DNA of 64,000 bases, taken from Leptolyngbya boryana PCC 6306 (GTDB lineage: Bacteria > Cyanobacteriota > Cyanobacteriia > Leptolyngbyales > Leptolyngbyaceae). The stretch spans positions 4,048,577 through 4,112,576 of the forward strand of contig NZ_KB731324.1 in the NCBI RefSeq assembly GCF_000353285.1. Reading direction: 5' to 3'. Under the pieces are notes generated by a model. The model worked only from the letters and a program-made list of their open reading frames with translations. It did not search any database and was not told the origin of the DNA. Positions 1 to 64,000 of this stretch are shown in pieces (within the stretch, counting starts at the first letter, position 1; each line of letters begins with the position of its first letter). The translations under genes and the position numbers were made by a program.

Positions 1-675
1 ACCACGGTTCAGCCTGCTGGAACAAAATCGTTGTTAACAGGTGCGAGTTCAGGTTGGCATCCGCCCAAAGCTCAGCGCTTTATTCGACGCATTACTTTCC
101 GGAAGAATGATCCGGTTGCACTGGCGTGTTTGGATTATGGATACAGCATTGTTCCGTCTCAGTCCGATAAGGATGAAAACGGCAATTTGTTGAATGATCC
201 ATTTGATCCACGGTGTACAGAATGGCTAGTTGAGATTCCCGTGGAAGTGCCTTGGGCAAACATTCCAGGAGCCGACCAGATTGAGATTGAGAAGTTCTCG
301 GCTCTCGCTCAAATGGACTTCTATCTCCAAGTTCAGAAATACTATACTGCTCACAATACCAGCGCTACGATCGAGCTTCGAGAAGATGAAGTAGAAGGGT
401 TAGCACATCGGATTCATCAAGCGATCGAAAACGATGAAGGCTACATTAGTGCAGCGTTACTAGCGCGCTTTGATGCTCCTTTCCCTCGCCTGCCGTTTGA
501 GAAAATCGATCAAGCGACCTATCAGAAATTGCAGGCTGAAGTGTTAGAACGTCGATCGACCGATGACTTCTATGCAGCTTTGGTACGACATGATGGTGGT
601 GACTTGATTGAAGCAGGCCCAGCAGGATGTGATTCTGATAAGTGTCTGTTCTCTGAGACAAAGAAAGAATCTTAG
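1..675 (+). CDS. nrdJ: Adenosylcobalamin-dependent (class II) ribonucleotide reductase, 3' part
   Basis: The reading frame is open from base 1, so this is the C-terminal ~224 residues of a longer gene cut by the window edge. The first residues (TTVQPAGTKSLLTGAS) match the substrate-loop region of class II reductases, followed by a GWHPPKAQRFIRRI stretch typical of the family. The tail carries a C-x4-C pair (GCDSDKC), which in this family re-reduces the active-site disulfide. The enzyme makes deoxyribonucleotides with B12 as radical source and works without oxygen. The ATG/TTG codons inside are not the start. A clear hairpin terminator follows at 701-728, so nothing downstream on this strand is co-transcribed. 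Confidence 0.93.
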   Translation, partial: TTVQPAGTKSLLTGASSGWHPPKAQRFIRRITFRKNDPVALACLDYGYSIVPSQSDKDENGNLLNDPFDPRCTEWLVEIPVEVPWANIPGADQIEIEKFSALAQMDFYLQVQKYYTAHNTSATIELREDEVEGLAHRIHQAIENDEGYISAALLARFDAPFPRLPFEKIDQATYQKLQAEVLERRSTDDFYAALVRHDGGDLIEAGPAGCDSDKCLFSETKKES

Positions 676-700
676 CTTGAGTATTGATAGATAGAACTGA

Positions 701-728
701 GCCTCCAGGATACTCTGGAGGCTTTTTT
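701..728 (+). terminator. Rho-independent terminator of nrdJ
   Basis: GCCTCCAG and CTGGAGGC form a GC-rich stem 25 bases after the nrdJ stop, followed directly by TTTTTT. Confidence 0.85.
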
Positions 729-968
729 GATCAACTCAAATTGCGTGATGGGAAAGCGATCGCATAATATTTGCCTAGTTGCTGTGATGCTAGTGCATAG
801 TGTTGATCATTGACTAACCTTCAATCCGAATGATTTCACAGCGATCGCAAATCTCCGCATTGTTCATCCGCAAACGATCGCATAAAAAAACCAGAGTTCA
901 GTCTTTACTGAACTCTGGTATTGAGTGAACATTTTCAGTGAGATCAGATTACGTATCGCACCATCTGA
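729..968. other. Intergenic spacer between convergent nrdJ and pilQ
   Basis: No ORF or RNA gene is visible. The stretch holds two HIP1 octamers (GCGATCGC, near 755 and 841) and the pilQ terminator at its right end. Confidence 0.6.
884..918 (-). terminator. Rho-independent terminator of the pilMNOQ operon
   Basis: A perfect 12-bp stem (CCAGAGTTCAGT at 891-902 with ACTGAACTCTGG at 907-918) has a 4-base loop. On the minus strand it is followed by a T run (complement of 884-890). It lies about 50 bases after the pilQ stop. Confidence 0.9.
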
Positions 969-3500
969 TTAGCGACTTTCTTGCTGTTGCAAGAACTGAC
1001 GCACTTCTCTACCTGGAACATAACCATAACCGAAAGAAGCCTGATCGCCATCATCAATGACTTGTGGAGTGACCATCACCACAACTTCCTGACGAGTGTT
1101 GTTGCGGTTCGTGCTTCTAAACAATGCTCCGAGTAACGGCAGATCTCCTAGGATAGGAACCTTCGTGACAGAAGCTCGATCGGTCTCTTGAATGATTCCA
1201 GAAAGAATCAGCGTTTGTCCATCGCGGACTCGAATCGCACCCGACTCAACACTCCGACCGCTGATCAGCGTAATCGGACCTTGAGGCGAATTGACTGCGT
1301 TAGAAGGCGCAGAAATGACAGGGTTCACGCGCAACGTAACGAAACCATTGTCATCAATACGATCGACAATCAGATTCAGAATCAAACCTGCTTCCCGGAT
1401 GATTGGCTCATTCGTTTCAGTACTCTGCGTTCCATTCACCTGAGAATTTCTTCTAAATCCGCTGAAGACTTCTTGCGTCAGCCGAACCGTCGAGCGCTCT
1501 CCATCTTGAACAACAACCGTTGGAGAAGCAAGAATCTTTGCGTTACCACTTGTAACCTGAGATTGCAAGCGAGCTAAGAATTGGGTTGGAAACTGAAATA
1601 AAGATGGTAGAGCACCAGTAACCGTTCCAAATGCTCCCGGTGTAACGGTTACAGTCGGAGGGGAACCATTTGTCCCAGGAGTTCTAGTAATTACAGTTGG
1701 TGTTGCTGTGGTTGCTTCAGTGATTCCTGCTTGAAATGGATCAGACGAAATCCCAGCGCGCTGACTGTACCAGTTTCCATCTCGAATGCTGAGAGGCGGT
1801 GGATTCTCAGTAACCTGATCTCCATTGATGATTCTTGTGCCTGGGGCGGTGTTCGCAATAGTAACAGGTTGACCATTCAGATCATAGAAGATGTTAGCAC
1901 CTGAATAAGGATTATCGATCGTCGGACGACCTGTCAAACTACCTGCTGCTTCTGCATTCGTTGCTGGTCGCGTCGAGCCGAAGTTAAAGACGGCTGCTCC
2001 TCGATCGACGTTAAAGAAATTGTTGCCAATCCCAAACGAGAAACTCGTATTGAAGTCTTCGGTCTTCAGCAAGTTAACATCTACAATTTTCACATTCAGT
2101 GCAACCTGGCGCTTACGGGCATCAAGTTGACCCAAAAGGCGAGTTGCAACTTCAACTTTACGAGGTGAACCCGTCAACGTAATCGAATTTAATCGATCGT
2201 TCGAGGAAACAGCGAGTCCGCGTAATACGAGTGGTGCGCTGCCTTCTGTTGCTCTGAGAGACAAAATCGTAGGAGTGCGAGTTTCGATCGTTCGTGCTGC
2301 TGCACCTTCTCCGATCGTCTGAATTTGCACCTGCTCAAAAGGACGCTGTGTTTCTGCCCCTTGTGTCGTTAAAAAGGCTGAAGCATCTGCAACTGAAACC
2401 TGGTTGAGACGAATCGTGCGAGTAATGATATTGCGCGCATCATCCGGCAAGCGAGGACCAACAAAGATGGTTCGTCCCACTCGATTCACATCGAGTGCTG
2501 CACATGCACCACCACCATTTGCGCCTGCTGCTGGTCCTGCATTTGCAACCGGAATACAAGCAACTCGCAACACATAGTTGAACACGTCCTGAACCGCTTC
2601 GTTCTGGATATCCAAAGAAATCGTAGGTCCATTGGGTCTTGCAGCCTGTCCTGCTCCTGCTGCTCCTGCCGCTGCTCCTGCACCAGATTCGCTATAAGCC
2701 AAGTTCAGATTCGCTGCCCGTGCTAGCAAAGAAAGCACTTCCCGAACGGGTGCATCTCTCAAGACCAATCGTGGAATTCGTTCATTCGTTCCCAGGTCAA
2801 TGGTCGTCGGAGACGCATCAATTTGTGACACCGCTTGATCGCCGACAGGAGGAGCAACTGCTCGTCTCATCAGAGGCGGAGTCGGGGCAACTGGAACCGT
2901 TGGCTGAGCTTGACTCGGAACTTGCGCGCTCGGCACAAATGGAGTCACCGGAGTCGTCGAAGTCGGTCTTGCTTGCGCGATCGCAGTTCCGGGTAACGAT
3001 GTCGAAGGCGCTGCTTGAGCCATCGGAGCAAGCGGAACATTCAACGGAACCGCAGCAGTCGGAGCATTCGCTGGAACACTCGCAGGAGCATCCGGCGCAC
3101 TGCCACCCCCCGCACCCGACACATTCAAGATCACACCTTGAGCATTGCGGCTCGCAATTTGCCCGATCGGTGCAGTTGTTGTTCCCACAACCGTTACCTG
3201 CACCCCATTCGCACCCGAAGGAACTACAGAAACTTGAGCAATTCCAGGCGCAGGATTTGCCTGACGGAAGGGTTGGCTAATTTGAGCATTAAAAACGTAA
3301 GCATTCCAAGTATTGCCTTGATTGACATTGAAAACTTGAGGCGCTTTTCCACCTTGGGTTTCTAGGATCACATCAAAGCCAGCACCATTCGGATTGATGC
3401 GAACATTAGTGACTTGCGTCGGATTAGCAGATGCAGCTTGACCACTGAATAAGGCAACGGTCGCGGCAGTTGCTAGACTGATTGCTCGAAGCTCTTTCAC
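969..3500 (-). CDS. pilQ: Type IV pilus outer-membrane secretin PilQ
   Basis: 843 residues. A signal peptide (about 1-25, ending QAASA) is followed by an AMIN domain, which in PilQ binds peptidoglycan. Next come a long Pro/Ala-rich linker (about 130-235), an STN/N0-type domain (about 243-330, rich in Gly/Ala insertions), a secretin N domain, and the C-terminal secretin barrel with the family signature VPILGDLPLLGALFR near residue 790. PilQ forms the gated outer-membrane ring through which the pilus passes, and in cyanobacteria it is needed for twitching and DNA uptake. The start is GTG with an AGGAG site nine bases upstream. It is last in a pilM-N-O-Q operon and is followed by a strong terminator. 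No pilP-like gene lies between pilO and pilQ. Confidence 0.95.
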   Translation of the reverse strand: MKELRAISLATAATVALFSGQAASANPTQVTNVRINPNGAGFDVILETQGGKAPQVFNVNQGNTWNAYVFNAQISQPFRQANPAPGIAQVSVVPSGANGVQVTVVGTTTAPIGQIASRNAQGVILNVSGAGGGSAPDAPASVPANAPTAAVPLNVPLAPMAQAAPSTSLPGTAIAQARPTSTTPVTPFVPSAQVPSQAQPTVPVAPTPPLMRRAVAPPVGDQAVSQIDASPTTIDLGTNERIPRLVLRDAPVREVLSLLARAANLNLAYSESGAGAAAGAAGAGQAARPNGPTISLDIQNEAVQDVFNYVLRVACIPVANAGPAAGANGGGACAALDVNRVGRTIFVGPRLPDDARNIITRTIRLNQVSVADASAFLTTQGAETQRPFEQVQIQTIGEGAAARTIETRTPTILSLRATEGSAPLVLRGLAVSSNDRLNSITLTGSPRKVEVATRLLGQLDARKRQVALNVKIVDVNLLKTEDFNTSFSFGIGNNFFNVDRGAAVFNFGSTRPATNAEAAGSLTGRPTIDNPYSGANIFYDLNGQPVTIANTAPGTRIINGDQVTENPPPLSIRDGNWYSQRAGISSDPFQAGITEATTATPTVITRTPGTNGSPPTVTVTPGAFGTVTGALPSLFQFPTQFLARLQSQVTSGNAKILASPTVVVQDGERSTVRLTQEVFSGFRRNSQVNGTQSTETNEPIIREAGLILNLIVDRIDDNGFVTLRVNPVISAPSNAVNSPQGPITLISGRSVESGAIRVRDGQTLILSGIIQETDRASVTKVPILGDLPLLGALFRSTNRNNTRQEVVVMVTPQVIDDGDQASFGYGYVPGREVRQFLQQQESR

Positions 3501-3551
3501 GAGTTAACACTCCTCTTGGGGGTAAATAGGAAATAAAGGTTCAATCTTTAG

Positions 3552-4430
3552 CTATTTCGCCGGAGTTAAAGGCGGAACAGCTTGCAGTGCCTTACGATCA
3601 GCATCGGTCAACGGCAACAGCGCATCCATCTCGAATGTGGTTGCAATCTGGTTGTCCGGTTGGCAGTTCGTCAAGTAGCGAATCGTGCCATCCGGCTGAA
3701 TCTCATACAACCCTTCGGAAATCTTGTTATCGATCACTTTGACATCGAGATTGCGAATCAGCAGTAACGGCTGAAGTCGCTCGATCGTTCTAAAAATCGA
3801 TTGAGTCTGATTAAAGTTACCTCGGATATCAATACTGATCGATTGCCGCTTTAACTTCCCGTTAATCGGTGTGCCGAGTGAACCATCGCTAATCACCACA
3901 GCACCTTTCTCATCCGGCTTAAACCGCTTGAGTTTGGCTTCAGCGACTAAATCTCCAAACTTATCTTTAAACTCTTGAGCACCACCCGGAGTCGCAAACA
4001 ACTGCTGCACATACACTGGGCAAGCATTGAGCTTGGTATTTGTCGCAGCTAGTAAACCTGCATTATTTCTTTCAATCAGTTGATTGAGATCGAGCAGCAA
4101 GGTATTCAACGTTTTTTCACTCGCAAACAAGCCATAGACCTGATCGCGCTTTTGCTTGGCTTTTGCTAATTGATCCTTTGCATTCTGAATCTGTTTCCGG
4201 ATTTCTCCTTGCTGTTCAAGCTGTTCGGTCTTCTCTCTAACGCTGCTATTTAAGGATTGATTCGTCTCCCAAGCAGGCATGACCAGATAAGAGACGATGC
4301 CACCTGCTGCAACAAGCCCGAGCACTCCTAACAACACTCCGCCAATTGCTGGAGTAAAAGTAACTCCAAACGCAGTCGGATAGCTTGGAGAATTCTCCAA
4401 CTCCGATTCCGTCATAAAATCAGTCGTCAT
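3552..4430 (-). CDS. pilO: Type IV pilus alignment protein PilO
   Basis: 292 residues. One membrane helix lies near residues 27-52 after a short cytoplasmic tail, followed by a coiled coil (about 57-105, Glu/Gln/Lys rich) and a periplasmic ferredoxin-like region. This is the standard PilO layout. PilO pairs with PilN in the inner membrane and links the PilM ring and motor to the PilQ secretin. Its ATG overlaps the pilN stop by four bases (ATGA), so the two are translationally coupled. Sequence similarity in this family is low, so the call rests on topology plus gene order. Confidence 0.9.
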   Translation of the reverse strand: MTTDFMTESELENSPSYPTAFGVTFTPAIGGVLLGVLGLVAAGGIVSYLVMPAWETNQSLNSSVREKTEQLEQQGEIRKQIQNAKDQLAKAKQKRDQVYGLFASEKTLNTLLLDLNQLIERNNAGLLAATNTKLNACPVYVQQLFATPGGAQEFKDKFGDLVAEAKLKRFKPDEKGAVVISDGSLGTPINGKLKRQSISIDIRGNFNQTQSIFRTIERLQPLLLIRNLDVKVIDNKISEGLYEIQPDGTIRYLTNCQPDNQIATTFEMDALLPLTDADRKALQAVPPLTPAK

Positions 4431-5317
4431 GGCTTCTTCGCTCCATTCTTTTCAGTCGCATCAGGTTTAGCAGGTGCTTTGGGGGTCGTCGAAATCACAC
4501 CGCGTTCTTTCAAAGATTCAATCCGAGTCACAAGACCCACTGCCCCTTTACGATCGAGTTCTCGAATCAGTTCCGAAGCAGGCACATCGTTAATCGCGGC
4601 TGAAATGACAAATTGCACTTTTCTCGGCAAGCGGGGCGGCTTAATCTCACCTTCGCGCTTCAGCCCAGGAAAATCGGGTAATTGCAGCGTTTTCTCCTCA
4701 CCCAACTCCGCACTGACCACTTTAGTTGCTTCTGCTTTCAAGAAGTTCGACTGTTGTAACGTCAACAAGAAATCATTGACATCATTCATCGAATTCGCCA
4801 GCCCTCTGATTTCGATCTGCCCAGAAACTGGAGGTTTTGCTGCTGCTGCCGGAGTTCCTGCTGCTGGGGCGGCTGGAGCAGGTTGAGCCTGATTGATCTC
4901 GACTTTCTGCTGAGTAATCGATGCCAGTTGAATACTCGAAGGCAAGCGATCGCGAATATCCTGGGTCATCGCTGACCAAGGCTTGATTTGGTTAAAGACC
5001 GATGCGAGTGCCTGGGCTTCTTCTTCGACCTGTTTCGTCTCCGCTTGAATCGATGAGAGATTCTTCTTCTCAGTTTCTAAATTACCGAGTTGAGTATCGA
5101 GATCCGCTTGCTGACGTTCTAAGTCGCCATTGCGCAAGGTGAGAATCCCGAAGAGGACACCTGCAAGCACTGGGAAAAAGATCAGTGCCGCAAACCCAAA
5201 ATATAAAGGACGCTTTTCTTCAGGTGAACCTGTCGGTTTTGGACGACCGACACTCCGTCGCTTATCGGGCTTAATATCCGGTCTATCGTTGAGAAAATTG
5301 ACATCTAAACTGTACAT
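4427..5317 (-). CDS. pilN: Type IV pilus assembly protein PilN
   Basis: 296 residues. The short cytoplasmic N-terminus holds MYSLDVNFLNDRP, which corresponds to the conserved INLLP-type PilN motif that docks into PilM. A membrane helix follows at about 40-64, then a coiled coil (about 66-112) and a periplasmic domain with an Ala/Pro-rich insert near 147-163. A Lys/Ala-rich tail closes the protein. The gene starts immediately after the pilM stop and overlaps pilO by four bases. It forms the PilN-PilO heterodimer of the alignment subcomplex. Confidence 0.93.
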   Translation of the reverse strand: MYSLDVNFLNDRPDIKPDKRRSVGRPKPTGSPEEKRPLYFGFAALIFFPVLAGVLFGILTLRNGDLERQQADLDTQLGNLETEKKNLSSIQAETKQVEEEAQALASVFNQIKPWSAMTQDIRDRLPSSIQLASITQQKVEINQAQPAPAAPAAGTPAAAAKPPVSGQIEIRGLANSMNDVNDFLLTLQQSNFLKAEATKVVSAELGEEKTLQLPDFPGLKREGEIKPPRLPRKVQFVISAAINDVPASELIRELDRKGAVGLVTRIESLKERGVISTTPKAPAKPDATEKNGAKKP

Positions 5318-6409
5318 TTACCACGCCTCCCGCAGTCCTAAACCCAGCACGACACCCAGACCTGGACGGAGATTGACTGGAATATCCTCGCCACTGATCG
5401 ATAGGGCTGAGATCGGATCGATTAAGTTACAAGGCAAGCTCAATCGCTGGGTAAAGAACTCGTCAATCTGTCCGATTGCGGCTCCAGGTCCTGCTAACAT
5501 CAATTGAGCAATTTCTAAGTTCTCGCCTTGATTCAGGTAAAAATCAATCGATCGCCGCAGTTCATCTCCTAGCTCGCCCAACACTCGCAGCATGGCTGCT
5601 GCACCCGGATTGCCACCTGGACGATTAGAATCAGCCGTTGGAATCGTCATACCTTGCAGCAGGTCAATGTTGCGCGAAGGCGGTAAATTCATCGCACGAG
5701 AGAGTGCAGACTGAATTTGATAAGTTCCGATCGGAACCGTTCGCGAGAATTGAGGCACACCATCTACTGTGATTGAGATTTCAGTGCTCTCGAATTCGAT
5801 ATCGACGATCGCAACAGCTTCTTGAGGAGCAAACTGCCGTAATTGTTCGCGAATCGTACGAATCAGTGAGAAACTGCTAACTTCTAAGACATCTATTTTC
5901 AGCCCTGCTTGCTGGAACGTATTGATATACGAATCCGTTACCTCTTTCCGAGTTGCAACCAGTAAGACTTGGACTTTCTCGATCCCATCTTCATCGATAA
6001 ATAGCCCTAATTTCTGATAGTCTACGTCCGCTTCTTCCCGAGGGAATGGAAGATATAGACCCGCTTCTTGATTCAGCACCATTTCGCGCAGTTCTCGATC
6101 GTCGAGTTCTGCTGGAACGGGGATAATTCGAGTCACCGTATCACGTCCACCAGATACCGCAGTTGCCACCTGTTTCACTTTAATTTTGTGTTCGGCTAAC
6201 GCAGACTGAATGATCTCTGCCATTGCAGGCGGATCGGTGATTTGTCCTTCATGAAAGACACCTTCAGGAATGGGAACGGTTGCATAAGTGCCAAGCCGAA
6301 ATCCTTGCCCCTGCTTGCGAAGTACCGCAATGTTGAGGCGATCGGCGGCTAACTCAATGCCAACCCCCTTTGACTGTTTTGAGAATAAACTCTTGATACC
6401 GTTAACCAC
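5318..6409 (-). CDS. pilM: Type IV pilus assembly ATPase-like protein PilM
   Basis: 363 residues of the actin/FtsA fold. The N-terminal GVGIELAADRLNIAVL segment is the first phosphate-binding strand. The VSGGRDTVTRIIPVP and VAIVDIEFESTEISI segments fit the other nucleotide-binding strands. PilM forms a cytoplasmic ring that binds the PilN N-terminus and the extension and retraction motors. It is the first gene of the operon; the next ORF (pilN) begins at the very next base. The ~570-base region upstream holds the promoter. Confidence 0.94.
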   Translation of the reverse strand: MVNGIKSLFSKQSKGVGIELAADRLNIAVLRKQGQGFRLGTYATVPIPEGVFHEGQITDPPAMAEIIQSALAEHKIKVKQVATAVSGGRDTVTRIIPVPAELDDRELREMVLNQEAGLYLPFPREEADVDYQKLGLFIDEDGIEKVQVLLVATRKEVTDSYINTFQQAGLKIDVLEVSSFSLIRTIREQLRQFAPQEAVAIVDIEFESTEISITVDGVPQFSRTVPIGTYQIQSALSRAMNLPPSRNIDLLQGMTIPTADSNRPGGNPGAAAMLRVLGELGDELRRSIDFYLNQGENLEIAQLMLAGPGAAIGQIDEFFTQRLSLPCNLIDPISALSISGEDIPVNLRPGLGVVLGLGLREAW

Positions 6410-6920
6410 AGTTTTGTTAGCCCGCTATTGAGTGAATGAGTGACAGGTTTCGCAATAAAAATATTGCAAGTTTGCTGCTGTTTGGGTGCTGAACTCGACT
6501 CAGAAAATTCTGGGTAATCATACGGAAAACAACAGGAAAAATCTGCTATTTTATGAATGATTGAGTTCAACAAACATCTGGTGTAACGAATTTAGACTGC
6601 CCAGGTTTTTACAAGAATAAACATCTCAATCCAAAAAGTTAAAAATCCTGAAAGCCCAGTATTTACGGTACTTTTAAGCAATGAAAATGGAGCAGTTTTA
6701 GATAAGAAACTACTCTAATTTGATCAGTTTGATGTAATTGTTTCGTTGCTTTTCGCGCACATGAGAGATCGCATTTCGCAATCCTAAAAAGGTGTTGTTT
6801 CAATCAGTTCAGCGTCGATACTTAGACCTCCTCTGTATGATTAGAGACACCTATTTGTGCATACTACACGCGATTTGAAAAATGGCACGACTAATTTTTA
6901 AGACATAGAATTTATACGGA
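6410..6920. other. Intergenic region upstream of pilM
   Basis: About 510 bases, AT-rich, with no convincing ORF, tRNA or long repeat. It should hold the pilM promoter, reading leftward. No clear operator or SyCRP1-type TGTGA-N6-TCACA site could be picked out by eye. Confidence 0.5.
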
Positions 6921-6956
6921 AACAGCCGATCGTTGAAACCACGATCGGCTGTTTTT
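6921..6956. terminator. Strong hairpin, probable terminator downstream of the PTPS gene
   Basis: A perfect 13-bp stem (6921-6933 with 6941-6953) encloses a 7-base loop. The T run is better on the plus strand (TTTTT) than on the minus strand (TTT), but the only gene ending nearby (6980) is on the minus strand, so it probably ends that transcript. It may also stop plus-strand transcription from the pilM side. Confidence 0.65.
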
Positions 6957-6979
6957 GCTGAGAAACAAATTGTGTGAGA

Positions 6980-7849
6980 TTATGCACCTGCAAATGCAGG
7001 TTCGCGCATTAACAGGGGCATCACATCACTGACAGAAGCACCGAACACTTCACAAGAATTATTCGGGCTTTCAATCAGCTTCACTTTATAGAGGCGTGCC
7101 CCAATTTGCTGAATGGGATCTTCTAGTAAGTCGCGAATATGCACGGCAATATTTTCCGCAGTCGGCACAACTTTCTCAAAGTAAGGAATATCTTTGTTCA
7201 GAAACGTATGATCAAATGGCTCAACAACATAGTCATCTACTGCTTTCTGAAAGGCGACGAGATCAGCAATCATTCCGGTGCGGGGGTCGATTTCGCCTTT
7301 GATCGTGACTTCTAAATGATAGTTATGACCATGACCATTCGGACGAGCGCACTTGCCGTAGATTTCGCAGTTTTTCTCAAAACTTAAATCAGGACGAGCG
7401 AGACGATGAGCCGCACTAAAGTGAGTGCTAATAGTGAGATAGGCTTCCATATTGTTTCCTAGATAATCTGCCCAGAGTTCAGGATGTTCGTAGAGCCGGA
7501 TATTGACGATCGGTAAATGCGATTCCAGCCTTTTCCAAATCGATCGAGCAATATTTTCGGTGGTGGGAAGAGTCTGTTGAAACTCAGGCCACGCATCATT
7601 TAAGTAAGAGAAGTCAAGCTGACTGGTCACTTCTTGCCGGATGACATGCTTCACATCAGACAAGTTTAGAACCATGCCGTATTCGTCTAAATCTCCCAAC
7701 ATGGAGACATACAGCACATAGTTGTGTCCATGTCCGGGAAACCGAGTACATGCCCCAAAGCGTTCAATATTCTCCGCTTCGCTGAGTTCCGGCAGATAGT
7801 ACCGATGACTTGCCGAAAATTGGGCACGGCGATCGATAATACATTTCGT
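6980..7849 (-). CDS. Tandem-domain 6-pyruvoyl/6-carboxy-tetrahydropterin synthase family protein
   Basis: Two PTPS/QueD domains in one chain of about 290 residues. Domain 1 has FSASHRY and GHGHNY (zinc histidines) and GACTRFPGH (Cys position). Domain 2 has FSAAHRL, GKCARPNGHGHNY and FDHTFLN. QueD needs a Cys plus an Asp-His pair: domain 2 keeps all of these, while domain 1 reads LDFSYLND, so its catalytic His is Phe. Domain 1 is therefore probably structural or binds a different pterin. The frame upstream of the first GTG (7717) clearly encodes the start of domain 1, yet no ATG/GTG/TTG exists before the in-frame stop at 7868-7870. The natural start position reads ACG AAA TGT (7847-7849), used here as the start. 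A shorter annotation from GTG 7717 would cut away half of domain 1's zinc site. Confidence 0.8.
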   Translation of the reverse strand, partial: TKCIIDRRAQFSASHRYYLPELSEAENIERFGACTRFPGHGHNYVLYVSMLGDLDEYGMVLNLSDVKHVIRQEVTSQLDFSYLNDAWPEFQQTLPTTENIARSIWKRLESHLPIVNIRLYEHPELWADYLGNNMEAYLTISTHFSAAHRLARPDLSFEKNCEIYGKCARPNGHGHNYHLEVTIKGEIDPRTGMIADLVAFQKAVDDYVVEPFDHTFLNKDIPYFEKVVPTAENIAVHIRDLLEDPIQQIGARLYKVKLIESPNNSCEVFGASVSDVMPLLMREPAFAGA

Positions 7850-7933
7850 AGAGTCTTGGAGAAAGGGTTAAGCGTTCAGTTTAAAAAACTTCACACTATT
7901 CTTAGGATACGACTTTCATCGGCGTTTTGGATT

Positions 7934-9808
7934 TTAGATTTGGGATTGTGGATTGAAAGAAACGAGTGAAGCAATAGAGTTGGGCGCGATCAGCCATTCT
8001 GAAATCTTTTCGATTTGAGCCATTGGAGCAAGATCACTGGGCGCGTTGGGAAGATTCACAACTGTTTTACCAGCGAATTCTTCTAATCTTTGAGTTGCGC
8101 GATTATTGACGATAAACCGCTGATGAATCTGCAATGGTTCGAGCGATCGCACTAAGCGCTCGGTTTCGGCAAAAATCGTCGATCGTGCCTGAACCACGCC
8201 AATAAATTCGGTATGCTCAGCGTTTTGAAGCTGTTTGTGAGTCTTGATAATTCGCAGTCTTAACGTGCGTAAGCGGCTCATCAGTTCAGTATGTCCCGCG
8301 ACGTTCTGATATTTCAGCCAGAGCTTAAAAATCCAGGTGAGCCAATCCGTTAACACAGACGGCATTTCGAGAAAGCGCAAGAGATGCCCAGTCGGAGCTG
8401 TATCGAGAATGATCAGATCTTGTGCATTCGATTCCAGCAGTTCCATAACTTCGAGGAGCGCGAGCATTTCATCAATGCCCGGAAGGGCTTGAGCCATGAT
8501 TTTGCGCCATGCTTCTGGCGTGTAAGCAATTTGCAGCGATTCATCTTGAGTTTTGCCACTCATCATGTCCGCTAATTCCCAAAGATACTCTTCCCGAAAG
8601 CGATCGAGCAAGGTTCGAGCATCGACTTCTTGAGCGCTGAGGTTGGGAAGAATGTCAGTTGGCTCATGTCCAAGCTGAGTGCCAAAAGCATCGCCCAAGG
8701 AATGAGCCGGATCGATCGAGATGACTCGAATTTTCCGATCTGGATGCTGTTGAGCAAGATTGAGCGCGATCGCGGCTGCAACTGTCGTTTTGCCCACCCC
8801 TCCTTTTCCGCCGACCAGAATTAACTTACGCTGTTCTAGGATGAAATCGGGAAGAGACTGAGACGGTGCAATTGGAATCGCTGAAGGGACGAATTCTGAA
8901 TGAGTTGTAATTAAGCGATCGAGGGCTGCAATTCCAATCGGTTCCTGAGACTGTTGTGAGAATGTCAGCACCGGATCTGCAATCTCTTGAAACTTGCGAA
9001 CCAATTCCTCCCGTTCAGCGTGAACTTGATTGAGGAACACTCCGCCAAAAGGAATTTTAAGCGCTTCTAGAGCTTTGATTAATCTCTGAGATTCCAGCAA
9101 ACTGAGCCATTCTGCGATCGCGACAACAAAACAAGCAGATCTTGCTGAATCTTGAAGTAATTGGCGACCGTCGGTTAAATCTCGGCGCATCGATTCTAGA
9201 AAGAGATCGACTTCATCCGGTGTGTAGCGACCTGTAAAAGCCTCGCTCATTGTTCGATGCTTGAGCTGAAAGAGTTCGAGAGCCGATAAAAACTCTTCGA
9301 GAAACTCCATCAGATTAAACAGTGCCAGCGTATGACCGCTTGGAGCCATATCCACTACGATCCGATCCACAACGCGATCGCGCAATAATCGCTGAATTTC
9401 AAGAATCCCCATCAATTCATCTAAGCCTGACCAGCCCAATTCCCAAACTGACGCTAAATCACCTTGCCCAACAAAGCTGCCTCGCTCGACTAATCGCTCT
9501 AGAATCTCCCCATATTCCGCTTTGAAGTCTTTCAGCAGCAATTCAGCATCCAATGCCCTGACGCTTAAATTCGGCAAGCTCTCGATGGTTTGAGCCGTAT
9601 TGCTAACTTCCATCTGCAAAACATCACCTAAAGAGTGAGCCGGATCAGTGGAAAGCAGCAAAATACGATCGTTAGGAAACTGTTTTGCCCAGCGACAAGC
9701 AAATGCGCTTGATAGTGTCGATTTCCCAACACCGCCTTTACCGCTAAACATTGCCAGATGGAGAGAATCAAACGAATTCAACATAGTTCTGCGATCGAGT
9801 TTGGGCAC
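7934..9808 (-). CDS. Tandem ArsA/Get3-type ATPase
   Basis: 624 residues made of two ArsA-like halves. Half 1 has the deviant Walker A GKGGVGKS at 23-30 and a DPAHSLGD switch. Half 2 has GGKGGVGKTT at about 333 and again DPAHSLGD. Signature lysines in both P-loops are intact, so both halves look able to bind ATP. Family members either drive arsenite efflux with ArsB or act as Get3-like chaperones for tail-anchored proteins. No ArsB or arsenic operator is nearby, so a chaperone-like role is the more likely one (inference). The last residues (about FNPQSQI) are encoded by a common cyanobacterial TTTGGATT-type spacer repeat, suggesting a recently extended tail. It diverges from the AAA+ gene across 137 bases. 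Confidence 0.88.
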   Translation of the reverse strand: MPKLDRRTMLNSFDSLHLAMFSGKGGVGKSTLSSAFACRWAKQFPNDRILLLSTDPAHSLGDVLQMEVSNTAQTIESLPNLSVRALDAELLLKDFKAEYGEILERLVERGSFVGQGDLASVWELGWSGLDELMGILEIQRLLRDRVVDRIVVDMAPSGHTLALFNLMEFLEEFLSALELFQLKHRTMSEAFTGRYTPDEVDLFLESMRRDLTDGRQLLQDSARSACFVVAIAEWLSLLESQRLIKALEALKIPFGGVFLNQVHAEREELVRKFQEIADPVLTFSQQSQEPIGIAALDRLITTHSEFVPSAIPIAPSQSLPDFILEQRKLILVGGKGGVGKTTVAAAIALNLAQQHPDRKIRVISIDPAHSLGDAFGTQLGHEPTDILPNLSAQEVDARTLLDRFREEYLWELADMMSGKTQDESLQIAYTPEAWRKIMAQALPGIDEMLALLEVMELLESNAQDLIILDTAPTGHLLRFLEMPSVLTDWLTWIFKLWLKYQNVAGHTELMSRLRTLRLRIIKTHKQLQNAEHTEFIGVVQARSTIFAETERLVRSLEPLQIHQRFIVNNRATQRLEEFAGKTVVNLPNAPSDLAPMAQIEKISEWLIAPNSIASLVSFNPQSQI

Positions 9809-9945
9809 AATCCTTGTACTGAATGAATTCGAGTTTGGTGCAAATTCTTGGGAGATTCTCTTCAGTGCAGAAACTGAAGAAGCTCAAAACCCATCGCCAC
9901 CCCGATCCAATCAGTATTTGTAGTCTTCCCACCCAGTACCACCCA

Positions 9946-11739
9946 ATGAGTGAGCTATTTAAAGGATTTGAGCAACTTTTAGAACTTGCCAAAGTGCTAG
10001 AAGAAAAAGCCGAAAAAGGTGAACTCAAAGCCAATATTCAAGTCAATCGTGCCGCTTTTAGCAGCATTCCCCGCAACACAGGCGGCATCGGCGTGAGTAG
10101 CATGGGCGCGAATCGTTCTCCTCAAGCTCCGACTCAAGATGTAATCGTGACTCCACCGCCTGCCAATTCGACTGCTTCACTTCAGGATGTGGGCGGACTG
10201 GGTGAAGTTCTTAAAGAACTCAGAGAATTAGTTGAATTGCCCCTCAAACGTCCAGAAGTTCTCGCAAAATTGGGACTTGAACCGATTCGAGGTGTATTGC
10301 TAGCCGGATCGCCAGGAACCGGAAAAACTTTGACTGCACGGGCACTAGCGGAAGAGTTGGGTGTCAATTACATCGCGATCGCTGCTCCTGAGGTAATGGG
10401 CAAATACTACGGTGAAGCAGAAGGGCGACTTCGCAGTATTTTTGAGAAAGCGGCAGCGTCGGCTCCTTGCATTATCTTTATCGACGAAATCGACAGCTTA
10501 GCGCCTGATCGGGCCAAAGTCGAAGGCGAAGTCGAAAAGCGAGTCGTCGCCCAATTACTCACCTTAATGGATGGATTTGCACAGACAAAAGGTGTAATTG
10601 TTCTCGCAGCAACGAATCGTCCGGATCATCTTGATCCAGCTTTACGAAGACCGGGAAGATTCGATCGAGAAATTCAGTTCCGCGTCCCCGATCGCGATGG
10701 ACGCTTGGAAATTCTCAAAATTCTGACGCGATCGATGCCTCTCAAATCTGTCAATCTCGACTCGGTTGCCGATCTCACGATTGGCATGGTCGGCGCAGAC
10801 CTCAAAGCAGTCTGTCAAAAAGCAGCTTATACAGCCTTGCGACGGCAAGTTCCCTCATTAAATGCAGTTCCCGATGAATTAACGATCGACCAATCCGATT
10901 TTCTACAAGCCTTGAAAGAAGTAAAACCGTCTGTTCTGCGATCGGTTGAAGTCGAATCACCGCAGGTCAATTGGGATCAAATCGGTGGATTAGAAGCCAC
11001 AAAACGCACCTTACAAGAAGCAGCAGAAGGTGCAATGCTTTATCCTGAACTCTATCAACAAACAGGAGCCAAAGCACCGCGAGGAATTCTCCTGTGGGGA
11101 TTACCTGGAACCGGGAAAACTTTACTCGCGAAAGCGGTCGCTTCTCAAGCAAGAGCGAATTTTATCTCGGTGACCGGTGCAGAATTGATGAGCCGTTGGG
11201 TTGGAGCAGCAGAACAAGAAGTTCGAGATCTGTTTAACAAAGCACGTCAAGCTTCCCCTTGTGTTGTGTTCATTGATGAGATTGATACGCTCGCTCCCGT
11301 CCGTGGCAAATTTAACGGCGATTCGGGAGTCAGCGATCGCGTCGTCGGTCAACTCCTGACTGAACTTGATGGATTACAAGACTGTGGTGCGATTCTGTTA
11401 ATTGCAGCAACCAATCGCCCGGATGAACTCGATCCTGCTTTACTGCGTGCAGGGCGTTTGGATCTGCAAATTCAAGTCAATCTACCCGATGAAGCAAGTC
11501 GTTTAGAAATTCTGCGAGTTCACAATCTCGATCGACCTTTATCCGAAGTTGACTTAGCCGCGATCGCAGCTCAGACCGAAGGCTGGAACGGGGCGGACTT
11601 AGCGCTTTTAAGCAATCAAGCAGCACTGCAAGCGATTCGACGCTATCGTGCTCAAGGAATGACTGAACCAGAAAATCTAGCAATTAACGGGGAAGACTTC
11701 GCGATCGCGTATCAAGCACTCCTAAGCCAACGTCGGTAG
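9946..11739 (+). CDS. CDC48-like double AAA+ ATPase, gas-vesicle-linked
   Basis: 597 residues from the ATG at 9946. The frame runs open back to 9823, but that part reads as non-conserved and overlaps the divergent promoter. Two AAA modules: D1 has GSPGTGKT around residue 120-128 and CIIFIDEID; D2 has GLPGTGKT around 384-392 and CVVFIDEID, each with an AATNRPD sensor region and an arginine-finger-type GRFDRE or GRLDLQ. The CDC48 N-domain is missing. Instead there is a short helical head (LLELAKVLEEKAEKGE, near residues 10-25) and a low-complexity linker. It lies directly upstream of gvpA on the same strand and so may remodel Gvp proteins, but this is inference from position only. Confidence 0.85.
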   Translation: MSELFKGFEQLLELAKVLEEKAEKGELKANIQVNRAAFSSIPRNTGGIGVSSMGANRSPQAPTQDVIVTPPPANSTASLQDVGGLGEVLKELRELVELPLKRPEVLAKLGLEPIRGVLLAGSPGTGKTLTARALAEELGVNYIAIAAPEVMGKYYGEAEGRLRSIFEKAAASAPCIIFIDEIDSLAPDRAKVEGEVEKRVVAQLLTLMDGFAQTKGVIVLAATNRPDHLDPALRRPGRFDREIQFRVPDRDGRLEILKILTRSMPLKSVNLDSVADLTIGMVGADLKAVCQKAAYTALRRQVPSLNAVPDELTIDQSDFLQALKEVKPSVLRSVEVESPQVNWDQIGGLEATKRTLQEAAEGAMLYPELYQQTGAKAPRGILLWGLPGTGKTLLAKAVASQARANFISVTGAELMSRWVGAAEQEVRDLFNKARQASPCVVFIDEIDTLAPVRGKFNGDSGVSDRVVGQLLTELDGLQDCGAILLIAATNRPDELDPALLRAGRLDLQIQVNLPDEASRLEILRVHNLDRPLSEVDLAAIAAQTEGWNGADLALLSNQAALQAIRRYRAQGMTEPENLAINGEDFAIAYQALLSQRR

Positions 11740-11743
11740 AAGC

Positions 11744-11766
11744 GTGCTGCTATTCGATAGCAGCAC
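11744..11766 (+). other. Stem-loop in the 3' UTR of the AAA+ gene
   Basis: A perfect 9-bp stem (GTGCTGCTA/TAGCAGCAC) with a TTCGA loop sits five bases after the stop codon. There is no T run after it, so it is not a classic terminator. It may protect or separate this message from the gvpA transcript. Confidence 0.55.
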
Positions 11767-11835
11767 AATCCGTGAAACTGCGGGACTGAAAGACTTGAAA
11801 TATAAAGATTACGTGATTGTTCTCGATAGTCTTAA

Positions 11836-11902
11836 ATCAGAATCTGTCCATGTTAAGTGTGGAAGACTAATCCATCAGAATCTGAGCCGGAACACTTCCA
11901 CA
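11836..11902 (+). promoter_or_regulatory. Repeats in the gvpA promoter/leader region
   Basis: An exact 11-base direct repeat (ATCAGAATCTG at 11836-11846 and 11874-11884) interleaves with an inverted repeat (TGTGGAAG at 11858-11865, CTTCCACA at 11895-11902). The pattern ends 35 bases before the gvpA start. It could be a regulator site or leader structure; no known consensus is matched. Confidence 0.4.
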
Positions 11903-11937
11903 TTCAACTACTCTTAATCACGGAATTACAAACCATC

Positions 11938-12156
11938 ATGGCTGTTGAAAAAGTAAACTCTTCTTCGAGCTTGGCAGAAGTTGTGGATCGCATTCTCGAC
12001 AAAGGTATTGTTGTTGATGCTTGGGTGCGTGTTTCGCTCGTAGGGATTGAATTGTTAGCAATTGAAGCTCGCGTCGTCATCGCATCTGTAGAAACCTACT
12101 TGAAATATGCTGAAGCTGTCGGCTTGACGGCTCAAGCTGCAGTTCCTGCTGCATAG
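11938..12156 (+). CDS. gvpA: Gas vesicle main structural protein GvpA
   Basis: 72 residues, the usual length. The sequence from [20 protein letters not shown] through the [14 protein letters not shown] and [19 protein letters not shown] segments is the near-invariant GvpA core. The start is ATG 11938, because the family begins MAVEK; the longer ORF from 11857 is leader sequence. GvpA polymerises into the gas-permeable ribbed wall. It is followed after eight bases by a strong terminator, which should make a short abundant gvpA message and a small read-through fraction for gvpC onward. Confidence 0.97.
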
Positions 12157-12163
12157 TTTTACG

Positions 12164-12196
12164 AAACAGAGGAGATCGAGATCTCCTCTGTTTTTT
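12164..12196 (+). terminator. Terminator/attenuator between gvpA and gvpC
   Basis: A 14-bp near-perfect inverted repeat (12164-12177 with 12180-12193) closes on a very tight loop and runs into TTTTTT. It should stop most transcripts after gvpA. Confidence 0.85.
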
Positions 12197-12223
12197 CAAT
12201 TTTAAACTCAAGTACTTACAGCA

Positions 12224-13252
12224 ATGGCTTTCAAAGATTCCTGGCAACAGCAACGACAAGTAAGACTGCAACAGGTAGCACAGCGTCGTCAAGCCGTTTC
12301 TGCGCTCCTCCAAGCAACGCATGAACAACGTCAACTGAATGCGTCTCAACTCCGAAGTGATCTGAGTTTATTTCGCGAAACCTTCGCTTACGACACCAGC
12401 TTGCGCCGTCAAAATTTGCATCAGTTCTGTGAAACGCTCCAAGAACAGACTCAAGAATTTTTAGCGGTCGCCCAAGCTGAGCGCAGTCTCATTTCACAAC
12501 AGTTGAGACATGACCTCAGTGCATTTCGATCTACACTCAAGCAAACTGTAGAATCACTCCGGCGAGAAATTCAAGCCGATCTTCAGATCCTTCAGATTGA
12601 AGTTCAAGCGCAGCTAGATGACGCACGCCAGCAGAGAATCAAAAATCAGGTTCGACACTCGCGAAACCTACGCATCTTTGTTGAGCAACTTCACACAACT
12701 GTTGACGCATTCCTCGCAGATTGTGCCTTAGAGCGCCAGGAAAAAGCAGCACAAGCTCAACTCGATCGCGAAACTGAATTAGCCGCACTGTTCAAGAAAT
12801 TTGCTGAATTTCGAGCACAGCTACAACAGTATCGCACTGAACTTTCCCATAGCGTTTGGGGAGACCTTTCTGAGCCAGCGTCTCAACCCGCCCAACCCGC
12901 TACACCGAAGCCTGTAGCAGTTGTAGAATCTGTAGAACCTCCTGTCGTAAAACCTGCTGCTAAGCCGATTATTGTCTTGAAAAAGCCCGAAAAGAGAGGG
13001 CGAGGGTTCCAAGTTGCGACATCAGCAACATCAGCTTCTCCCAAACCTGCACTCAAGGTAGAGGAAGCTCCTACACTCTCCTCAGATGAGCAGAGAATTT
13101 ATGACTACATCGAAGACATGCAAGGTGCGCGATTAACTGAAATTGAATCCGCACTCGGCATTACTCGACTTCAGGCTGTAGAAGGACTGCGATCGCTCAT
13201 TCAGCAAGGCAAAATCACTCAAAAAGATCGCGTTTATTTAATCCATCAATAA
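12224..13252 (+). CDS. gvpC: Gas vesicle reinforcing protein GvpC with a C-terminal winged-helix-like domain
   Basis: 342 residues. Residues 1-210 are Gln/Arg/Leu-rich amphipathic helix with loosely repeated [18 protein letters not shown]-type units of the GvpC kind, which clamp the outside of the vesicle wall. A Pro/Ala/Val linker follows (about 215-283). Residues 285-342 form a compact domain ([20 protein letters not shown] onward) that looks like a winged helix and closely resembles the end of GvpN. Ordinary cyanobacterial GvpC lacks such a tail, as far as I recall. The gene sits 67 bases after gvpA, beyond a terminator, and 16 bases before gvpN. Confidence 0.88.
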
Positions 13253-13268
13253 GGAAAGGACACGCCCT

Positions 13269-14648
13269 GTGACGACTGTATTAAGAGCTAGCCCCCGCCA
13301 CTTTGTCAGTACGCCCGCGCTCGATCGCATTACGCTGCGCGCACTACGTTATTTGCAGTCTGGTTTTTCAGTTCACTTGCGCGGCTGTGCAGGGGTCGGT
13401 AAAACGACCCTAGCACTGCACTTAGCTGATTTGCTAGCTCGTCCCATCATGCTGATGTATGGCGATGACGACTCGAAAAGTTCAGACATGATTGGCGCGC
13501 AAGCAGGCTACACCCGTAAGAAAGTCGTCGATAACTTCATTCATAGCGTGATGAAGGTTGAAGACGAGATGAAACACACTTGGGTAGATTCTCGATTGAC
13601 ATTAGCTTGCCGAGAAGGATTCACACTCGTCTATGACGAATTTAATCGATCGCGTCCTGAAGTCAATAATGTGCTGCTCTCAGCCTTAGAAGAAAAGCTA
13701 CTCGTCTTACCTCCGACGAGCAATCAGACCGAATACATTCGAGTCAATCCGCATTTTCGAGCGATTCTTACCTCGAATCCAGAAGAATATTGTGGCGTGC
13801 ATTCGACCCAGGACGCTTTGATGGATCGCTTGGTCACCATCAATATGCCTGAGCCAGATGAACTGACGCAGCAAGAAATTCTGATTCAGAAGACAGAAAT
13901 TGAGCGATCGAGTGCTGCATTTATTGTGCGATTTGTGCGAGCGTTTCGACAAAAAACAGGCGCAGAGAAAGCTTCTGGCTTGAGATCGTGCTTGATGATT
14001 GCAAAAGTCTGCCAAGAACATCACATTGCTGTCCTCCCTGAAGACGCAGAATTTCGGGATATCTGCTCAGATGTCTTGCTCTCACGCATTGGCATCGCGC
14101 TTGAAGATGCAACCAAAATCTTGTGGGCACTTCTCAATGAGCAAATTGGAGCAATTGAAATCCCCGTCATTTCAACACCACAAGCAACCGTTGAGCAAAT
14201 TGCTCAAACTGTTCAAGCATCCCTCAATGAGCAAACTGAAGCAATTGAAATCCCTGTAATTTCAACGATACAAGCAGCAGTTGAGCAAATTGCAAGTGCT
14301 CAACCCGTACAAGCACCCTTTTTAGATGCAGAAGAACGTGCAGAATTAGCACTTCAAGAGCCACTCGAAGCGGCTCCTCTCAACCAACAAGTCGAAGCGC
14401 TCTTAAGTGATCTGCCAGAACTGGAAGAAGCGAGTACGATGAATGAGATTGCCGATGAGATTTCTCAAGAGCAGCAAATTTATCGCTATTTACTTCGATC
14501 GAAAGGTGCAGGACTCTCAGACCTTGAAAGTGAATTCAGTCTCGTCCGAACTGAACTACTCGAATCGATTCGAGCTTTGACCATTCAAGGTTTAGTCATT
14601 CACCGCGATCGACGTTTCTTTGCTGTCGAGCCTGCATTGGAGAGCTAA
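13269..14648 (+). CDS. gvpN: Gas vesicle AAA+ ATPase GvpN with repeat linker and C-terminal winged-helix-like domain
   Basis: 459 residues. GTG start with an AAGGA site eight bases upstream. The N-terminal MoxR-type AAA+ core has Walker [10 protein letters not shown] at 38-46, Walker [12 protein letters not shown] near 120 and a [17 protein letters not shown] sensor region, all typical of GvpN. After about residue 285 the protein is longer than usual. It has a 30-residue unit duplicated in tandem ([13 protein letters not shown]), an acidic linker, and a final domain (398-459) homologous to the end of GvpC. GvpN is needed for full-size vesicles. The added tail may couple it to GvpC (inference). 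Confidence 0.93.
14133..14318 (+). repeat. 90-bp tandem duplication inside gvpN
   Basis: Two copies with a period of exactly 90 bases (copy 1 from 14133, copy 2 from 14223) encode [15 protein letters not shown] and [15 protein letters not shown] followed by similar EQIA segments. The copies have diverged mostly at third positions, so the duplication is not very recent. Confidence 0.85.
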
Positions 14649-14650
14649 GT

Positions 14651-15046
14651 GTGACGACCCCGACGAAGAGCATTCAGAGACCGATGCCCACGGCCACCCA
14701 AGGTTCCACCTTGGCAGATGTATTAGAGCGCGTTTTAGACAAAGGAATTGTAATTGCTGGAGACATTTCAGTTTCCGTTGCGACGACTGAATTATTGACG
14801 ATTCGGATTCGATTGTTGATTTCTTCAGTCGATAAGGCACGTGAGATGGGAATCAATTGGTGGGAGAACAATCCTCATTACAGTGCTCAATCGAGAGAGC
14901 TTCTCGAAGCGAATCGCGCACTGATGGAGCGAGTAGAATCGCTAGAAACAGAGCTAAAAGCTTTGCGTCCAGCAGTTTCGCCATCTCTGCCCAAACCACC
15001 TGCGACCCCAGCCGAAACCTTGAAATCACTGCTCCAAGATCTGTAA
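14651..15046 (+). CDS. gvpJ: Gas vesicle minor protein GvpJ
   Basis: 131 residues, GTG start two bases after the gvpN stop. Residues 19-70 repeat the GvpA fold (LADVLERVLDKGIVIAGD.. and ..TTELLTIRIRLLISSVDKA), followed by WWENNPHYS and a coiled-coil plus Pro-rich tail. This is the layout of GvpJ/GvpM-type nucleation proteins, which are thought to cap or start the vesicle cones. Tight spacing on both sides supports co-translation with gvpN and gvpK. Confidence 0.92.
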   Translation: MTTPTKSIQRPMPTATQGSTLADVLERVLDKGIVIAGDISVSVATTELLTIRIRLLISSVDKAREMGINWWENNPHYSAQSRELLEANRALMERVESLETELKALRPAVSPSLPKPPATPAETLKSLLQDL

Positions 15047-15049
15047 GCT

Positions 15050-15484
15050 ATGTCTTCTCTTGCCCCGAAAGCTAAGCCTGATGCAGGTCTTGCTCCCTTG
15101 CTTCTCACCGTGGTCGAACTGATTCGACAATTGATGGAAGCTCAAGTGATTCGTCGGATGGATAGCGGAGAACTCAACGATGCGGATCTCGATCGTGCCG
15201 CAGATAGTCTTCGTCAACTTGAAGCACAAGTCATACGATTGTGCGATGTCTTTGAGATTGATCCGGCTGATTTAAACATTGATCTCGGTGAAGTTGGCAC
15301 ATTGCTTCCGAAAAATGGCGGGTACTATCCTGGAGAACGATCGACCAGTCCAACGATTTTAGAGTTGCTCGATCGCTTACTCAACACAGGTGTCGTTCTC
15401 GAAGGCAATGTTGATCTCGGTCTCGCTCAAATCGATCTGATTCACGCAAAACTCCAGCTAGTTCTGACTGCAAAGCCCATTTAG
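15050..15484 (+). CDS. gvpK: Gas vesicle protein GvpK with GvpA-like C-terminal segment
   Basis: 144 residues. The first ~90 are the GvpK domain (LAPLLLTVVELIRQLMEAQV.., ending DLNIDLGEVGTLLP). The last ~45 (ILELLDRLLNTGVVLEGNVD onward) run parallel to the GvpA/GvpJ core: LxxxxDRxLxxGxVxxGxxxxxLxxxxLxxxxxxLxL. It starts four bases after gvpJ ends. GvpK is an essential minor assembly protein of unknown mechanism. Confidence 0.93.
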   Translation: MSSLAPKAKPDAGLAPLLLTVVELIRQLMEAQVIRRMDSGELNDADLDRAADSLRQLEAQVIRLCDVFEIDPADLNIDLGEVGTLLPKNGGYYPGERSTSPTILELLDRLLNTGVVLEGNVDLGLAQIDLIHAKLQLVLTAKPI

Positions 15485-15498
15485 CCCCGGTTGAAACG

Positions 15499-16236
15499 AT
15501 GAGCAATTTATATTTGTACGGCATTTTCCCCGCTCCCGGTCCTCAAGATCTCGACCTGCAAGGACTCGATCAAAAACCTGTACAGACTCAGATTGTAGAT
15601 GGGTTTGCGTTCCTCTACTCGGAAGCACAGCAGCAACGCTATCTCGCGAGTCGTCGGAACCTGCTTGGACACGAAAAAGTGTTAGAGCAAGCAATGCAGG
15701 CAGGCTATCGGACACTTTTACCGCTTCAGTTTGGTTTAACGATCGAGACTTGGGAAACCGTCTCCGATCAACTTACTGCTCCGCATTTTGAGCATTTAAA
15801 AACTCTATTTGAAAAGCTAGATGGACGGCGCGAAGTTAGTATCAAACTGTTTTGGGACAGTGCCGAAGAATTACAAGCGTTGATGGCAGAGAATGCTGAA
15901 CTTCGAGAGCAGCGCGATAGCTTAGAAGGAAAATCGCTGAGCATGGATGAAATTGTCCGCATCGGGCAAGCGATCGAACATGCGATGAGCGATCGACGCG
16001 AAGCCATCATTACTGAGTTTCAAACCACTTTGAATGCAATGGCGATCGAGATTGTCGAGAACGATGTCCTGACTGAAGCGATGATTTACAACGCTGCATA
16101 CCTGATTCCGTGGGAATCCGAATCAGAATTTAGTCAAGCCGTGGAAAGACTAGATCAACAATTCGACGGGCGCTTGAAAATTCGATACAACGATTTCACT
16201 GCACCGTATAACTTTGCTCAATTCGAGCGGGAGTAA
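15499..16236 (+). CDS. gvpF: Gas vesicle protein GvpF/GvpL family
   Basis: 245 residues with the N-terminal LYLYGIF.. strand and the RRNLLGHEKVLEQAM region of GvpF/L proteins. A central coiled coil (about 130-175) and a C-terminal half with AMIYNAAYLIPWESE and ..FEREIRYNDFTAPYNFA-type motifs, here KIRYNDFTAPYNFAQF, match the two-domain GvpF structure. GvpF binds GvpA and may deliver it to the nascent vesicle. Only one GvpF/L member is present here. Confidence 0.93.
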   Translation: MSNLYLYGIFPAPGPQDLDLQGLDQKPVQTQIVDGFAFLYSEAQQQRYLASRRNLLGHEKVLEQAMQAGYRTLLPLQFGLTIETWETVSDQLTAPHFEHLKTLFEKLDGRREVSIKLFWDSAEELQALMAENAELREQRDSLEGKSLSMDEIVRIGQAIEHAMSDRREAIITEFQTTLNAMAIEIVENDVLTEAMIYNAAYLIPWESESEFSQAVERLDQQFDGRLKIRYNDFTAPYNFAQFERE

Positions 16237-16241
16237 ATTCT

Positions 16242-16475
16242 ATGGTTTTACGCCTTTTATTTGCGCCTGTGACTGGGATTGGTTGGATTGCAGAACAGAT
16301 TCAAGAACGAGTCGATACAGAACTCGATCAAACCGAAAATCTCAGTAAGCGACTTCTGGCATTACAGCTCGCGTTTGATATGGGCGAGATTTCTGAAGCA
16401 GACTTTGAAGCACAAGAAGAAGAATTATTGCTAGCCATTCAGGCGCTTGAGGACGAACAGGCAGAATCGCAGTAG
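16242..16475 (+). CDS. gvpG: Gas vesicle protein GvpG
   Basis: 77 residues. The family pattern is a hydrophobic MVLRLLFAPVTGIGWIAEQI head followed by an acidic helical hairpin (LALQLAFDMGEISEADFEAQ..). It starts five bases after gvpF and closes the visible cluster. gvpV and gvpW, found in some other cyanobacterial clusters, are not seen here. Confidence 0.9.
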   Translation: MVLRLLFAPVTGIGWIAEQIQERVDTELDQTENLSKRLLALQLAFDMGEISEADFEAQEEELLLAIQALEDEQAESQ

Positions 16476-16504
16476 CATAGAGCAAATCGAGTTATGAATG
16501 TCCT

Positions 16505-17131
16505 ATGCAAACTCAAGAGCCGATCGTATACCAAGGACAGTTCGGAGAATTTAGCATTGATGATCACGATCGTCAGGGCGTGATCCTTTATCGCAGCGGA
16601 TTAGCGATCGCTGCTTTGAGTTTTGCGATCGCGGTTGGACTAGCATTCTCGCAAAACTTTGCCTGGATAACGCCGCTTTACTTTGTATTTTGGACGGCGT
16701 TAGGCGTGAGCCTATTCACGATTCATATTTACCTGAAACCGTTACACCTCGCACTTCAGGCATTCTGGGCAATTGGCGGATTGGCTTCGATTGGAATGCT
16801 CTTGCTGAGTTCTGAACCGCTCGCACTGTATGTGTATCAGCATCCGATCACCATTTTTGGCATCGGGTTTACTTTCGCTGCTTTGACTGGAATTTTCTTT
16901 AAAGAAGCATTCTGTTTTAATCGGTTTGAGACAAAATTTCTGACTCCGATCGTGCCTTCATTACTGCTTGGGCATTTAAGTGGCATATTGCCATTGGTCT
17001 GGGAGCAAGTTTTATTAGGCGGTTGGGCAGTCTTATTTGCTATATTTGCAATCCGAAAACTGATTCAACCGATCCCTCCAGATATCGGAGATAAAAGCGT
17101 ATTTGAATACCTCAAGCATAAGCAAGCCTGA
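16505..17131 (+). CDS. DUF2301 family integral membrane protein
   Basis: 208 residues with about six hydrophobic segments after a ~30-residue cytoplasmic head (PIVYQGQFGEFSIDDHDRQG). It matches my memory of the cyanobacterial DUF2301 family, whose function is unknown. It begins 30 bases after gvpG, so it may be read through with the gas vesicle genes, but the family occurs in cyanobacteria without gas vesicles, so no functional link is claimed. Confidence 0.8.
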   Translation: MQTQEPIVYQGQFGEFSIDDHDRQGVILYRSGLAIAALSFAIAVGLAFSQNFAWITPLYFVFWTALGVSLFTIHIYLKPLHLALQAFWAIGGLASIGMLLLSSEPLALYVYQHPITIFGIGFTFAALTGIFFKEAFCFNRFETKFLTPIVPSLLLGHLSGILPLVWEQVLLGGWAVLFAIFAIRKLIQPIPPDIGDKSVFEYLKHKQA

Positions 17132-17257
17132 CGATCGCAAAACAGCTTGCTTCTAAAATGCCAGCTTTTGCCGTCGGAAAACTTACGATCTCAAAAACGA
17201 ATTTTGACCTTGGGGATCAGTGCGGGAACACTGATTTCATGATTTGAGGATCGATGC

Positions 17258-18373
17258 TTGAGTGAGGAACGTGCGTTTTGGTTAGCCTGGTCGCGAGTTG
17301 CAGGAGTTGGTCCCATCTTGCAAAAACGCATTTACCTTCAATTTGGCAGTTTGAAAACGGCTTGGACAGCCAAACCTGAAGAATTGCTTCAAGTCGAGGG
17401 CATCGGAGCGCAAAGCGCGATCGCAATTTGTACAAGTCGCGATCAAATTTCAGTCGCTCGCCTAGATCAATCCCAAAATTTTCTCACTCCCGCCGATCCA
17501 GACTATCCTCGATTACTCTTTGAAATCCCTGACCCGCCTCCGGTTTTATATTATCGAGGGCAAATCGAGCTAATTCGAGAATTCGATCGCCAAAGCGCGA
17601 TCGCTCTCGTTGGAACTCGCCAACCTTCCGAATATGGCAAACGTTGGACACGAAAACTCAGCGCAACTCTAGCCAATAACGGGTTTATCGTGATCTCCGG
17701 GCTGGCAGCGGGAGTCGATACCGAGGCACATCAGAGTTGCTTAGAAGCCGGGGGCAAAACAGTGGCAATTCTGGGAACAGGCGTAGATGTCGTTTATCCC
17801 TACAAAAATCGCCAACTCTACCATCAGTTACTCAAAACCGGATTAGCGTTAAGCGAATATCCCGCCGGAACTCAGCCCGATCGCAGACATTTCCCTCAGC
17901 GTAATCGCATCGTTGCCGGATTATCCCGCGCCCTGATCGTGACTGAAGCCCCAGAAAAATCCGGCGCACTGATCACCGCAAATCTTGCCAATGATTATGG
18001 ACGAGATGTGTACGCACTGCCGGGCAGCTTGGATAACCCGAATGCGATCGGTTGTCTGACCCTGATCAGCAAAGGCGCACAAATCATTTTAGGGACATCA
18101 CAATTTTTAGAAATGATTGGCACGATTCCAGCCCTCGATCAGCCGCAAAATCCGGATATCGAACTGACGCTGGCGAATTTAGATCCCAGCCTTGCAAAAG
18201 TGTTGCAGACCATTCACACGATCGCACAACGCTCTGAGCACGCGGCTGTTTCTTTTGATTTGATTGTCCAAACTGCGGAAATGCCAACAGCATCCGTCTC
18301 TAGCTCATTAATGCATCTAGAATTGCTCGGCTTAATTACGCAAGTTCCTGGAATGCGATACCAGATGATCTGA
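17258..18373 (+). CDS. dprA: DNA-processing protein DprA
   Basis: 371 residues from a TTG start (17258). The order is: N-terminal SAM/HhH-like part (ILQKRIYLQFGSL.., GIGAQSA), the extended Rossmann DprA domain with VGTRQPSEYGKRW, SGLAAGVDTEAH, TVAILGTGVDVVYP and GRDVYALPGS, and a C-terminal winged helix (DLIVQTAEMPTASVSSSLMH..). DprA loads RecA on incoming single-stranded DNA during natural transformation, which fits the presence of the pilus secretin genes in the same window. The alternative ATG at 17254 is in another frame and stops after three codons. Confidence 0.93.
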   Translation: MSEERAFWLAWSRVAGVGPILQKRIYLQFGSLKTAWTAKPEELLQVEGIGAQSAIAICTSRDQISVARLDQSQNFLTPADPDYPRLLFEIPDPPPVLYYRGQIELIREFDRQSAIALVGTRQPSEYGKRWTRKLSATLANNGFIVISGLAAGVDTEAHQSCLEAGGKTVAILGTGVDVVYPYKNRQLYHQLLKTGLALSEYPAGTQPDRRHFPQRNRIVAGLSRALIVTEAPEKSGALITANLANDYGRDVYALPGSLDNPNAIGCLTLISKGAQIILGTSQFLEMIGTIPALDQPQNPDIELTLANLDPSLAKVLQTIHTIAQRSEHAAVSFDLIVQTAEMPTASVSSSLMHLELLGLITQVPGMRYQMI

Positions 18374-18405
18374 GCCAATTTCTCGATGATCTGAGTCAAT
18401 TTCTT
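18364..18405 (+). repeat. 21-bp direct repeat at the dprA stop
   Basis: Two adjacent copies of GATGATCTGAGYCAATTTCTY, with two mismatches. The dprA stop codon lies in the first copy. Confidence 0.75.
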
Positions 18406-18470
18406 ACGAAATAACTCAGCCAAAATAGACGAACGCGGATATCGTAATGCAGAGGTAGGAAGCTGTTGAA

Positions 18471-19781
18471 ATGTCTGACCAAAATTTAGTCTTAATCGTG
18501 GACGATAGCACAACGAATGTGCGTATCTTAGCAGATGTGCTTGAAACAGCAGGATTCTCTGTCTTGTCGGCTAAAAGCGGCGAAGATGCCTTACAGCAAC
18601 TCGAAACTATCTTGCCAGATTTGATTGTGTTAGATGTACTCCTACCGGGCATTGACGGATTTGCCACCTGCGATCGCATCAAATCCAATCCCCTCACCCA
18701 AGAAATTCCGATTATCTTCATGACTGCACTGGCAAATGCCGAGGATAAAGTCAAAGGACTTCACTTGGGTGCGATCGACTACATTACGAAACCATTTCAA
18801 CAAGTCGAAGTGCTGGCGCGCGTGAAAACCCATATCAAACTCCGCCGCCAAACTCAGCAACTCAAAGACCTGAATGAGCAATTAGAACAGCGGGTCGCAG
18901 AACGAACGCATCAACTTTCGCGATCGCTCAACGATCTCCAACAGGCTCAACTCCAACTGGTTCAGCAAGAAAAAATGTCGATGCTCGGGCAACTTGTCTC
19001 TGGCATCGGACATGAAATCAACAATCCCCTCAACTCAATGACGGGTAATCTCAGACATGCAGAGCGCTATCTCCGACGTCTAATCTACCATCTGCATCTC
19101 TATGAACAGCACTATCCCAATCCTGCCGAAGCGATCGTTCACAATGCTGAAGAGATTGATCTCCCTTTTCTGATGCAGGATTTGCCTCGATTGCTCAGTA
19201 CACTAGGAGTTGCAACCGAGCGGATGAATCATATCAGTCGAGCACTCCGAACCTTTTCTCGCAGCGACAACGACAATACGATCGAGCTAAATCTGCAAGA
19301 CGGATTAGACAGTACGCTGCTGTTGTTACAACATCGACTCAATCCCACTCCCGAGCGTCCTGCGATTCAAATTACCCGAGACTATGCAGATCTTCCACCT
19401 GTACTGTGCTATCCAGGGCAACTCAATCAGGTGTTTATGAATCTCTTAGCCAACGCAATCGATGCGATCGAAGAAGCAAATCAAGGTCGTTCTTACAAGG
19501 AGATTGCCGCGAATCCGAACCAGATTCATGTCATCACTGAACTTCAAGACAGTACTGCGATCGTCCGCATTCGAGATAACGGCATTGGCATGAGCGAAGC
19601 CACTCAGCAAGATATTTTCAAACCCTCATTTACAACAAAACCTGTCGGCAAAGGGACAGGTTTAGGGCTGGCGATCGCTCACCAGATTATTGTGGAAAAA
19701 CATCAAGGAAAGCTGATCTGTGAATCTACTCCCGCTGTCGGAACAGAATTCACGATCAAGCTTCCTGTCTTAGCCGAGTAA
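18471..19781 (+). CDS. Response regulator-histidine kinase hybrid (REC-HisKA-HATPase)
   Basis: 436 residues. An N-terminal receiver domain (1-125) has phospho-acceptor Asp55 in [10 protein letters not shown] and the conserved Lys in ITKPF. A coiled coil follows (125-170), then a dimerisation domain with His181 in [12 protein letters not shown], and an HATPase with the N box [11 protein letters not shown] and [12 protein letters not shown]. No transmembrane segment is present, so it is a soluble kinase that takes its input through its own receiver. This architecture is common in cyanobacteria. The cognate sensor or output regulator is not in the window. Its end overlaps the convergent hemH by 12 bases. 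Confidence 0.92.
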
Positions 19782-20936
19782 CCCGAAAGCGTGCAGTGGA
19801 CCGCGCCCTAAGAGCATCTCGATCGCCAAAGCAATTAACCCGATCATCGCAACTCGCCCATTCCAGACCTCGGCTGAAGTCGTCATGCCCCATTCCCAAC
19901 CTTCTTGGGGATACATCTTGACTCGCTTCTGAGGATGAGCCACTTCTGAAAAATGGACAGACGGCGCATTTAACGCATCCGTCACCATGGTTGCTAATTC
20001 TTGAATAAAGATGGGATGCGTATTCAAAGCAGGAACCCGTCCAAATTTCTCAATTCCAGCTTCTTCAGCGATCTCACGATATTCCATATCGATTTCTTGC
20101 AGCGTCTCAATATGCTCAGAGACAAAGCTAATCGGAACCACGGCTAAGTTCTTGACCCCTTCAGCCGCTAACTCTTCTAGCGCTTCTTCGGTATAAGGTT
20201 GCAGCCATTCAACCGGACCGACTCGACTTTGATATGCCAAGGTATACGGATTCGATCGATTGAGCGTCTTCATGATCAGTGACGTGCATTCTTCGATTTC
20301 GCGCTGATAGGGATCGCCTGCTTCTTCGACATAGCTCACCGGAACGCCATGTGCGCTAAAGAAGACATGCACATCTTCAGGTTTCTCAAATTGGTCAATT
20401 TCTTGAGCAATCAAGTCTGCCATGGCAGCGAGATAGCCAGGTCGATCGTACCAAGTTGGAATCACGGTGTAGTCGATCTTCTGAAGCACCGGGTCTTGTT
20501 CCCAAAGCTGTTCTAGAAGTCGGAAGCTGGAGCCGCTGGTACTAATCGAAAACTGTGGATAGAGCGGCAAAATCACTAATTTCTCAATTTGGTCGCGCTT
20601 GATCCGAGAAATGGCTTCCTCGGTAAACGGATGCCAATAGCGCATTCCGATATAAACGCTCACGTCTTGCCCGCGCTGGCGCAGTTGGTCTTGAAGGGCT
20701 TGTGCTTGTTCTTCGGTAATGCGACGCAGCGGAGAACCGCCACCAATCTGCATATAATTTTCTTGCGATCGCTTTGCGCGTAGGGTCGAAATCAACCAGG
20801 CTAATGGACTCTGCAACCACGGGAACGGCAGACGAATGATTTCCGGGTCAGCAAATAAGTTGTACAGAAAGGGGCGGACATCTTCGATCTTATCCGGTCC
20901 CCCAAGATTCAGTAATAAGACCCCTACTCGACCCAT
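19770..20936 (-). CDS. hemH: Ferrochelatase with C-terminal chlorophyll-binding segment
   Basis: 388 residues from ATG 20936 (family start [14 protein letters not shown]). The frame runs further to 21011, but that part is not conserved. The catalytic His lies in [14 protein letters not shown] and the acidic cluster in [14 protein letters not shown]. After the ~320-residue core comes a linker and one CAB/Hlip helix ([18 protein letters not shown]), the extension seen in cyanobacterial and plastid ferrochelatase. It inserts iron into protoporphyrin IX; the tail is thought to sense or bind chlorophyll and help balance the haem and chlorophyll branches. Confidence 0.96.
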
Positions 20937-21226
20937 AGCGATATTAAATCCTTGTTTATTCTCAGCTTCGTTACCGATTTTAACAATAAAATCTGAGCTA
21001 CACCGAAGCAAATTAACTAAATCTCAGCGAAAAATTCGATCATATTGAACATTCTGAACAAATATCAACTGGGGTTAACATTTGCTCAACCCCCATTAGA
21101 ATTAAATCCTTGACAAAAGGGTCGCTTTTAGAGTCTAGATTTGAACTGGAATAGGTTAGACAACAGCACAGATTCTTGATTTGAATGCTCTATCGTTTTG
21201 GTGTTTCAGGCTTTTTGCGATCGCAT

Positions 21227-22375
21227 ATGGCAGATTTAGATGCTCGAATTGTTCAGACGAATCAACGTCTCAAAGCAGCCCAACTCGGACTTCAGATCGA
21301 GCGGCGTGGCGTAAAACTCGCGCTGCGAGGAACCTTGCCCCCGCGTCCGGGCAGTTCTAAATTACGCCCGTATCAACAGCGTTTGAGCTTAGGAATTCCA
21401 GCGACGACGGCAGGATTGAAGCAAATCGAGCAAGAAGCAAAAATTGTTGCTGCCCAGTTAATTCAAAATCAATTCGATTGGCGAGAGTACCTGAGCTTCA
21501 CAGACGGAAAGCGATTGAGCCAGCAAGATCTGAGCCAGCAGATTGCCGCCTTTGAGCAAGACTTTTTAAATCAGCCTGAGCGAGCCATCAATCCTGCTGC
21601 GACGAAAACCACTTGGTCTAGCGCTTATGCCCCGTATCTACGGAAGTTAAGCGCGATCGCGGCTGAGTCTCCCACTCTTACGCTGATCGAAGCAATTTAC
21701 AAAACCGTTGAATCTATCCCCCTTAATTCCCGAAGCCGCCAACTCTGCTGCACCACATTCAGCGCATTTGCCGAATTTCTCAACCTGACGCTGCCCAAAG
21801 ATCTGAAAAAGCTATCCGGCGGATATGGCGCGAGCAAAACTCAAGCCCGCACGTTGCCCTCTGATCAGGAAATTTTGAGCGCCTGGGAAAAGATCCCGAA
21901 TCCAGGTTGGCAATTTGTGTATGGAATGATGGCAACGTTTGGATTGAGAAATCATGAGGTGTTTTACTGCAATTTGAATGGGTTAAAGCGCGGGGAAACC
22001 TCGATCGAAGTTCTGCCCACAACAAAAACGGGAAGCCATCAGGTTTGGGCGTTTTATCCAGAGTGGATTGAAACTTTTAATTTAAGAGAGATTCAACTCC
22101 CACCTGTTGAAACAGACTTAAATAAGACCACGTTGCGACAAGTTGGGCAACGGGTCACGGCACAATTTCGGCGGTATGGTGTGCCCTTTTCTCCTTACGA
22201 TTTACGTCATGCTTGGGCAGTCAGAACGATTCATTTTGGGCTGTCGGATACGGTAGCAGCAAAAATGATGGGGCATTCGGTACTGGTTCACACGCGGACT
22301 TATCATCAATGGATAACGCAACGAGATCAGCAAATGGCAGTTGATCATGCATTGAAGCGAATGCGAGGTGAATGA
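21227..22375 (+). CDS. Site-specific tyrosine recombinase/integrase family protein
   Basis: About 382 residues from ATG 21227; a possible earlier start is ATG 21185. The C-terminal catalytic domain shows Arg in FGLRNHE, Lys in TKTGSHQ, the YDLRHAWAVR motif (Tyr replaces the usual first His), GHS, and the nucleophile Tyr in HTRTYHQW. The N-terminal half has SAM-like core-binding helices. There is no phage, tRNA or att-like sequence around it. It matches a cyanobacterial chromosomal integrase-like family rather than an active prophage. It overlaps the next gene by four bases (ATGA), which is unusual for a mobile element and points to a settled operon. Confidence 0.82.
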   Translation: MADLDARIVQTNQRLKAAQLGLQIERRGVKLALRGTLPPRPGSSKLRPYQQRLSLGIPATTAGLKQIEQEAKIVAAQLIQNQFDWREYLSFTDGKRLSQQDLSQQIAAFEQDFLNQPERAINPAATKTTWSSAYAPYLRKLSAIAAESPTLTLIEAIYKTVESIPLNSRSRQLCCTTFSAFAEFLNLTLPKDLKKLSGGYGASKTQARTLPSDQEILSAWEKIPNPGWQFVYGMMATFGLRNHEVFYCNLNGLKRGETSIEVLPTTKTGSHQVWAFYPEWIETFNLREIQLPPVETDLNKTTLRQVGQRVTAQFRRYGVPFSPYDLRHAWAVRTIHFGLSDTVAAKMMGHSVLVHTRTYHQWITQRDQQMAVDHALKRMRGE

Positions 22376-23001
22376 TGGCAACGATTTTGAGAGATTGGAG
22401 TTATCAATATCAATGGCTGTATGACGGGATTTCGAGGATTGCAGCATTGAGTGTGGGCGGAGAAGCCCGATTTCGACAATTAGCCTTACAGGGATTGACG
22501 ATCGAGCCAGAGACGAAAGTGCTGGATCTCTGCTGTGGCAGTGGGCAGACTACGCAATTTTTGGTACAGCGATCTCGCCATGTGACAGGCTTAGATGCCT
22601 CTCCTTTATCGATTCAACGCGCGAAAAAGAATGTTCCAGAAGCAGAATATGTTGAGGCATTTGCCGAGCAGAATCCGTTACCGGATCAATCTTTTGATGT
22701 AGTGCATACCAGTGCGGCAATGCATGAAATGCAGCCTCAACAATTACGGCAAATTTTGCAACAAGTGCATCGAGTTTTGAAACCGAATGGTGTGTTTACA
22801 ATGGTCGATTTTCATGCCCCAACTAACCTTATTTTTGTACCTGGGTTGGCGATATTTTTCTGGCTATTTGAGACAGAAACCGCTTGGCAATTGATTCAAA
22901 CTAATCTGATCGAATTACTAGAAGAAATTGGATTTGAAATTCAAACCCAACAGCTTTATGCAGGTGGAAGTCTTCAGGTCATTCAGGCAAGAAAACGTTA
23001 A
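22372..23001 (+). CDS. Class I SAM-dependent methyltransferase
   Basis: 209 residues with motif I VLDLCCGSGQTTQFL, motif II acidic residue in VTGLDASPLSI, and a post-I HRVLKPNGVF region. The fold is that of UbiE/Methyltransf_11 enzymes. A hydrophobic stretch (LIFVPGLAIFFWLF, near 160) suggests a lipid or membrane-bound substrate. It is coupled to the integrase-like gene by an ATGA overlap. The substrate is not deducible. Confidence 0.85.
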   Translation: MMATILRDWSYQYQWLYDGISRIAALSVGGEARFRQLALQGLTIEPETKVLDLCCGSGQTTQFLVQRSRHVTGLDASPLSIQRAKKNVPEAEYVEAFAEQNPLPDQSFDVVHTSAAMHEMQPQQLRQILQQVHRVLKPNGVFTMVDFHAPTNLIFVPGLAIFFWLFETETAWQLIQTNLIELLEEIGFEIQTQQLYAGGSLQVIQARKR

Positions 23002-23029
23002 AAAGCGCCATCATACAAGACGGCGCTTT
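23002..23029 (+). terminator. Probable hairpin terminator after the methyltransferase gene
   Basis: AAAGCGCC at 23002-23009 pairs with GGCGCTTT at 23022-23029 right after the stop codon. The following T run is poor (TTTGGGGTTT), so termination may be weak. Confidence 0.5.
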
Positions 23030-23176
23030 GGGGTTTAGATATAGCGTTTTTGAAACTAATTAATGGGTTCTGTATAGCGAGAAATTAACGGTACAACTTT
23101 GTGAACTAGGTAGTTATTCAACTCGTTTTGCTCACATGAATAAAGTATCCGGTTTCACCTGTTAAATCGATCCACC

Positions 23177-23986
23177 TCAAGATAGGTTATTCGCAATCAG
23201 AGACTCTCGCATCCGACTGATCTCCGATCGCTCGCCATTCGTCAAAATCCCATCTTCGAGGTAGGCAATGTGATCGGCAACATCAGCAATCCGGGGATCG
23301 TGCGTCACGATCAAAACTGTCCGCCCTCTCTCTTTTGCTAAAGTTCGCAGCAATTCGATCACAGCATGACCGTTGTGCGAATCTAATGCCGCAGTCGGTT
23401 CGTCCGCCATGATCAACGTTGGATTTCCAGCTAGGGCACGCGCGATCGCAACTCTTTGTTTCTGACCGCCAGAGAGATCTTGAGGATGCAATTTTGCTCG
23501 ATCGGCAAGTCCAACTTGATCTAACAGTTGCATCGCTTGCTGACGCGCTGCTGATCCCCGAATCCCCTTGAGATTAAGCGCGACTTCAATATTCTCGATC
23601 GCGCTCAGCGCTGGAAACAAGTTAAAGCCTTGAAAGATAAAGCCAATATTTTCGAGGCGAAATTGGGCTAACTTGGAGCTTGACAGTTTTGTGATTTCTT
23701 GTCCTAGCAAGCGCACACTGCCCGCAGTGGGAGTAAGAATTCCTGCCAAAATTGACAACAGTGTGGTCTTTCCTGATCCTGAAGGACCCATCAGAAGCTG
23801 AATATCGCCATATCGCACTGTCAAATCCACATGGCGCAGAGCATGATAGCGATCGCCACCAGTCTGATACACCATTTCTACTCCACAGGCAGAAATCGCG
23901 TTATCTGCTCCATCCAAACTGTTAGAACAAGGTTCAATCACCCGGTTCTCAGTCTGATAACTCACATTAATCGGGGTTGCAGTCAT
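23177..23986 (-). CDS. ABC transporter ATP-binding protein (DevA/MacB type)
   Basis: 269 residues. Walker A GPSGSGKTT, Q-loop IFQGFNLF, signature LSGGQKQRVAIARAL, Walker B LIMADEPTAALD and H-loop VTHDP are all present. A ~35-residue head precedes the domain. The short-linker MacB/LolD/DevA style and the neighbouring permease fit an exporter of lipids, glycolipids or peptides. The usual DevB membrane-fusion partner is not in the window. It lies 362 bases downstream of the permease gene, so the two may have separate promoters. Confidence 0.92.
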   Translation of the reverse strand: MTATPINVSYQTENRVIEPCSNSLDGADNAISACGVEMVYQTGGDRYHALRHVDLTVRYGDIQLLMGPSGSGKTTLLSILAGILTPTAGSVRLLGQEITKLSSSKLAQFRLENIGFIFQGFNLFPALSAIENIEVALNLKGIRGSAARQQAMQLLDQVGLADRAKLHPQDLSGGQKQRVAIARALAGNPTLIMADEPTAALDSHNGHAVIELLRTLAKERGRTVLIVTHDPRIADVADHIAYLEDGILTNGERSEISRMRESLIANNLS

Positions 23987-24348
23987 TCGTTTAACAAACG
24001 GTAGGAAAACAGTTTATAAGGAGAGGGTGTGTGGAGGAGTGTCGAAACAGTCTTTTCTGATCATGACTTCAGGCAGGTCGAGTCAAACTCCAGACAAAGA
24101 TTCGAGTCTGTACCAAGGTTCAACAAAACGTTAAACAATTTGGGCAGCTTCATCATCTTTAAAAAGGAGAAACTCTATTGCTCTATTGTATGAGGTCAAA
24201 TTATGCTACGGGATGAATTCATGTGACAGCTATGTGAATAATTAGCGTCATTCCAGATTGCGAGAGATATCATTCTATGTATAGATGCGTAATGATTATT
24301 CAAGATTCTACGCTGAATCTTCGCAACTTCAGGGAAATTCCATAGAGT
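23987..24348. other. Spacer between ABC permease and ATPase genes
   Basis: 362 bases with no supported ORF or RNA. The 139-residue minus ORF starting in 24748 is a shadow frame of the permease. The stretch is AT-rich and probably holds the promoter for the ATPase gene. Confidence 0.5.
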
Positions 24349-25656
24349 TCATGCCTTGAAAACGATCGCGGGATCGACTCGGGTCACTTTTTGCACCGCA
24401 AACATTGCTGAACCGACACACATCACAACCGTCAGCACAAAAATGCCAACGCCTGTGGCGGGAGTAATTAAAATCATGATGCCTTGAGCCGCCTGTGTCC
24501 ACATACCCAAACCGAGACAGAACGCAATACTGGGAATGTAGCCCAAGACTGCCATCCAAAGCGCTTGTTCTAAAATCACGCTGTAGATTATCCAGTTTGA
24601 CGCGCCCATAGCTTTGAGAGTTCCAAACTCGCGAATATGGTCGGAAACAGATGAATATAAAATCTGTCCGACAATCACCATGCCGACGATAAATCCTACT
24701 GTTGCACCTAATCCCAAGACAAAACCAACTCCAGTCCGATTCGTCCAATAAGAGCGGGTCAGTTCTGCGATTTCAGACTGAGTATAGGCGCGAGTGTCCG
24801 GTAGGGCAGATTCTAATCGCTGTTTTAGCTGCTGGAGATCTTGTCCGGGCTGCGCCCGAATCAGCACAAAGGAGATCGGGTCTTGGACATTGACGCGACG
24901 AGGTGCAGCAGGATTTGGGTCAGGAGATGTGAAAGAAGAATTTTGACTGGTACAAGCTATTTCGCCGTTCGATTGCCGGGTGCAGGTTACGCCTGTGTCT
25001 GTGCTGCCTAACCCATAAGCATTTGCATTCTCTAAAGACGTATAGATAAAAGCGCTAGATGCGATCGACTGCGTATCTTGGGTCAAGCCTACATATTGAG
25101 CAGGTAATGCTCGGAATGCGCCGATTGCGCCGCGCTCGTTTAATTCCTGGAGTCCCAAATTTTTTAAGCTGTTGTAATCGACAATGACGGTGTAGGGCTG
25201 ATTCAAGGCTTCGAGCTTACCCTGAGTCACTTGCCAACCTGCAAACAGCCGACTATTGGGATCAAAGCCATAAATCCGAATTGGCGTAATTCGCCCTTGG
25301 CTATCGCGCCAAATACTCGATCGAATCATTAACGCTTCTGCACGCTCAACTCCTGCAACTTTCTGCGCTTCTTCAACGCGCTGAGCAGGCATGGGAGAAG
25401 ACAATTCGAGATGGACAATATCTTTCGAGGCAACCCAGAGATCAGCGCTGGACTGATCAATGATGCGAGCGGTGGAACGACTGAAACCGCGAAGAATTCC
25501 AATCTGGATCGTGACTAGGCTGACCGCGAAAATAATGCCGGCTTGAGCAACGAGAAAACGGGGAATATCTTCAAATAGATTTTTGCGGGCGATCGAAGCC
25601 ATAGGGCAGAGAGTCGGCAGAGTAAAGCGAAGAGAGCGATCAGTCTGAACGGTCAT
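24349..25656 (-). CDS. ABC transporter permease, DevC/FtsX-like
   Basis: 435 residues. One membrane helix near 38-60, a large extracytoplasmic MacB-PCD-type domain (about 60-290) with a Cys-containing insert (GVTCTRQSNGEIACTSQN), then three FtsX-type helices in the last 130 residues. The DHIREFGTLKAMGAS motif is diagnostic of FtsX/MacB/DevC permeases. It pairs with the ATPase at 23177. A second possible start is ATG 25602 (MASIARKNL). The gene reads away from the origin region. Confidence 0.88.
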   Translation of the reverse strand: MTVQTDRSLRFTLPTLCPMASIARKNLFEDIPRFLVAQAGIIFAVSLVTIQIGILRGFSRSTARIIDQSSADLWVASKDIVHLELSSPMPAQRVEEAQKVAGVERAEALMIRSSIWRDSQGRITPIRIYGFDPNSRLFAGWQVTQGKLEALNQPYTVIVDYNSLKNLGLQELNERGAIGAFRALPAQYVGLTQDTQSIASSAFIYTSLENANAYGLGSTDTGVTCTRQSNGEIACTSQNSSFTSPDPNPAAPRRVNVQDPISFVLIRAQPGQDLQQLKQRLESALPDTRAYTQSEIAELTRSYWTNRTGVGFVLGLGATVGFIVGMVIVGQILYSSVSDHIREFGTLKAMGASNWIIYSVILEQALWMAVLGYIPSIAFCLGLGMWTQAAQGIMILITPATGVGIFVLTVVMCVGSAMFAVQKVTRVDPAIVFKA

Positions 25657-25794
25657 ACGAGGAGAAACATTAGAAGTTGATCGTATGACTGCTGGGTAAG
25701 CCTGAGCGTTCCTTCAGCGTAGGGTACTTTATGGCAAATCAACACTAATCTAACTACTGAAATTTATAGTTTTTCCTTATTAATCAACGGCTTC

Positions 25795-26122
25795 TGTGGA
25801 AAACTTGCAGTTTTCTGTGGAAAAACTTGTGGGAAATTGGGCTAAATCTGCGGAAATTTTAGCTTGAGATGTGAGACTGGGAAAGTTTTTCCACAGGCTG
25901 CGATCGTATTTGTTGTGAAAAAATCGTCGATCGCTGAGTTTTCCACATTTTCCACAGGTCGTACAATAGTACTGAAAAAGCATCTGATTTGCCTAGAAAT
26001 TTGATCTTTGATCAATCTGGCTATCTAGTGTTACGATGCTCAAGCATCACATGAAAACGCTAGATGTAGATCTAAAGATTCACGTCTTCCCTTGATATAG
26101 AGTTATTACTACTTTTTCCACA
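25795..26122 (+). other. oriC: Candidate chromosomal replication origin (oriC) with DnaA boxes
   Basis: Six exact TTTTCCACA nonamers on either strand: 25795-25803 (-), 25816-25824 (-), 25887-25895 (+), 25939-25947 (+), 25948-25956 (+, directly abutting the previous one) and 26114-26122 (+). There is also a one-mismatch box at 25828-25836 (-). An AT-rich stretch (about 25957-26110) separates the cluster from the last box. It sits in the 500-base gap directly upstream of dnaN. TTTTCCACA is the box form I recall for Synechococcus elongatus upstream of dnaN. The unwinding element cannot be assigned by eye. Confidence 0.85.
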
Positions 26123-26156
26123 GCCTTTCTCTTCGTCCTATATCCTGACTACTGCC

Positions 26157-27293
26157 ATGAAACTGGTCTGCGCCCAAACCCATCTTAATTCTCATCTGTC
26201 TCTTGTCAGTCGCGCCGTTTCTTCGCGCCCGACTCATCCGGTTTTGGCAAATGTATTGTTGAAAGCGGATCAGTCGACACAGCGTGTGATTTTGAGCGCA
26301 TTTGATCTCAGTTTAGGAATTCAAACAAGCTTTCCGGCACAGGTCGAAGAGAGTGGAGTGTTAACTCTGCCTGCGAAATTGTTGAGCGATATTATCTCGC
26401 GTTTGCCGGATGGCGATGTGACGATCGAGAGCGATGCTGAAGGCAGTCATGTCACGACTTTGACTTCTGCATCGGGACGCTATCAAGTTCGGGGAATGGG
26501 AGCTGAGGAGTTTCCTGAGTTACCGAAGATCGAAGAAGGTGAGCAGACGCATCTTGTTGCCGATGCTTTGGTGGATGGACTGCGGGGATCGCTGTTTGCG
26601 GCAAGTGCGGATGAGACGAAGCAAGTTTTGACAGGCGTTCATGTGAGCTTACAGCCAGACGGGTTGGAGTTTGCAGCAACCGATGGACATAGACTTGCTG
26701 TGGTGAAAACAATCGAAGAAGATGCTAAGTCTGAATCAGAGCCGCAATTAGATGTGACAGTTCCTGCGAAGGCGTTGCAGGAATTGATGAAAATGCTCGA
26801 TCGTCAAAATGGCAATGCGGTGGATGTCCGTTTTGATCAAGGTCAAGTGGTGTTTGAGTGGGCGGATCAGCGTCTGACGAGCCGACTGCTAGAAGGTCAA
26901 TATCCGAATTATCGGCAGCTTGTGCCACGTCAGTTTACGCATCAATTGACGATCGATCGCAGATTGTTTTTGAGTTCTTTAGAGCGGATTTCGGTACTCG
27001 CAGATCAGAAGAATAATATTGTGAAAGTCCATCTTGATCCTGCCGCGCAACAGCTTACTTTGTCGGTAGATGCTCAAGATGTCGGAAGTGGACGAGAAGC
27101 GATCCCGGCTCAGATTTCGGGCGAAGGTATGGAGATTGCATTTAATGTTCGCTATCTGTTAGACGGATTGAAGGCGATCAATACCGCAGAAGTGCAAATG
27201 CAATTGAACACGTCAACAAGTCCAGTAATTTTATCGCCACTGGGTAGCTTGAAGATGACGTATTTGGTCATGCCAGTCCAAGTACGATCGTAA
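26157..27293 (+). CDS. dnaN: DNA polymerase III sliding clamp, beta subunit
   Basis: 378 residues, the normal length, beginning MKLVCAQTHLNSHLSLVSRAV. Three clamp domains follow one another. Recognisable segments are LPAKLLSDIISRLPDG, EFPELPKIEE, TDGHRLAVV and the C-terminal MPVQVRS (family MPMRL-type end). The clamp tethers polymerase III to DNA. The gene lies immediately right of the DnaA-box cluster and ends before a strong terminator, so it is probably transcribed alone and may be autoregulated by DnaA. Confidence 0.97.
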   Translation: MKLVCAQTHLNSHLSLVSRAVSSRPTHPVLANVLLKADQSTQRVILSAFDLSLGIQTSFPAQVEESGVLTLPAKLLSDIISRLPDGDVTIESDAEGSHVTTLTSASGRYQVRGMGAEEFPELPKIEEGEQTHLVADALVDGLRGSLFAASADETKQVLTGVHVSLQPDGLEFAATDGHRLAVVKTIEEDAKSESEPQLDVTVPAKALQELMKMLDRQNGNAVDVRFDQGQVVFEWADQRLTSRLLEGQYPNYRQLVPRQFTHQLTIDRRLFLSSLERISVLADQKNNIVKVHLDPAAQQLTLSVDAQDVGSGREAIPAQISGEGMEIAFNVRYLLDGLKAINTAEVQMQLNTSTSPVILSPLGSLKMTYLVMPVQVRS

Positions 27294-27324
27294 GATTTGC
27301 TCAGAAATTTTAGACTTCCACTAG

Positions 27325-27362
27325 AGGCACATCCCTGCTGTAATCAGGGATGTGCCTTTTTA
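27325..27362 (+). terminator. Rho-independent terminator of dnaN
   Basis: A perfect 13-bp stem (AGGCACATCCCTG at 27325-27337 with CAGGGATGTGCCT at 27345-27357) has a 7-base loop and ends in TTTTT. Confidence 0.92.
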
Positions 27363-27409
27363 TAAATTTCAAGGTCGCTATAATCGACGAAAGAGTTTTG
27401 TGAAAAATA

Positions 27410-27946
27410 ATGCAGTCAGATGCGTTTGCAATTCTGGGTGTTCCGATTACAGCTCCTTATGCAGAAGTTTTCGATCGATACTGCGCTGTGACAGAGTTAT
27501 TAGAGCAGAGGATTTCTTGCAGTCAATCACAAGCACTAGAATTTGCTACGCAGAACTTAGATCTTGTTAAACAAGCATTTCGCTCACTTGCGGAAGAAGA
27601 GTTACGCAGGCAGGTGATTCATCAGATGCAAGAACAAGTGATTCAGACCAAGCTTCAACCTAAAAGTTTTCTTGCAAAAGCGATACTCAATTATCCAACT
27701 TCCGCCGTTACGGCATTTTACGAAAGTGCAGTTGATGATTTGAAAGTTCTACAATATTGGTCGTTGAACAATATTGAGTTTGTCACGGGCACTTTACACG
27801 ATCTCAATCTTGCCTATTTATTCGTCCGAATGGATTCACGCGGTGACGGTGGACAGTCCATCAGCGTTCCATGCTCTCCGCTCTCTCCTCAACCCAATTT
27901 TGGGACAGAAGCAGAACCTGATACCGGACTTTCTACTGTTCCGTGA
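27410..27946 (+). CDS. Hypothetical protein, possibly frameshifted near its 3' end
   Basis: 178 residues as read. The first ~60 (DAFAILGVPITAPYAEVFDR..) look like a degenerate J-domain-type helical region; the middle is helical. From about residue 140 the frame turns Gly/Ser/Pro-rich (RGDGGQSISVPCSPLSPQPN). The +1 frame over 27820-27995 reads as ordinary protein (SSEWIHAVTVDSP.., ..LIPDFLLFRDIMMSGS..) and stops at 27995. Either a frameshift has split the gene or its end is unusual. I do not recognise the family. It lies between dnaN and ycf3. Confidence 0.55.
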   Translation: MQSDAFAILGVPITAPYAEVFDRYCAVTELLEQRISCSQSQALEFATQNLDLVKQAFRSLAEEELRRQVIHQMQEQVIQTKLQPKSFLAKAILNYPTSAVTAFYESAVDDLKVLQYWSLNNIEFVTGTLHDLNLAYLFVRMDSRGDGGQSISVPCSPLSPQPNFGTEAEPDTGLSTVP

Positions 27947-28029
27947 CATCATGATGAGCGGATCGATTGCTTGGGCTGGTTCATTAAGGCGCTAAACTGA
28001 AAGACAGTCTCACGATTTAACAAACGTTT

Positions 28030-28551
28030 ATGCCTAGATCTCAACGTAACGACAACTTCATCGATAAAAGCTTCACCGTCATGGCGGATTTGATCTTGAA
28101 GGTCTTTCCGGCGAGTCGCAAAGAAAAAGAAGCTTTTGCTTATTATCGAGATGGCATGTCTGCACAGGCTGATGGGGAATATGCAGAAGCCCTTGAAAAC
28201 TATGAAGAAGCACTGAAACTCGAAGAAGATTCTAACGATCGTAGCTACATTCTCTACAACATGGGCTTGATCTACGCCAGCAATGGGGATCACGACAGAG
28301 CTTTGACCCTATACCACGAAGCGATTGATGAAAATCCTCGCCTGCCTCAAGCTTTGAATAACATTGCAGTGATTTATCACTATTTGGGCGAGAAAGCCAA
28401 AGAAGAAGGCAACGACGACGAAGGCGACAAATTCTTTGATCAAGCCGCAGACTACTGGAAGCGGGCAATTCTACAAGCTCCGAACAACTATATCGAAGCT
28501 CAGAACTGGCTAAAAACAACCGGTCGATCGGGGATGGATGTATACTTCTAA
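28030..28551 (+). CDS. ycf3: Photosystem I assembly protein Ycf3
   Basis: 173 residues of three tandem TPRs: [40 protein letters not shown], and [20 protein letters not shown] followed by an acidic [11 protein letters not shown] stretch. The start [20 protein letters not shown] and the end are those of Ycf3. It acts on the thylakoid membrane as a chaperone for PsaA/PsaB assembly. It lies 25 bases before gatC. Confidence 0.96.
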
Positions 28552-28575
28552 GCGATTTAGTTTGAGAGAGTTTGT

Positions 28576-28866
28576 ATGATCGATCGCGAACAGGTTCAAA
28601 AAGTCGCGCATTTAGCTCGCCTAGAATTGACTCCTGAAGAAGAGGGGAAATTTACAACCCAGTTGAACGATATTCTCGACTACTTTGAGCAGTTGAGTGA
28701 ATTGGATGTCAGTGATGTATCACCCACCACACGCGCGATCGATGTCTCGAATGTCGTTCGAGTCGATCGGCTTCAACCCTATACTGATCGCGAAACCATT
28801 CTCGAAGGTGCACCCGATCGCGATGGCGATTTCTTCAAAGTGCCAAAGATTGTCACTGGAGACTGA
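28576..28866 (+). CDS. gatC: Asp/Glu-tRNA amidotransferase subunit C
   Basis: 96 residues, the family length. Begins [20 protein letters not shown] and contains [19 protein letters not shown] and the FFKVPKIV end typical of GatC. It stabilises the GatCAB complex that amidates misacylated Glu-tRNAGln (and Asp-tRNAAsn). gatA and gatB are elsewhere. Confidence 0.95.
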
Positions 28867-28963
28867 ATCTTCTTAAAGATTTGATTCACGTCACTTTCCA
28901 TTTAGACAGATTAGTGCTTTCCTTACAAGGATAGATTGCCCTTGTGAAGTCCTAGGAGAAATC

Positions 28964-29887
28964 ATGTCGCGTCCAATCATTCTCGGCATTGTGGGAGATA
29001 GTGCAGCAGGCAAAACCACACTGACACGCGGGATTGCTCAGGTGTTGGGTGAGGAAAACGTAACGACAATTTGTACGGACGACTATCACAAGTACGATCG
29101 TACCCAACGTGCCCAGATTGGAATTACAGCCTTGCATCCTGACTGTAATCACTTGGATATCATGCAGCAGCATTTATCGCTGCTGCGATCAGGGCAGCCG
29201 ATTCTGAAGCCGAATTACAGCCATAAGACGGGAACCTTTGAAGCCCCAACTTATATCAAGCCGAGCAAGTTTGTCATTGTAGAAGGACTGCTTGGATATT
29301 CAACTCGGGTGGCAAGAGACGCTTACGATGTGAAAGTTTATCTTGCTCCACCCGAAACGTTACGAGCACAGTGGAAAGTTAAGCGAGATACGCAAAAGCG
29401 GGGCTACACAGAAGAACAGGTTTTAGAAGAGTTGCAGAAGCGAGAGCCAGATTCTGAAGCTTACATTCGTCCGCAGCGAAGCTGGTCAGATTTAGTCGTG
29501 AGTTTTTGCCCATCGACAACGGATTCAAATGGACAATTGGATGTGAAATTAGTGCTGCGTCCGACGATCCCTCATCCTGAGTTAACGCGGGTCGTTGGAG
29601 AAGATTCTCCCACGCAATCGGCGATTCGGCTAGGACTCGATCGCGATATGGGTAAGCCTGTCGATGTCTTGGAAATCGATGGACATGCCACGAAGGATCA
29701 AGTTGTGCATCTAGAGCGCTTTATCTGTGATGAGCTGCCAGCATTATCGAATGTTTGTAATCCGACAAGCGATACGGAATTAGGAAAAGTTTCAGGAACA
29801 ACAGGGGAGATGATTCAGAGCTACCCGTTAGCTATGACACAGTTGTTGATTGTGTATCACATGCTGAAAGCAACGAAAGCGATCTAG
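28964..29887 (+). CDS. Phosphoribulokinase/uridine kinase-like protein
   Basis: 307 residues. P-loop GDSAAGKTT at about 11-19, followed by DDYHKYDRTQRAQIGITALHP, NHLDIMQQHL, KPNYSHKTGTFE and VIVEGLLGYST, all typical of phosphoribulokinase-type kinases. It lacks the GVAGDSGCGKST start I associate with the main Calvin-cycle PRK and looks like the second PRK-like lineage carried by many cyanobacteria. Substrate uncertain: ribulose 5-phosphate, uridine or another. An AGGAG ribosome site lies just upstream of ATG 28964. Ends four bases into the convergent small gene. Confidence 0.82.
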   Translation: MSRPIILGIVGDSAAGKTTLTRGIAQVLGEENVTTICTDDYHKYDRTQRAQIGITALHPDCNHLDIMQQHLSLLRSGQPILKPNYSHKTGTFEAPTYIKPSKFVIVEGLLGYSTRVARDAYDVKVYLAPPETLRAQWKVKRDTQKRGYTEEQVLEELQKREPDSEAYIRPQRSWSDLVVSFCPSTTDSNGQLDVKLVLRPTIPHPELTRVVGEDSPTQSAIRLGLDRDMGKPVDVLEIDGHATKDQVVHLERFICDELPALSNVCNPTSDTELGKVSGTTGEMIQSYPLAMTQLLIVYHMLKATKAI

Positions 29888-30060
29888 AGTAGTGAGTCTG
29901 TTTTTGGGCGTTCGATTTCGCCTTCGCTATAGCCCAAGTCATAAAAACTAGCAGCCTGTGGATCATGCTCAGGGGGCTGCTTTGAGCGCCCTGACCAAGC
30001 ATCTTCTTTGCCTCGATCGAACCATTCCTGGTGCGGGTGTGGGGAAGTGTTGCTTTCCAT
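29884..30060 (-). CDS. Small conserved hypothetical protein
   Basis: 58 residues from ATG 30060; the frame continues to 30096, but the start MESNTSPHPHQEWFDRGKED is the more natural one. It is hydrophilic and acidic, with a DAWSGRSKQPPEHDP and YDLGYSEGEIERP pattern that I recall from small cyanobacterial proteins. No function is known. It sits between the PRK-like gene (convergent, 4-base overlap) and the folate cyclo-ligase gene 37 bases upstream, with which it may be co-transcribed. Confidence 0.72.
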   Translation of the reverse strand: MESNTSPHPHQEWFDRGKEDAWSGRSKQPPEHDPQAASFYDLGYSEGEIERPKTDSLL

Positions 30061-30097
30061 CAGAAAATTCACTCCGAAGCGATCTGATGCCCTCATT

Positions 30098-30646
30098 CTA
30101 ATGATTCAATTGGCTGTAGAGTCCGGATTCTGTACAAATTGCATTTAACGGCTGATCCCACTCATCGATCGCGAACTCATCCACAACTGCAAAATCAAAT
30201 AGAATGCCGATCGCCTTTTTCTCGCGCCATTCTGGTTGACTGAATAGGCGATCGTAAAATCCCCCACCATATCCCAATCGGTAGCCCTTTCGATCGCACA
30301 TCACACAAGGGACAAGGATTAAATCTACTTCTGAAACATTAATTTGAGGACTATCGGGATCAGGTTCCTGAATGCCAAACTTGCCCGATCGTAGATTGCC
30401 AGCAACATGCCAAAAGAGAGACTGATCCACACAGCGCGGGAGTCCCCAAATTTTCGGCAGCGTCAGCAATTCGCTTAAATCAGGTTCTTGGCGGAAGCTG
30501 CAATACGAGAGAATCGTTTGGCTCGATCGCACTAGCTCTGAAATTTTGAGATGTTCAACGATCTCGTGACTTTTTGATTTCCACTCCACTTGAGAGAGAG
30601 AAAGACGCTTCTGAAGATAGATTTTTCTTAAGTCTGATTTATTCAT
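30098..30646 (-). CDS. 5-formyltetrahydrofolate cyclo-ligase
   Basis: 182 residues. N-terminal MNKSDLRKIYLQKR (ATP-binding Lys/Arg), central EPDLSELL and the C-terminal family signature LGYGGGFYDRLF are present. The enzyme converts 5-formyl-THF to 5,10-methenyl-THF with ATP. It starts 85 bases from the divergent ATP-grasp gene. Confidence 0.94.
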   Translation of the reverse strand: MNKSDLRKIYLQKRLSLSQVEWKSKSHEIVEHLKISELVRSSQTILSYCSFRQEPDLSELLTLPKIWGLPRCVDQSLFWHVAGNLRSGKFGIQEPDPDSPQINVSEVDLILVPCVMCDRKGYRLGYGGGFYDRLFSQPEWREKKAIGILFDFAVVDEFAIDEWDQPLNAICTESGLYSQLNH

Positions 30647-30730
30647 TTTTACGCTTTCTTGCTATTTTCACTGTGCCTTAATCTCAGTAGATATGATCGC
30701 GAGTATCAGCTTGATCGCGAATTGTGCGCC

Positions 30731-32302
30731 ATGAACATGCTTGACCCAACCCTTGAATTTCAGAAGTTACAGAATCAGTTGCGCGATCGCTGGCGCAATG
30801 TAGTTGAGTTTGACACGAGTGATGCGGATATCATCGTCATTCCGTCGCTAAGTATTGATCAGCATGAACTGCTCAAAATTGAAGGTTTTTTGCATTATGA
30901 AGAACGACTGCTCTTTTCGCTGATTCGATTGCGAAATCCTCGGACTCGGTTGGTTTATGTGACTTCGCAACCGATTCATCCGAGTGTCGTCGATTATTAT
31001 CTTCAGCTATTACCTGGTATTCCATTTTCCCATGCGCGCGATCGCTTGCTGTTGCTTTCGACTTATGATTCATCAACGAAACCTCTGACTGAGAAAATTC
31101 TGGATCGACCGCGTTTACTCGATCGGATTCGACAAGCAGTAAACCCAGAGCGGGCATACATGATTTGCTACAACTCGACAGCGTGTGAGAGGGATTTGTC
31201 GGTGCAGTTAGGCATTCCGTTGTATGCACTTGATCCGACCCTTCTGCACTGGGGAACCAAGAGCGGCAGTCGGCAGATTTTTGCCGAAAGTGGCATTCCT
31301 TTTCCAGACGGCAGTGATTTAGTTTGGAATGCAAAAGATCTAGCGGTTGCCACCGCTGAGTTATGGGAACGCAATCCCGAATTAAAACGAGTTGTGATTA
31401 AGCTGAATGAAGGATTTTCAGGAGAAGGAAATGCAATTTTAGATCTGCGACAATTAGGAGAAGTGAAGCCTGGAACCATTTCGCATCAGCAGCGAGTGGC
31501 AAAGATTTACGATCACTTTGCTCATCTCAAATTCGAGGCGAAGTCGGAAACTTGGGAAAATTATGGGGGTCGAATTTCAGAACTCGGCGCGATCGCAGAA
31601 GCCTTTATCGAAGGAGACCATAAGTTTTCGCCAAGTGTGCAGGGTCGCGTCACACCCGATGGAGAAATCGAAATCCTCTCGACTCACGACCAGATTTTGA
31701 ATGGACAAATCTATCTCGGCTGTCGTTTTCCGGCAGATGAAGCGTACCGAATGAGCATTCAGGATTTGAGCTTGCACGTGGGGCGGACGTTAGCCGCAAA
31801 AGGAGCACTGGAGCGATTCGGCGTGGATTTTGTCGCAGTACGCGAGGAAGAAGGATGGAAAGTTTATGCGATCGAGATCAATCTCCGAAAAGGCGGTACA
31901 ACTCACCCATTCATGACGCTGAAATTTTTGACCAACGGGCGTTATGACCTTTCAAGTGGCTTATTTTATAGCCAACAGGGACGACCCAAATACTATATGG
32001 CAACGGATAATTTACAGAAATCGCAATACCGGGGATTATTACCCAATGATTTGATGGATATCATTGCGTATCACGAATTGCACTTCGATACGAGTACAGA
32101 AACGGGAACAGTGTTTCACCTGATGGGATGTCTGTCTGAATTTGGGAAATTGGGGTTGACCAGCATTGGCAATTCTCCGCAGCAGGCAGAGGATTTGTAT
32201 CGACGAGTCGTGAAAGCGATCGACGATGAAACGAAAACCTCAGACTATTCCCATCTCACCTCATCGTCGATCGCTTCAATGCGTTGGAATAGCGGCTATT
32301 GA
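30731..32302 (+). CDS. ATP-grasp protein related to peptide ligase PGM1
   Basis: 523 residues from ATG 30731 (MNMLDPTLEFQKLQNQL); the frame opens at 30659 but that part is not convincing. A pre-ATP-grasp half (to about 190, with IVIPSLSIDQHELLKIEGF) precedes an ATP-grasp half: VIKLNEGFSGEGN is the ATP-binding lysine/Gly loop, EAFIEGDHKFSPSVQ and YAIEINLRKGGTTHPF give the Mg-binding Glu/Asn. Related proteins form amide bonds (PGM1 in pheganomycin); cyanobacterial members have no assigned product. No peptide precursor gene is seen beside it. Confidence 0.8.
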   Translation: MNMLDPTLEFQKLQNQLRDRWRNVVEFDTSDADIIVIPSLSIDQHELLKIEGFLHYEERLLFSLIRLRNPRTRLVYVTSQPIHPSVVDYYLQLLPGIPFSHARDRLLLLSTYDSSTKPLTEKILDRPRLLDRIRQAVNPERAYMICYNSTACERDLSVQLGIPLYALDPTLLHWGTKSGSRQIFAESGIPFPDGSDLVWNAKDLAVATAELWERNPELKRVVIKLNEGFSGEGNAILDLRQLGEVKPGTISHQQRVAKIYDHFAHLKFEAKSETWENYGGRISELGAIAEAFIEGDHKFSPSVQGRVTPDGEIEILSTHDQILNGQIYLGCRFPADEAYRMSIQDLSLHVGRTLAAKGALERFGVDFVAVREEEGWKVYAIEINLRKGGTTHPFMTLKFLTNGRYDLSSGLFYSQQGRPKYYMATDNLQKSQYRGLLPNDLMDIIAYHELHFDTSTETGTVFHLMGCLSEFGKLGLTSIGNSPQQAEDLYRRVVKAIDDETKTSDYSHLTSSSIASMRWNSGY

Positions 32303-32460
32303 AGCATTTTCGCACTTCAGAAATTCGGTGAGTTTGTTGAGAAACAAGATGCCACGATAACAATGCTGCACATTACTCAAAAATCAGGGTCGTGAGACTT
32401 TCACTGACTCTTTCCAAAGCTAGCTATGATCTGTAGAACACAGGAGTGGTATTTCACGTC

Positions 32461-32841
32461 ATGACGATGGAGCCAGTTACAACAGCACCAATCGCTTTGC
32501 AGACACAACCCATTGCGGAACTGTTGCAAGCGCGTCTGAGAGTAGAGGTGTTAGAGATTAAAGCATTGTGCGATCGTCACCGCATTGCAGAATTTGGGGT
32601 GTTTGGATCGGTACTGCGAGATGACTTTCGAGTGACAGGCAACGATCCGAGTGATGTCGATGTTTTAGTGGTGTTTGAAAGAGGTTATCGGCTGTCTTGG
32701 AGAGCTTGGCAGAATTTGCAAACTGAGTTGGAGCAGTTGTTTGGGCGGAAAGTGGATTTAGTCCGAAAAGAGCTTTTGACAAATCCTTATCGTCGAGCAG
32801 AAATTTTACGCACCTGTCAGATCATTTATGCAAAGTCATGA
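32461..32841 (+). CDS. mntA: MntA-type nucleotidyltransferase antitoxin
   Basis: 126 residues from ATG 32461; GTG 32446 is an alternative, but it is fused to its ribosome site. Minimal nucleotidyltransferase fold: Gly49-Ser50 in GVFGSVLRDD and the metal Asp pair in SDVDVLV (Asp65, Asp67). The GS-to-DxD spacing is 14 residues rather than the ten of the best-studied MntA. Asp/Glu for the third metal site may lie in KVDLVRK. In HepT/MntA pairs this enzyme adds AMP groups to a Tyr of the toxin and silences it. Overlaps hepT by 14 bases. Confidence 0.88.
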   Translation: MTMEPVTTAPIALQTQPIAELLQARLRVEVLEIKALCDRHRIAEFGVFGSVLRDDFRVTGNDPSDVDVLVVFERGYRLSWRAWQNLQTELEQLFGRKVDLVRKELLTNPYRRAEILRTCQIIYAKS

Positions 32842-33187
32842 TCGTGATGCTGCGGCACTTTGGGATATAGCTGAAGCAATTCGAGAGATTCAACAGTTTA
32901 TGGCTGGAGTCTCTGAGATGGAATATCTAGAGACACTATGGTTACGTCGTGTAGTTGAGCGCAATTTTGAAATTTTAGGTGAGGCGGCTCGTCGGGTTTC
33001 ACCTGAGTTTCAACGGGCACATCCTGACGTAGATTGGGGGAATATGATCGGATTACGGAATATTATTGCTCATCGCTACGAACAGGTTGATCATGAAATT
33101 CTGTGGGACATTATGAATACGGTCTTGCCGGAGGTTCTTGTAAACGTAGAGCGTTTTTTGTCGGAATTGCCGGGGCAGTCATCTTAA
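32828..33187 (+). CDS. hepT: HepT-type HEPN toxin (RNase)
   Basis: 119 residues, all-helical HEPN (DUF86) protein. The RX4HXY active motif is intact: Arg77-NIIA-His82-R-Tyr84. Tyr84 is the residue equivalent to the one AMPylated by MntA in known pairs. Gene order antitoxin-toxin with overlap fits a type VII toxin-antitoxin unit. HepT cleaves RNA when not modified. Confidence 0.9.
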   Translation: MQSHDRDAAALWDIAEAIREIQQFMAGVSEMEYLETLWLRRVVERNFEILGEAARRVSPEFQRAHPDVDWGNMIGLRNIIAHRYEQVDHEILWDIMNTVLPEVLVNVERFLSELPGQSS

Positions 33188-33200
33188 AGTTTTCTATTGC

Positions 33201-33224
33201 ATTTTTGCGATCGTACGCAAAATC
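33201..33224. repeat. Short inverted repeat after hepT
   Basis: ATTTTTGCG and CGCAAAAT form an ~8-bp stem around ATCGTA, 14 bases after the hepT stop. No T run follows, so terminator function is uncertain. Confidence 0.4.
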
Positions 33225-33342
33225 TAGCCTTGTAATTGCACTTTAGCTTTTAACATTTAGTGAACAAACTGATTTGATAGCCGCTACTCAGCAGCAATGT
33301 GCCACAATTCTCCTGTATACCTGTGGGGCGAGGACTCTTAGG

Positions 33343-34014
33343 ATGTCGATCTCAAAAATGATGCAGTCTAAAATCACTCGATCGCTGATTACATCGACAG
33401 TGATTGGAACTTTAATCGCATTAGCATCACCTGTCAAAGCAGGCGTGCTGGATGACGTATTCATTCGTCCCGGTGTTGATGAAGCCGATTTTGGAGCTTG
33501 TGCGCGGGATTTAACGCGTGGAAAAGTCGAAGCTCAAATTGCTGCGGATGCCTGTGCAAAAGCGATCCGTCCCAAAGATTTGGGGATTTGTGTCGATCGT
33601 ATTACCCGCAATGAAGTGTCCGCCGAGGATGCACTCTCAGTCTGTCGGCAAGTCCGCCGCCCAGTAGAAGCTTCGACCTGTGTTGTCGATATTCGTCGTC
33701 GCGCGCCGCAAACTGCTTTGGTCAATGTCTTAAATGGCTGCCGTCAAAGTTTGCTCCCTGCTCGGTTTTCTAATTGTGTCGTCGATTTGAGTCGAGACTT
33801 GAAATTGACCACCGAGCAATCGATCTCGGCTTGCATCAGCGCGAGTGATATTACCCGCGATTTGCAGCCGACCGTTTTACCCGGTGCAACGAATACTTCG
33901 CCAGTCACATTACCTGCACCCGTTACTCCCTCTCCGGCGCAGCCCTCTCCTGGCGGCAGTACGCCTGCTCCACCCGCAACAACTCCGGGAACTGTGACAC
34001 CTCAGCGATTCTAA
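33343..34014 (+). CDS. Secreted Cys-repeat protein, function unknown
   Basis: 223 residues from ATG 33343 (MSISKMMQSKITRSLI), with a signal peptide ending SPVKA about residue 33. The mature part has four units of roughly 33-38 residues, each beginning C-x(1-2)-D-(L/I) (CARDL, CVDRI, CVVDI, CVVDL) and closed by a second Cys near position 20 (DACAKA, SVCRQ, NGCRQ, SACIS). This suggests one disulfide per unit outside the cytoplasm. A Pro/Thr-rich tail (about 175-223) could span the cell wall. I do not know the family's role. Confidence 0.72.
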   Translation: MSISKMMQSKITRSLITSTVIGTLIALASPVKAGVLDDVFIRPGVDEADFGACARDLTRGKVEAQIAADACAKAIRPKDLGICVDRITRNEVSAEDALSVCRQVRRPVEASTCVVDIRRRAPQTALVNVLNGCRQSLLPARFSNCVVDLSRDLKLTTEQSISACISASDITRDLQPTVLPGATNTSPVTLPAPVTPSPAQPSPGGSTPAPPATTPGTVTPQRF

Positions 34015-34060
34015 GGTACACTCGGAACTCAGCAGAATTTTTAGCGTGGGTTCCGAGATA

Positions 34061-36349
34061 ATGAATATCCCTCAACTTCTGGCAGAAGAACTCTCACTGC
34101 GATCGTTTCAGATTAGCAATGCACTCGAACTGTTTGCAGAAGGGGCAACGGTTCCGTTTATTGCACGGTATCGCAAAGAGCGAACTGGCGAAATGGACGA
34201 GGTGCAGTTGCGGGATTTGTTCGATCGCTTTACCTATCTCACCGAATTAGAAGAGCGCAAGAAAACCATTCTCGACTCGATCGAGTCTCAAGGCAAACTC
34301 ACGGAAGAATTGAAGCTCAAGATCGAAGCCTGTTTGCAGAAGAATGAACTAGAAGATTTGTATCTGCCATATCGTCCGAAGCGCAGAACAAGAGCGACGA
34401 TCGCACGCGAGAAAGGCTTAGGTGAGTTGGCTGTTTTTATCGCTGCTTTGAATCAGCCCAACGCATCTGTCGCATCCTTAGAAGACGAAGCAAAGCGGTA
34501 TTTATCTGAAGAAAAAGGCGTTAAAACCATCGAGGAAGCTTTGCAAGGAGCTTCGGATATCTTGGCGGAAGAAGTTGCCGAGAAGGCTGAATTTCGGGCG
34601 TATCTGCGCGAGTTTTTCTTGGAGTCTGGAATCTTTGTGTCGCGGATCAAAGATGACTATCCTGAGGGCAGTACAAAGTTTGAAATGTACCGCAACTATC
34701 AAGCGAAGATTACTAAGATTGCACCTCATAACCTACTCGCTCTATACCGTGGAGAGGCAGAAGGAATTCTGAGCTTTGATCTCAGCTTTGATGAGGATTC
34801 GGTACAGCAGTATCTAGAGTCAGAAACGATTCGGACAAAGGCAAAACCTGTTCGAGAATTTTATCAATCGATGCTCAAAGATGCGTTCAATCGCTTGATG
34901 AAAACTTCGATCATTTCAGAAGTACGATCGCAGAAAAAACAAGAAGCCGATATCGAATCGATTAAAACCTTTGAAACTAATTTGCGCGAGTTACTGCTTT
35001 CGGCTCCGGCTGGAATGAAGCCAACGCTCGCCGTCGATCCGGGTTTCCGAACAGGCTGCAAAGTTTCAGTCCTGGATCAAACGGGTCAATTTCTCAAATA
35101 CGAAGCAATCTTTCCACACACTGGGGCTGAGAAGCGCAAGCAAGCAGCCGTGTCTTTGAAGAAGTTGATTGAGCAATATCAAATTGAACTCATTGCGATC
35201 GGAAATGGAACTGCGAGCCGCGAAACTGATGAATTTGTCGCAGAAGTTTTAACGACTTTAGAACGCAAGCCGATTAAAGTGATTGTGAATGAATCCGGTG
35301 CTTCAATTTATTCAGCAAGTCCAGTTGCGATCGCAGAGTTTCCCGAACTTGATATCACCGTCAGAGGCGCAATTAGCATTGGACGGCGTTTACAAGATCC
35401 GTTAGCAGAATTAGTCAAGATTGATCCAAAATCGATCGGAGTCGGACAGTATCAACATGATGTGGATCAAAAGCTACTGAAGAAAAAGCTAGATGAAACG
35501 GTTGAAAGTTGCGTAAACTATGTCGGAGTTGACCTCAATACAGCATCGAAAGAGCTATTAATGTTTGTTTCTGGTGTGAGTTCAACGGTTGCAAATAATA
35601 TTGTGAACTATCGCAATCAGAATGGTGCGTTCAAAGATCGTAAATCATTGCTCAAAGTCCCAAAATTGGGTGCAAAAACCTTTGAACAAGCTGCGGGTTT
35701 TCTGAGAATTCGCGACGGTAAAAATCCATTAGACAATACTGCCGTTCACCCAGAAAGCTACGCAATTTTAGAAGCGATCGCTAAAGATCTCAACGTCCCT
35801 CTGACTCAAACGGCGCAGATCGCAGCGCAACTTAAAGCGAATTTAAAGAAGTATGTGACAGACGCGATCGGAGAACCGACACTGCGCGACATCGTTGCAG
35901 AACTAGAAAAACCTGGACGTGATCCGCGTGCTGAATTTAAGTACGCAACCTTCAAAGAAGGCATCAAAGAAATTTCAGATCTCCGAGTCGGCATGGAACT
36001 CGAAGGAATTGTCACCAATGTGGCGAATTTTGGAGCATTTGTTGATATCGGTGTGCATCAGGACGGCTTGATTCACGTGTCGCAAATGAGCGATCGCTTT
36101 GTCAGCGATCCGAATCAAATTGTGAAAGTTGGACAGGTTGTAAAAGTGCGCGTTTTAGAAGTGAATGAAGCACTGAAACGAATCAGTTTATCAATGAAGT
36201 CAGAAGAACAATCGGGTTCAAAAGCCTCTCAAGCAGTGAAGACCTCAGGACAGAAACAACCCGAACGAAGAACCCCAGAAAAATCGAAATCGCAGCAAAA
36301 GCCAGCGTCGTTAGATGATTTGAAGTCAAAGTTTGGTAAGAAGGCTTAG
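34061..36349 (+). CDS. tex: RNA-binding transcriptional accessory protein Tex
   Basis: 762 residues from ATG 34061 (MNIPQLLAEELSLRSFQ). Domains in order: Tex N-terminal helical region (VPFIARYRKERTGEMDE), YqgF/RNase H-like domain (TLAVDPGFRTGCKVSVLD, IGNGTASRETD), helix-hairpin-helix (FVSGVSSTVANNIVNYR), and a C-terminal S1 domain (GIVTNVANFGAFVDIGVHQD). The tail is Lys/Ser-rich and disordered. Tex is a conserved nucleic-acid-binding protein linked to transcription, the bacterial relative of Spt6. Confidence 0.95.
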   Translation: MNIPQLLAEELSLRSFQISNALELFAEGATVPFIARYRKERTGEMDEVQLRDLFDRFTYLTELEERKKTILDSIESQGKLTEELKLKIEACLQKNELEDLYLPYRPKRRTRATIAREKGLGELAVFIAALNQPNASVASLEDEAKRYLSEEKGVKTIEEALQGASDILAEEVAEKAEFRAYLREFFLESGIFVSRIKDDYPEGSTKFEMYRNYQAKITKIAPHNLLALYRGEAEGILSFDLSFDEDSVQQYLESETIRTKAKPVREFYQSMLKDAFNRLMKTSIISEVRSQKKQEADIESIKTFETNLRELLLSAPAGMKPTLAVDPGFRTGCKVSVLDQTGQFLKYEAIFPHTGAEKRKQAAVSLKKLIEQYQIELIAIGNGTASRETDEFVAEVLTTLERKPIKVIVNESGASIYSASPVAIAEFPELDITVRGAISIGRRLQDPLAELVKIDPKSIGVGQYQHDVDQKLLKKKLDETVESCVNYVGVDLNTASKELLMFVSGVSSTVANNIVNYRNQNGAFKDRKSLLKVPKLGAKTFEQAAGFLRIRDGKNPLDNTAVHPESYAILEAIAKDLNVPLTQTAQIAAQLKANLKKYVTDAIGEPTLRDIVAELEKPGRDPRAEFKYATFKEGIKEISDLRVGMELEGIVTNVANFGAFVDIGVHQDGLIHVSQMSDRFVSDPNQIVKVGQVVKVRVLEVNEALKRISLSMKSEEQSGSKASQAVKTSGQKQPERRTPEKSKSQQKPASLDDLKSKFGKKA

Positions 36350-36490
36350 AGAATATTTTGCAGGTAATCGTTGAGACCCATTCACCCATACCGAAATGGG
36401 ATGCTAGGGCTAACCGTGCGGAGCCTTTTGGAAAAGACTGGATCGCTCAAATCTCTGTTTAGTCTGGTTTATCTGTATATCTGAGATTTT

Positions 36491-36539
36491 TGAATGCCAA
36501 GACATCATGCGTCGCAATTAAGACATGATTTGGCATTCA
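36491..36539. repeat. Imperfect inverted repeat upstream of the NRPS locus
   Basis: GAATGCCAA..CATCATG pairs with CATGATTTGGCATTC around a ~14-base loop. It lies 88-135 bases before the first NRPS-locus gene and has no T run, so it may be an operator or leader structure rather than a terminator. Confidence 0.45.
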
Positions 36540-36624
36540 GATTCGCCGATCGCAATTTCCGGGTCATCTGAGAGTCCGTCAGTATAATATGTTGTCATTT
36601 TAACTTCTGTCATGGAGGTTTCTA

Positions 36625-38499
36625 TTGAGATACAGCGATGCGAATCTCACGCTTCATCATCTCGTTGCAGTTCAAGCGGAATGTCAGCCTAGCTCAATCG
36701 CGCTTCGATCTGTCTACGAACCTCCGCAATCTGGCTTAACCTATGAAGCCCTCCACAGTCAGATTACAAAAGTTACCCACATCCTCACAGCTCACGGGAT
36801 TCAGCCCAACGATCGGATTGCAGTTGTGCTACCCAATGGGACGGAAATGGCAGTTGTTTTTCTCGCGATCGCGAGTTGTGCTACCTGTGCGCCGCTGAAT
36901 CCAAATTATCAACGTGCAGAATTTGATTTCTATTTAGACGACTTGCAAGCAAAAGCACTGATCATTCTCGCCGGACAACCCTCACCCGCACGTTCGAGCG
37001 CCCAGGCTCGCAACATTCCAATTCTCGACCTCATTCCAACCTCAGCAGGACAATTTGAGATAGAAGGTCACGCAGTGTGTGATGGACATCCTGAGTTTGC
37101 AAAACCTGATGATGTCGCACTGATCCTGCACACCTCAGGCACAACCTCTCGTCCAAAAATGGTTCCTCTCACCCATCGCAACCTATGGACTTCTGCCAAC
37201 AATGTGGCGACAACTTTGGAATTAACGCCAAGTGATCGCTGTCTGAGTTTAATGCCCCTGTTTCACATTCATGGATTGGTCGGCGTATTACTTGCGTCGA
37301 TCGCAGCAGGTGGGCAAGTGATTTGTACACCGGGATTTCAAGCCACTCGATTTTTTGACTGGTTTGAAACTTTTCAGCCGACTTGGTACAGTGCAGTTCC
37401 TACTATTCATCAAGCCATTTTGGCTCAAGCCGAACAACAGCGCGATCGACTTGAGCATTCGGCTCTGCGTTTGATTCGTTCTTCTTCTGCTGCACTCCCC
37501 ACTCAGGTCAAAAATTTACTAGAAACAACCTTTCAGGTTCCTGTCATCGAAGCGTATGGCATGACCGAAGCAGCCCATCAAATGACCAGTAATCTGCTGT
37601 CACCTAGCGATCGTAAAGCTGGCTCGGTCGGAAAAGCGATCGGGCTAGAGGTTGCGATCATGGATGAAACAGGACAATTGCTTCAACCGAGTGCGATCGG
37701 GGAAGTTGTGATTCGAGGTGCAAATGTCACATCTGGATATGAACAGAATCCAGATGCGACAGCAAAAGCATTTACGCAGGGATGGTTTAGAACTGGAGAT
37801 CAAGGATACTTCGACTCTGATGGTTTTTTATTCCTGCAAGGACGCTTAAAAGAAATCATCAATCGCGGCGGAGAAAAGATTGCACCCTTAGAAATTGATG
37901 CCGTGCTGATGGACATTCCAGAAGTCTTTCAAGCTGTGACATTTGCAGTTCCGCATCCGACTCTGGGTGAAGATGTTGCAGCCGCAGTCGTCCTACATCC
38001 GGGAGCCAATTTGAGTGCAGTAGAGATTCGCAAAATCTTGTTCCAAAAGGTTGCAGATTTCAAAGTTCCAAGTCAAGTCGTGATGGTCGATGCTATTCCT
38101 ACAGGCGCAACTGGAAAGCTACAACGGATCGGGTTGTTTGAAAAGCTCGTTGATCAATTGAAACCTGTGTTTGTCGCTCCTCAAACTGAGTCTGAGCAGA
38201 AACTTGCTGCTATTTGGGCTGAAGTTTTAGGAACGGACTGTAACATCGGACGACACGACAATTTCTTTGCCTTAGGAGGAGATTCACTCAAAGCAACTCA
38301 AATCATCGTGCGGATTACTCAGATCTTCGAGATTGAGATGCCATTGGTCGCCTTATTTCAATCTCCAACTCTCATGGAGCAAGCGGAAAGAATTGATGCC
38401 TTATGTGCGGAGTCTAGCACGCTAATGTCGCTGTTCAATCAATTGCAGGATCGACCAGAAGCGGAACGCCTAGCACTAATCGAGAACCTATCATTGTAA
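36625..38499 (+). CDS. NRPS loading module: acyl-CoA-ligase-like adenylation domain plus carrier protein
   Basis: 624 residues, TTG start with GGAGG six bases upstream. The adenylation part (1-520) has HTSGTTSRPKMVPLTH, PLFHIHGLVG, EAYGMTEAAHQMTSNLL, FRTGDQGYFD and PTGATGKLQR. These blocks, especially the HIHG and TEAAHQMTSN segments, resemble the oxalate-CoA ligase/AAE3-type acyl ligases more than amino acid A domains. A PCP follows with phosphopantetheine Ser554 in LGGDSLKAT. There is no condensation domain, so it should activate a carboxylic acid and start the chain. It is followed 13 bases later by the first elongation module. Confidence 0.88.
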   Translation: MRYSDANLTLHHLVAVQAECQPSSIALRSVYEPPQSGLTYEALHSQITKVTHILTAHGIQPNDRIAVVLPNGTEMAVVFLAIASCATCAPLNPNYQRAEFDFYLDDLQAKALIILAGQPSPARSSAQARNIPILDLIPTSAGQFEIEGHAVCDGHPEFAKPDDVALILHTSGTTSRPKMVPLTHRNLWTSANNVATTLELTPSDRCLSLMPLFHIHGLVGVLLASIAAGGQVICTPGFQATRFFDWFETFQPTWYSAVPTIHQAILAQAEQQRDRLEHSALRLIRSSSAALPTQVKNLLETTFQVPVIEAYGMTEAAHQMTSNLLSPSDRKAGSVGKAIGLEVAIMDETGQLLQPSAIGEVVIRGANVTSGYEQNPDATAKAFTQGWFRTGDQGYFDSDGFLFLQGRLKEIINRGGEKIAPLEIDAVLMDIPEVFQAVTFAVPHPTLGEDVAAAVVLHPGANLSAVEIRKILFQKVADFKVPSQVVMVDAIPTGATGKLQRIGLFEKLVDQLKPVFVAPQTESEQKLAAIWAEVLGTDCNIGRHDNFFALGGDSLKATQIIVRITQIFEIEMPLVALFQSPTLMEQAERIDALCAESSTLMSLFNQLQDRPEAERLALIENLSL

Positions 38500-38512
38500 A
38501 AGTCCCAGACCT

Positions 38513-41500
38513 ATGAAAGATCTTGCCCAACGCCTTGCCAACCTATCTCCCGCACAGCGCACGCTCCTGCAACAAAAACTTCAGCAACAGGAACAGAGCG
38601 CTAAACCTGCAACTATTCCCCATCGCGATCCAGCACAGCCCATTCCACTTTCGTTCACACAGCAGCGATTGTGGTTCTTGGCACAGTTAGAGCCAGAGAG
38701 TCCGGTATATAACATTGCTGATGCGGTGCGAGTGCAAGGACAGTTGAACGTTGAGGTGTTGCAACAGGCATTAAGCGCGATCGCACAACGGCACGAAATT
38801 CTACGAACCACAATTGGACTGAACAATGGCGAACCTGTGCAGATTGTATGCGACCCCGCGATCGAGTTTGCTGAAATTGATTTGCGATCTCAGCTTGAGT
38901 CTGAGCGGGAAATTGCCTGCCAACAGCACATTCAGCAAGTGATCTGCCAACCGTTTGATCTGGCTGAAAAACCGTTATGGCGAATGGTTTTACTGCGGCT
39001 CGATCAAGCTGAATCTGTGCTTTTACTTGTTCAGCATCATTTGATCTCTGATGGGTGGTCAGTCGGGATTTTTTGGCAAGAGTTGGGTGAACTCTACGAA
39101 GCACTTTTACATCAATATCCCTCATCGCTTGCTGAATTACCGATTCAGTATGGAGATTTTGCAGTCTGGCAACACCAGCAATTTGAAACGGGAAAATTGC
39201 GATCGCAGTTTGAGTATTGGACAAAGCAATTGGGTGGAACAATTCCAATGTTGGAGCTACCCACAGATCACGCCCGTCCAGCCGTGCAAACCTTCACAGG
39301 CGCACACTACCGTTTCACAGTGCCAGAGGCGTTAACCACAACATTGATTCAACTCGCGCAGCAAGAGCAAGCCACTTTGTTTATGGTACTCTTAGCAGCG
39401 TTTAACACGTTACTTTATCGCTATACGCAGCAAGAAGACCTTTGGATTGGAACCCCGATCGCGAATCGAAATCGGATCGAGACTGAACCCTTGATTGGTT
39501 TTTTTGCCAATACGCTCGTGCTGAGATCAGATCTGAGTGGGCAACCGACGTTTCGCACTTTGGTCAAACGCGTGCGAGACATGGCATTAGATGCTTACAG
39601 CCATCAGAATTTTCCGTTTGAGAAACTAGTACAAGCTTTGCAGCCTGAGCGGAGTCTAAGTCAAAATCCTCTGTTCCAAACGATGTTTGCACTGCGAAAC
39701 CTACCCGAAAAAGTGCAACCTCTTTCTGGACTGGAATTGCACCCCATGTCTCTAGACAGAGAGATCGCTAAGTTTGATCTGACATTGGAAATGAGCCAAG
39801 TCGATCGACAGTTACAGGCAAAGTTTGAGTACAACACAGACTTATTTGCGCCAGAAACGATCGAGCGCATGAGCGGGCATTTACTCACATTACTTTCCGG
39901 GATTGTTCAGAATTGCGATCGCACGTTATCAGAACTGCCTTTACTCACAGAAACCGAACGGTATCAGTCTTTAATCGAATGGAATAAGACTGAGAGCGAT
40001 TATCCAGATTGTTGTATCCATCAATTATTTGAAGCTCAAGTTGAGAAAACACCCGATGCGATCGCCGTTGAATTTGAAGCTCAAACTCTGACCTATCGAG
40101 AACTCAATCAACGCGCCAATCAACTTGCCCATCACTTGCAACTCTTGGGAGTGGTTCCGAATCAATTTGTCGGATTGTGTGTCGATCGCTCACTCGACAT
40201 GATTGTTGGAATGCTAGGAATTCTCAAAGCAGGGGGAGCTTATGTGCCGCTCGATCCAACTTATCCGCGATCGCGACTCGCTTTAATGTTAGAGGACGCA
40301 CAACTCTCGATTTTAGTCACGCAATCTTGGCACGTTGAAGCTTTTGATGCGTATCCCGTTCACCTTATTTGCCTCGATCAACCCCGTGAGATTCTGAGTT
40401 CAGACAATCTTAGAGTCACGACAGCCACAGCTGATCGAGCCTACCTCCTCTATACATCTGGCTCAACTGGAAAGCCTAAAGGAGCCGTTATTGCTCATCA
40501 ATCTCTGGTCAATGCAGTTTGGGCAGGACAGAGATTTTTTTCCCTCACTCCCAACGATACTTGGGTCGCAGTTGCGTCTTTTTGCTTTGATGTAGCTGCT
40601 TTTGAACTGTACTCGCCTTTAATTGCAGGCGCAAAACTCGTCATTGCTGCACAAGATGTCGTGCGAGATGGCAAGCGTCTTGCTGCATTAATGCAGTCGA
40701 GCGGGGCAACGATCGCAAATTTTACGCCTGCAACCTGGCAAATCTTACTTGGATCTCAATGGCAGAGCCAGCCTCACTTGAAAATCCTCTGTGGTGGAGA
40801 AGCCTTATCTAAAGATCTCGCGAGTCGTCTTCTCGCTCAGAGTGATTGTGTTTGGAATCTCTACGGCCCAACCGAAACCACCATTTATTCCACCCTCTAT
40901 CGAGTGAGAACGGCTGAAAAATCACCTGCAATTGGTCGCCCGATCGCGAATACGCAGCTCTATGTTCTTGATCGACATTTACAACCGTTGCCGATTGGCG
41001 TTCCTGGTGAACTGCACATTGGTGGGGATGGCTTAGCGATCGCTTATCTTAATCGTCCAGATCTCACCACGGAACGGTTTATTCCCATTCCACCCAGTTT
41101 GCAAGACATTGCCAAAGGAACCCGATTATACAAAACGGGCGATCTAGTGCGGTACCTCCCGGACGGCAATGTTGAGTACTTAGGTCGGATCGATCATCAG
41201 GTGAAAATTCGCGGATTTCGGATCGAGCTAGGTGAGATTGAATCTGTACTCATGGAGCAAGACGCAGTACAAATCGCTGTCGCAATCGTACGAGAAGATC
41301 AAGCTCACGAAAAAACGCTCGTTGCCTACGTCGGACTTGCTCAGCCTGTGGATGTCGCTGAGTTGCGATCGTTTCTGAAATCAAAGTTACCGGATTACAT
41401 GATCCCGAACGCGATCGTGGTTCTCGACACCTTGCCGCTCACTCCGACGGGGAAAATTGATCGGCGATCGCTTCCGGCTCCAACGAAGCAGCTAGAGAGT

Positions 41501-41812
41501 GATGCCGCTTTACCACGCACGCCGATCGAAGCCAAGCTTGCAGAGATCTGGCAACAGGTACTTGGACTCAGAGAAATCAGCGTCAATGATAATTTCTTTG
41601 AGTTAGGAGGACACTCCTTGATGGCGACTCGAATCATCACCCGCATTGATGCTGAGTTGCAAATCAATTTGCCGCTCCGTTGCTTGTTTGAATCACCGAC
41701 GATCGCAGAGCTAGCGATCGCCATCACTCAACAGCAGCTTGAAACATTAGAGGACGAAGAGTTACTTCAACTGCTCAATCTACTTGAGGACGGATCTGAT
41801 GCGGTCAACTGA
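38513..41812 (+). CDS. Nonribosomal peptide synthetase module C-A-PCP
   Basis: 1099 residues. The condensation domain (about 45-470) has the catalytic HHLISDG at 175-181. The adenylation domain (about 490-975) has YTSGSTGKPKG, YGPTETTI, TGDLVRYLPDG and the PTGKIDR lysine. PCP with Ser1035 in LGGHSLMAT. Manual alignment to GrsA-PheA gives specificity residues D-V-F-N-L-G-L-I-Y, closest in style to codes for small residues (Ala/Gly/Cys types); this is a weak guess. No epimerase or methyltransferase domain. The next module's gene overlaps by 14 bases. Confidence 0.95.
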   Translation: MKDLAQRLANLSPAQRTLLQQKLQQQEQSAKPATIPHRDPAQPIPLSFTQQRLWFLAQLEPESPVYNIADAVRVQGQLNVEVLQQALSAIAQRHEILRTTIGLNNGEPVQIVCDPAIEFAEIDLRSQLESEREIACQQHIQQVICQPFDLAEKPLWRMVLLRLDQAESVLLLVQHHLISDGWSVGIFWQELGELYEALLHQYPSSLAELPIQYGDFAVWQHQQFETGKLRSQFEYWTKQLGGTIPMLELPTDHARPAVQTFTGAHYRFTVPEALTTTLIQLAQQEQATLFMVLLAAFNTLLYRYTQQEDLWIGTPIANRNRIETEPLIGFFANTLVLRSDLSGQPTFRTLVKRVRDMALDAYSHQNFPFEKLVQALQPERSLSQNPLFQTMFALRNLPEKVQPLSGLELHPMSLDREIAKFDLTLEMSQVDRQLQAKFEYNTDLFAPETIERMSGHLLTLLSGIVQNCDRTLSELPLLTETERYQSLIEWNKTESDYPDCCIHQLFEAQVEKTPDAIAVEFEAQTLTYRELNQRANQLAHHLQLLGVVPNQFVGLCVDRSLDMIVGMLGILKAGGAYVPLDPTYPRSRLALMLEDAQLSILVTQSWHVEAFDAYPVHLICLDQPREILSSDNLRVTTATADRAYLLYTSGSTGKPKGAVIAHQSLVNAVWAGQRFFSLTPNDTWVAVASFCFDVAAFELYSPLIAGAKLVIAAQDVVRDGKRLAALMQSSGATIANFTPATWQILLGSQWQSQPHLKILCGGEALSKDLASRLLAQSDCVWNLYGPTETTIYSTLYRVRTAEKSPAIGRPIANTQLYVLDRHLQPLPIGVPGELHIGGDGLAIAYLNRPDLTTERFIPIPPSLQDIAKGTRLYKTGDLVRYLPDGNVEYLGRIDHQVKIRGFRIELGEIESVLMEQDAVQIAVAIVREDQAHEKTLVAYVGLAQPVDVAELRSFLKSKLPDYMIPNAIVVLDTLPLTPTGKIDRRSLPAPTKQLESDAALPRTPIEAKLAEIWQQVLGLREISVNDNFFELGGHSLMATRIITRIDAELQINLPLRCLFESPTIAELAIAITQQQLETLEDEELLQLLNLLEDGSDAVN

Positions 41813-44800
41813 TTTACTCAACCAGCGATTGGCGCAACTCTCGCCCGAAAAACGTGCCTTACTTGAAGCACAGCTTCTCAAAAAACAGCAAAAACCTGCG
41901 AGTCCTCAAATTCCAAAGCGATCGCAGCAATCCCCCTGTGCGCTTTCTTTTGCTCAACAACGGCTCTGGTTTCTCGCGCAACTGCAACCGGAGAGTGCGA
42001 TTTACAATATTCCGATCGCACTTCACTTTCCATCTGAACTAGATCTTTCTGCCCTACAGCAAGCGCTCAATACGATCGTGGAGCGTCATGAAGTCCTCCG
42101 TACCACATTTGATCTGATTGCAGATGAACCTGTTCAGGTGATTCATCCGCCGCGTCCTGTAAATCTCGTCATCATTGATTTGGAGCAGAAAAGTGAACTT
42201 CAGCGATCGTTGACTCGAGCGGCTCAGCAATCATTTGATCTGCGTCAGGATTTGATGCTCAAAGTTACGCTATTTCGTCTTCCCGATGGTGAACAAGCTT
42301 TACTCTTATTGCTCCATCACATTGCTTCAGATGGTTGGTCAGGGAACATTCTCCTGCGCGAAATCGATGCCTACTATACTGCGTTTACAGCGGGTAATCC
42401 GATCTCACTCCCTAGACTGCCGATCCAATATGCTGATTTTGCTCAATGGCAAAGACAATGGCTCAGCGGCGACGTTTTAACCCAACAGCTTGATTACTGG
42501 AAGCAACGCTTAGCCGGAGAATTGCCCGTTCTAGAACTTTCCAACTGTTTTACAAAGGCAACCCCAAGTTGTTCAACAGTTCAAACTGATGCAGGTGAAA
42601 GATATTCTCTAACTCTCTCCAAAACACTCACTCAAGCCATTCAGCAATTCGCGCAGCAAGAAAAAGTAACTCTATTTATGATGTTACTAACTGCTTTCAA
42701 AACATTGCTATACCGCTATACTCAGCAAGAAGATATGCTGATTGGCTCTGCGATCGCGAATCGGAAATGGGTTGATGTTGAAGGCTTAATTGGTTTTTTC
42801 GTCAATACACTTGTCCTTCGGACAGATTTGAGCGGTCAACCCACATTTCGATCGCTCTTGAGTCGAGTGCGTGATGTTGTTCTCTCTGCTTACGAACATC
42901 AAGATTTGCCCTTTGAGAAGCTCGTTGAAGAACTGCAACCAGAACGCCGCTTGAATCAGAATCCTTTAGTTCAAGTCATGTTTGTGCTGCAAAATGCATC
43001 TGATTCGTCTCTGAGCATTGCCAATTCAACTCCGATTTTGATCGACACGGCAACGGCTAAATTCGATCTGGTGCTGTCTTGTACCGAAAACACTCAAGGA
43101 TTAAAAGTTTCATGGCTCTATCGCACAGAGGTTTTTGAACGCAGCACGATCGAACAAATAAGCCAGCACTTTGAAATTCTTCTCAATGGAATCATCGAAG
43201 CACCGGATCAGTCGATCGCAACACTCCCAATTCTTACACTTTCTGAAAAACAGCAGTTCCTAGACTGGAATCAAACCCATACAGACTATCCTCGAACGAC
43301 TTGCATTCATCAACAGTTTGAAGCTCAAGTCGAACAAACTCCTGACGCGATCGCACTCGTCATGGACGAGCAGCGCTACAGCTATCGCGAACTTAATCAG
43401 CAAGCGAATCAACTTGCACACTATTTGAGAACTTTAGACGTTCAACCTAATCAAGCGATCGCAGTTCACTTAGAGCGATCGCCCAAGCTGATCATTGCGC
43501 TGCTGGCAATTCTCAAAGCAGGAGGGGCTTATCTCCCACTCGATCCCACTTATCCAGTCGATCGCCTGAGCTACATGCTCGAAGATACCCAAGCTCGCAT
43601 TCTTCTGCATGAGAGTAAATCAATCTTTCCGGCAGCATTCTCGAACTGCCAAGTGATCAATCTTGATGCGCTCCAGCTAGAGAACATTCCGGAGAATCTC
43701 GCTCCTGTCAATACTGCACAGGATTTGGCTTACATCCTTTACACCTCTGGTTCTACTGGCAATCCCAAAGGTGTGATGGTTCCACATCGTGCAGTCATGC
43801 GATTAGTCCTGAATACGAATTATGTCGATTTACAAGCTTCAGATGTGATCGCTCAGGTTTCAAATTGTTCGTTTGATGCCGCTACGTTTGAAATCTGGGG
43901 TGCTTTACTCAATGGCACAACCCTCGCGATCGTACCCAAAGCTGTTCTTCTCTCGCCTAACGAATTTGCAGCAGCATTGCAGACTCACTCGATTCGAGTG
44001 TTGTTTCTCACCACTGCATTGTTTCATCAACTCGCTCAGCATGTTCCTACTGCATTCCAAACTCTGCGATATCTACTTGTAGGTGGAGAAGTAACTGATC
44101 CACAGTGGGTCAATCAAGTGTTCGAGTGCGGCGCACCTGAGCAATTTTTACATGTGTATGGACCGACGGAAAACACGACTTTTTCTTCCTGGTATCGCGT
44201 TGAGCAAGTTTCCTCAACGCTGCCAATTGGTCGCCCGATCGCAAATACGCAAATCTTTTTACTCGATCGCCATCTTCAACCCGTTCCAGTTGGGATTCCC
44301 GGTGAAATTTGTCTCGCGGGAGATGGATTAGCATTGGGCTATCTCCATCGTCCCGATGCTTCACAGTTTGTTTCGACTCAAATTGATGGAGTTCCAGCCC
44401 AACTGTATCGAACGGGCGATCGAGCGCGCTATCTGCCGAATGGCAATCTAGACTTTTTAGGACGATTCGACCATCAAATTAAGCTGCGGGGATTTCGGAT
44501 CGAGTTGGGGGAAATTGAGACAGCACTCAGACAGCATCCTGATGTGCAAGATGCGATCGTTGTCATCGAGCACACTGACACTCAAGACAAATCCTTGCAG
44601 GCTTATCTCACATCTACGCAAGTGATTGCTCCGAAAGCATTACGGCAGTTTCTTCAACAAACTCTGCCCGATTATATGCTGCCACAGGCATTCCATGTTC
44701 TAGAAGCTTTCCCACTCACCCCCAATGGTAAAGTCGATCGCGCGAAACTCCACCATTTCAAGTCATCTGAAAACCTTTCTGATAGTGCAAATCCGAATTT

Positions 44801-45833
44801 AGTCACCAGTCCTTTAGAAACACAACTGCTCCAGATTTGGCAGAGCGTTTCAGGAATGCAGTCACTTAGCACAGATGATAATTTCTTTGAGATTGGCGGT
44901 CACTCGCTCTTAGCTGTGCGGCTTCAAAGCGCGATCGAACAACTGATCGGCAGAAAACTCCCCTTATTTGCCGTATTTCAAGCGCCAACAGTCAAGCAAA
45001 TGGCGCAGCGATTAGAGCAAGAGCAAATCAAGCTTGATGCTGCCCAAACTCAACTGCGATCGCTATTTTGGTATTCTCAGCATCCGACTGAAGCCGCTGC
45101 ACTCACTCAGCATCTTGGAGCAGATCAACCTTTGATTTATCTAGATACTGGACTATTGGAGGTTCTAGAACCTGCCGAACACATTCGCGATCGAGCAAAG
45201 CTTTGTCTTGCGGAACTCAAAAGACTTCAGCCTCAAGGCCCCTATCTACTAGGGGGGTTTTGTATGGGCGGGTTGGTCGCGTTTGAAACAGCCCTCCAAC
45301 TTCAAGCTCAAGGCGAGGAAGTTGCATTCCTCGCGTTAGCAGAAAGCTGGTTAGCTTCACAGATGCAACGCCAGAGACCCAAACCTCTCCCAGAACTGCC
45401 TGTGATTCGGACGCTGTACTTCCATTCTCAGAAATTAATCGGGTTGAAGCCGTCTGATCGGCTCGACTATGTTGTGAACGAGATTAAGCGAGTTCCTTCT
45501 CTCATCGATCGCCTGCTTGCCTCAATCAAGCGGGTGTTCAAGCCAGAGTCGCCAGCACAGCAGGCACAACGAGAATGGATGTTTCGAGGAGGGGAGGCTG
45601 TTCACAGTTATATTCCATCCTGCGCTTATCCGGGTCGGATCTATTTCTACTTCAGTCAGATCACAGATGAATCTAAGTCACTGATTGAACAATCTGGGTG
45701 GGAAAAGTTTGTCTCTGATCAGATTGAAGTTGAGGTGTTTGCCGGAGATCATCATAGTATTATGCGAGAACCTGATGTGCAAAGGCTGGCAGAAGCGATT
45801 AAAGCGACGATCGATTCACTCGAGCTTACTTAG
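41799..45833 (+). CDS. Terminal NRPS module C-A-PCP-TE with Cys thioesterase
   Basis: 1344 residues from ATG 41799; a TTG at 41784 in the same frame is possible, but GAGG at 41786 suits the ATG. Condensation HHIASDG at about 173-179. Adenylation has YTSGSTGNPKG, YGPTENTTF and NGKVDR. Extracted specificity residues are D-A-F-F-L-G-V-T-F, which I recall from Ile/Val-type modules of cyanobacterial peptides. PCP Ser1036 in IGGHSLLAV. The thioesterase holds GGFCMGG, with Cys1155 at the nucleophile position, and a His in GDHHSI near the end. The front of the TE is short and lacks a clear oxyanion-loop motif. It should release the finished chain. Confidence 0.94.
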   Translation: MRSTDLLNQRLAQLSPEKRALLEAQLLKKQQKPASPQIPKRSQQSPCALSFAQQRLWFLAQLQPESAIYNIPIALHFPSELDLSALQQALNTIVERHEVLRTTFDLIADEPVQVIHPPRPVNLVIIDLEQKSELQRSLTRAAQQSFDLRQDLMLKVTLFRLPDGEQALLLLLHHIASDGWSGNILLREIDAYYTAFTAGNPISLPRLPIQYADFAQWQRQWLSGDVLTQQLDYWKQRLAGELPVLELSNCFTKATPSCSTVQTDAGERYSLTLSKTLTQAIQQFAQQEKVTLFMMLLTAFKTLLYRYTQQEDMLIGSAIANRKWVDVEGLIGFFVNTLVLRTDLSGQPTFRSLLSRVRDVVLSAYEHQDLPFEKLVEELQPERRLNQNPLVQVMFVLQNASDSSLSIANSTPILIDTATAKFDLVLSCTENTQGLKVSWLYRTEVFERSTIEQISQHFEILLNGIIEAPDQSIATLPILTLSEKQQFLDWNQTHTDYPRTTCIHQQFEAQVEQTPDAIALVMDEQRYSYRELNQQANQLAHYLRTLDVQPNQAIAVHLERSPKLIIALLAILKAGGAYLPLDPTYPVDRLSYMLEDTQARILLHESKSIFPAAFSNCQVINLDALQLENIPENLAPVNTAQDLAYILYTSGSTGNPKGVMVPHRAVMRLVLNTNYVDLQASDVIAQVSNCSFDAATFEIWGALLNGTTLAIVPKAVLLSPNEFAAALQTHSIRVLFLTTALFHQLAQHVPTAFQTLRYLLVGGEVTDPQWVNQVFECGAPEQFLHVYGPTENTTFSSWYRVEQVSSTLPIGRPIANTQIFLLDRHLQPVPVGIPGEICLAGDGLALGYLHRPDASQFVSTQIDGVPAQLYRTGDRARYLPNGNLDFLGRFDHQIKLRGFRIELGEIETALRQHPDVQDAIVVIEHTDTQDKSLQAYLTSTQVIAPKALRQFLQQTLPDYMLPQAFHVLEAFPLTPNGKVDRAKLHHFKSSENLSDSANPNLVTSPLETQLLQIWQSVSGMQSLSTDDNFFEIGGHSLLAVRLQSAIEQLIGRKLPLFAVFQAPTVKQMAQRLEQEQIKLDAAQTQLRSLFWYSQHPTEAAALTQHLGADQPLIYLDTGLLEVLEPAEHIRDRAKLCLAELKRLQPQGPYLLGGFCMGGLVAFETALQLQAQGEEVAFLALAESWLASQMQRQRPKPLPELPVIRTLYFHSQKLIGLKPSDRLDYVVNEIKRVPSLIDRLLASIKRVFKPESPAQQAQREWMFRGGEAVHSYIPSCAYPGRIYFYFSQITDESKSLIEQSGWEKFVSDQIEVEVFAGDHHSIMREPDVQRLAEAIKATIDSLELT

Positions 45834-45860
45834 AGGGTTTTATACTCTTGAAACATCCTC

Positions 45861-45876
45861 TTAAAAGATCTTTTAA
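45861..45876. repeat. Perfect 16-bp palindrome after the NRPS genes
   Basis: TTAAAAGATCTTTTAA, perfectly self-complementary, 28 bases after the TE-module stop. Could be an operator. Confidence 0.6.
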
Positions 45877-45882
45877 AGGTAT

Positions 45883-45928
45883 AAATTGAGTATTGATAGG
45901 CTTTTCGACTGCTATCAATACTCAATTT
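45883..45928. repeat. 17-bp inverted repeat between NRPS and diiron enzyme genes
   Basis: Arms 45883-45899 and 45912-45928 (AAATTGAGTATTGATAG and its exact complement) enclose 12 bases. No T run follows on either strand, so a simple terminator is unlikely. It may be an operator, RNA-processing site or transcript-stability hairpin. Confidence 0.75.
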
Positions 45929-46000
45929 CCCTCGGTCAGGATCAAGTTGAAAACCCCTCTCAAGAAAGATTTACCCTCTATCTTGGGAGGATGAATCTTT

Positions 46001-47173
46001 TTGTTCAAATCAATCATGATGAGAGCGAAAATAGTTGATTCAGAGAAATACATGCAGGGCAGTTTAGTTACGCCTCCGTCGGCGCAAGTGTTACTACCAG
46101 ACGAGATCGAGGCAGATGTCAAAAGCAATCCATACTATAAAGCTGAAAAGACGTTAAGCAATTTGATCGAAGTTGAGAACTTAGATCAACGATTGAACTT
46201 ATTTGATTCTCAAGTTCGGTACTTTGAAACTGCGCTCAATTCAGCAATCAAAGAAGCCTATCAGCAATCACAAAGTAGCGATGCGGCGCATCTATTTTTG
46301 CAGCGCGTTCTCTATCGAATTAATCGCTTAAATTTATTCTGGTATGACGACTTAACGCATTATACAAACGAGCGATCGCTCTATCTCCAAAAAATTCGCA
46401 ATCAGATCGAAACGGCTTGGCAAGACTGGGAATTAGCACACCTTAGTGTTGAGGCGTACCACGATATTGATATCAAACAGGCATTGCTCGATCGCTATGC
46501 TGCCGATCTCGATCCGACCTTATCAGAAGATGCACTCTACCTGCGTAAGCACATGCCCTTTGAAGGGTATCGCTATCTCCTAGCGATCACTTCTTTTGAT
46601 GGCTTAGTCGAAGCAAGTCGGCTCTCCCGGATTCTTGGGGGTGCTGCCAACGAAGTGCAAGCAACTTTAACCAAGGTATTACTGGAAGAGTACGGGAATG
46701 GTCGTCTCGCTCGCAAGCATTCGACTTTCTTTGCACAAATGATGACTGAGTTGCGCTTGAGTACTCAGCCTGAAGTTTACTTTGATCTCGTTCCGTGGCA
46801 AGCACTCGCAACCACGAATCACAACTTTCTCCTGACCGAGTGTAAGCGGCATTTTCTCAGATACAACGGTGGATTAGCCTACTTTGAAGTAGCAGGTCCT
46901 TCAGCGTATCGAAACTATCTCGCAGCAGCACAGCGGTTAGAGCTATCCGATGGTGCAATGGGATATTGGGATCTCCATATCCGAGAAGATGAACGGCACG
47001 GACGCTGGATGATCGAAAACGTGACGTTGCCGCTTGTAGACATGTACCCCGAACAAGCATGGCAGCTAGTCTTGGGATACGACCAAGAGAAATTGATGGG
47101 CGATCGAGCGGGAGCAGCGATCGTCAACACAATTCGCCATGGGGTTCAAACAGCGTCACTTCCCACCATTTGA
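46001..47173 (+). CDS. Haem-oxygenase-like diiron oxidase/oxygenase (iron-containing redox enzyme family)
   Basis: 390 residues from TTG 46001, ten bases after GGGAGG; ATG 46016 is also possible. An all-helical protein with the metal-ligand pattern of HDO enzymes: EEYGNG..RKH near 229-240 and the second half ligands in REDERHG near 325-331. Families of this fold cleave or oxidise amino acids and fatty acids in natural-product pathways (for example UndA, BesC, SznF). Placed 167 bases after the TE module on the same strand, it is a likely tailoring enzyme acting on an amino acid or the released peptide. Exact chemistry cannot be read from sequence. Confidence 0.85.
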   Translation: MFKSIMMRAKIVDSEKYMQGSLVTPPSAQVLLPDEIEADVKSNPYYKAEKTLSNLIEVENLDQRLNLFDSQVRYFETALNSAIKEAYQQSQSSDAAHLFLQRVLYRINRLNLFWYDDLTHYTNERSLYLQKIRNQIETAWQDWELAHLSVEAYHDIDIKQALLDRYAADLDPTLSEDALYLRKHMPFEGYRYLLAITSFDGLVEASRLSRILGGAANEVQATLTKVLLEEYGNGRLARKHSTFFAQMMTELRLSTQPEVYFDLVPWQALATTNHNFLLTECKRHFLRYNGGLAYFEVAGPSAYRNYLAAAQRLELSDGAMGYWDLHIREDERHGRWMIENVTLPLVDMYPEQAWQLVLGYDQEKLMGDRAGAAIVNTIRHGVQTASLPTI

Positions 47174-47212
47174 TAGGGAGCGGATCTAGGAGTTAGTCAA
47201 ATTGAGAAAGAT

Positions 47213-47292
47213 AGAGGGATAGGGAGATAGGGAGATGGGAAGCAAGAACCACTTCTACCTTTCTCCCTATGCCCCTATTCCCCTATCTCCCC
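47213..47292. repeat. G-rich/C-rich imperfect inverted repeat
   Basis: A GGGATAGGGAGATAGGGAGATGGGA-like arm (47213-47240, given here as a pattern of GGGA/ATAG units) faces a CTCCCTATGCCCCTATTCCC-like arm (47261-47292). Such GGGA/TCCC spacer elements are common between cyanobacterial genes. Confidence 0.65.
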
Positions 47293-47333
47293 ACCATTTT
47301 TCACAGCAATTTGCAACAAACGAGGATAATATC

Positions 47334-48059
47334 TTGACTGGAACACTTATACGCAATATCACAGCACCCGAAGTCTTCTTCTGTCCTGAAGAGTCTCATT
47401 TTTATTCGCATTGTCTAGAGCGATTGGTTTTTTCTCAATGTACAGACTGCGATTTGATTGTTGAATTTGGTGCAGGTGATGGCAGTCCGGTAATTAATTC
47501 ATTGATGCGATCGCACTTCCAGAGTGAGATTCATGGGTTTGAATTAAACTCAGCAGCTTATGAGGTTGCCAAATCTAGAGTTGATCAATGTAACTTGCAG
47601 GACAAGTACATTTTGCACAATCAGTCTTTCTTTGACTTTGCTTCAACAGATGCAAACTATTTGATTGCGAACCCGCCTTACATCCCCGCTCCTGACAACA
47701 AGATTCGGATGCCTTTACTGCATGGCGGAACAGATGGTGCAACCATTACCAATCGATTGCTCACTTTAGACTATCCAAACGTGATGCTATTGATATCGAG
47801 CTATTCAAACCCAATCGAAACATTACAATGGGCAGCAGGCCAAGGCTATACCGTTGCAGATTTTATGGTCACTCCGTTAAAGTTTGGCTGCTATAGTTCT
47901 GAGCCAAAAGTGAAAAAGTGGATTGGACAACTACGCGAGCAAGGACAAGCCTTCTATTCTCAAAATATTTACTTCCTCGCAGGCGTATTGTTCAAGCATT
48001 CCAGCTTTGGAACTCCCGATCTCTCCAACGAACTCATGCAAGTCATGACCGCGCTCTAA
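47334..48059 (+). CDS. SAM-dependent methyltransferase with NPPY motif
   Basis: 241 residues from TTG 47334, chosen because GAGG stands eight bases upstream and because the longer frame from ATG 47235 is coded by a GGGA/TCCC spacer repeat. Motif I is VEFGAGDGSP; IANPPYIPAP is the NPPY motif of N-methyltransferases acting on amide, amino or base nitrogens (HemK/PrmC and N6A types). The C-terminal half (GQGYTVADFMVTPLKFGCYS..) is unlike PrmC. Its place after the NRPS and diiron genes suggests a tailoring N-methyltransferase (inference). Alternatively it could be an unlinked protein methyltransferase. Confidence 0.78.
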   Translation: MTGTLIRNITAPEVFFCPEESHFYSHCLERLVFSQCTDCDLIVEFGAGDGSPVINSLMRSHFQSEIHGFELNSAAYEVAKSRVDQCNLQDKYILHNQSFFDFASTDANYLIANPPYIPAPDNKIRMPLLHGGTDGATITNRLLTLDYPNVMLLISSYSNPIETLQWAAGQGYTVADFMVTPLKFGCYSSEPKVKKWIGQLREQGQAFYSQNIYFLAGVLFKHSSFGTPDLSNELMQVMTAL

Positions 48060-48081
48060 CCATCACGGCGATTTAAACAGC

Positions 48082-48116
48082 AAAAAACTCCGAGTTTTGG
48101 AAGAGACCCGGAGTTT
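48082..48116 (-). terminator. Terminator of the outer-membrane protein gene
   Basis: On the minus strand AAACTCCG/CGGAGTTT form the stem and a six-T run follows (complement of 48082-48087). It sits 21 bases after the stop and may also end plus-strand transcripts of the NRPS locus. Confidence 0.8.
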
Positions 48117-48136
48117 CTTACTGTTCTGAACCAAAC

Positions 48137-49069
48137 CTAGAAGCCAGCAAAGTTATAGCCAACTCCAAGCATAATGCCAACGGCTGCTTGTCCTGTTACA
48201 GAAGCATTCACTGCAGCAGTCGCTGTGAACTGAGAAGAAATGGGAACATCAACCCCACCCGTCAACAGCAGTCCAACACTGCCGCGATCGCCTGTTGAAA
48301 TTGCTGCACCCACACCCAAATAAGGAGCCGCTGAAAATCCTAATCCCTCTGTCGGACCCTCGCCAAAGCTAAAGTCATAGGTCACAGGAATCAAAATTGC
48401 AACATCATCATTAAACAGGACAGAGGGGCGAACTGAGAAATTGCGAGTCAAGCCAATTTTGCTAATGACAGCAAAGCTTCCTTGCCCTAGCGAAATATCA
48501 CCATCGCCAATCCCAATGTTGCCACCAACTCCAACATAGCTCGAACCTGAGCGAGTCGCTCGACCCGGAACGAATTCTTGAGTCGGAATCGTAGTGGGTG
48601 TTGGTGTTGTCGTTCCTGGCGTACTATCCGGCGTAATCGGGGTTGTACCGGGGGTTGTGCTAGGGGTTGTCGTATCTGGCGTAACTGGGGTTGTGCCAGG
48701 GGTGAAGGTATCTGGCGTAGTCGGGGTTGTCGTGTTCGGTGTGATCGGGGTTGTATTTTGCGGAGTGACAGGCGTTGTATTGCTCGGTGTCACATCTGCG
48801 GGGTTGGTTTCAGTCCCAGAAGGTGTACTTCCGGGCACTGCACGACCCGGAGCGATTTCACTGGGAGTAGAAGGTGTCGTTTGAGCGACGGTGAGTCGCC
48901 CCGTTTGTAGATCCGCCAATTCATTCACGTCGATCGACGGTTGACCTAAGAGAGCAGCCCCGTTCGAGGTGACCGGCTTTTCATTAGCATTCGCCTTGAG
49001 TTCGCCTGAAAAAAATGCGATCGAGATAAACGTCAGTGGTAAAAGCAGTTTGAGTTTTAAGGAAGTCAT
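48137..49069 (-). CDS. Secreted outer-membrane barrel-like protein with Thr/Pro linker
   Basis: 310 residues. Signal peptide about 1-29. A Thr/Pro/Asn linker (about 62-165) is built of repeated TPxTTP-like units. The C-terminal ~140 residues (SSYVGVGGNIGIGDGDISLG onward) are Gly-rich alternating hydrophobic strands ending in aromatic GVGYNFAGF, the usual final strand of outer-membrane barrels. Probably a small barrel or anchor exposed to the periplasm by its linker; ligand unknown. Confidence 0.7.
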   Translation of the reverse strand: MTSLKLKLLLPLTFISIAFFSGELKANANEKPVTSNGAALLGQPSIDVNELADLQTGRLTVAQTTPSTPSEIAPGRAVPGSTPSGTETNPADVTPSNTTPVTPQNTTPITPNTTTPTTPDTFTPGTTPVTPDTTTPSTTPGTTPITPDSTPGTTTPTPTTIPTQEFVPGRATRSGSSYVGVGGNIGIGDGDISLGQGSFAVISKIGLTRNFSVRPSVLFNDDVAILIPVTYDFSFGEGPTEGLGFSAAPYLGVGAAISTGDRGSVGLLLTGGVDVPISSQFTATAAVNASVTGQAAVGIMLGVGYNFAGF

Positions 49070-49202
49070 AGTCGAATGGAAACATCTATATGTGTGTTCA
49101 GGCAGTATCTATGCCTGCCATTCGAGCGTAATCATTGCACTATGAAATCACGTCCTTCTCAAGGCTCAGGGAGTCTCTATCTGAGGTGCGATTTTTCTGT
49201 TG

Positions 49203-50552
49203 TCACGATTTTAGGCGAGTTGCAAAGTTTTGCGATCGCGTTGGTGATAAAGTTCGAGCTTTCAGAATTGCCGCTGCCAAAAACGCATAGGACAACATTC
49301 CAACTAACGCTAATAAAATCTCACTCACGCTTCCCATGACATTCCAAAGTGCATGTAGCGCCGAAGCCGTGAAATATCCAATCAATAAAATCAGCCCACT
49401 CTGCCGAGGCTTCAATACCGCAAGTCCAATAAAATAGCCGAAATATCCGCTATACGCCATATGCCCCGAAATCGAACCGAGCAATCTTGGGATCAAAACT
49501 TGTAAGCCTCGAAGCTGATCCCATCCGCCTTCTTGTCCGAGTTGCAGAGAGGTCGATTCGATCATTCCGGGCACATACTGCCCTAACGTTTCTACCAGGG
49601 TAAATCCAACTGCCGAAGCCGCCCCTAAAAGAATTCCATCCAATGGCTCCCAAATTCCAACGCGATCGTTCCAAGGCGCAGGCAAAAATCGCCCGATCGC
49701 AAACAAAACTGCGATCGGAATCACTTTCAGCAATTCTTCCATCAACCCTGCACCAAAGAACATGCGGATAAACAGCGTCAACGGATTAATCAATTCTCCA
49801 GGCGCGGTCACTTGTCCAGGTAAGACCGATCTAAAAAATTCTGCAAACAGTAGCAGCACTGGACTCCGCAGTAAGAAGTAAGTGCCCATTGCCGCAATCA
49901 CCATCACCCACCACGGTTTTCGCTTTCCACATAGTCGATAGACGAAGTACAGTCCAACGAGTGCAATGTATCCCGCTAACAAGCGATTGAACAAAATCGG
50001 TTGTCCAACAGCAACAAATAGCGACACCACAAATCCGATTGTGACAATACCCGGAACTAAGAACGCCTTGCTGGTTAAATCTCGTCCGGTTGAAACAATT
50101 GGGAAAAGCTGCGTCAACGTGACTGATTCACGAGCGGGCGGGACGACTGCACCGCGTTCCGTTACCGCCGCACGACTAGTATTGAAATCTGCTAGATATT
50201 CAAAAATATATTCAGGTCCATCGTTTCCCAATGAAATACGATCGCCCGATCGCAAAATTTGGCATCCCCGCAATCGCTTGCCGTTCAGGTAAGTTCCATT
50301 CGAGCTATTGAGATCGCAGACCCACCAGGTCGGGCGGTCTGCATCTTCGATTTGTTCTGAAGGACGAACCTCTGCATGACGACGCGAGACCGACCCAAAT
50401 AAAACTGGATCGACGGCAATTTGGCAACGAGGATCGCGTCCGATCACAGTCGTGTCGTCGATCGACAAAGCGTGAACAATTAATTTTGGATCAGAACTAT
50501 TGCCGATCGACAGTTGTCGGAGGCAAGCTATGGGACTAATTTCGCCCGTCAT
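49203..50552 (-). CDS. FHA domain fused to PrsW-type membrane protease
   Basis: 449 residues. The N-terminal FHA domain (about 20-118) has the phosphothreonine-binding pattern: IGRDPRCQI, SRRHAEV and NSSNGTYLNGKRL. About eight to nine membrane helices follow. PrsW signatures are present: EELLKVIP (catalytic Glu pair), GFTLVETLGQY, SGHMAYSGYF and ALHALWN. PrsW cleaves anti-sigma factors by intramembrane proteolysis in Bacillus. Here the FHA domain would let a Ser/Thr-kinase signal recruit or gate the protease (inference). Confidence 0.87.
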   Translation of the reverse strand: MTGEISPIACLRQLSIGNSSDPKLIVHALSIDDTTVIGRDPRCQIAVDPVLFGSVSRRHAEVRPSEQIEDADRPTWWVCDLNSSNGTYLNGKRLRGCQILRSGDRISLGNDGPEYIFEYLADFNTSRAAVTERGAVVPPARESVTLTQLFPIVSTGRDLTSKAFLVPGIVTIGFVVSLFVAVGQPILFNRLLAGYIALVGLYFVYRLCGKRKPWWVMVIAAMGTYFLLRSPVLLLFAEFFRSVLPGQVTAPGELINPLTLFIRMFFGAGLMEELLKVIPIAVLFAIGRFLPAPWNDRVGIWEPLDGILLGAASAVGFTLVETLGQYVPGMIESTSLQLGQEGGWDQLRGLQVLIPRLLGSISGHMAYSGYFGYFIGLAVLKPRQSGLILLIGYFTASALHALWNVMGSVSEILLALVGMLSYAFLAAAILKARTLSPTRSQNFATRLKS

Positions 50553-50702
50553 AGAAGGGAGTGGAACAAGGGGTGTTCGCTAGAGAAAAATAGGAGATAA
50601 ATGAAATTGTAGGTAGAACTCTAGCGCAACATTCTATACCTATCTTCAGGGATCTATCACGTTTAGCTAGAACAAACAGGAAATCCCTAAAAATCTTTAA
50701 AA

Positions 50703-50906
50703 TTACTGATTATTTGCTCTCGCATCTGCGACCGCTGCTAGAAAGCAAATGACAGTTAACGGCGCACTGACTGCCAAAATGATACCTGTAACCAGCGTGC
50801 CGTATTCAGGATTACCTGAAGTCAGTTCAAAAACGCAGCCCACTGCTGCGATCGCCGCAACACAAGAACCGCCTAGCAGAATGCCGCTCTTAGGAGTCAT
50901 GATCAT
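50703..50906 (-). CDS. Small two-helix membrane protein
   Basis: 67 residues, ATG start with AAGGA nine to ten bases upstream. Two hydrophobic helices (about 8-26 with GILLGGSCVAAIAAVGCVF, and 38-60) separated by a short polar loop, with a charged tail ARANNQ. Unknown function. It lies downstream of def on the same strand, but a terminator separates the two. Confidence 0.65.
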   Translation of the reverse strand: MIMTPKSGILLGGSCVAAIAAVGCVFELTSGNPEYGTLVTGIILAVSAPLTVICFLAAVADARANNQ

Positions 50907-50928
50907 AATATCAATTCCTTAAATGATT

Positions 50929-50955
50929 AAAAAACCGCCAGAATTGACTGACGGT
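50929..50955 (-). terminator. Rho-independent terminator of def
   Basis: On the minus strand ACCGTCAG/CTGGCGGT form an 8-bp stem with a 6-base loop, followed by TTTTTT. It lies nine bases after the def stop. Confidence 0.88.
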
Positions 50956-50963
50956 AACAACCA

Positions 50964-51539
50964 TTATCCGATGTGGCGGACATCGCTTGCCGAGAAGCCG
51001 CGTTTTTTCAATTCTTGATTCAGCGCAATTTGATTTTCCACGCGATCGACAAACAATACGCCATTCAAGTGATCGATTTCATGTTGAATCGCGCGAGACA
51101 ATAATCCATCCGCTTGCAAGGTTCGCATCCGACCCGTTTCATCTTTGAAAGACACTTCGATCATTTCAGAACGTTCGACATCCAGATAAACACCCGGAAT
51201 GCTGAGACAGCCTTCTTGACCAGAACAGGTTTCTTTACCGAATTTCTTAATCACCGGATTAATCAAGACCAGCGGCACAGCTTCAGGTTTATCGGGGTCG
51301 ATATCAATGACAACGATTTGCTTGTGGATACCAACTTGCGGTGCAGCCAACCCGATCCCATCCTCGCTATACATCGTTTGCAGCATTTGGCGCACGATCG
51401 TACGGATTTCATCGTCTACCTTAGCGACTCGTTTTGCAGGCTGACGCAACACGCGATCGCCCATATGGTGCATCTGTAAGGGCGGATTTTCTAACTTTTT
51501 CTTCTCAACTAGAACTGAGGAGGGCATGGGATGTTTCAC
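50964..51539 (-). CDS. def: Peptide deformylase
   Basis: 191 residues. All three motifs are present: GIGLAAPQ, EGCLS (metal Cys) and HEIDH (metal His pair and catalytic Glu). A ~25-residue extension precedes the conserved LENPPLQ..GDRVLRQPAKRV start. Removes the formyl group from new proteins. It diverges from ftsX. Confidence 0.96.
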   Translation of the reverse strand: MKHPMPSSVLVEKKKLENPPLQMHHMGDRVLRQPAKRVAKVDDEIRTIVRQMLQTMYSEDGIGLAAPQVGIHKQIVVIDIDPDKPEAVPLVLINPVIKKFGKETCSGQEGCLSIPGVYLDVERSEMIEVSFKDETGRMRTLQADGLLSRAIQHEIDHLNGVLFVDRVENQIALNQELKKRGFSASDVRHIG

Positions 51540-51760
51540 CTAAAAATCTGATCGAAGGTCGGAGTGATTCCGTGTTGGTTCTATTTTAGCGTCAGTTTGA
51601 TGAATTTGCTGGCTTGGGTGTGCGCAAGTTCATCTCGCTAAAATCCCCCAAAACTAGGAAGTTTCAGTTGAAAACATCTCGCATCCCACGGCAATTTCGG
51701 ATGCCCGATTCAATTGAGCAGGCTACAAGGGTCTTCGCACTGAAAGAGAGACATGGCGCG

Positions 51761-52657
51761 ATGCGGTTCTTCACAAAGTTAGAGTATTTGCTGCGGGAAA
51801 CGTTTTTAGGATTGCGACGTGGAGGCTGGATGAATTGGGCAGCGGTCAGTATGGTGACTGTGCTGCTGTTTTTGTTCGGAATGAGTTTACAGGCTTCTTG
51901 GCAACTAGAGAGTTTATTAACTCAGTTTGGTAGCCAGCTTGAAGTGTCAGCCTATCTCGAAACCGGGGTGTCAGCAGATGTGTTGCGATCGACTGTTGAG
52001 AGATTTCCTGAAGTTGCGTCAGTTGAGGATGTGACGAAGGAAGAAGCTTGGAGCCGATTGGTAAAAGAACTCGGCTTATCGAATTTGCGAGATGCAACGC
52101 AGCAGCTTGAAGGCAACCCACTGGTCGATGAATTGAAAGTGAAAGCGAGATCGTCGGACGTGGTTCCGGTTCTAGCCGAGAAATTAAAAAAAGTTCGCGG
52201 AGTCGATGAAGTGCAGTACGTGAGTGAAGCCGTGCAGCGGATTGCTCAACTCAACACCGGATTTAATCGAGTCAGTACGGCGATCGTGGGACTACTCACT
52301 GCAACTGCGATCGCCGTGATCAATACGACGATTCGATTTATCGTGGTCGCACGTCGGAAAGAAATCGAGATTATGCAATTAGTTGGCGCAACTCGAAGCT
52401 GGATTTATTTGCCATTTTTGGCGCAGGGAGTCGCATTTGGGATTTTTGGCTCGGCGATCGCATTTGCTCTAATTCAAGCCATTCAAAAACTGATTCGCAA
52501 TCAACTGAGTGGACAAGCTGAGTTTGTCCAATTTCTGACGACGGGAGCCACTCGACCGATCGATTTAATTGCGCTACCTTTAATTTTGCTGACGTTTGGT
52601 GGACTCGTTGGACTCCTAGGTAGTATCTTCGCGGTGCGGCGATTTGCAAAAATTTAG
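51761..52657 (+). CDS. ftsX: Cell division ABC transporter permease FtsX
   Basis: 298 residues from ATG 51761 (MRFFTKLEYLLRETFLGLRR, the conserved cytoplasmic head); the frame is open from 51614 but the added part is not conserved. One helix near 27-49, a ~120-residue extracytoplasmic domain (SAYLETGVSADVLRSTVERF.., DELKVKA), then three helices with the RRKEIEIMQLVGAT motif. FtsX with FtsE controls peptidoglycan hydrolases at division. ftsE is not adjacent. Confidence 0.92.
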   Translation: MRFFTKLEYLLRETFLGLRRGGWMNWAAVSMVTVLLFLFGMSLQASWQLESLLTQFGSQLEVSAYLETGVSADVLRSTVERFPEVASVEDVTKEEAWSRLVKELGLSNLRDATQQLEGNPLVDELKVKARSSDVVPVLAEKLKKVRGVDEVQYVSEAVQRIAQLNTGFNRVSTAIVGLLTATAIAVINTTIRFIVVARRKEIEIMQLVGATRSWIYLPFLAQGVAFGIFGSAIAFALIQAIQKLIRNQLSGQAEFVQFLTTGATRPIDLIALPLILLTFGGLVGLLGSIFAVRRFAKI

Positions 52658-52667
52658 GAGCGATTGA

Positions 52668-53474
52668 ATGAAGTCTCAATGGGACTGTTTGCTGGAAAAT
52701 CTAGGCAGTTGGCATGGATCATTTACTAGATTTTCGCCATCTGGGGAGTTGATTGAAGACGTTCCTTCGATCGTGTCTTTCACGGGACTCAATGACAATC
52801 AAACGATGCGGCAAATTGTCCGCCTAGAGCCAGCAAACCAGCCCGTGAGCGAGAAAGTTCTGGAATACAGTTCTCTCGGTCGAAATATTCTGTTCTTTGA
52901 GAACGGAGCGTTTTCGCTCGGCTCCATTCAGCGCGCGCCCTTTTCCGAATTTGGGGCAGAGTTGGGATTGATTCATGGCGATCGTCGATTGCGCTTAGTT
53001 CAACTCTTTGACAAACAATCGCAGCTTTCTGGACTGACGCTGATTCGCGAAAAGCTTGCAGAATCCGAGACTCCAGAACGTCCGCCCCTTCAAGTTGAAG
53101 ATTTGATCGGAACTTGGAAAGGCGAAGCAACGACGATTTATCCAGATTGGCGATCTCCTGATACTTACACAACAGATTTGAAGGTTTGGCGAGACGGCGA
53201 TCGCTTGAATCAAGAATTACAGTTCGGGCGCACGATCACAACCAGTGCCTTAATTGAAGGAACGATTCTCAAGTTTGACAGTGGCAGTCAGATTGTCATG
53301 CTCCCTGATGGAGCTTCTTCCAATTGCCCAACCGAAGTGAAGTCAGGATATCCCTTTGTTTTAGAAGTAGGTTGGTTATTGCAGCCCGATCTGCGTCAGC
53401 GTTTGATGCGAAGCTACAGCCATAAAGGGGAATGGGTCAGCCTCACCTTAGTCACAGAGCAGAAAATTAGCTGA
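52668..53474 (+). CDS. DUF3598 family protein
   Basis: 268 residues, soluble, starting ten bases after ftsX. Contains two similar beta-rich halves: LLENLGSWHGSFTRFSPSG and DLIGTWKGEATTIYPDW open each half, like lipocalin-type barrels. This pattern is that of cyanobacterial DUF3598, structurally related to the bilin lyase-type CpcS/CpcT fold. Function unproven; a chromophore- or lipid-binding role is possible. The ftsX neighbour gives no clear clue. Confidence 0.82.
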   Translation: MKSQWDCLLENLGSWHGSFTRFSPSGELIEDVPSIVSFTGLNDNQTMRQIVRLEPANQPVSEKVLEYSSLGRNILFFENGAFSLGSIQRAPFSEFGAELGLIHGDRRLRLVQLFDKQSQLSGLTLIREKLAESETPERPPLQVEDLIGTWKGEATTIYPDWRSPDTYTTDLKVWRDGDRLNQELQFGRTITTSALIEGTILKFDSGSQIVMLPDGASSNCPTEVKSGYPFVLEVGWLLQPDLRQRLMRSYSHKGEWVSLTLVTEQKIS

Positions 53475-53500
53475 TAATTGAAGAAACTCTAAAAACAGTT

Positions 53501-54043
53501 ATGGCACTTACCGTTAAGGATTTAGAAGTACTCCAGAAGCACTGCCCTGACTATCGAATGGAGCTAGTGAATGGAGAAATTATTGTTATGAGTCCTTCAG
53601 GTTACGAATCTGATGAAGTTGCAGCCGAAATGATCCGGCAGCTTGGCAATTGGGTCAGACCCAGAAAACTCGGAAGAGTTACAGCTTCGAGTGCGGGTTT
53701 TACCCTGCCGAATTCTGACACCCGCGCTCCAGACGCTTCATTTGTTCAAGCCGAGCGATTACGCCGCAGTCCTCAGAAATTTGCTGAAATCACTCCCGAT
53801 CTCACCGTCGAAGTCAAATCGCCAAGTGATAGTGTTTCAGGACTCAGAAAAAAAATCGATGACTTTCTCAACCTCGGAACTAGAGTCGGACTCTTGATCA
53901 ATCCCGAAAAAGAATGGGTTGAAATTCGTCGCAGTAATCAAGAAGCGATCGTCCTTCACAATGGCGATATCATCACCGTCCCCGAACTTCTCCCCGGTTG
54001 GGAAGTCAAAGTCGAAGATCTTTGGTCACCCAAATTTGATTAA
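53501..54043 (+). CDS. Uma2/DUF820 family putative endonuclease
   Basis: 180 residues of the restriction-endonuclease-like Uma2 fold, very abundant in cyanobacteria. Visible catalytic-type residues are ELVNGEIIVMSP (Glu), DTRAPDASFV (Asp) and DLTVEVKSPSD (Glu-x-Lys). It is intact, with no visible partner gene. Biological role unknown. Confidence 0.9.
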   Translation: MALTVKDLEVLQKHCPDYRMELVNGEIIVMSPSGYESDEVAAEMIRQLGNWVRPRKLGRVTASSAGFTLPNSDTRAPDASFVQAERLRRSPQKFAEITPDLTVEVKSPSDSVSGLRKKIDDFLNLGTRVGLLINPEKEWVEIRRSNQEAIVLHNGDIITVPELLPGWEVKVEDLWSPKFD

Positions 54044-54052
54044 ATCGCTGGA

Positions 54053-54631
54053 TTAAATCAGCGAACACTCTCTCTCCAAAGCCTGCCGCAACAGATCCTT
54101 GTAGCCGCGATTATTAATCACATAAGCGCCAAATCGTTCTAGATGCGGATTCATCATCTGAGCATCAAATAACACAAAATTCCGCGCTCTCAAGTGTTCA
54201 ACCAGCTTCACCATCGCCACTTTCGAGCCATCTGGAATCCGAAAAAACATCGACTCCCCAATAAACGCCCCTCTCAGAGCTAAGCCTAAAATTCCGCCTG
54301 CTAACTTGCCATCTTGCCAAGTTTCAAAGCTATGCGCCCATCCCTCCTGATGGAGCGTCCAATAGATTTCTTTCAAATCATTAGAAATCCAAGTCGTTTC
54401 GCGATTGGCACATCCCTCTACGACTTCCATAAATGCTTTGTTAATCTCAACTGTGAAGCGATTCTGATTCAATACCCGCCGCAGCGACTTGGGATATCTA
54501 AATTGATCGTCGAGGGGAATTAGAGTCCGTTCGCGGCTGGTATACCAAGCTAAATCTTTACCTGACTCATCAGACATTAAAAAATAGCCTTGAGCATAGC
54601 CTTCGAGAATCGAGGACACATCGACTTGCAT
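54053..54631 (-). CDS. aat: Leucyl/phenylalanyl-tRNA-protein transferase
   Basis: 192 residues, the shorter cyanobacterial length (E. coli about 234). Family segments: [68 protein letters not shown] and [15 protein letters not shown]. Adds Leu/Phe to N-terminal Lys/Arg of proteins and marks them for Clp degradation (N-degron pathway). Confidence 0.95.
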
Positions 54632-54709
54632 AACCTGGCTCCGGGGAGGCTTTGAAATAAAGAATCTACGATATAGTTTGAATTATCTTGTTAGTCTGGG
54701 GAACGCACA

Positions 54710-55039
54710 ATGGTCGAACCCATTCCACCAATCACATTACCGCCTGCAAAACATCCGGAGCAGGAGGCGGTTTGGCTACAAGCGAAATTGCAACAGTGGC
54801 TCGATGAAGAGTTTCTTCCAGAACCCGCAAATCATCGAATTGCAGAACGCGCCGCTCAAATTTATATGCGTCAACGCATGGAAGACGAAAACGATCTCGG
54901 ATCGCTGGTGATCGCGATTATTTCAGAGATGCAGGCGTATGATTTTTCTGACAGTTTTTATGGTGAATTTGCGATCGCCAACGCAGTGAGTGATCTGTTA
55001 ATGGATAGCTTAGGCATCGATCGCTGTTGCGGACAATAG
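54710..55039 (+). CDS. Conserved cyanobacterial hypothetical protein
   Basis: 109 residues, acidic, mostly helical (KLQQWLDEEFLPEPANHRIA, AAQIYMRQRMEDENDLGS), ending CCGQ. No domain recognised, no signal or membrane helix. Stands alone between aat (divergent) and rpsN (convergent). The coding character and clean start suggest it is real. Confidence 0.68.
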   Translation: MVEPIPPITLPPAKHPEQEAVWLQAKLQQWLDEEFLPEPANHRIAERAAQIYMRQRMEDENDLGSLVIAIISEMQAYDFSDSFYGEFAIANAVSDLLMDSLGIDRCCGQ

Positions 55040-55045
55040 AATTTC

Positions 55046-55089
55046 GGATTTTGGACTGCAAGCCTGTGATCTTACGACATCCAAAATCC
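55046..55089. repeat. Inverted repeat between convergent genes
   Basis: GGATTTTGGA (55046-55055) and TCCAAAATCC (55080-55089), a common cyanobacterial spacer palindrome. It may act as a two-way transcription barrier for the hypothetical gene and rpsN. Confidence 0.6.
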
Positions 55090-55105
55090 AAACTCTAAAC
55101 TCGTC

Positions 55106-55408
55106 TTACCAACTTGACTTAACCACACCCGGCAACAATCCCGCGTGTGCCATTTCGCGAATGCAGTGGCGTGACAGCCCGAAATCACGATAAACGCCTC
55201 TCGGACGACCGGTTGCCCAGCAGCGATTCCGCACCCGAACTTTTGCACTGTTGCGGGGAAGCTGTTGAATTTTGCGGTGAATCTCCAGCTTTTCAGATTG
55301 AGACGTAGCTGCCGCAAACTGCTCTTTCAAAGCTGCACGCTTTTCGGCGTACTTCTCAACGAGACGTTCGCGCTTTCTCTCGCGCTCAACCATGCTCTTC
55401 TTAGCCAT
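55106..55408 (-). CDS. rpsN: 30S ribosomal protein S14
   Basis: 100 residues from ATG 55408 ([20 protein letters not shown]); the frame runs to 55459, but S14 begins MAKKS. The C-terminal [20 protein letters not shown] and [17 protein letters not shown] are those of the zinc-free (C-minus) long S14. Sits in the small-subunit head. Confidence 0.97.
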
Positions 55409-55479
55409 GAATGAATTTTGAACCCTTTGATAAAAGACACTATTTTTGATTCTACTCAATAATGCTCGTTTCTAGTGAG

Positions 55480-56166
55480 TCAATTTCTAGATAAATTCGC
55501 AACCTTCTTCGCGGGCTGCCCAACATGGGCGGAAGGGCAGATATCGACGAGAACACAGCGATCGCATTGCGGACTGCGCGCATTACAAACGGCACGCCCA
55601 TGATAAACCAAGCGGATCGACCAATTCTCCCAATCGGGTTGGGGTAATAGTTTCATCAAATCCTGCTCAATTTTGACGGGTTCTGTATGTTTGGTTAACC
55701 CGAATCGATACGATAATCGCTTCACGTGGGTATCGACCGTTACGCCCAGATTTACACCAAAGGCATGAGCCGAAACCACGTTTGCCGTTTTGCGGGCAAC
55801 CCCAGGCAGGCTCGTCAAATCTTTCATGGAGCGCGGAACTTCTCCCCCGAATTTTTCCATGATCATTTGACAAGCTGCTTGGATATTTTTGGCTTTGTTG
55901 CGATAAAAGCCCGTCGATCGCACTAAGGTTTCTAACTCAGAAACGTCAGCGCCTGCCAATGCCGCCGCATCAGGAAAACGGCGAAACAAGGCAGGCGTTA
56001 CGGTATTGACTCGTTCATCGGTGCATTGAGCCGCAAGGATCGTTGCTACCATCAGTTGAACCGGAGTTTCATAATCTAAAGTACAAGGAGCTTCTGGGTA
56101 AAGCTGTTTGAGCCGCGCCAGAATTTCTAAGGCTCGTTGTTTTTTTGCGGAAATTCGACTTGTCAC
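55480..56166 (-). CDS. nth: Endonuclease III
   Basis: 228 residues, GTG start overlapping the rseP stop (GTGA). The helix-hairpin-helix LPGVARKTANVVSAHAFG contains the catalytic Lys. The catalytic Asp is in VDTHVKRLSYRFGL, and the [4Fe-4S] cluster is in C-x6-C-x2-C-x5-C (CNARSPQCDRCVLVDIC). Removes oxidised pyrimidines and nicks abasic sites in base-excision repair. Confidence 0.96.
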   Translation of the reverse strand: MTSRISAKKQRALEILARLKQLYPEAPCTLDYETPVQLMVATILAAQCTDERVNTVTPALFRRFPDAAALAGADVSELETLVRSTGFYRNKAKNIQAACQMIMEKFGGEVPRSMKDLTSLPGVARKTANVVSAHAFGVNLGVTVDTHVKRLSYRFGLTKHTEPVKIEQDLMKLLPQPDWENWSIRLVYHGRAVCNARSPQCDRCVLVDICPSAHVGQPAKKVANLSRN

Positions 56167-57251
56167 TGTGGAATGAGATTCACCGTGTCACGGATGATCA
56201 GAAAAACGCCTAATCCCAGTAATAGCACTAATCCGGTCTGCATTACGCCGTCTTGGATTTTGGAAGGAACGGGTTTTCCTCGCAGTCCTTCGACGAGCAG
56301 AAACGCCAGTTGACCGCCATCTAATGCAGGCAGAGGCAAGATGTTAATAATCGCCAAGTTAATGCTGATCAGAGCCGTGAAGTTGAACAAACTCGCAAAA
56401 TCGGTTTGGGCAATTCTCGCTCCGGTTGCCACGATCGCGACTGGTCCTGCGACTTGCTCAGCGGTATTTCTAAAATTGCTCAGGAGTTGTCCAAATCCGC
56501 CAACGGTCAAGACCACAATGCGCTGAAACTCATTTGATGCCATTGTGAAAACCGCGATCGGGTTAGACGGATGTTTGTAATAAACAACCTTCCCGTTCGG
56601 CTGCGTCTTGAAATGCGGCTGTAATTTGACTCCAATTTTGCCTTTCCCGCTTTCATCTTTGGGAGTCAAAGTGACGTTAACGGGCTGTCCTTTCCGCTCG
56701 ATCGAGAGTTGCAGTGGTGTTCCTGGACTCGATTCGATCGTTTGCCGCAACGTATTCATTGCCGTTTCCGATGCACCGAGAGGCTTGCCATTAATAGCGG
56801 TGACGACATCCCCGTTTTGCACACCTGCTGCGGCTGCAACACCTTCAGCGATCGCTTCTGGCACGATTACGCCAGGATTGTAGTCGATCGTCGGCAGTCC
56901 GACGAATGCCATCTGTCCGACCAGGATGAAATACGCAAAAACGAGGTTTGCGATTACCCCTGCGCTGATCACAATTGCGCGATCGAGCACCGGACGATTT
57001 TTTAACAAATTCGGATCATTGGGCGGAATAGTGCTGTCTGGATCATCATCGGGAAAGCCAACAAATCCGCCCAGTGGCAAAGCCCTGAGTGCATATTCTG
57101 TCTGCTCGCCTTGATATTTCCACAGAATCGGACCAAATCCGATCGAGAATCGATTCGCGTAGATACCTTGAAGTCTTGCTGCAAGGAAGTGACCGAGTTC
57201 ATGAACAAAAATCAGAACCGCTAAAAGAAGGATTACCGCCAGAACAGACAT
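56163..57251 (-). CDS. rseP: Site-2 protease family zinc metalloprotease RseP
   Basis: 362 residues with four membrane helices. The zinc-binding HELGHF is near residue 18-23, and LPALDGGQ supplies the third ligand. One PDZ domain lies in between (about 125-215: PEAIAEGVAAAAGVQNGD..), where E. coli RseP has two. Cleaves anti-sigma factors and signal-peptide remnants in the membrane. Coupled to nth by a four-base overlap. Confidence 0.95.
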   Translation of the reverse strand: MSVLAVILLLAVLIFVHELGHFLAARLQGIYANRFSIGFGPILWKYQGEQTEYALRALPLGGFVGFPDDDPDSTIPPNDPNLLKNRPVLDRAIVISAGVIANLVFAYFILVGQMAFVGLPTIDYNPGVIVPEAIAEGVAAAAGVQNGDVVTAINGKPLGASETAMNTLRQTIESSPGTPLQLSIERKGQPVNVTLTPKDESGKGKIGVKLQPHFKTQPNGKVVYYKHPSNPIAVFTMASNEFQRIVVLTVGGFGQLLSNFRNTAEQVAGPVAIVATGARIAQTDFASLFNFTALISINLAIINILPLPALDGGQLAFLLVEGLRGKPVPSKIQDGVMQTGLVLLLGLGVFLIIRDTVNLIPQ

Positions 57252-57429
57252 AAGCAGTGAGATTAAGCCACGATGAGATACGTTCTCTCTATTCTAAAGG
57301 GTTAATCTTGTCGTCATGGAGTCTGCGTCAAGAAATCCGATAAAAGGAGTAGATGAGTCATGCAAAAGAATCGCGATCGTACGTCTCCCCCATCTCCCCA
57401 CTCCCCGCAAAATCAATAATCCCCCCTTC

Positions 57430-58689
57430 TCAACACCCTGCCTTCCGACCATCCGGCATCGTTGCTTGGCAGAAGTTGGTAAACTCAAGCTGAATGCCGT
57501 TCAGTCGCACCTTGTCTAGATTTGCTTGGGAAAAATTGGTTCGAGTGAGATTTGCATAACTGAGATTTCCATCACTGAGATCGGCTTTGGTTAAGTTTGC
57601 CTCCGTCAGGTTCGCATGAGTGAGATTTGCACCCTTCAGATTGGCTTCACTTAGGTTGGCTCGATTCAAGACCGCATGACTTAGGTCTGCACCGCTGAAG
57701 TCAATGCCTTGCAAATTTAATCCGCTTAAATTGACTCCTTTGAGATTGACTCCACGTAATTTCAATCCTTGCATTTGGATGCTTTGGAAGTTACTGTGTG
57801 CGAGATCGGCTCGACTCAGATCCGCTCCGCGTAGATTCGCTCCTGTTAGCTCTACGCCGATCAGTTTGGCATCGCGAAGATCAGCCATGAATAGGTTACT
57901 TCCTCGCAATTGACTTTGCTCAATGCGGCTATGGGTCAGCGTCGATCGCATTAAATTCGCTGCATTCAAATTACTTTCAGTCAAACGAATGCCGCTGAGG
58001 TAAGCATGACTTAAATCCGCTTGGCTGAGATTTGTTTTTTGAAAAATAGCGTTACGTAAATCCGTTGCTCGAAGATTCGATCGCTGTAAGTTTGCTGCGA
58101 CAAAACTCGCATTCTTCAAATCACTGATGAAAAAGCTGGTTCGATTTAACTGTGCTGAATCTAAGATTGCATCCGTGATCAGTGCATCTTCCAGCGTCGC
58201 TCGTTCTAGATTGGCTCCAGTAAGATTTGCATTTCTCAAATCTGCTCCATTGAGATTTGCGCCTGCTAAATCTACTTTTTGTAAATCCGTAACTTCTCTA
58301 GGACGATTGATCAATTGATGTACTAACCGCCATTTCTCAGCTAAGACCGTACGATCGCTAAATCTAACTTGCTTAAGCTGCGCACCTTCGAGATGAGCCT
58401 TATCTAAATCAGCATCTTCTAAGTTGGCACCTCGCAGGTCAGCATTCGTGAGATTTGCTTGATTGAGAAATGCACCCCGAAGATCGCCATCCCGTAAATT
58501 CGCACCTCGGAGATTTGCCCCTTGTAACTGTGCGCCTCGCAGATAAAAGCCTCGTAAATCCGCATTTTCTAGGTTGCATCCAGCACATTGCCGAGTTTCT
58601 TTTAACTGTTTGATATGTTCTGGTTTTGCTGCCATAGCGGATGTACAGAGCATTGCAAAACCAATCAGAGCCAGGAGCATTGTTTTCAT
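57430..58689 (-). CDS. Secreted pentapeptide-repeat protein
   Basis: 419 residues from ATG 58689 (MKTMLLALIGFAMLCTSAMA, a clear signal peptide); the frame continues to 58737. After two Cys (QCAGCNLENADL) the rest is A(D/N)LxX pentapeptide repeats forming a right-handed quadrilateral helix. One non-repeat break lies near residues 110-150 (RTVLAEKWRLVHQLINRP). The signal peptide puts it in the periplasm or lumen. Many cyanobacteria have such lumenal proteins of unknown role. The 3' end runs into a C-rich spacer. Confidence 0.85.
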   Translation of the reverse strand: MKTMLLALIGFAMLCTSAMAAKPEHIKQLKETRQCAGCNLENADLRGFYLRGAQLQGANLRGANLRDGDLRGAFLNQANLTNADLRGANLEDADLDKAHLEGAQLKQVRFSDRTVLAEKWRLVHQLINRPREVTDLQKVDLAGANLNGADLRNANLTGANLERATLEDALITDAILDSAQLNRTSFFISDLKNASFVAANLQRSNLRATDLRNAIFQKTNLSQADLSHAYLSGIRLTESNLNAANLMRSTLTHSRIEQSQLRGSNLFMADLRDAKLIGVELTGANLRGADLSRADLAHSNFQSIQMQGLKLRGVNLKGVNLSGLNLQGIDFSGADLSHAVLNRANLSEANLKGANLTHANLTEANLTKADLSDGNLSYANLTRTNFSQANLDKVRLNGIQLEFTNFCQATMPDGRKAGC

Positions 58690-58783
58690 CGTATATTTAC
58701 TCAAAAATGCTTGAATTTGAGTGCCCAGAGCTACCATGTTACTGTGGATAAACTTGACCAGAACAAAGTTCTAAAAACTGATC

Positions 58784-60499
58784 ATGCAGGATATTCTTCG
58801 CCTTCTTAGTGCTGGTTTGTGGATGGCTGCGATGCAGGTCGCCTTGTCTTTTCCGGCAATTGCACTTCAAGATAAACTGAAAGACTTTGATTACTGGTCA
58901 AATCTATGTGGGTTACTTGCCGATTCAGAAAAGTATGAGGAAGCTTTAGCTGCTTGTGAACAAGCGATCGTACTCCGTCCAAAAGATGCTGGAATTTGGG
59001 CAGAGCATAGCAATGTCTTGTTAAAGCTGAAAAAATATCCTGATGCGATCGCATCTGCCGATCGCGCTTTAAAGTTTGACCCAAAAATATCCCTCGCGAT
59101 GACCTATCGATGTATGGCGTTTTCAGCGTTAAATCGCCAGGATGAAGGACTTGATAACTGTAACCAAGCGCTCAAAGTCGATGGAAACTGGGGACGCAAA
59201 TCACCTTATCTAGCTTGGTTAAATCGCGGCATGATTTTGAGCAAGCAAGGGCAATTTGAGCAAGCTCTGAATGCTTACGATCGCACATTACTGCTAGAAG
59301 AAAAAGATTCAATTACTTTGGCATATCGCTGTGAAACATTAACGCAGTTGAAACGCTACGAAGATGCGGTTATCTCTTGTCAAACTGCTTTAGCTGGAAA
59401 TGGACGTTGGGGAGATAAGAGTCCTGCATTTGCTTGGTATCATGCGGGAAATGCCTATCGGTTATCGAATCAGTTGACTTCTGCGATCGCGGCTTTTGAT
59501 CAAGCGATTAAGTTTGATGCAAATGATGCCTTAACTTGGAATGCTCAAGCTCTGGTTTTAGAAGAGTTAGATCGAACTGCTGAAGCACTCACATCTTACA
59601 ATCGAGCGATTCAACTGAAAGAGAAATTATCAGTGGCATTGGTCGGACGCTGTGCCATGTTGAATCGCTTGCGACAGTTTAAAGAAGCATTGACAGCCTG
59701 TGATCAAGCGATTCAGGGAGATGGACGGTGGGGACGATGGGGCGCAGCTCAAGCTTGGGATCAGCGTGGACAAGCTTTGTTGAATTTAGGACAAGCAGAA
59801 GAAGCATTAGCATCAGCAAATCGAGCCGTTGGGATTGCTCCAACCTATGCAGAAGCTTGGAGCAATCGTAGTGTTGCACTGTGGGTTCTACAGCGATATC
59901 CAGAAGCGATCGCGGCGACTCAAGAAGCGATTCGGCTCGATCCAACTTATGTCTCGGCTTGGTTTAATCGAGCAACGATTCTCAGAGCAACCAAAAATTA
60001 TGCAGATGCCGTCATAGCATACGATCAAGTTTTGAAATTAAATCCGCGCCACGTTTCTGCTTGGGCAAATCGAAGTGCCGTACTCTGGCATTTGAGACAG
60101 TATGAACAAGCTTTAGATTCAGCCGATCGCGCGATCGCATTAGATTCGCAATTCATTCCATCTTGGTTTAATCGTGCGATCGCACTTACTGCGATGAACA
60201 AGTACAGAGATGCAATTGTAGCTTACGACCGAGTGTTGAAGCTCAATCCGAAAAGTGCAGAAGCAATGACGGGGAAAGGTGTTGCATTGTGGAATTTGAA
60301 ACAATATCCAGAGGCACAGGCAACTTTGCAAGCTTCGTTGAAATTAAATCCGAATCAAGCGATCGCGCAATCGACTTTAAAGTTGGTGATTGCAGAAGAG
60401 CAACGAGCTAAGCAACCGAAAGTTTGTGTTGATAAAAGTAAACCTTGCGAGCCAAATCAAGCTCTTGATCCGTCATTGCCGAAGTTCTCTTCTCCGTAA
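58784..60499 (+). CDS. Secreted TPR-repeat protein
   Basis: 571 residues. Signal peptide about 1-28 (ending PAIA), then about 14 tetratricopeptide repeats with YxxAxxxxxxAIxLxP signatures. Three of the early repeats are interrupted by a Trp-rich insert (GNWGRKSPYLAW, GRWGDKSPAFAW, GRWGRWGAAQAW), giving a longer composite unit of about 76 residues. The tail holds two Cys (VCVDKSKPCE). Probably an extracytoplasmic scaffold; partner unknown. Divergent from the pentapeptide gene across about 90 bases. Confidence 0.87.
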   Translation: MQDILRLLSAGLWMAAMQVALSFPAIALQDKLKDFDYWSNLCGLLADSEKYEEALAACEQAIVLRPKDAGIWAEHSNVLLKLKKYPDAIASADRALKFDPKISLAMTYRCMAFSALNRQDEGLDNCNQALKVDGNWGRKSPYLAWLNRGMILSKQGQFEQALNAYDRTLLLEEKDSITLAYRCETLTQLKRYEDAVISCQTALAGNGRWGDKSPAFAWYHAGNAYRLSNQLTSAIAAFDQAIKFDANDALTWNAQALVLEELDRTAEALTSYNRAIQLKEKLSVALVGRCAMLNRLRQFKEALTACDQAIQGDGRWGRWGAAQAWDQRGQALLNLGQAEEALASANRAVGIAPTYAEAWSNRSVALWVLQRYPEAIAATQEAIRLDPTYVSAWFNRATILRATKNYADAVIAYDQVLKLNPRHVSAWANRSAVLWHLRQYEQALDSADRAIALDSQFIPSWFNRAIALTAMNKYRDAIVAYDRVLKLNPKSAEAMTGKGVALWNLKQYPEAQATLQASLKLNPNQAIAQSTLKLVIAEEQRAKQPKVCVDKSKPCEPNQALDPSLPKFSSP

Positions 60500-60691
60500 C
60501 TTCTTCGTGACAAGAAATCTTTCGTCTTCAAGATTTTTGGAATCTAACGGAATTTTCAGTTCTCAATCAACTCGGCAGATCGATATTTCGATCGCGAAAT
60601 TTAAGTATAAATAAGAACACTCATAATTTACGGCAGTAACCAGTAGGCTTAGGAAGCATTTCCTAGAAATTGCGAGTTCTTAAGAGCTTAC

Positions 60692-62839
60692 ATGACTTGG
60701 GGGTATTTACAATTTAGTAACAACCTAATCATCATGCTACCAACGTTTTATTCTCTCTGGCATAGGCTGAAGGTATGTAATCTTAGCTTACTTATTATTA
60801 TTGCTATTGCTATCAGTTTAGTATCATACCCCTCAGCAGCTTGGGCTTGGAAGCCAACAACTCACGTCTATCTGGGCAAACAAGCACTGGATGATGCATT
60901 AGATGACGGCAAAGTTACAATTCCTCGCGTGGACTATAATAACGGGCAAGTGACTGGAGAAGTCGGAACTTACCAAGTTGATCCCACAATTCTTGCTGCT
61001 CTCCGGAGCAATGCACCTCAATACCGAGCTGGAATTTTGGGTCCTGATGCCTATCCCGATATTTTGACCGGACAGCAAGTGATCCACCCATCGGCTTCAG
61101 AGACAAAAATTGCAGGAGGACCTAATGCATGGTTAGCCTACTTATGGGGTCGAGCCAATACTGCAAATACTTCAGCAATCCGAGCATTTACAGTCGGCTA
61201 TCTCACTCATGCAGCAGGAGATATGTTCGGACATACCTTTGTGAATAATTTCTCAGGCGGCTCCTTTGCCATCACGCCGCCTGAGGGACCTGCTAATGCA
61301 GTAAAGCATATTGTCGTAGAGGGCTACACTGACAAACGAGTCGATGCCCGCGCAATGGATCGCAATTTTTTCAATGTCAGCATTGATGGAGTCAGCGATT
61401 TCATTTATCAAAACATGATCGACGCTCGACCAGGGACAGTTCTCGATGGTCAGTTGCTACGAGCCGGAGGAACAGGTACAGATCTGTCTGTACCTCGAAT
61501 TTATTCAACGCTGCGGGCTAATCTTCAGCGCGATATCAGTGCTTACTATGCCAAGAAGGCAGACTACGATCGCCGCGCCGACGCCTGCAAACCTCTGGAT
61601 TTTAGCTGTAGCCGAGTTGCGATCCTGGCTGAAAAAGGTACTTACGTTGCGACGAACGGAATTCAAGTCACGTACAAAGAAGCTTGGCGAGATGATATTG
61701 ATAGTGGTCTGAAAGCTTGGCCTGGGGTCAGCCATGAAGTTGCAAAAGCATTATTTTTTAATCCTTCGCGATCGGCAGATACGCAGCGAGCTGAAGCAGT
61801 GTTACAGAAATATGTCACTGATCATTTGCTCTCCATGTCGGGAGCGCCTGATTTTGTGGGTTTGACGGCTAATGCCATCAGCAGTATCGTCGATGCGATT
61901 ACACCAGACTTTCTCTTAGAACCGATCCGTAAACTGAAGGAAGATCTGCTGAATACAATGCTGAAATCTGCGATCGGGATGACCAAGCAAGAACTGAAGG
62001 AGTATCTCACAAGTCCAGACAAATACTTTGATCAGGTGTTAGGTCGTGGATCTGGAGAAAATACCAACTTGAAAAGCTTCAACGCCAATTACCTAAAAAT
62101 CAAGGATACAGGTTACACCAACCCGAGCGAATCCTTCAATGCCAATGTCGTTCCTGCGGCTTACAATACGATCGTGATGAGCAAACTCATCCTACTGGGT
62201 CAAAGCGAAGTGAATCGCCTACTCAGCGATTTGAAGAGTTCCGCGCGCCTTCAGCAACCTAATGTCATGCTCGGCTTTATTAGTACTTTGGATGGGGACA
62301 ATCAGTGGTCAAGCGGAATGGTCTTTGCCCAAGATTGCAATGCTTATCGTCAGATCTTTATGAAACAACCTGGTGAAAAAGGCGCTTGTGCTGGCAATGC
62401 ATCTGTAAATCCTCCGACTACACCTCAAAAGGTAAGCTTACGAGGAATCGTGCATCTGCAAAATATCGGTGATGTCCCATTTCAGAATGATGCTTTTGCG
62501 GGAACAAGAGGTGAATCACGACGCTTAGAAGGCTTCTCTCTGCAAATTTCTGATTCAATCCCGGGTCTGGGCATTGAGTATATGGCGCACATCCAGGATG
62601 TAGGAGATACACCTTGGGTAGGAAGTGGTCAATTCGTTGGAACAAGAGGCAAGTCTCAAAGGTTAGAAGGCTTTGCTATTCGGTTAACGGGTTCTGCCGC
62701 TGCAAACTATAACGTCAATTACTTCTGCCACTTACAGGATATTGGCGATACCCCTGTGCGATCGAATGGTCAATTTTGTGGCACGCGAGGTGAATCGCGC
62801 AGACTTGAGGGTTTACAAGTTTGGATACAAAAGAAGTAA
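60692..62839 (+). CDS. Secreted zinc-dependent phospholipase C-like protein with three ChW-like repeats
   Basis: 715 residues; ATG 60734 is an alternative start. The signal peptide ends SAAWA, so the mature protein should begin with Trp53, followed by His58 (WKPTTH), as in bacterial zinc phospholipases C, where the N-terminal Trp is a zinc ligand. Further ligands: GPDAYPD, and His173-x3-Asp177-x3-His181 (HAAGDMFGH). A helical middle region follows. The last ~135 residues hold three repeats of ~45 residues of the form H(L/I)Q(N/D)(I/V)GD..F.GTRG.S.RLEGF. They match the clostridial ChW repeat except that the IGW Trp is Asp. Substrate could be membrane lipid or a surface polymer. Confidence 0.8.
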   Translation: MTWGYLQFSNNLIIMLPTFYSLWHRLKVCNLSLLIIIAIAISLVSYPSAAWAWKPTTHVYLGKQALDDALDDGKVTIPRVDYNNGQVTGEVGTYQVDPTILAALRSNAPQYRAGILGPDAYPDILTGQQVIHPSASETKIAGGPNAWLAYLWGRANTANTSAIRAFTVGYLTHAAGDMFGHTFVNNFSGGSFAITPPEGPANAVKHIVVEGYTDKRVDARAMDRNFFNVSIDGVSDFIYQNMIDARPGTVLDGQLLRAGGTGTDLSVPRIYSTLRANLQRDISAYYAKKADYDRRADACKPLDFSCSRVAILAEKGTYVATNGIQVTYKEAWRDDIDSGLKAWPGVSHEVAKALFFNPSRSADTQRAEAVLQKYVTDHLLSMSGAPDFVGLTANAISSIVDAITPDFLLEPIRKLKEDLLNTMLKSAIGMTKQELKEYLTSPDKYFDQVLGRGSGENTNLKSFNANYLKIKDTGYTNPSESFNANVVPAAYNTIVMSKLILLGQSEVNRLLSDLKSSARLQQPNVMLGFISTLDGDNQWSSGMVFAQDCNAYRQIFMKQPGEKGACAGNASVNPPTTPQKVSLRGIVHLQNIGDVPFQNDAFAGTRGESRRLEGFSLQISDSIPGLGIEYMAHIQDVGDTPWVGSGQFVGTRGKSQRLEGFAIRLTGSAAANYNVNYFCHLQDIGDTPVRSNGQFCGTRGESRRLEGLQVWIQKK

Positions 62840-62992
62840 AACGTTCCTGATTCCGTTATCACTTGCGATTTTCATCTTGACCGCGTGACATTAGAGTTTG
62901 CGAGTCATATGTTTGTGGGTCAAAAAGAGCAAATTGATAACTTGCAAACAACTACACTCTTCTACTTTCAAAGCAACTCTCCTATCGCCAAA

Positions 62993-63040
62993 TTGTTGCC
63001 CGACTGCAAATGGTTTTCTACCTGCAATCGGGCAACAATT
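62993..63040 (-). terminator. Hairpin terminator between the phospholipase-like and PstS-like genes
   Basis: 16-bp stem with one mismatch (62993-63008 with 63023-63038), adjacent to the minus-strand stop codon. T runs are short on both sides (plus TTTT, minus TTT), so it may work for both convergent genes. Confidence 0.7.
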
Positions 63041-64000
63041 TTAATCTTGTAATGGCACTAGACCCGTTTGAGCAAGTAATTTCTGTCCTTCTTGAGTCTT
63101 CAGAATTTCCGCAAATTTTGCGCCTATCTTTGATCGATCGTTGTCTTTCGAGTAAATCACCACGATTGGATAAGTCAGCGGATACTGTTGCGATCGCATC
63201 ACTTCGCGATTTGCCGAATAGCTTCCCTTTTGATTGCACAAATCCGTACTTGGACGAATTGGCTCTTGAGGAAGCTTGAGCAATTGGATCGCTTTGTGCT
63301 CTTTGGTTTGAATAGCTAAAGGATAAACCGCACATTGTCCAAATACTTTACTCAAAGGCGCAAATCCAATTCCTCCAGTTCTGCCTTCCTCAAAATCCCG
63401 GAGAATCGATCGCAACATTGGAAAATGCGACTGTTGAGTTACGCCTTGACCCGAAATTGCGTCTTGGCTCGGAAGTTTTTTACCTTGCAACACTCGATTT
63501 TCAAAAAGCTGAACGGCTTCTACATCGGTTGGAGCATAGAGTTTAATCGGTAAGGCAGATCCGCCAAGCTCCTGCCAGTTACTCACTCTCGCTTGATAAA
63601 TCTGTTTTAACTGATCAAGATGAAGCTGCCCGTTTAATTGACTGGGTAGTCCTTGCTGACGTTCAACATAGCTAAAAGCAACGACGACCGCTAATCCGTC
63701 ATAAGCGATCGCTTGATACTCTAAGTCTGCGGATTGGTTCGGAGGAAGAGGCGCGATCGCAAAATCTACTGTTCTTGCCTGAACTTTTTGAACTGCTTGA
63801 TCGATCGAATCGGATAGCTCTAATGCTAATTGCAATTTAGGTTGAGCAGCTTTTAATTTTGCTTCTAGCGTTTGACCCTGCTCAATCAGATCAGGCTGTT
63901 GCAGGACATAGCTCCAAGTTCCATTTTTGACTGCGGTATATTTGAACTGTCCTTGTGGGATGCTAACCGCATTGATACAGCAAGGAGCAGGCGCTTCAGG
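63041..64000 (-). CDS. PstS-like phosphate ABC transporter substrate-binding protein, partial
   Basis: 320 codons, open to the window edge, so the 5' end is missing; the TTG at 63835 is only an internal codon. Reads as a type 2 periplasmic binding protein: VSIPQGQFKYTAVKNGTW at the visible start, DFAIAPLPPNQSAD, LNGQLHLDQLKQIYQARVSN (typical PstS-like) and EGRTGGIGFAPLSKV, ending GQKLLAQTGLVPLQD. Likely binds phosphate or a similar oxyanion outside the cytoplasm. Confidence 0.85.
   Translation of the reverse strand, partial: PEAPAPCCINAVSIPQGQFKYTAVKNGTWSYVLQQPDLIEQGQTLEAKLKAAQPKLQLALELSDSIDQAVQKVQARTVDFAIAPLPPNQSADLEYQAIAYDGLAVVVAFSYVERQQGLPSQLNGQLHLDQLKQIYQARVSNWQELGGSALPIKLYAPTDVEAVQLFENRVLQGKKLPSQDAISGQGVTQQSHFPMLRSILRDFEEGRTGGIGFAPLSKVFGQCAVYPLAIQTKEHKAIQLLKLPQEPIRPSTDLCNQKGSYSANREVMRSQQYPLTYPIVVIYSKDNDRSKIGAKFAEILKTQEGQKLLAQTGLVPLQD

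Follow-up and report, generated by a model that had tools for sequence, protein, structure and literature searches.

The gas-vesicle gene cluster of Leptolyngbya boryana

The window, a stretch of 64,000 nucleotides from the genome of Leptolyngbya boryana PCC 6306, contains a gas-vesicle gene cluster in the order A-C-N-J-K-F-G, in which K is named by position (Table 1). The ATG start of gvpA is internal to a longer open reading frame (11857-12156), and gvpN starts 16 bases on the 3' side of the gvpC stop codon. The GvpN core scores 386 bits against TIGR02640, above the curated cut-off of 267. GvpC matches none of the GvpC models of Pfam and NCBIfam, and was assigned by the location of its gene between gvpA and gvpN together with repeats of approximately 33 residues among 58 relatives. 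In these relatives, the self-match of the repeat region is highest at a shift of 33 residues, with 51 close behind and approximately equal; in the GvpC of the window alone, the best shift is 51, and both 51 and 40 score above 33. As the first-pass annotation had it, GvpC and GvpN each carry a C-terminal tail tied by a long linker to a different core, and the boundaries that it gave for the two tails were accurate.

Table 1. Genes of the gas-vesicle cluster, and parts of GvpC and GvpN, in the window
Feature	Position	Strand	Basis
gvpA, major shell protein	11938..12156	+	NCBIfam GvpA, E 2.5e-40
gvpC, shell-strengthening protein, 342 aa	12224..13252	+	between gvpA and gvpN; helical repeats
GvpC helical repeat region, residues 1-212	12224..12859	+	33-residue periodicity, 58 relatives
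GvpC linker, residues 213-283, Pro/Ala/Lys/Val-rich	12860..13072	+	dN/dS 0.46 vs nearest relative
GvpC predicted winged-helix tail, residues 285-342	13076..13249	+	AF2, Foldseek, TrmB in homologous tails
gvpN, AAA+ ATPase, 459 aa	13269..14648	+	TIGR02640, E 7.6e-116
GvpN AAA+ core, residues 12-274	13302..14090	+	aligned span of TIGR02640
GvpN linker, residues ~294-395	14148..14453	+	dN/dS 0.47 vs nearest relative
GvpN predicted winged-helix tail, residues 398-459	14460..14645	+	AF2, Foldseek, TrmB in homologous tails
Remaining cluster genes	14651..16475	+	tail in none
GvpA/J-type protein	14651-15046	+	
GvpK-position protein	15050-15484	+	weak GvpM/GvpA matches only (NCBIfam); GvpK name from position
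gvpF	15499-16236	+	
gvpG-like	16242-16475	+	

On the 3' side of gvpG, a gene for a 208-residue membrane-type protein without a match in NCBIfam (16505-17131, + strand) is present in six of 81 gvp loci, of which those listed are close relatives. The cluster is also adjoined by genes for a double-domain ArsA/Get3-like ATPase (7934-9808, - strand) and a CDC48-like double AAA+ ATPase (9823-11739, + strand). This pair adjoins many other cyanobacterial gvp clusters, and because it is linked to clusters with and without tails it does not track the tail; these ATPases were therefore rejected as a common tail partner. A 2010 paper on ArsA homologues (PMC2963123) is said to mention gas vesicles and cyanobacteria as well.

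Homology and predicted fold of the two tails

The proposal that residues 285-342 of GvpC and 398-459 of GvpN are homologous was borne out. The two tails align with 34% identity over 68 columns (BLASTP, E=4e-9 as a single comparison), and when the GvpC tail was used to query the entire 7.26 Mb genome, the only other significant match was the GvpN tail (E=3e-6; next match 0.12). The first-pass annotation would have abandoned its proposal if profile searches found no mutual similarity; a profile of 58 GvpC tails aligns with a profile of 54 GvpN tails at a probability of 99.9 and E=2e-31. The alignment of motifs on which the proposal was based is real, but its first motif, given as S-x2-EQ for both proteins, is S-x-EQ in GvpN.

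A winged-helix-like fold had also been predicted, and the AlphaFold (AF2) models, for which the tails of GvpC and of GvpN were aligned separately, agree with it. Both models have the order helix-strand-helix-helix-strand-strand, comprising three helices and a two-stranded wing, with core pLDDT of 92-94 for the GvpC tail and 97-98 for the GvpN tail. The helices span residues 287-299, 304-311 and 315-328 of GvpC and 400-411, 416-423 and 427-439 of GvpN; the wing strands span residues 331-334 and 337-340 of GvpC and 443-446 and 449-452 of GvpN. Foldseek matched the GvpC tail to the DNA-binding winged helix 7bzh (TM 0.84/0.88), and the GvpN tail to the folds of Csa3, 7bzh (within the top five), CggR, FtsK gamma and MarR; the E-values, at best 2e-3, are weak, which is unsurprising for a 55-residue domain. 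The commonest Pfam match in both sets of tails is TrmB (PF01978), found at E<=0.1 in 53 of 58 GvpC tails (best 8.6e-8) and 48 of 54 GvpN tails (best 2.9e-9). The two tails of the window do not reach the curated cut-off of TrmB in a Pfam search; two tails of relatives exceed it in a whole-genome search. By profile and model, both tails are members of the TrmB/MarR-like winged-helix superfamily.

Resemblance of the tails by chance or as coiled coils, without homology, would fit the window tails' single-sequence Pfam matches, all of which fall under curated cut-offs, but it is refuted by the profile-profile match and the agreement of predicted folds. The BLASTP and whole-genome matches, the TrmB matches of homologous tails and the restriction to genomes with GvpN also count against it, and its probability is negligible.

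At the start of the predicted recognition helix is an Arg that does not vary in either alignment, that of GvpC tails or that of GvpN tails, and GvpC tails have a near-invariant Q two residues beyond it. By alignment, the Thr and Arg positions of GntR-type proteins in this helix correspond to F/I/L and V in the tails. The wing motif is gone from many GvpN tails. Net charge was dropped as a test of DNA binding; the ranges for the tails (medians +1 for GvpC and -0.5 for GvpN) overlap with that of the GntR domains of relatives (median +2).

Distribution of the tail among cyanobacteria

The first-pass annotation suggested a survey of Gvp clusters for the tail, which was found to be present on GvpC and GvpN in many cyanobacteria and absent from others. 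Among 386 cyanobacterial genomes, one per species, GvpN is present in 56, and the tail (E<=1e-6) was detected in 25 of these versus none of the 330 genomes without GvpN. All examined matches are located in GvpC or GvpN, and most tail-bearing genomes possess exactly two tails. The expectation that the domain works in a context shared by the two proteins is thus supported, because the tail is found only in gas-vesicle genomes. Among plasmid records, only the Nostoc sphaeroides GvpN matched the tail; for proteobacterial and haloarchaeal GvpN proteins in these records, the alignment is confined to the core, and no tail was found.

The arrangement of tails was compared at 80 named GvpN loci, which were chosen by similarity to GvpN of the window and are therefore skewed towards its relatives, so that the sample of 386 genomes is the fairer one. 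Both proteins are tailed in most Leptolyngbya, Phormidium, Oscillatoria and Nodosilinea-type strains. At approximately ten loci only GvpC is tailed, and GvpN stops after a low-complexity linker; a genome search for a stand-alone tail elsewhere in these C-only genomes found none. Only GvpN is tailed in Nostoc, and neither protein is tailed in Microcystis, Dolichospermum, Anabaena and Calothrix. Since tail-less clusters exist, the tail is dispensable for gas vesicles as such.

Several loci depart from the usual arrangement. A third tail carrier approximately 6 kb from gvpN, apparent in four genomes, was discounted, being GvpC itself relocated beside another gvpA. At loci L223, L224, L225 and L226, which belong to one family, tailed gvpC lies beside gvpA at this distance from gvpN, and therefore both tails survive without gene adjacency; in L223 and L225, gvpW-like and CDC48-like genes lie between gvpN and gvpC. 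Some loci are in draft assemblies, so that an isolated broken tail may be an error. The GvpC tail is out of frame in one draft genome (L101). In Arthrospira sp. PCC 9108 (5924-6878 of L138), the GvpC tail is not in the reading frame of gvpC and contains a stop, with a second, shorter gvpC upstream (4380-4832). The last 19 residues of GvpN at two Microcystis loci, L137 and L145 (QSIKAIQSLLRTNLLKQKD), show a non-significant similarity to the latter half of the tail, and may be the remnant of a lost GvpN tail.

Origin and selection

The tree built from 123 tails requires two changes of the C or N label, and the tree in which GvpC tails are held together is 43 log-likelihood units above the free tree (p-AU 0.99). 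The preference for one GvpC clade and one GvpN clade indicates one domain transfer with no exchange since; most simply, these sequences suggest that the domain was copied once between the neighbouring gvpC and gvpN genes, and that the copies have not mixed since then.

Both tails are under strong purifying selection, whereas the linkers drift, evolving rapidly by dN/dS. Between the window and locus L066, dN/dS is 0.06 for the tail, 0.46 for the linker and 0.17 for the repeats of GvpC, and 0.12 for the tail, 0.47 for the linker and 0.04 for the core of GvpN. Across pairs, dN/dS of the GvpC tail is mostly 0.02-0.16, with the majority of pairs at 0.02-0.08, under that of GvpC's own repeats, and in most pairs no other part of GvpC is as conserved as the tail; dN/dS of the GvpN tail is mostly 0.04-0.12, with a few higher values up to 0.38. 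In C-only lineages, the lone GvpC tail is conserved to the same degree as its counterpart in paired lineages. A mirror-tree comparison gave no clear sign of tail-tail contact, since co-divergence of the two tails is near background (partial rho 0.17 vs 0.11). GvpC-tail distances follow GvpN-core distances (rho 0.84), which may reflect species descent only.

Relation to known proteins

The first-pass annotation knew of no description of the shared domain. This holds for its fold and range, but part of it was noticed in Planktothrix by Pancrace et al. 2017 (PMC5259702), who reported that the C-terminal part of GvpC40 has a 28-residue stretch 64% identical to Planktothrix GvpN, and is 78% similar over 60 residues to GvpC of Geitlerinema PCC 7407. 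GvpC40 was found in non-planktic (benthic) Planktothrix, and shorter GvpC variants in planktic strains. The 28 residues are approximately half of the domain, and the similarity of GvpC to GvpN occupies one sentence, without fold, phylogenetic range, single origin, selection, mechanism or role. No account of the domain as a winged helix or helix-turn-helix was found in the open-access gas-vesicle literature. The usual laboratory species lack the tail pair, which may be the reason for the oversight.

A haloarchaeal parallel is found in Halobacterium salinarum, where a globular C-terminal domain of GvpC, described with a zinc-finger motif, binds GvpN, GvpO, GvpC itself and accessory Gvps (PMC9372576). 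The GvpC tail of the window is likewise a globular C-terminal domain after helical repeats, but it is a predicted winged helix without cysteine (none in residues 285-342), and has no zinc-finger motif. TrmB/MarR-like domains (PF01978, PF01047) share with the Gvp tails both a sequence profile and the helix-strand-helix-helix-wing fold, but occur in transcription regulators, whereas the Gvp tails are terminal modules, one on a shell protein and the other on an AAA+ ATPase, and make up a gas-vesicle-restricted set of their own; neither GvpC nor GvpN has the architecture of a DNA-binding, sugar-responsive regulator. In RuvB and Orc1/Cdc6, an AAA+ core is followed by a C-terminal winged helix that belongs to the core and binds DNA. 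GvpN has the same order of parts, but its winged helix is carried on a linker of approximately 100 residues, and many GvpN proteins lack this domain.

Possible functions of the tails

The first-pass annotation suggested that the tails dock on a common partner, on each other, or on DNA. An obligate pair, in which the GvpC tail and GvpN tail serve only to bind each other, would account for the adjacent genes, the same fold, the single duplication and the exact count of two tails in most tail-bearing genomes; the existence of C-only and N-only lineages makes it unlikely. A well-conserved GvpC tail persists beside a tail-less GvpN in genomes that hold no further copy, Nostoc retains only the GvpN tail, and specific co-divergence is lacking, so mutual binding is disfavoured as the sole role and has a small probability. 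A somewhat more doubtful alternative is mimicry, in which the GvpN AAA+ core would recognise the GvpC tail, and GvpN's own tethered copy would compete and tune the ATPase. The GvpN core is indeed still present in C-only genomes, and the correlation of GvpC-tail with GvpN-core distances fits, if it exceeds what species descent alone would give; N-only Nostoc would possess a competitor without a target.

The tails may otherwise be working DNA-binding winged helices; GvpC would in that case anchor vesicles to the nucleoid, or GvpC and GvpN would sense free subunits and regulate gvp genes. By fold and by profile, the nearest counterparts of the tails are DNA-binding winged helices (7bzh, Z-alpha, MarR, IclR, TrmB). 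This fold family keeps DNA binding somewhat plausible, as does the invariant Arg with which the recognition helix starts, accompanied in GvpC tails by the near-invariant Q. Weighing against it, the tails are near neutral or acidic (with charge ranges that overlap those of GntR domains), many GvpN tails lack the wing motif, and a vesicle-coating protein is an odd site for a DNA-binding domain. On balance, we give DNA binding a low but real probability. A more specific version is that vesicles display hundreds of DNA-binding winged helices, with GvpC as a nucleoid tether in benthic and terrestrial cyanobacteria, GvpN recruited to the same DNA, and the tether lost in bloom-forming planktonic lineages; this is a speculation with little probability.

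The most likely reading, to which we give about an even chance, is that a winged helix found only with gas vesicles, duplicated once between gvpC and gvpN and selected in both, is a putative protein-docking module. Homology, predicted fold, restriction to gas-vesicle genomes, the single C/N split, purifying selection and uncoupled losses are its established portion; from these we infer the docking role. The hydrophobic residues aligned with the Thr and Arg positions of GntR-type proteins argue for docking. The mostly DNA-binding fold family, the invariant Arg, which also suits nucleic acid, the near-background co-divergence of the tails, and the tail-less clusters of Microcystis, Dolichospermum and Anabaena argue against it. 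By analogy with the haloarchaeal data (PMC9372576), it is plausible that a C-terminal domain of GvpC serves in docking. Because the losses are uncoupled, each tail should bind something present in both situations, for example the core of GvpN, GvpC or an assembly factor common to both.

As a putative docking module on a flexible tether, the tail of GvpC, which coats the shell exterior, would extend outwards from the vesicle and bind a further Gvp protein, whether GvpN (by its core or its tail), a second GvpC molecule or an assembly factor. The GvpN tail, through the same binding surface, would recruit the ATPase to that partner or to the same surface. Shell growth by GvpN, which is an active ATPase (PMC7204071) required for vesicle elongation (PMC11445434), and reinforcement by GvpC would then share one site.

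Implications for gas-vesicle biology

A shared and separately foldable domain on exactly these two proteins offers a direct handle on how GvpN acts on GvpC and on the growing shell. The clusters commonly studied in the laboratory, those of Anabaena and Microcystis, represent a different, tail-less architecture. In gas vesicles engineered as acoustic reporters, tailed GvpC proteins could provide the vesicle surface with a naturally occurring site for docking.
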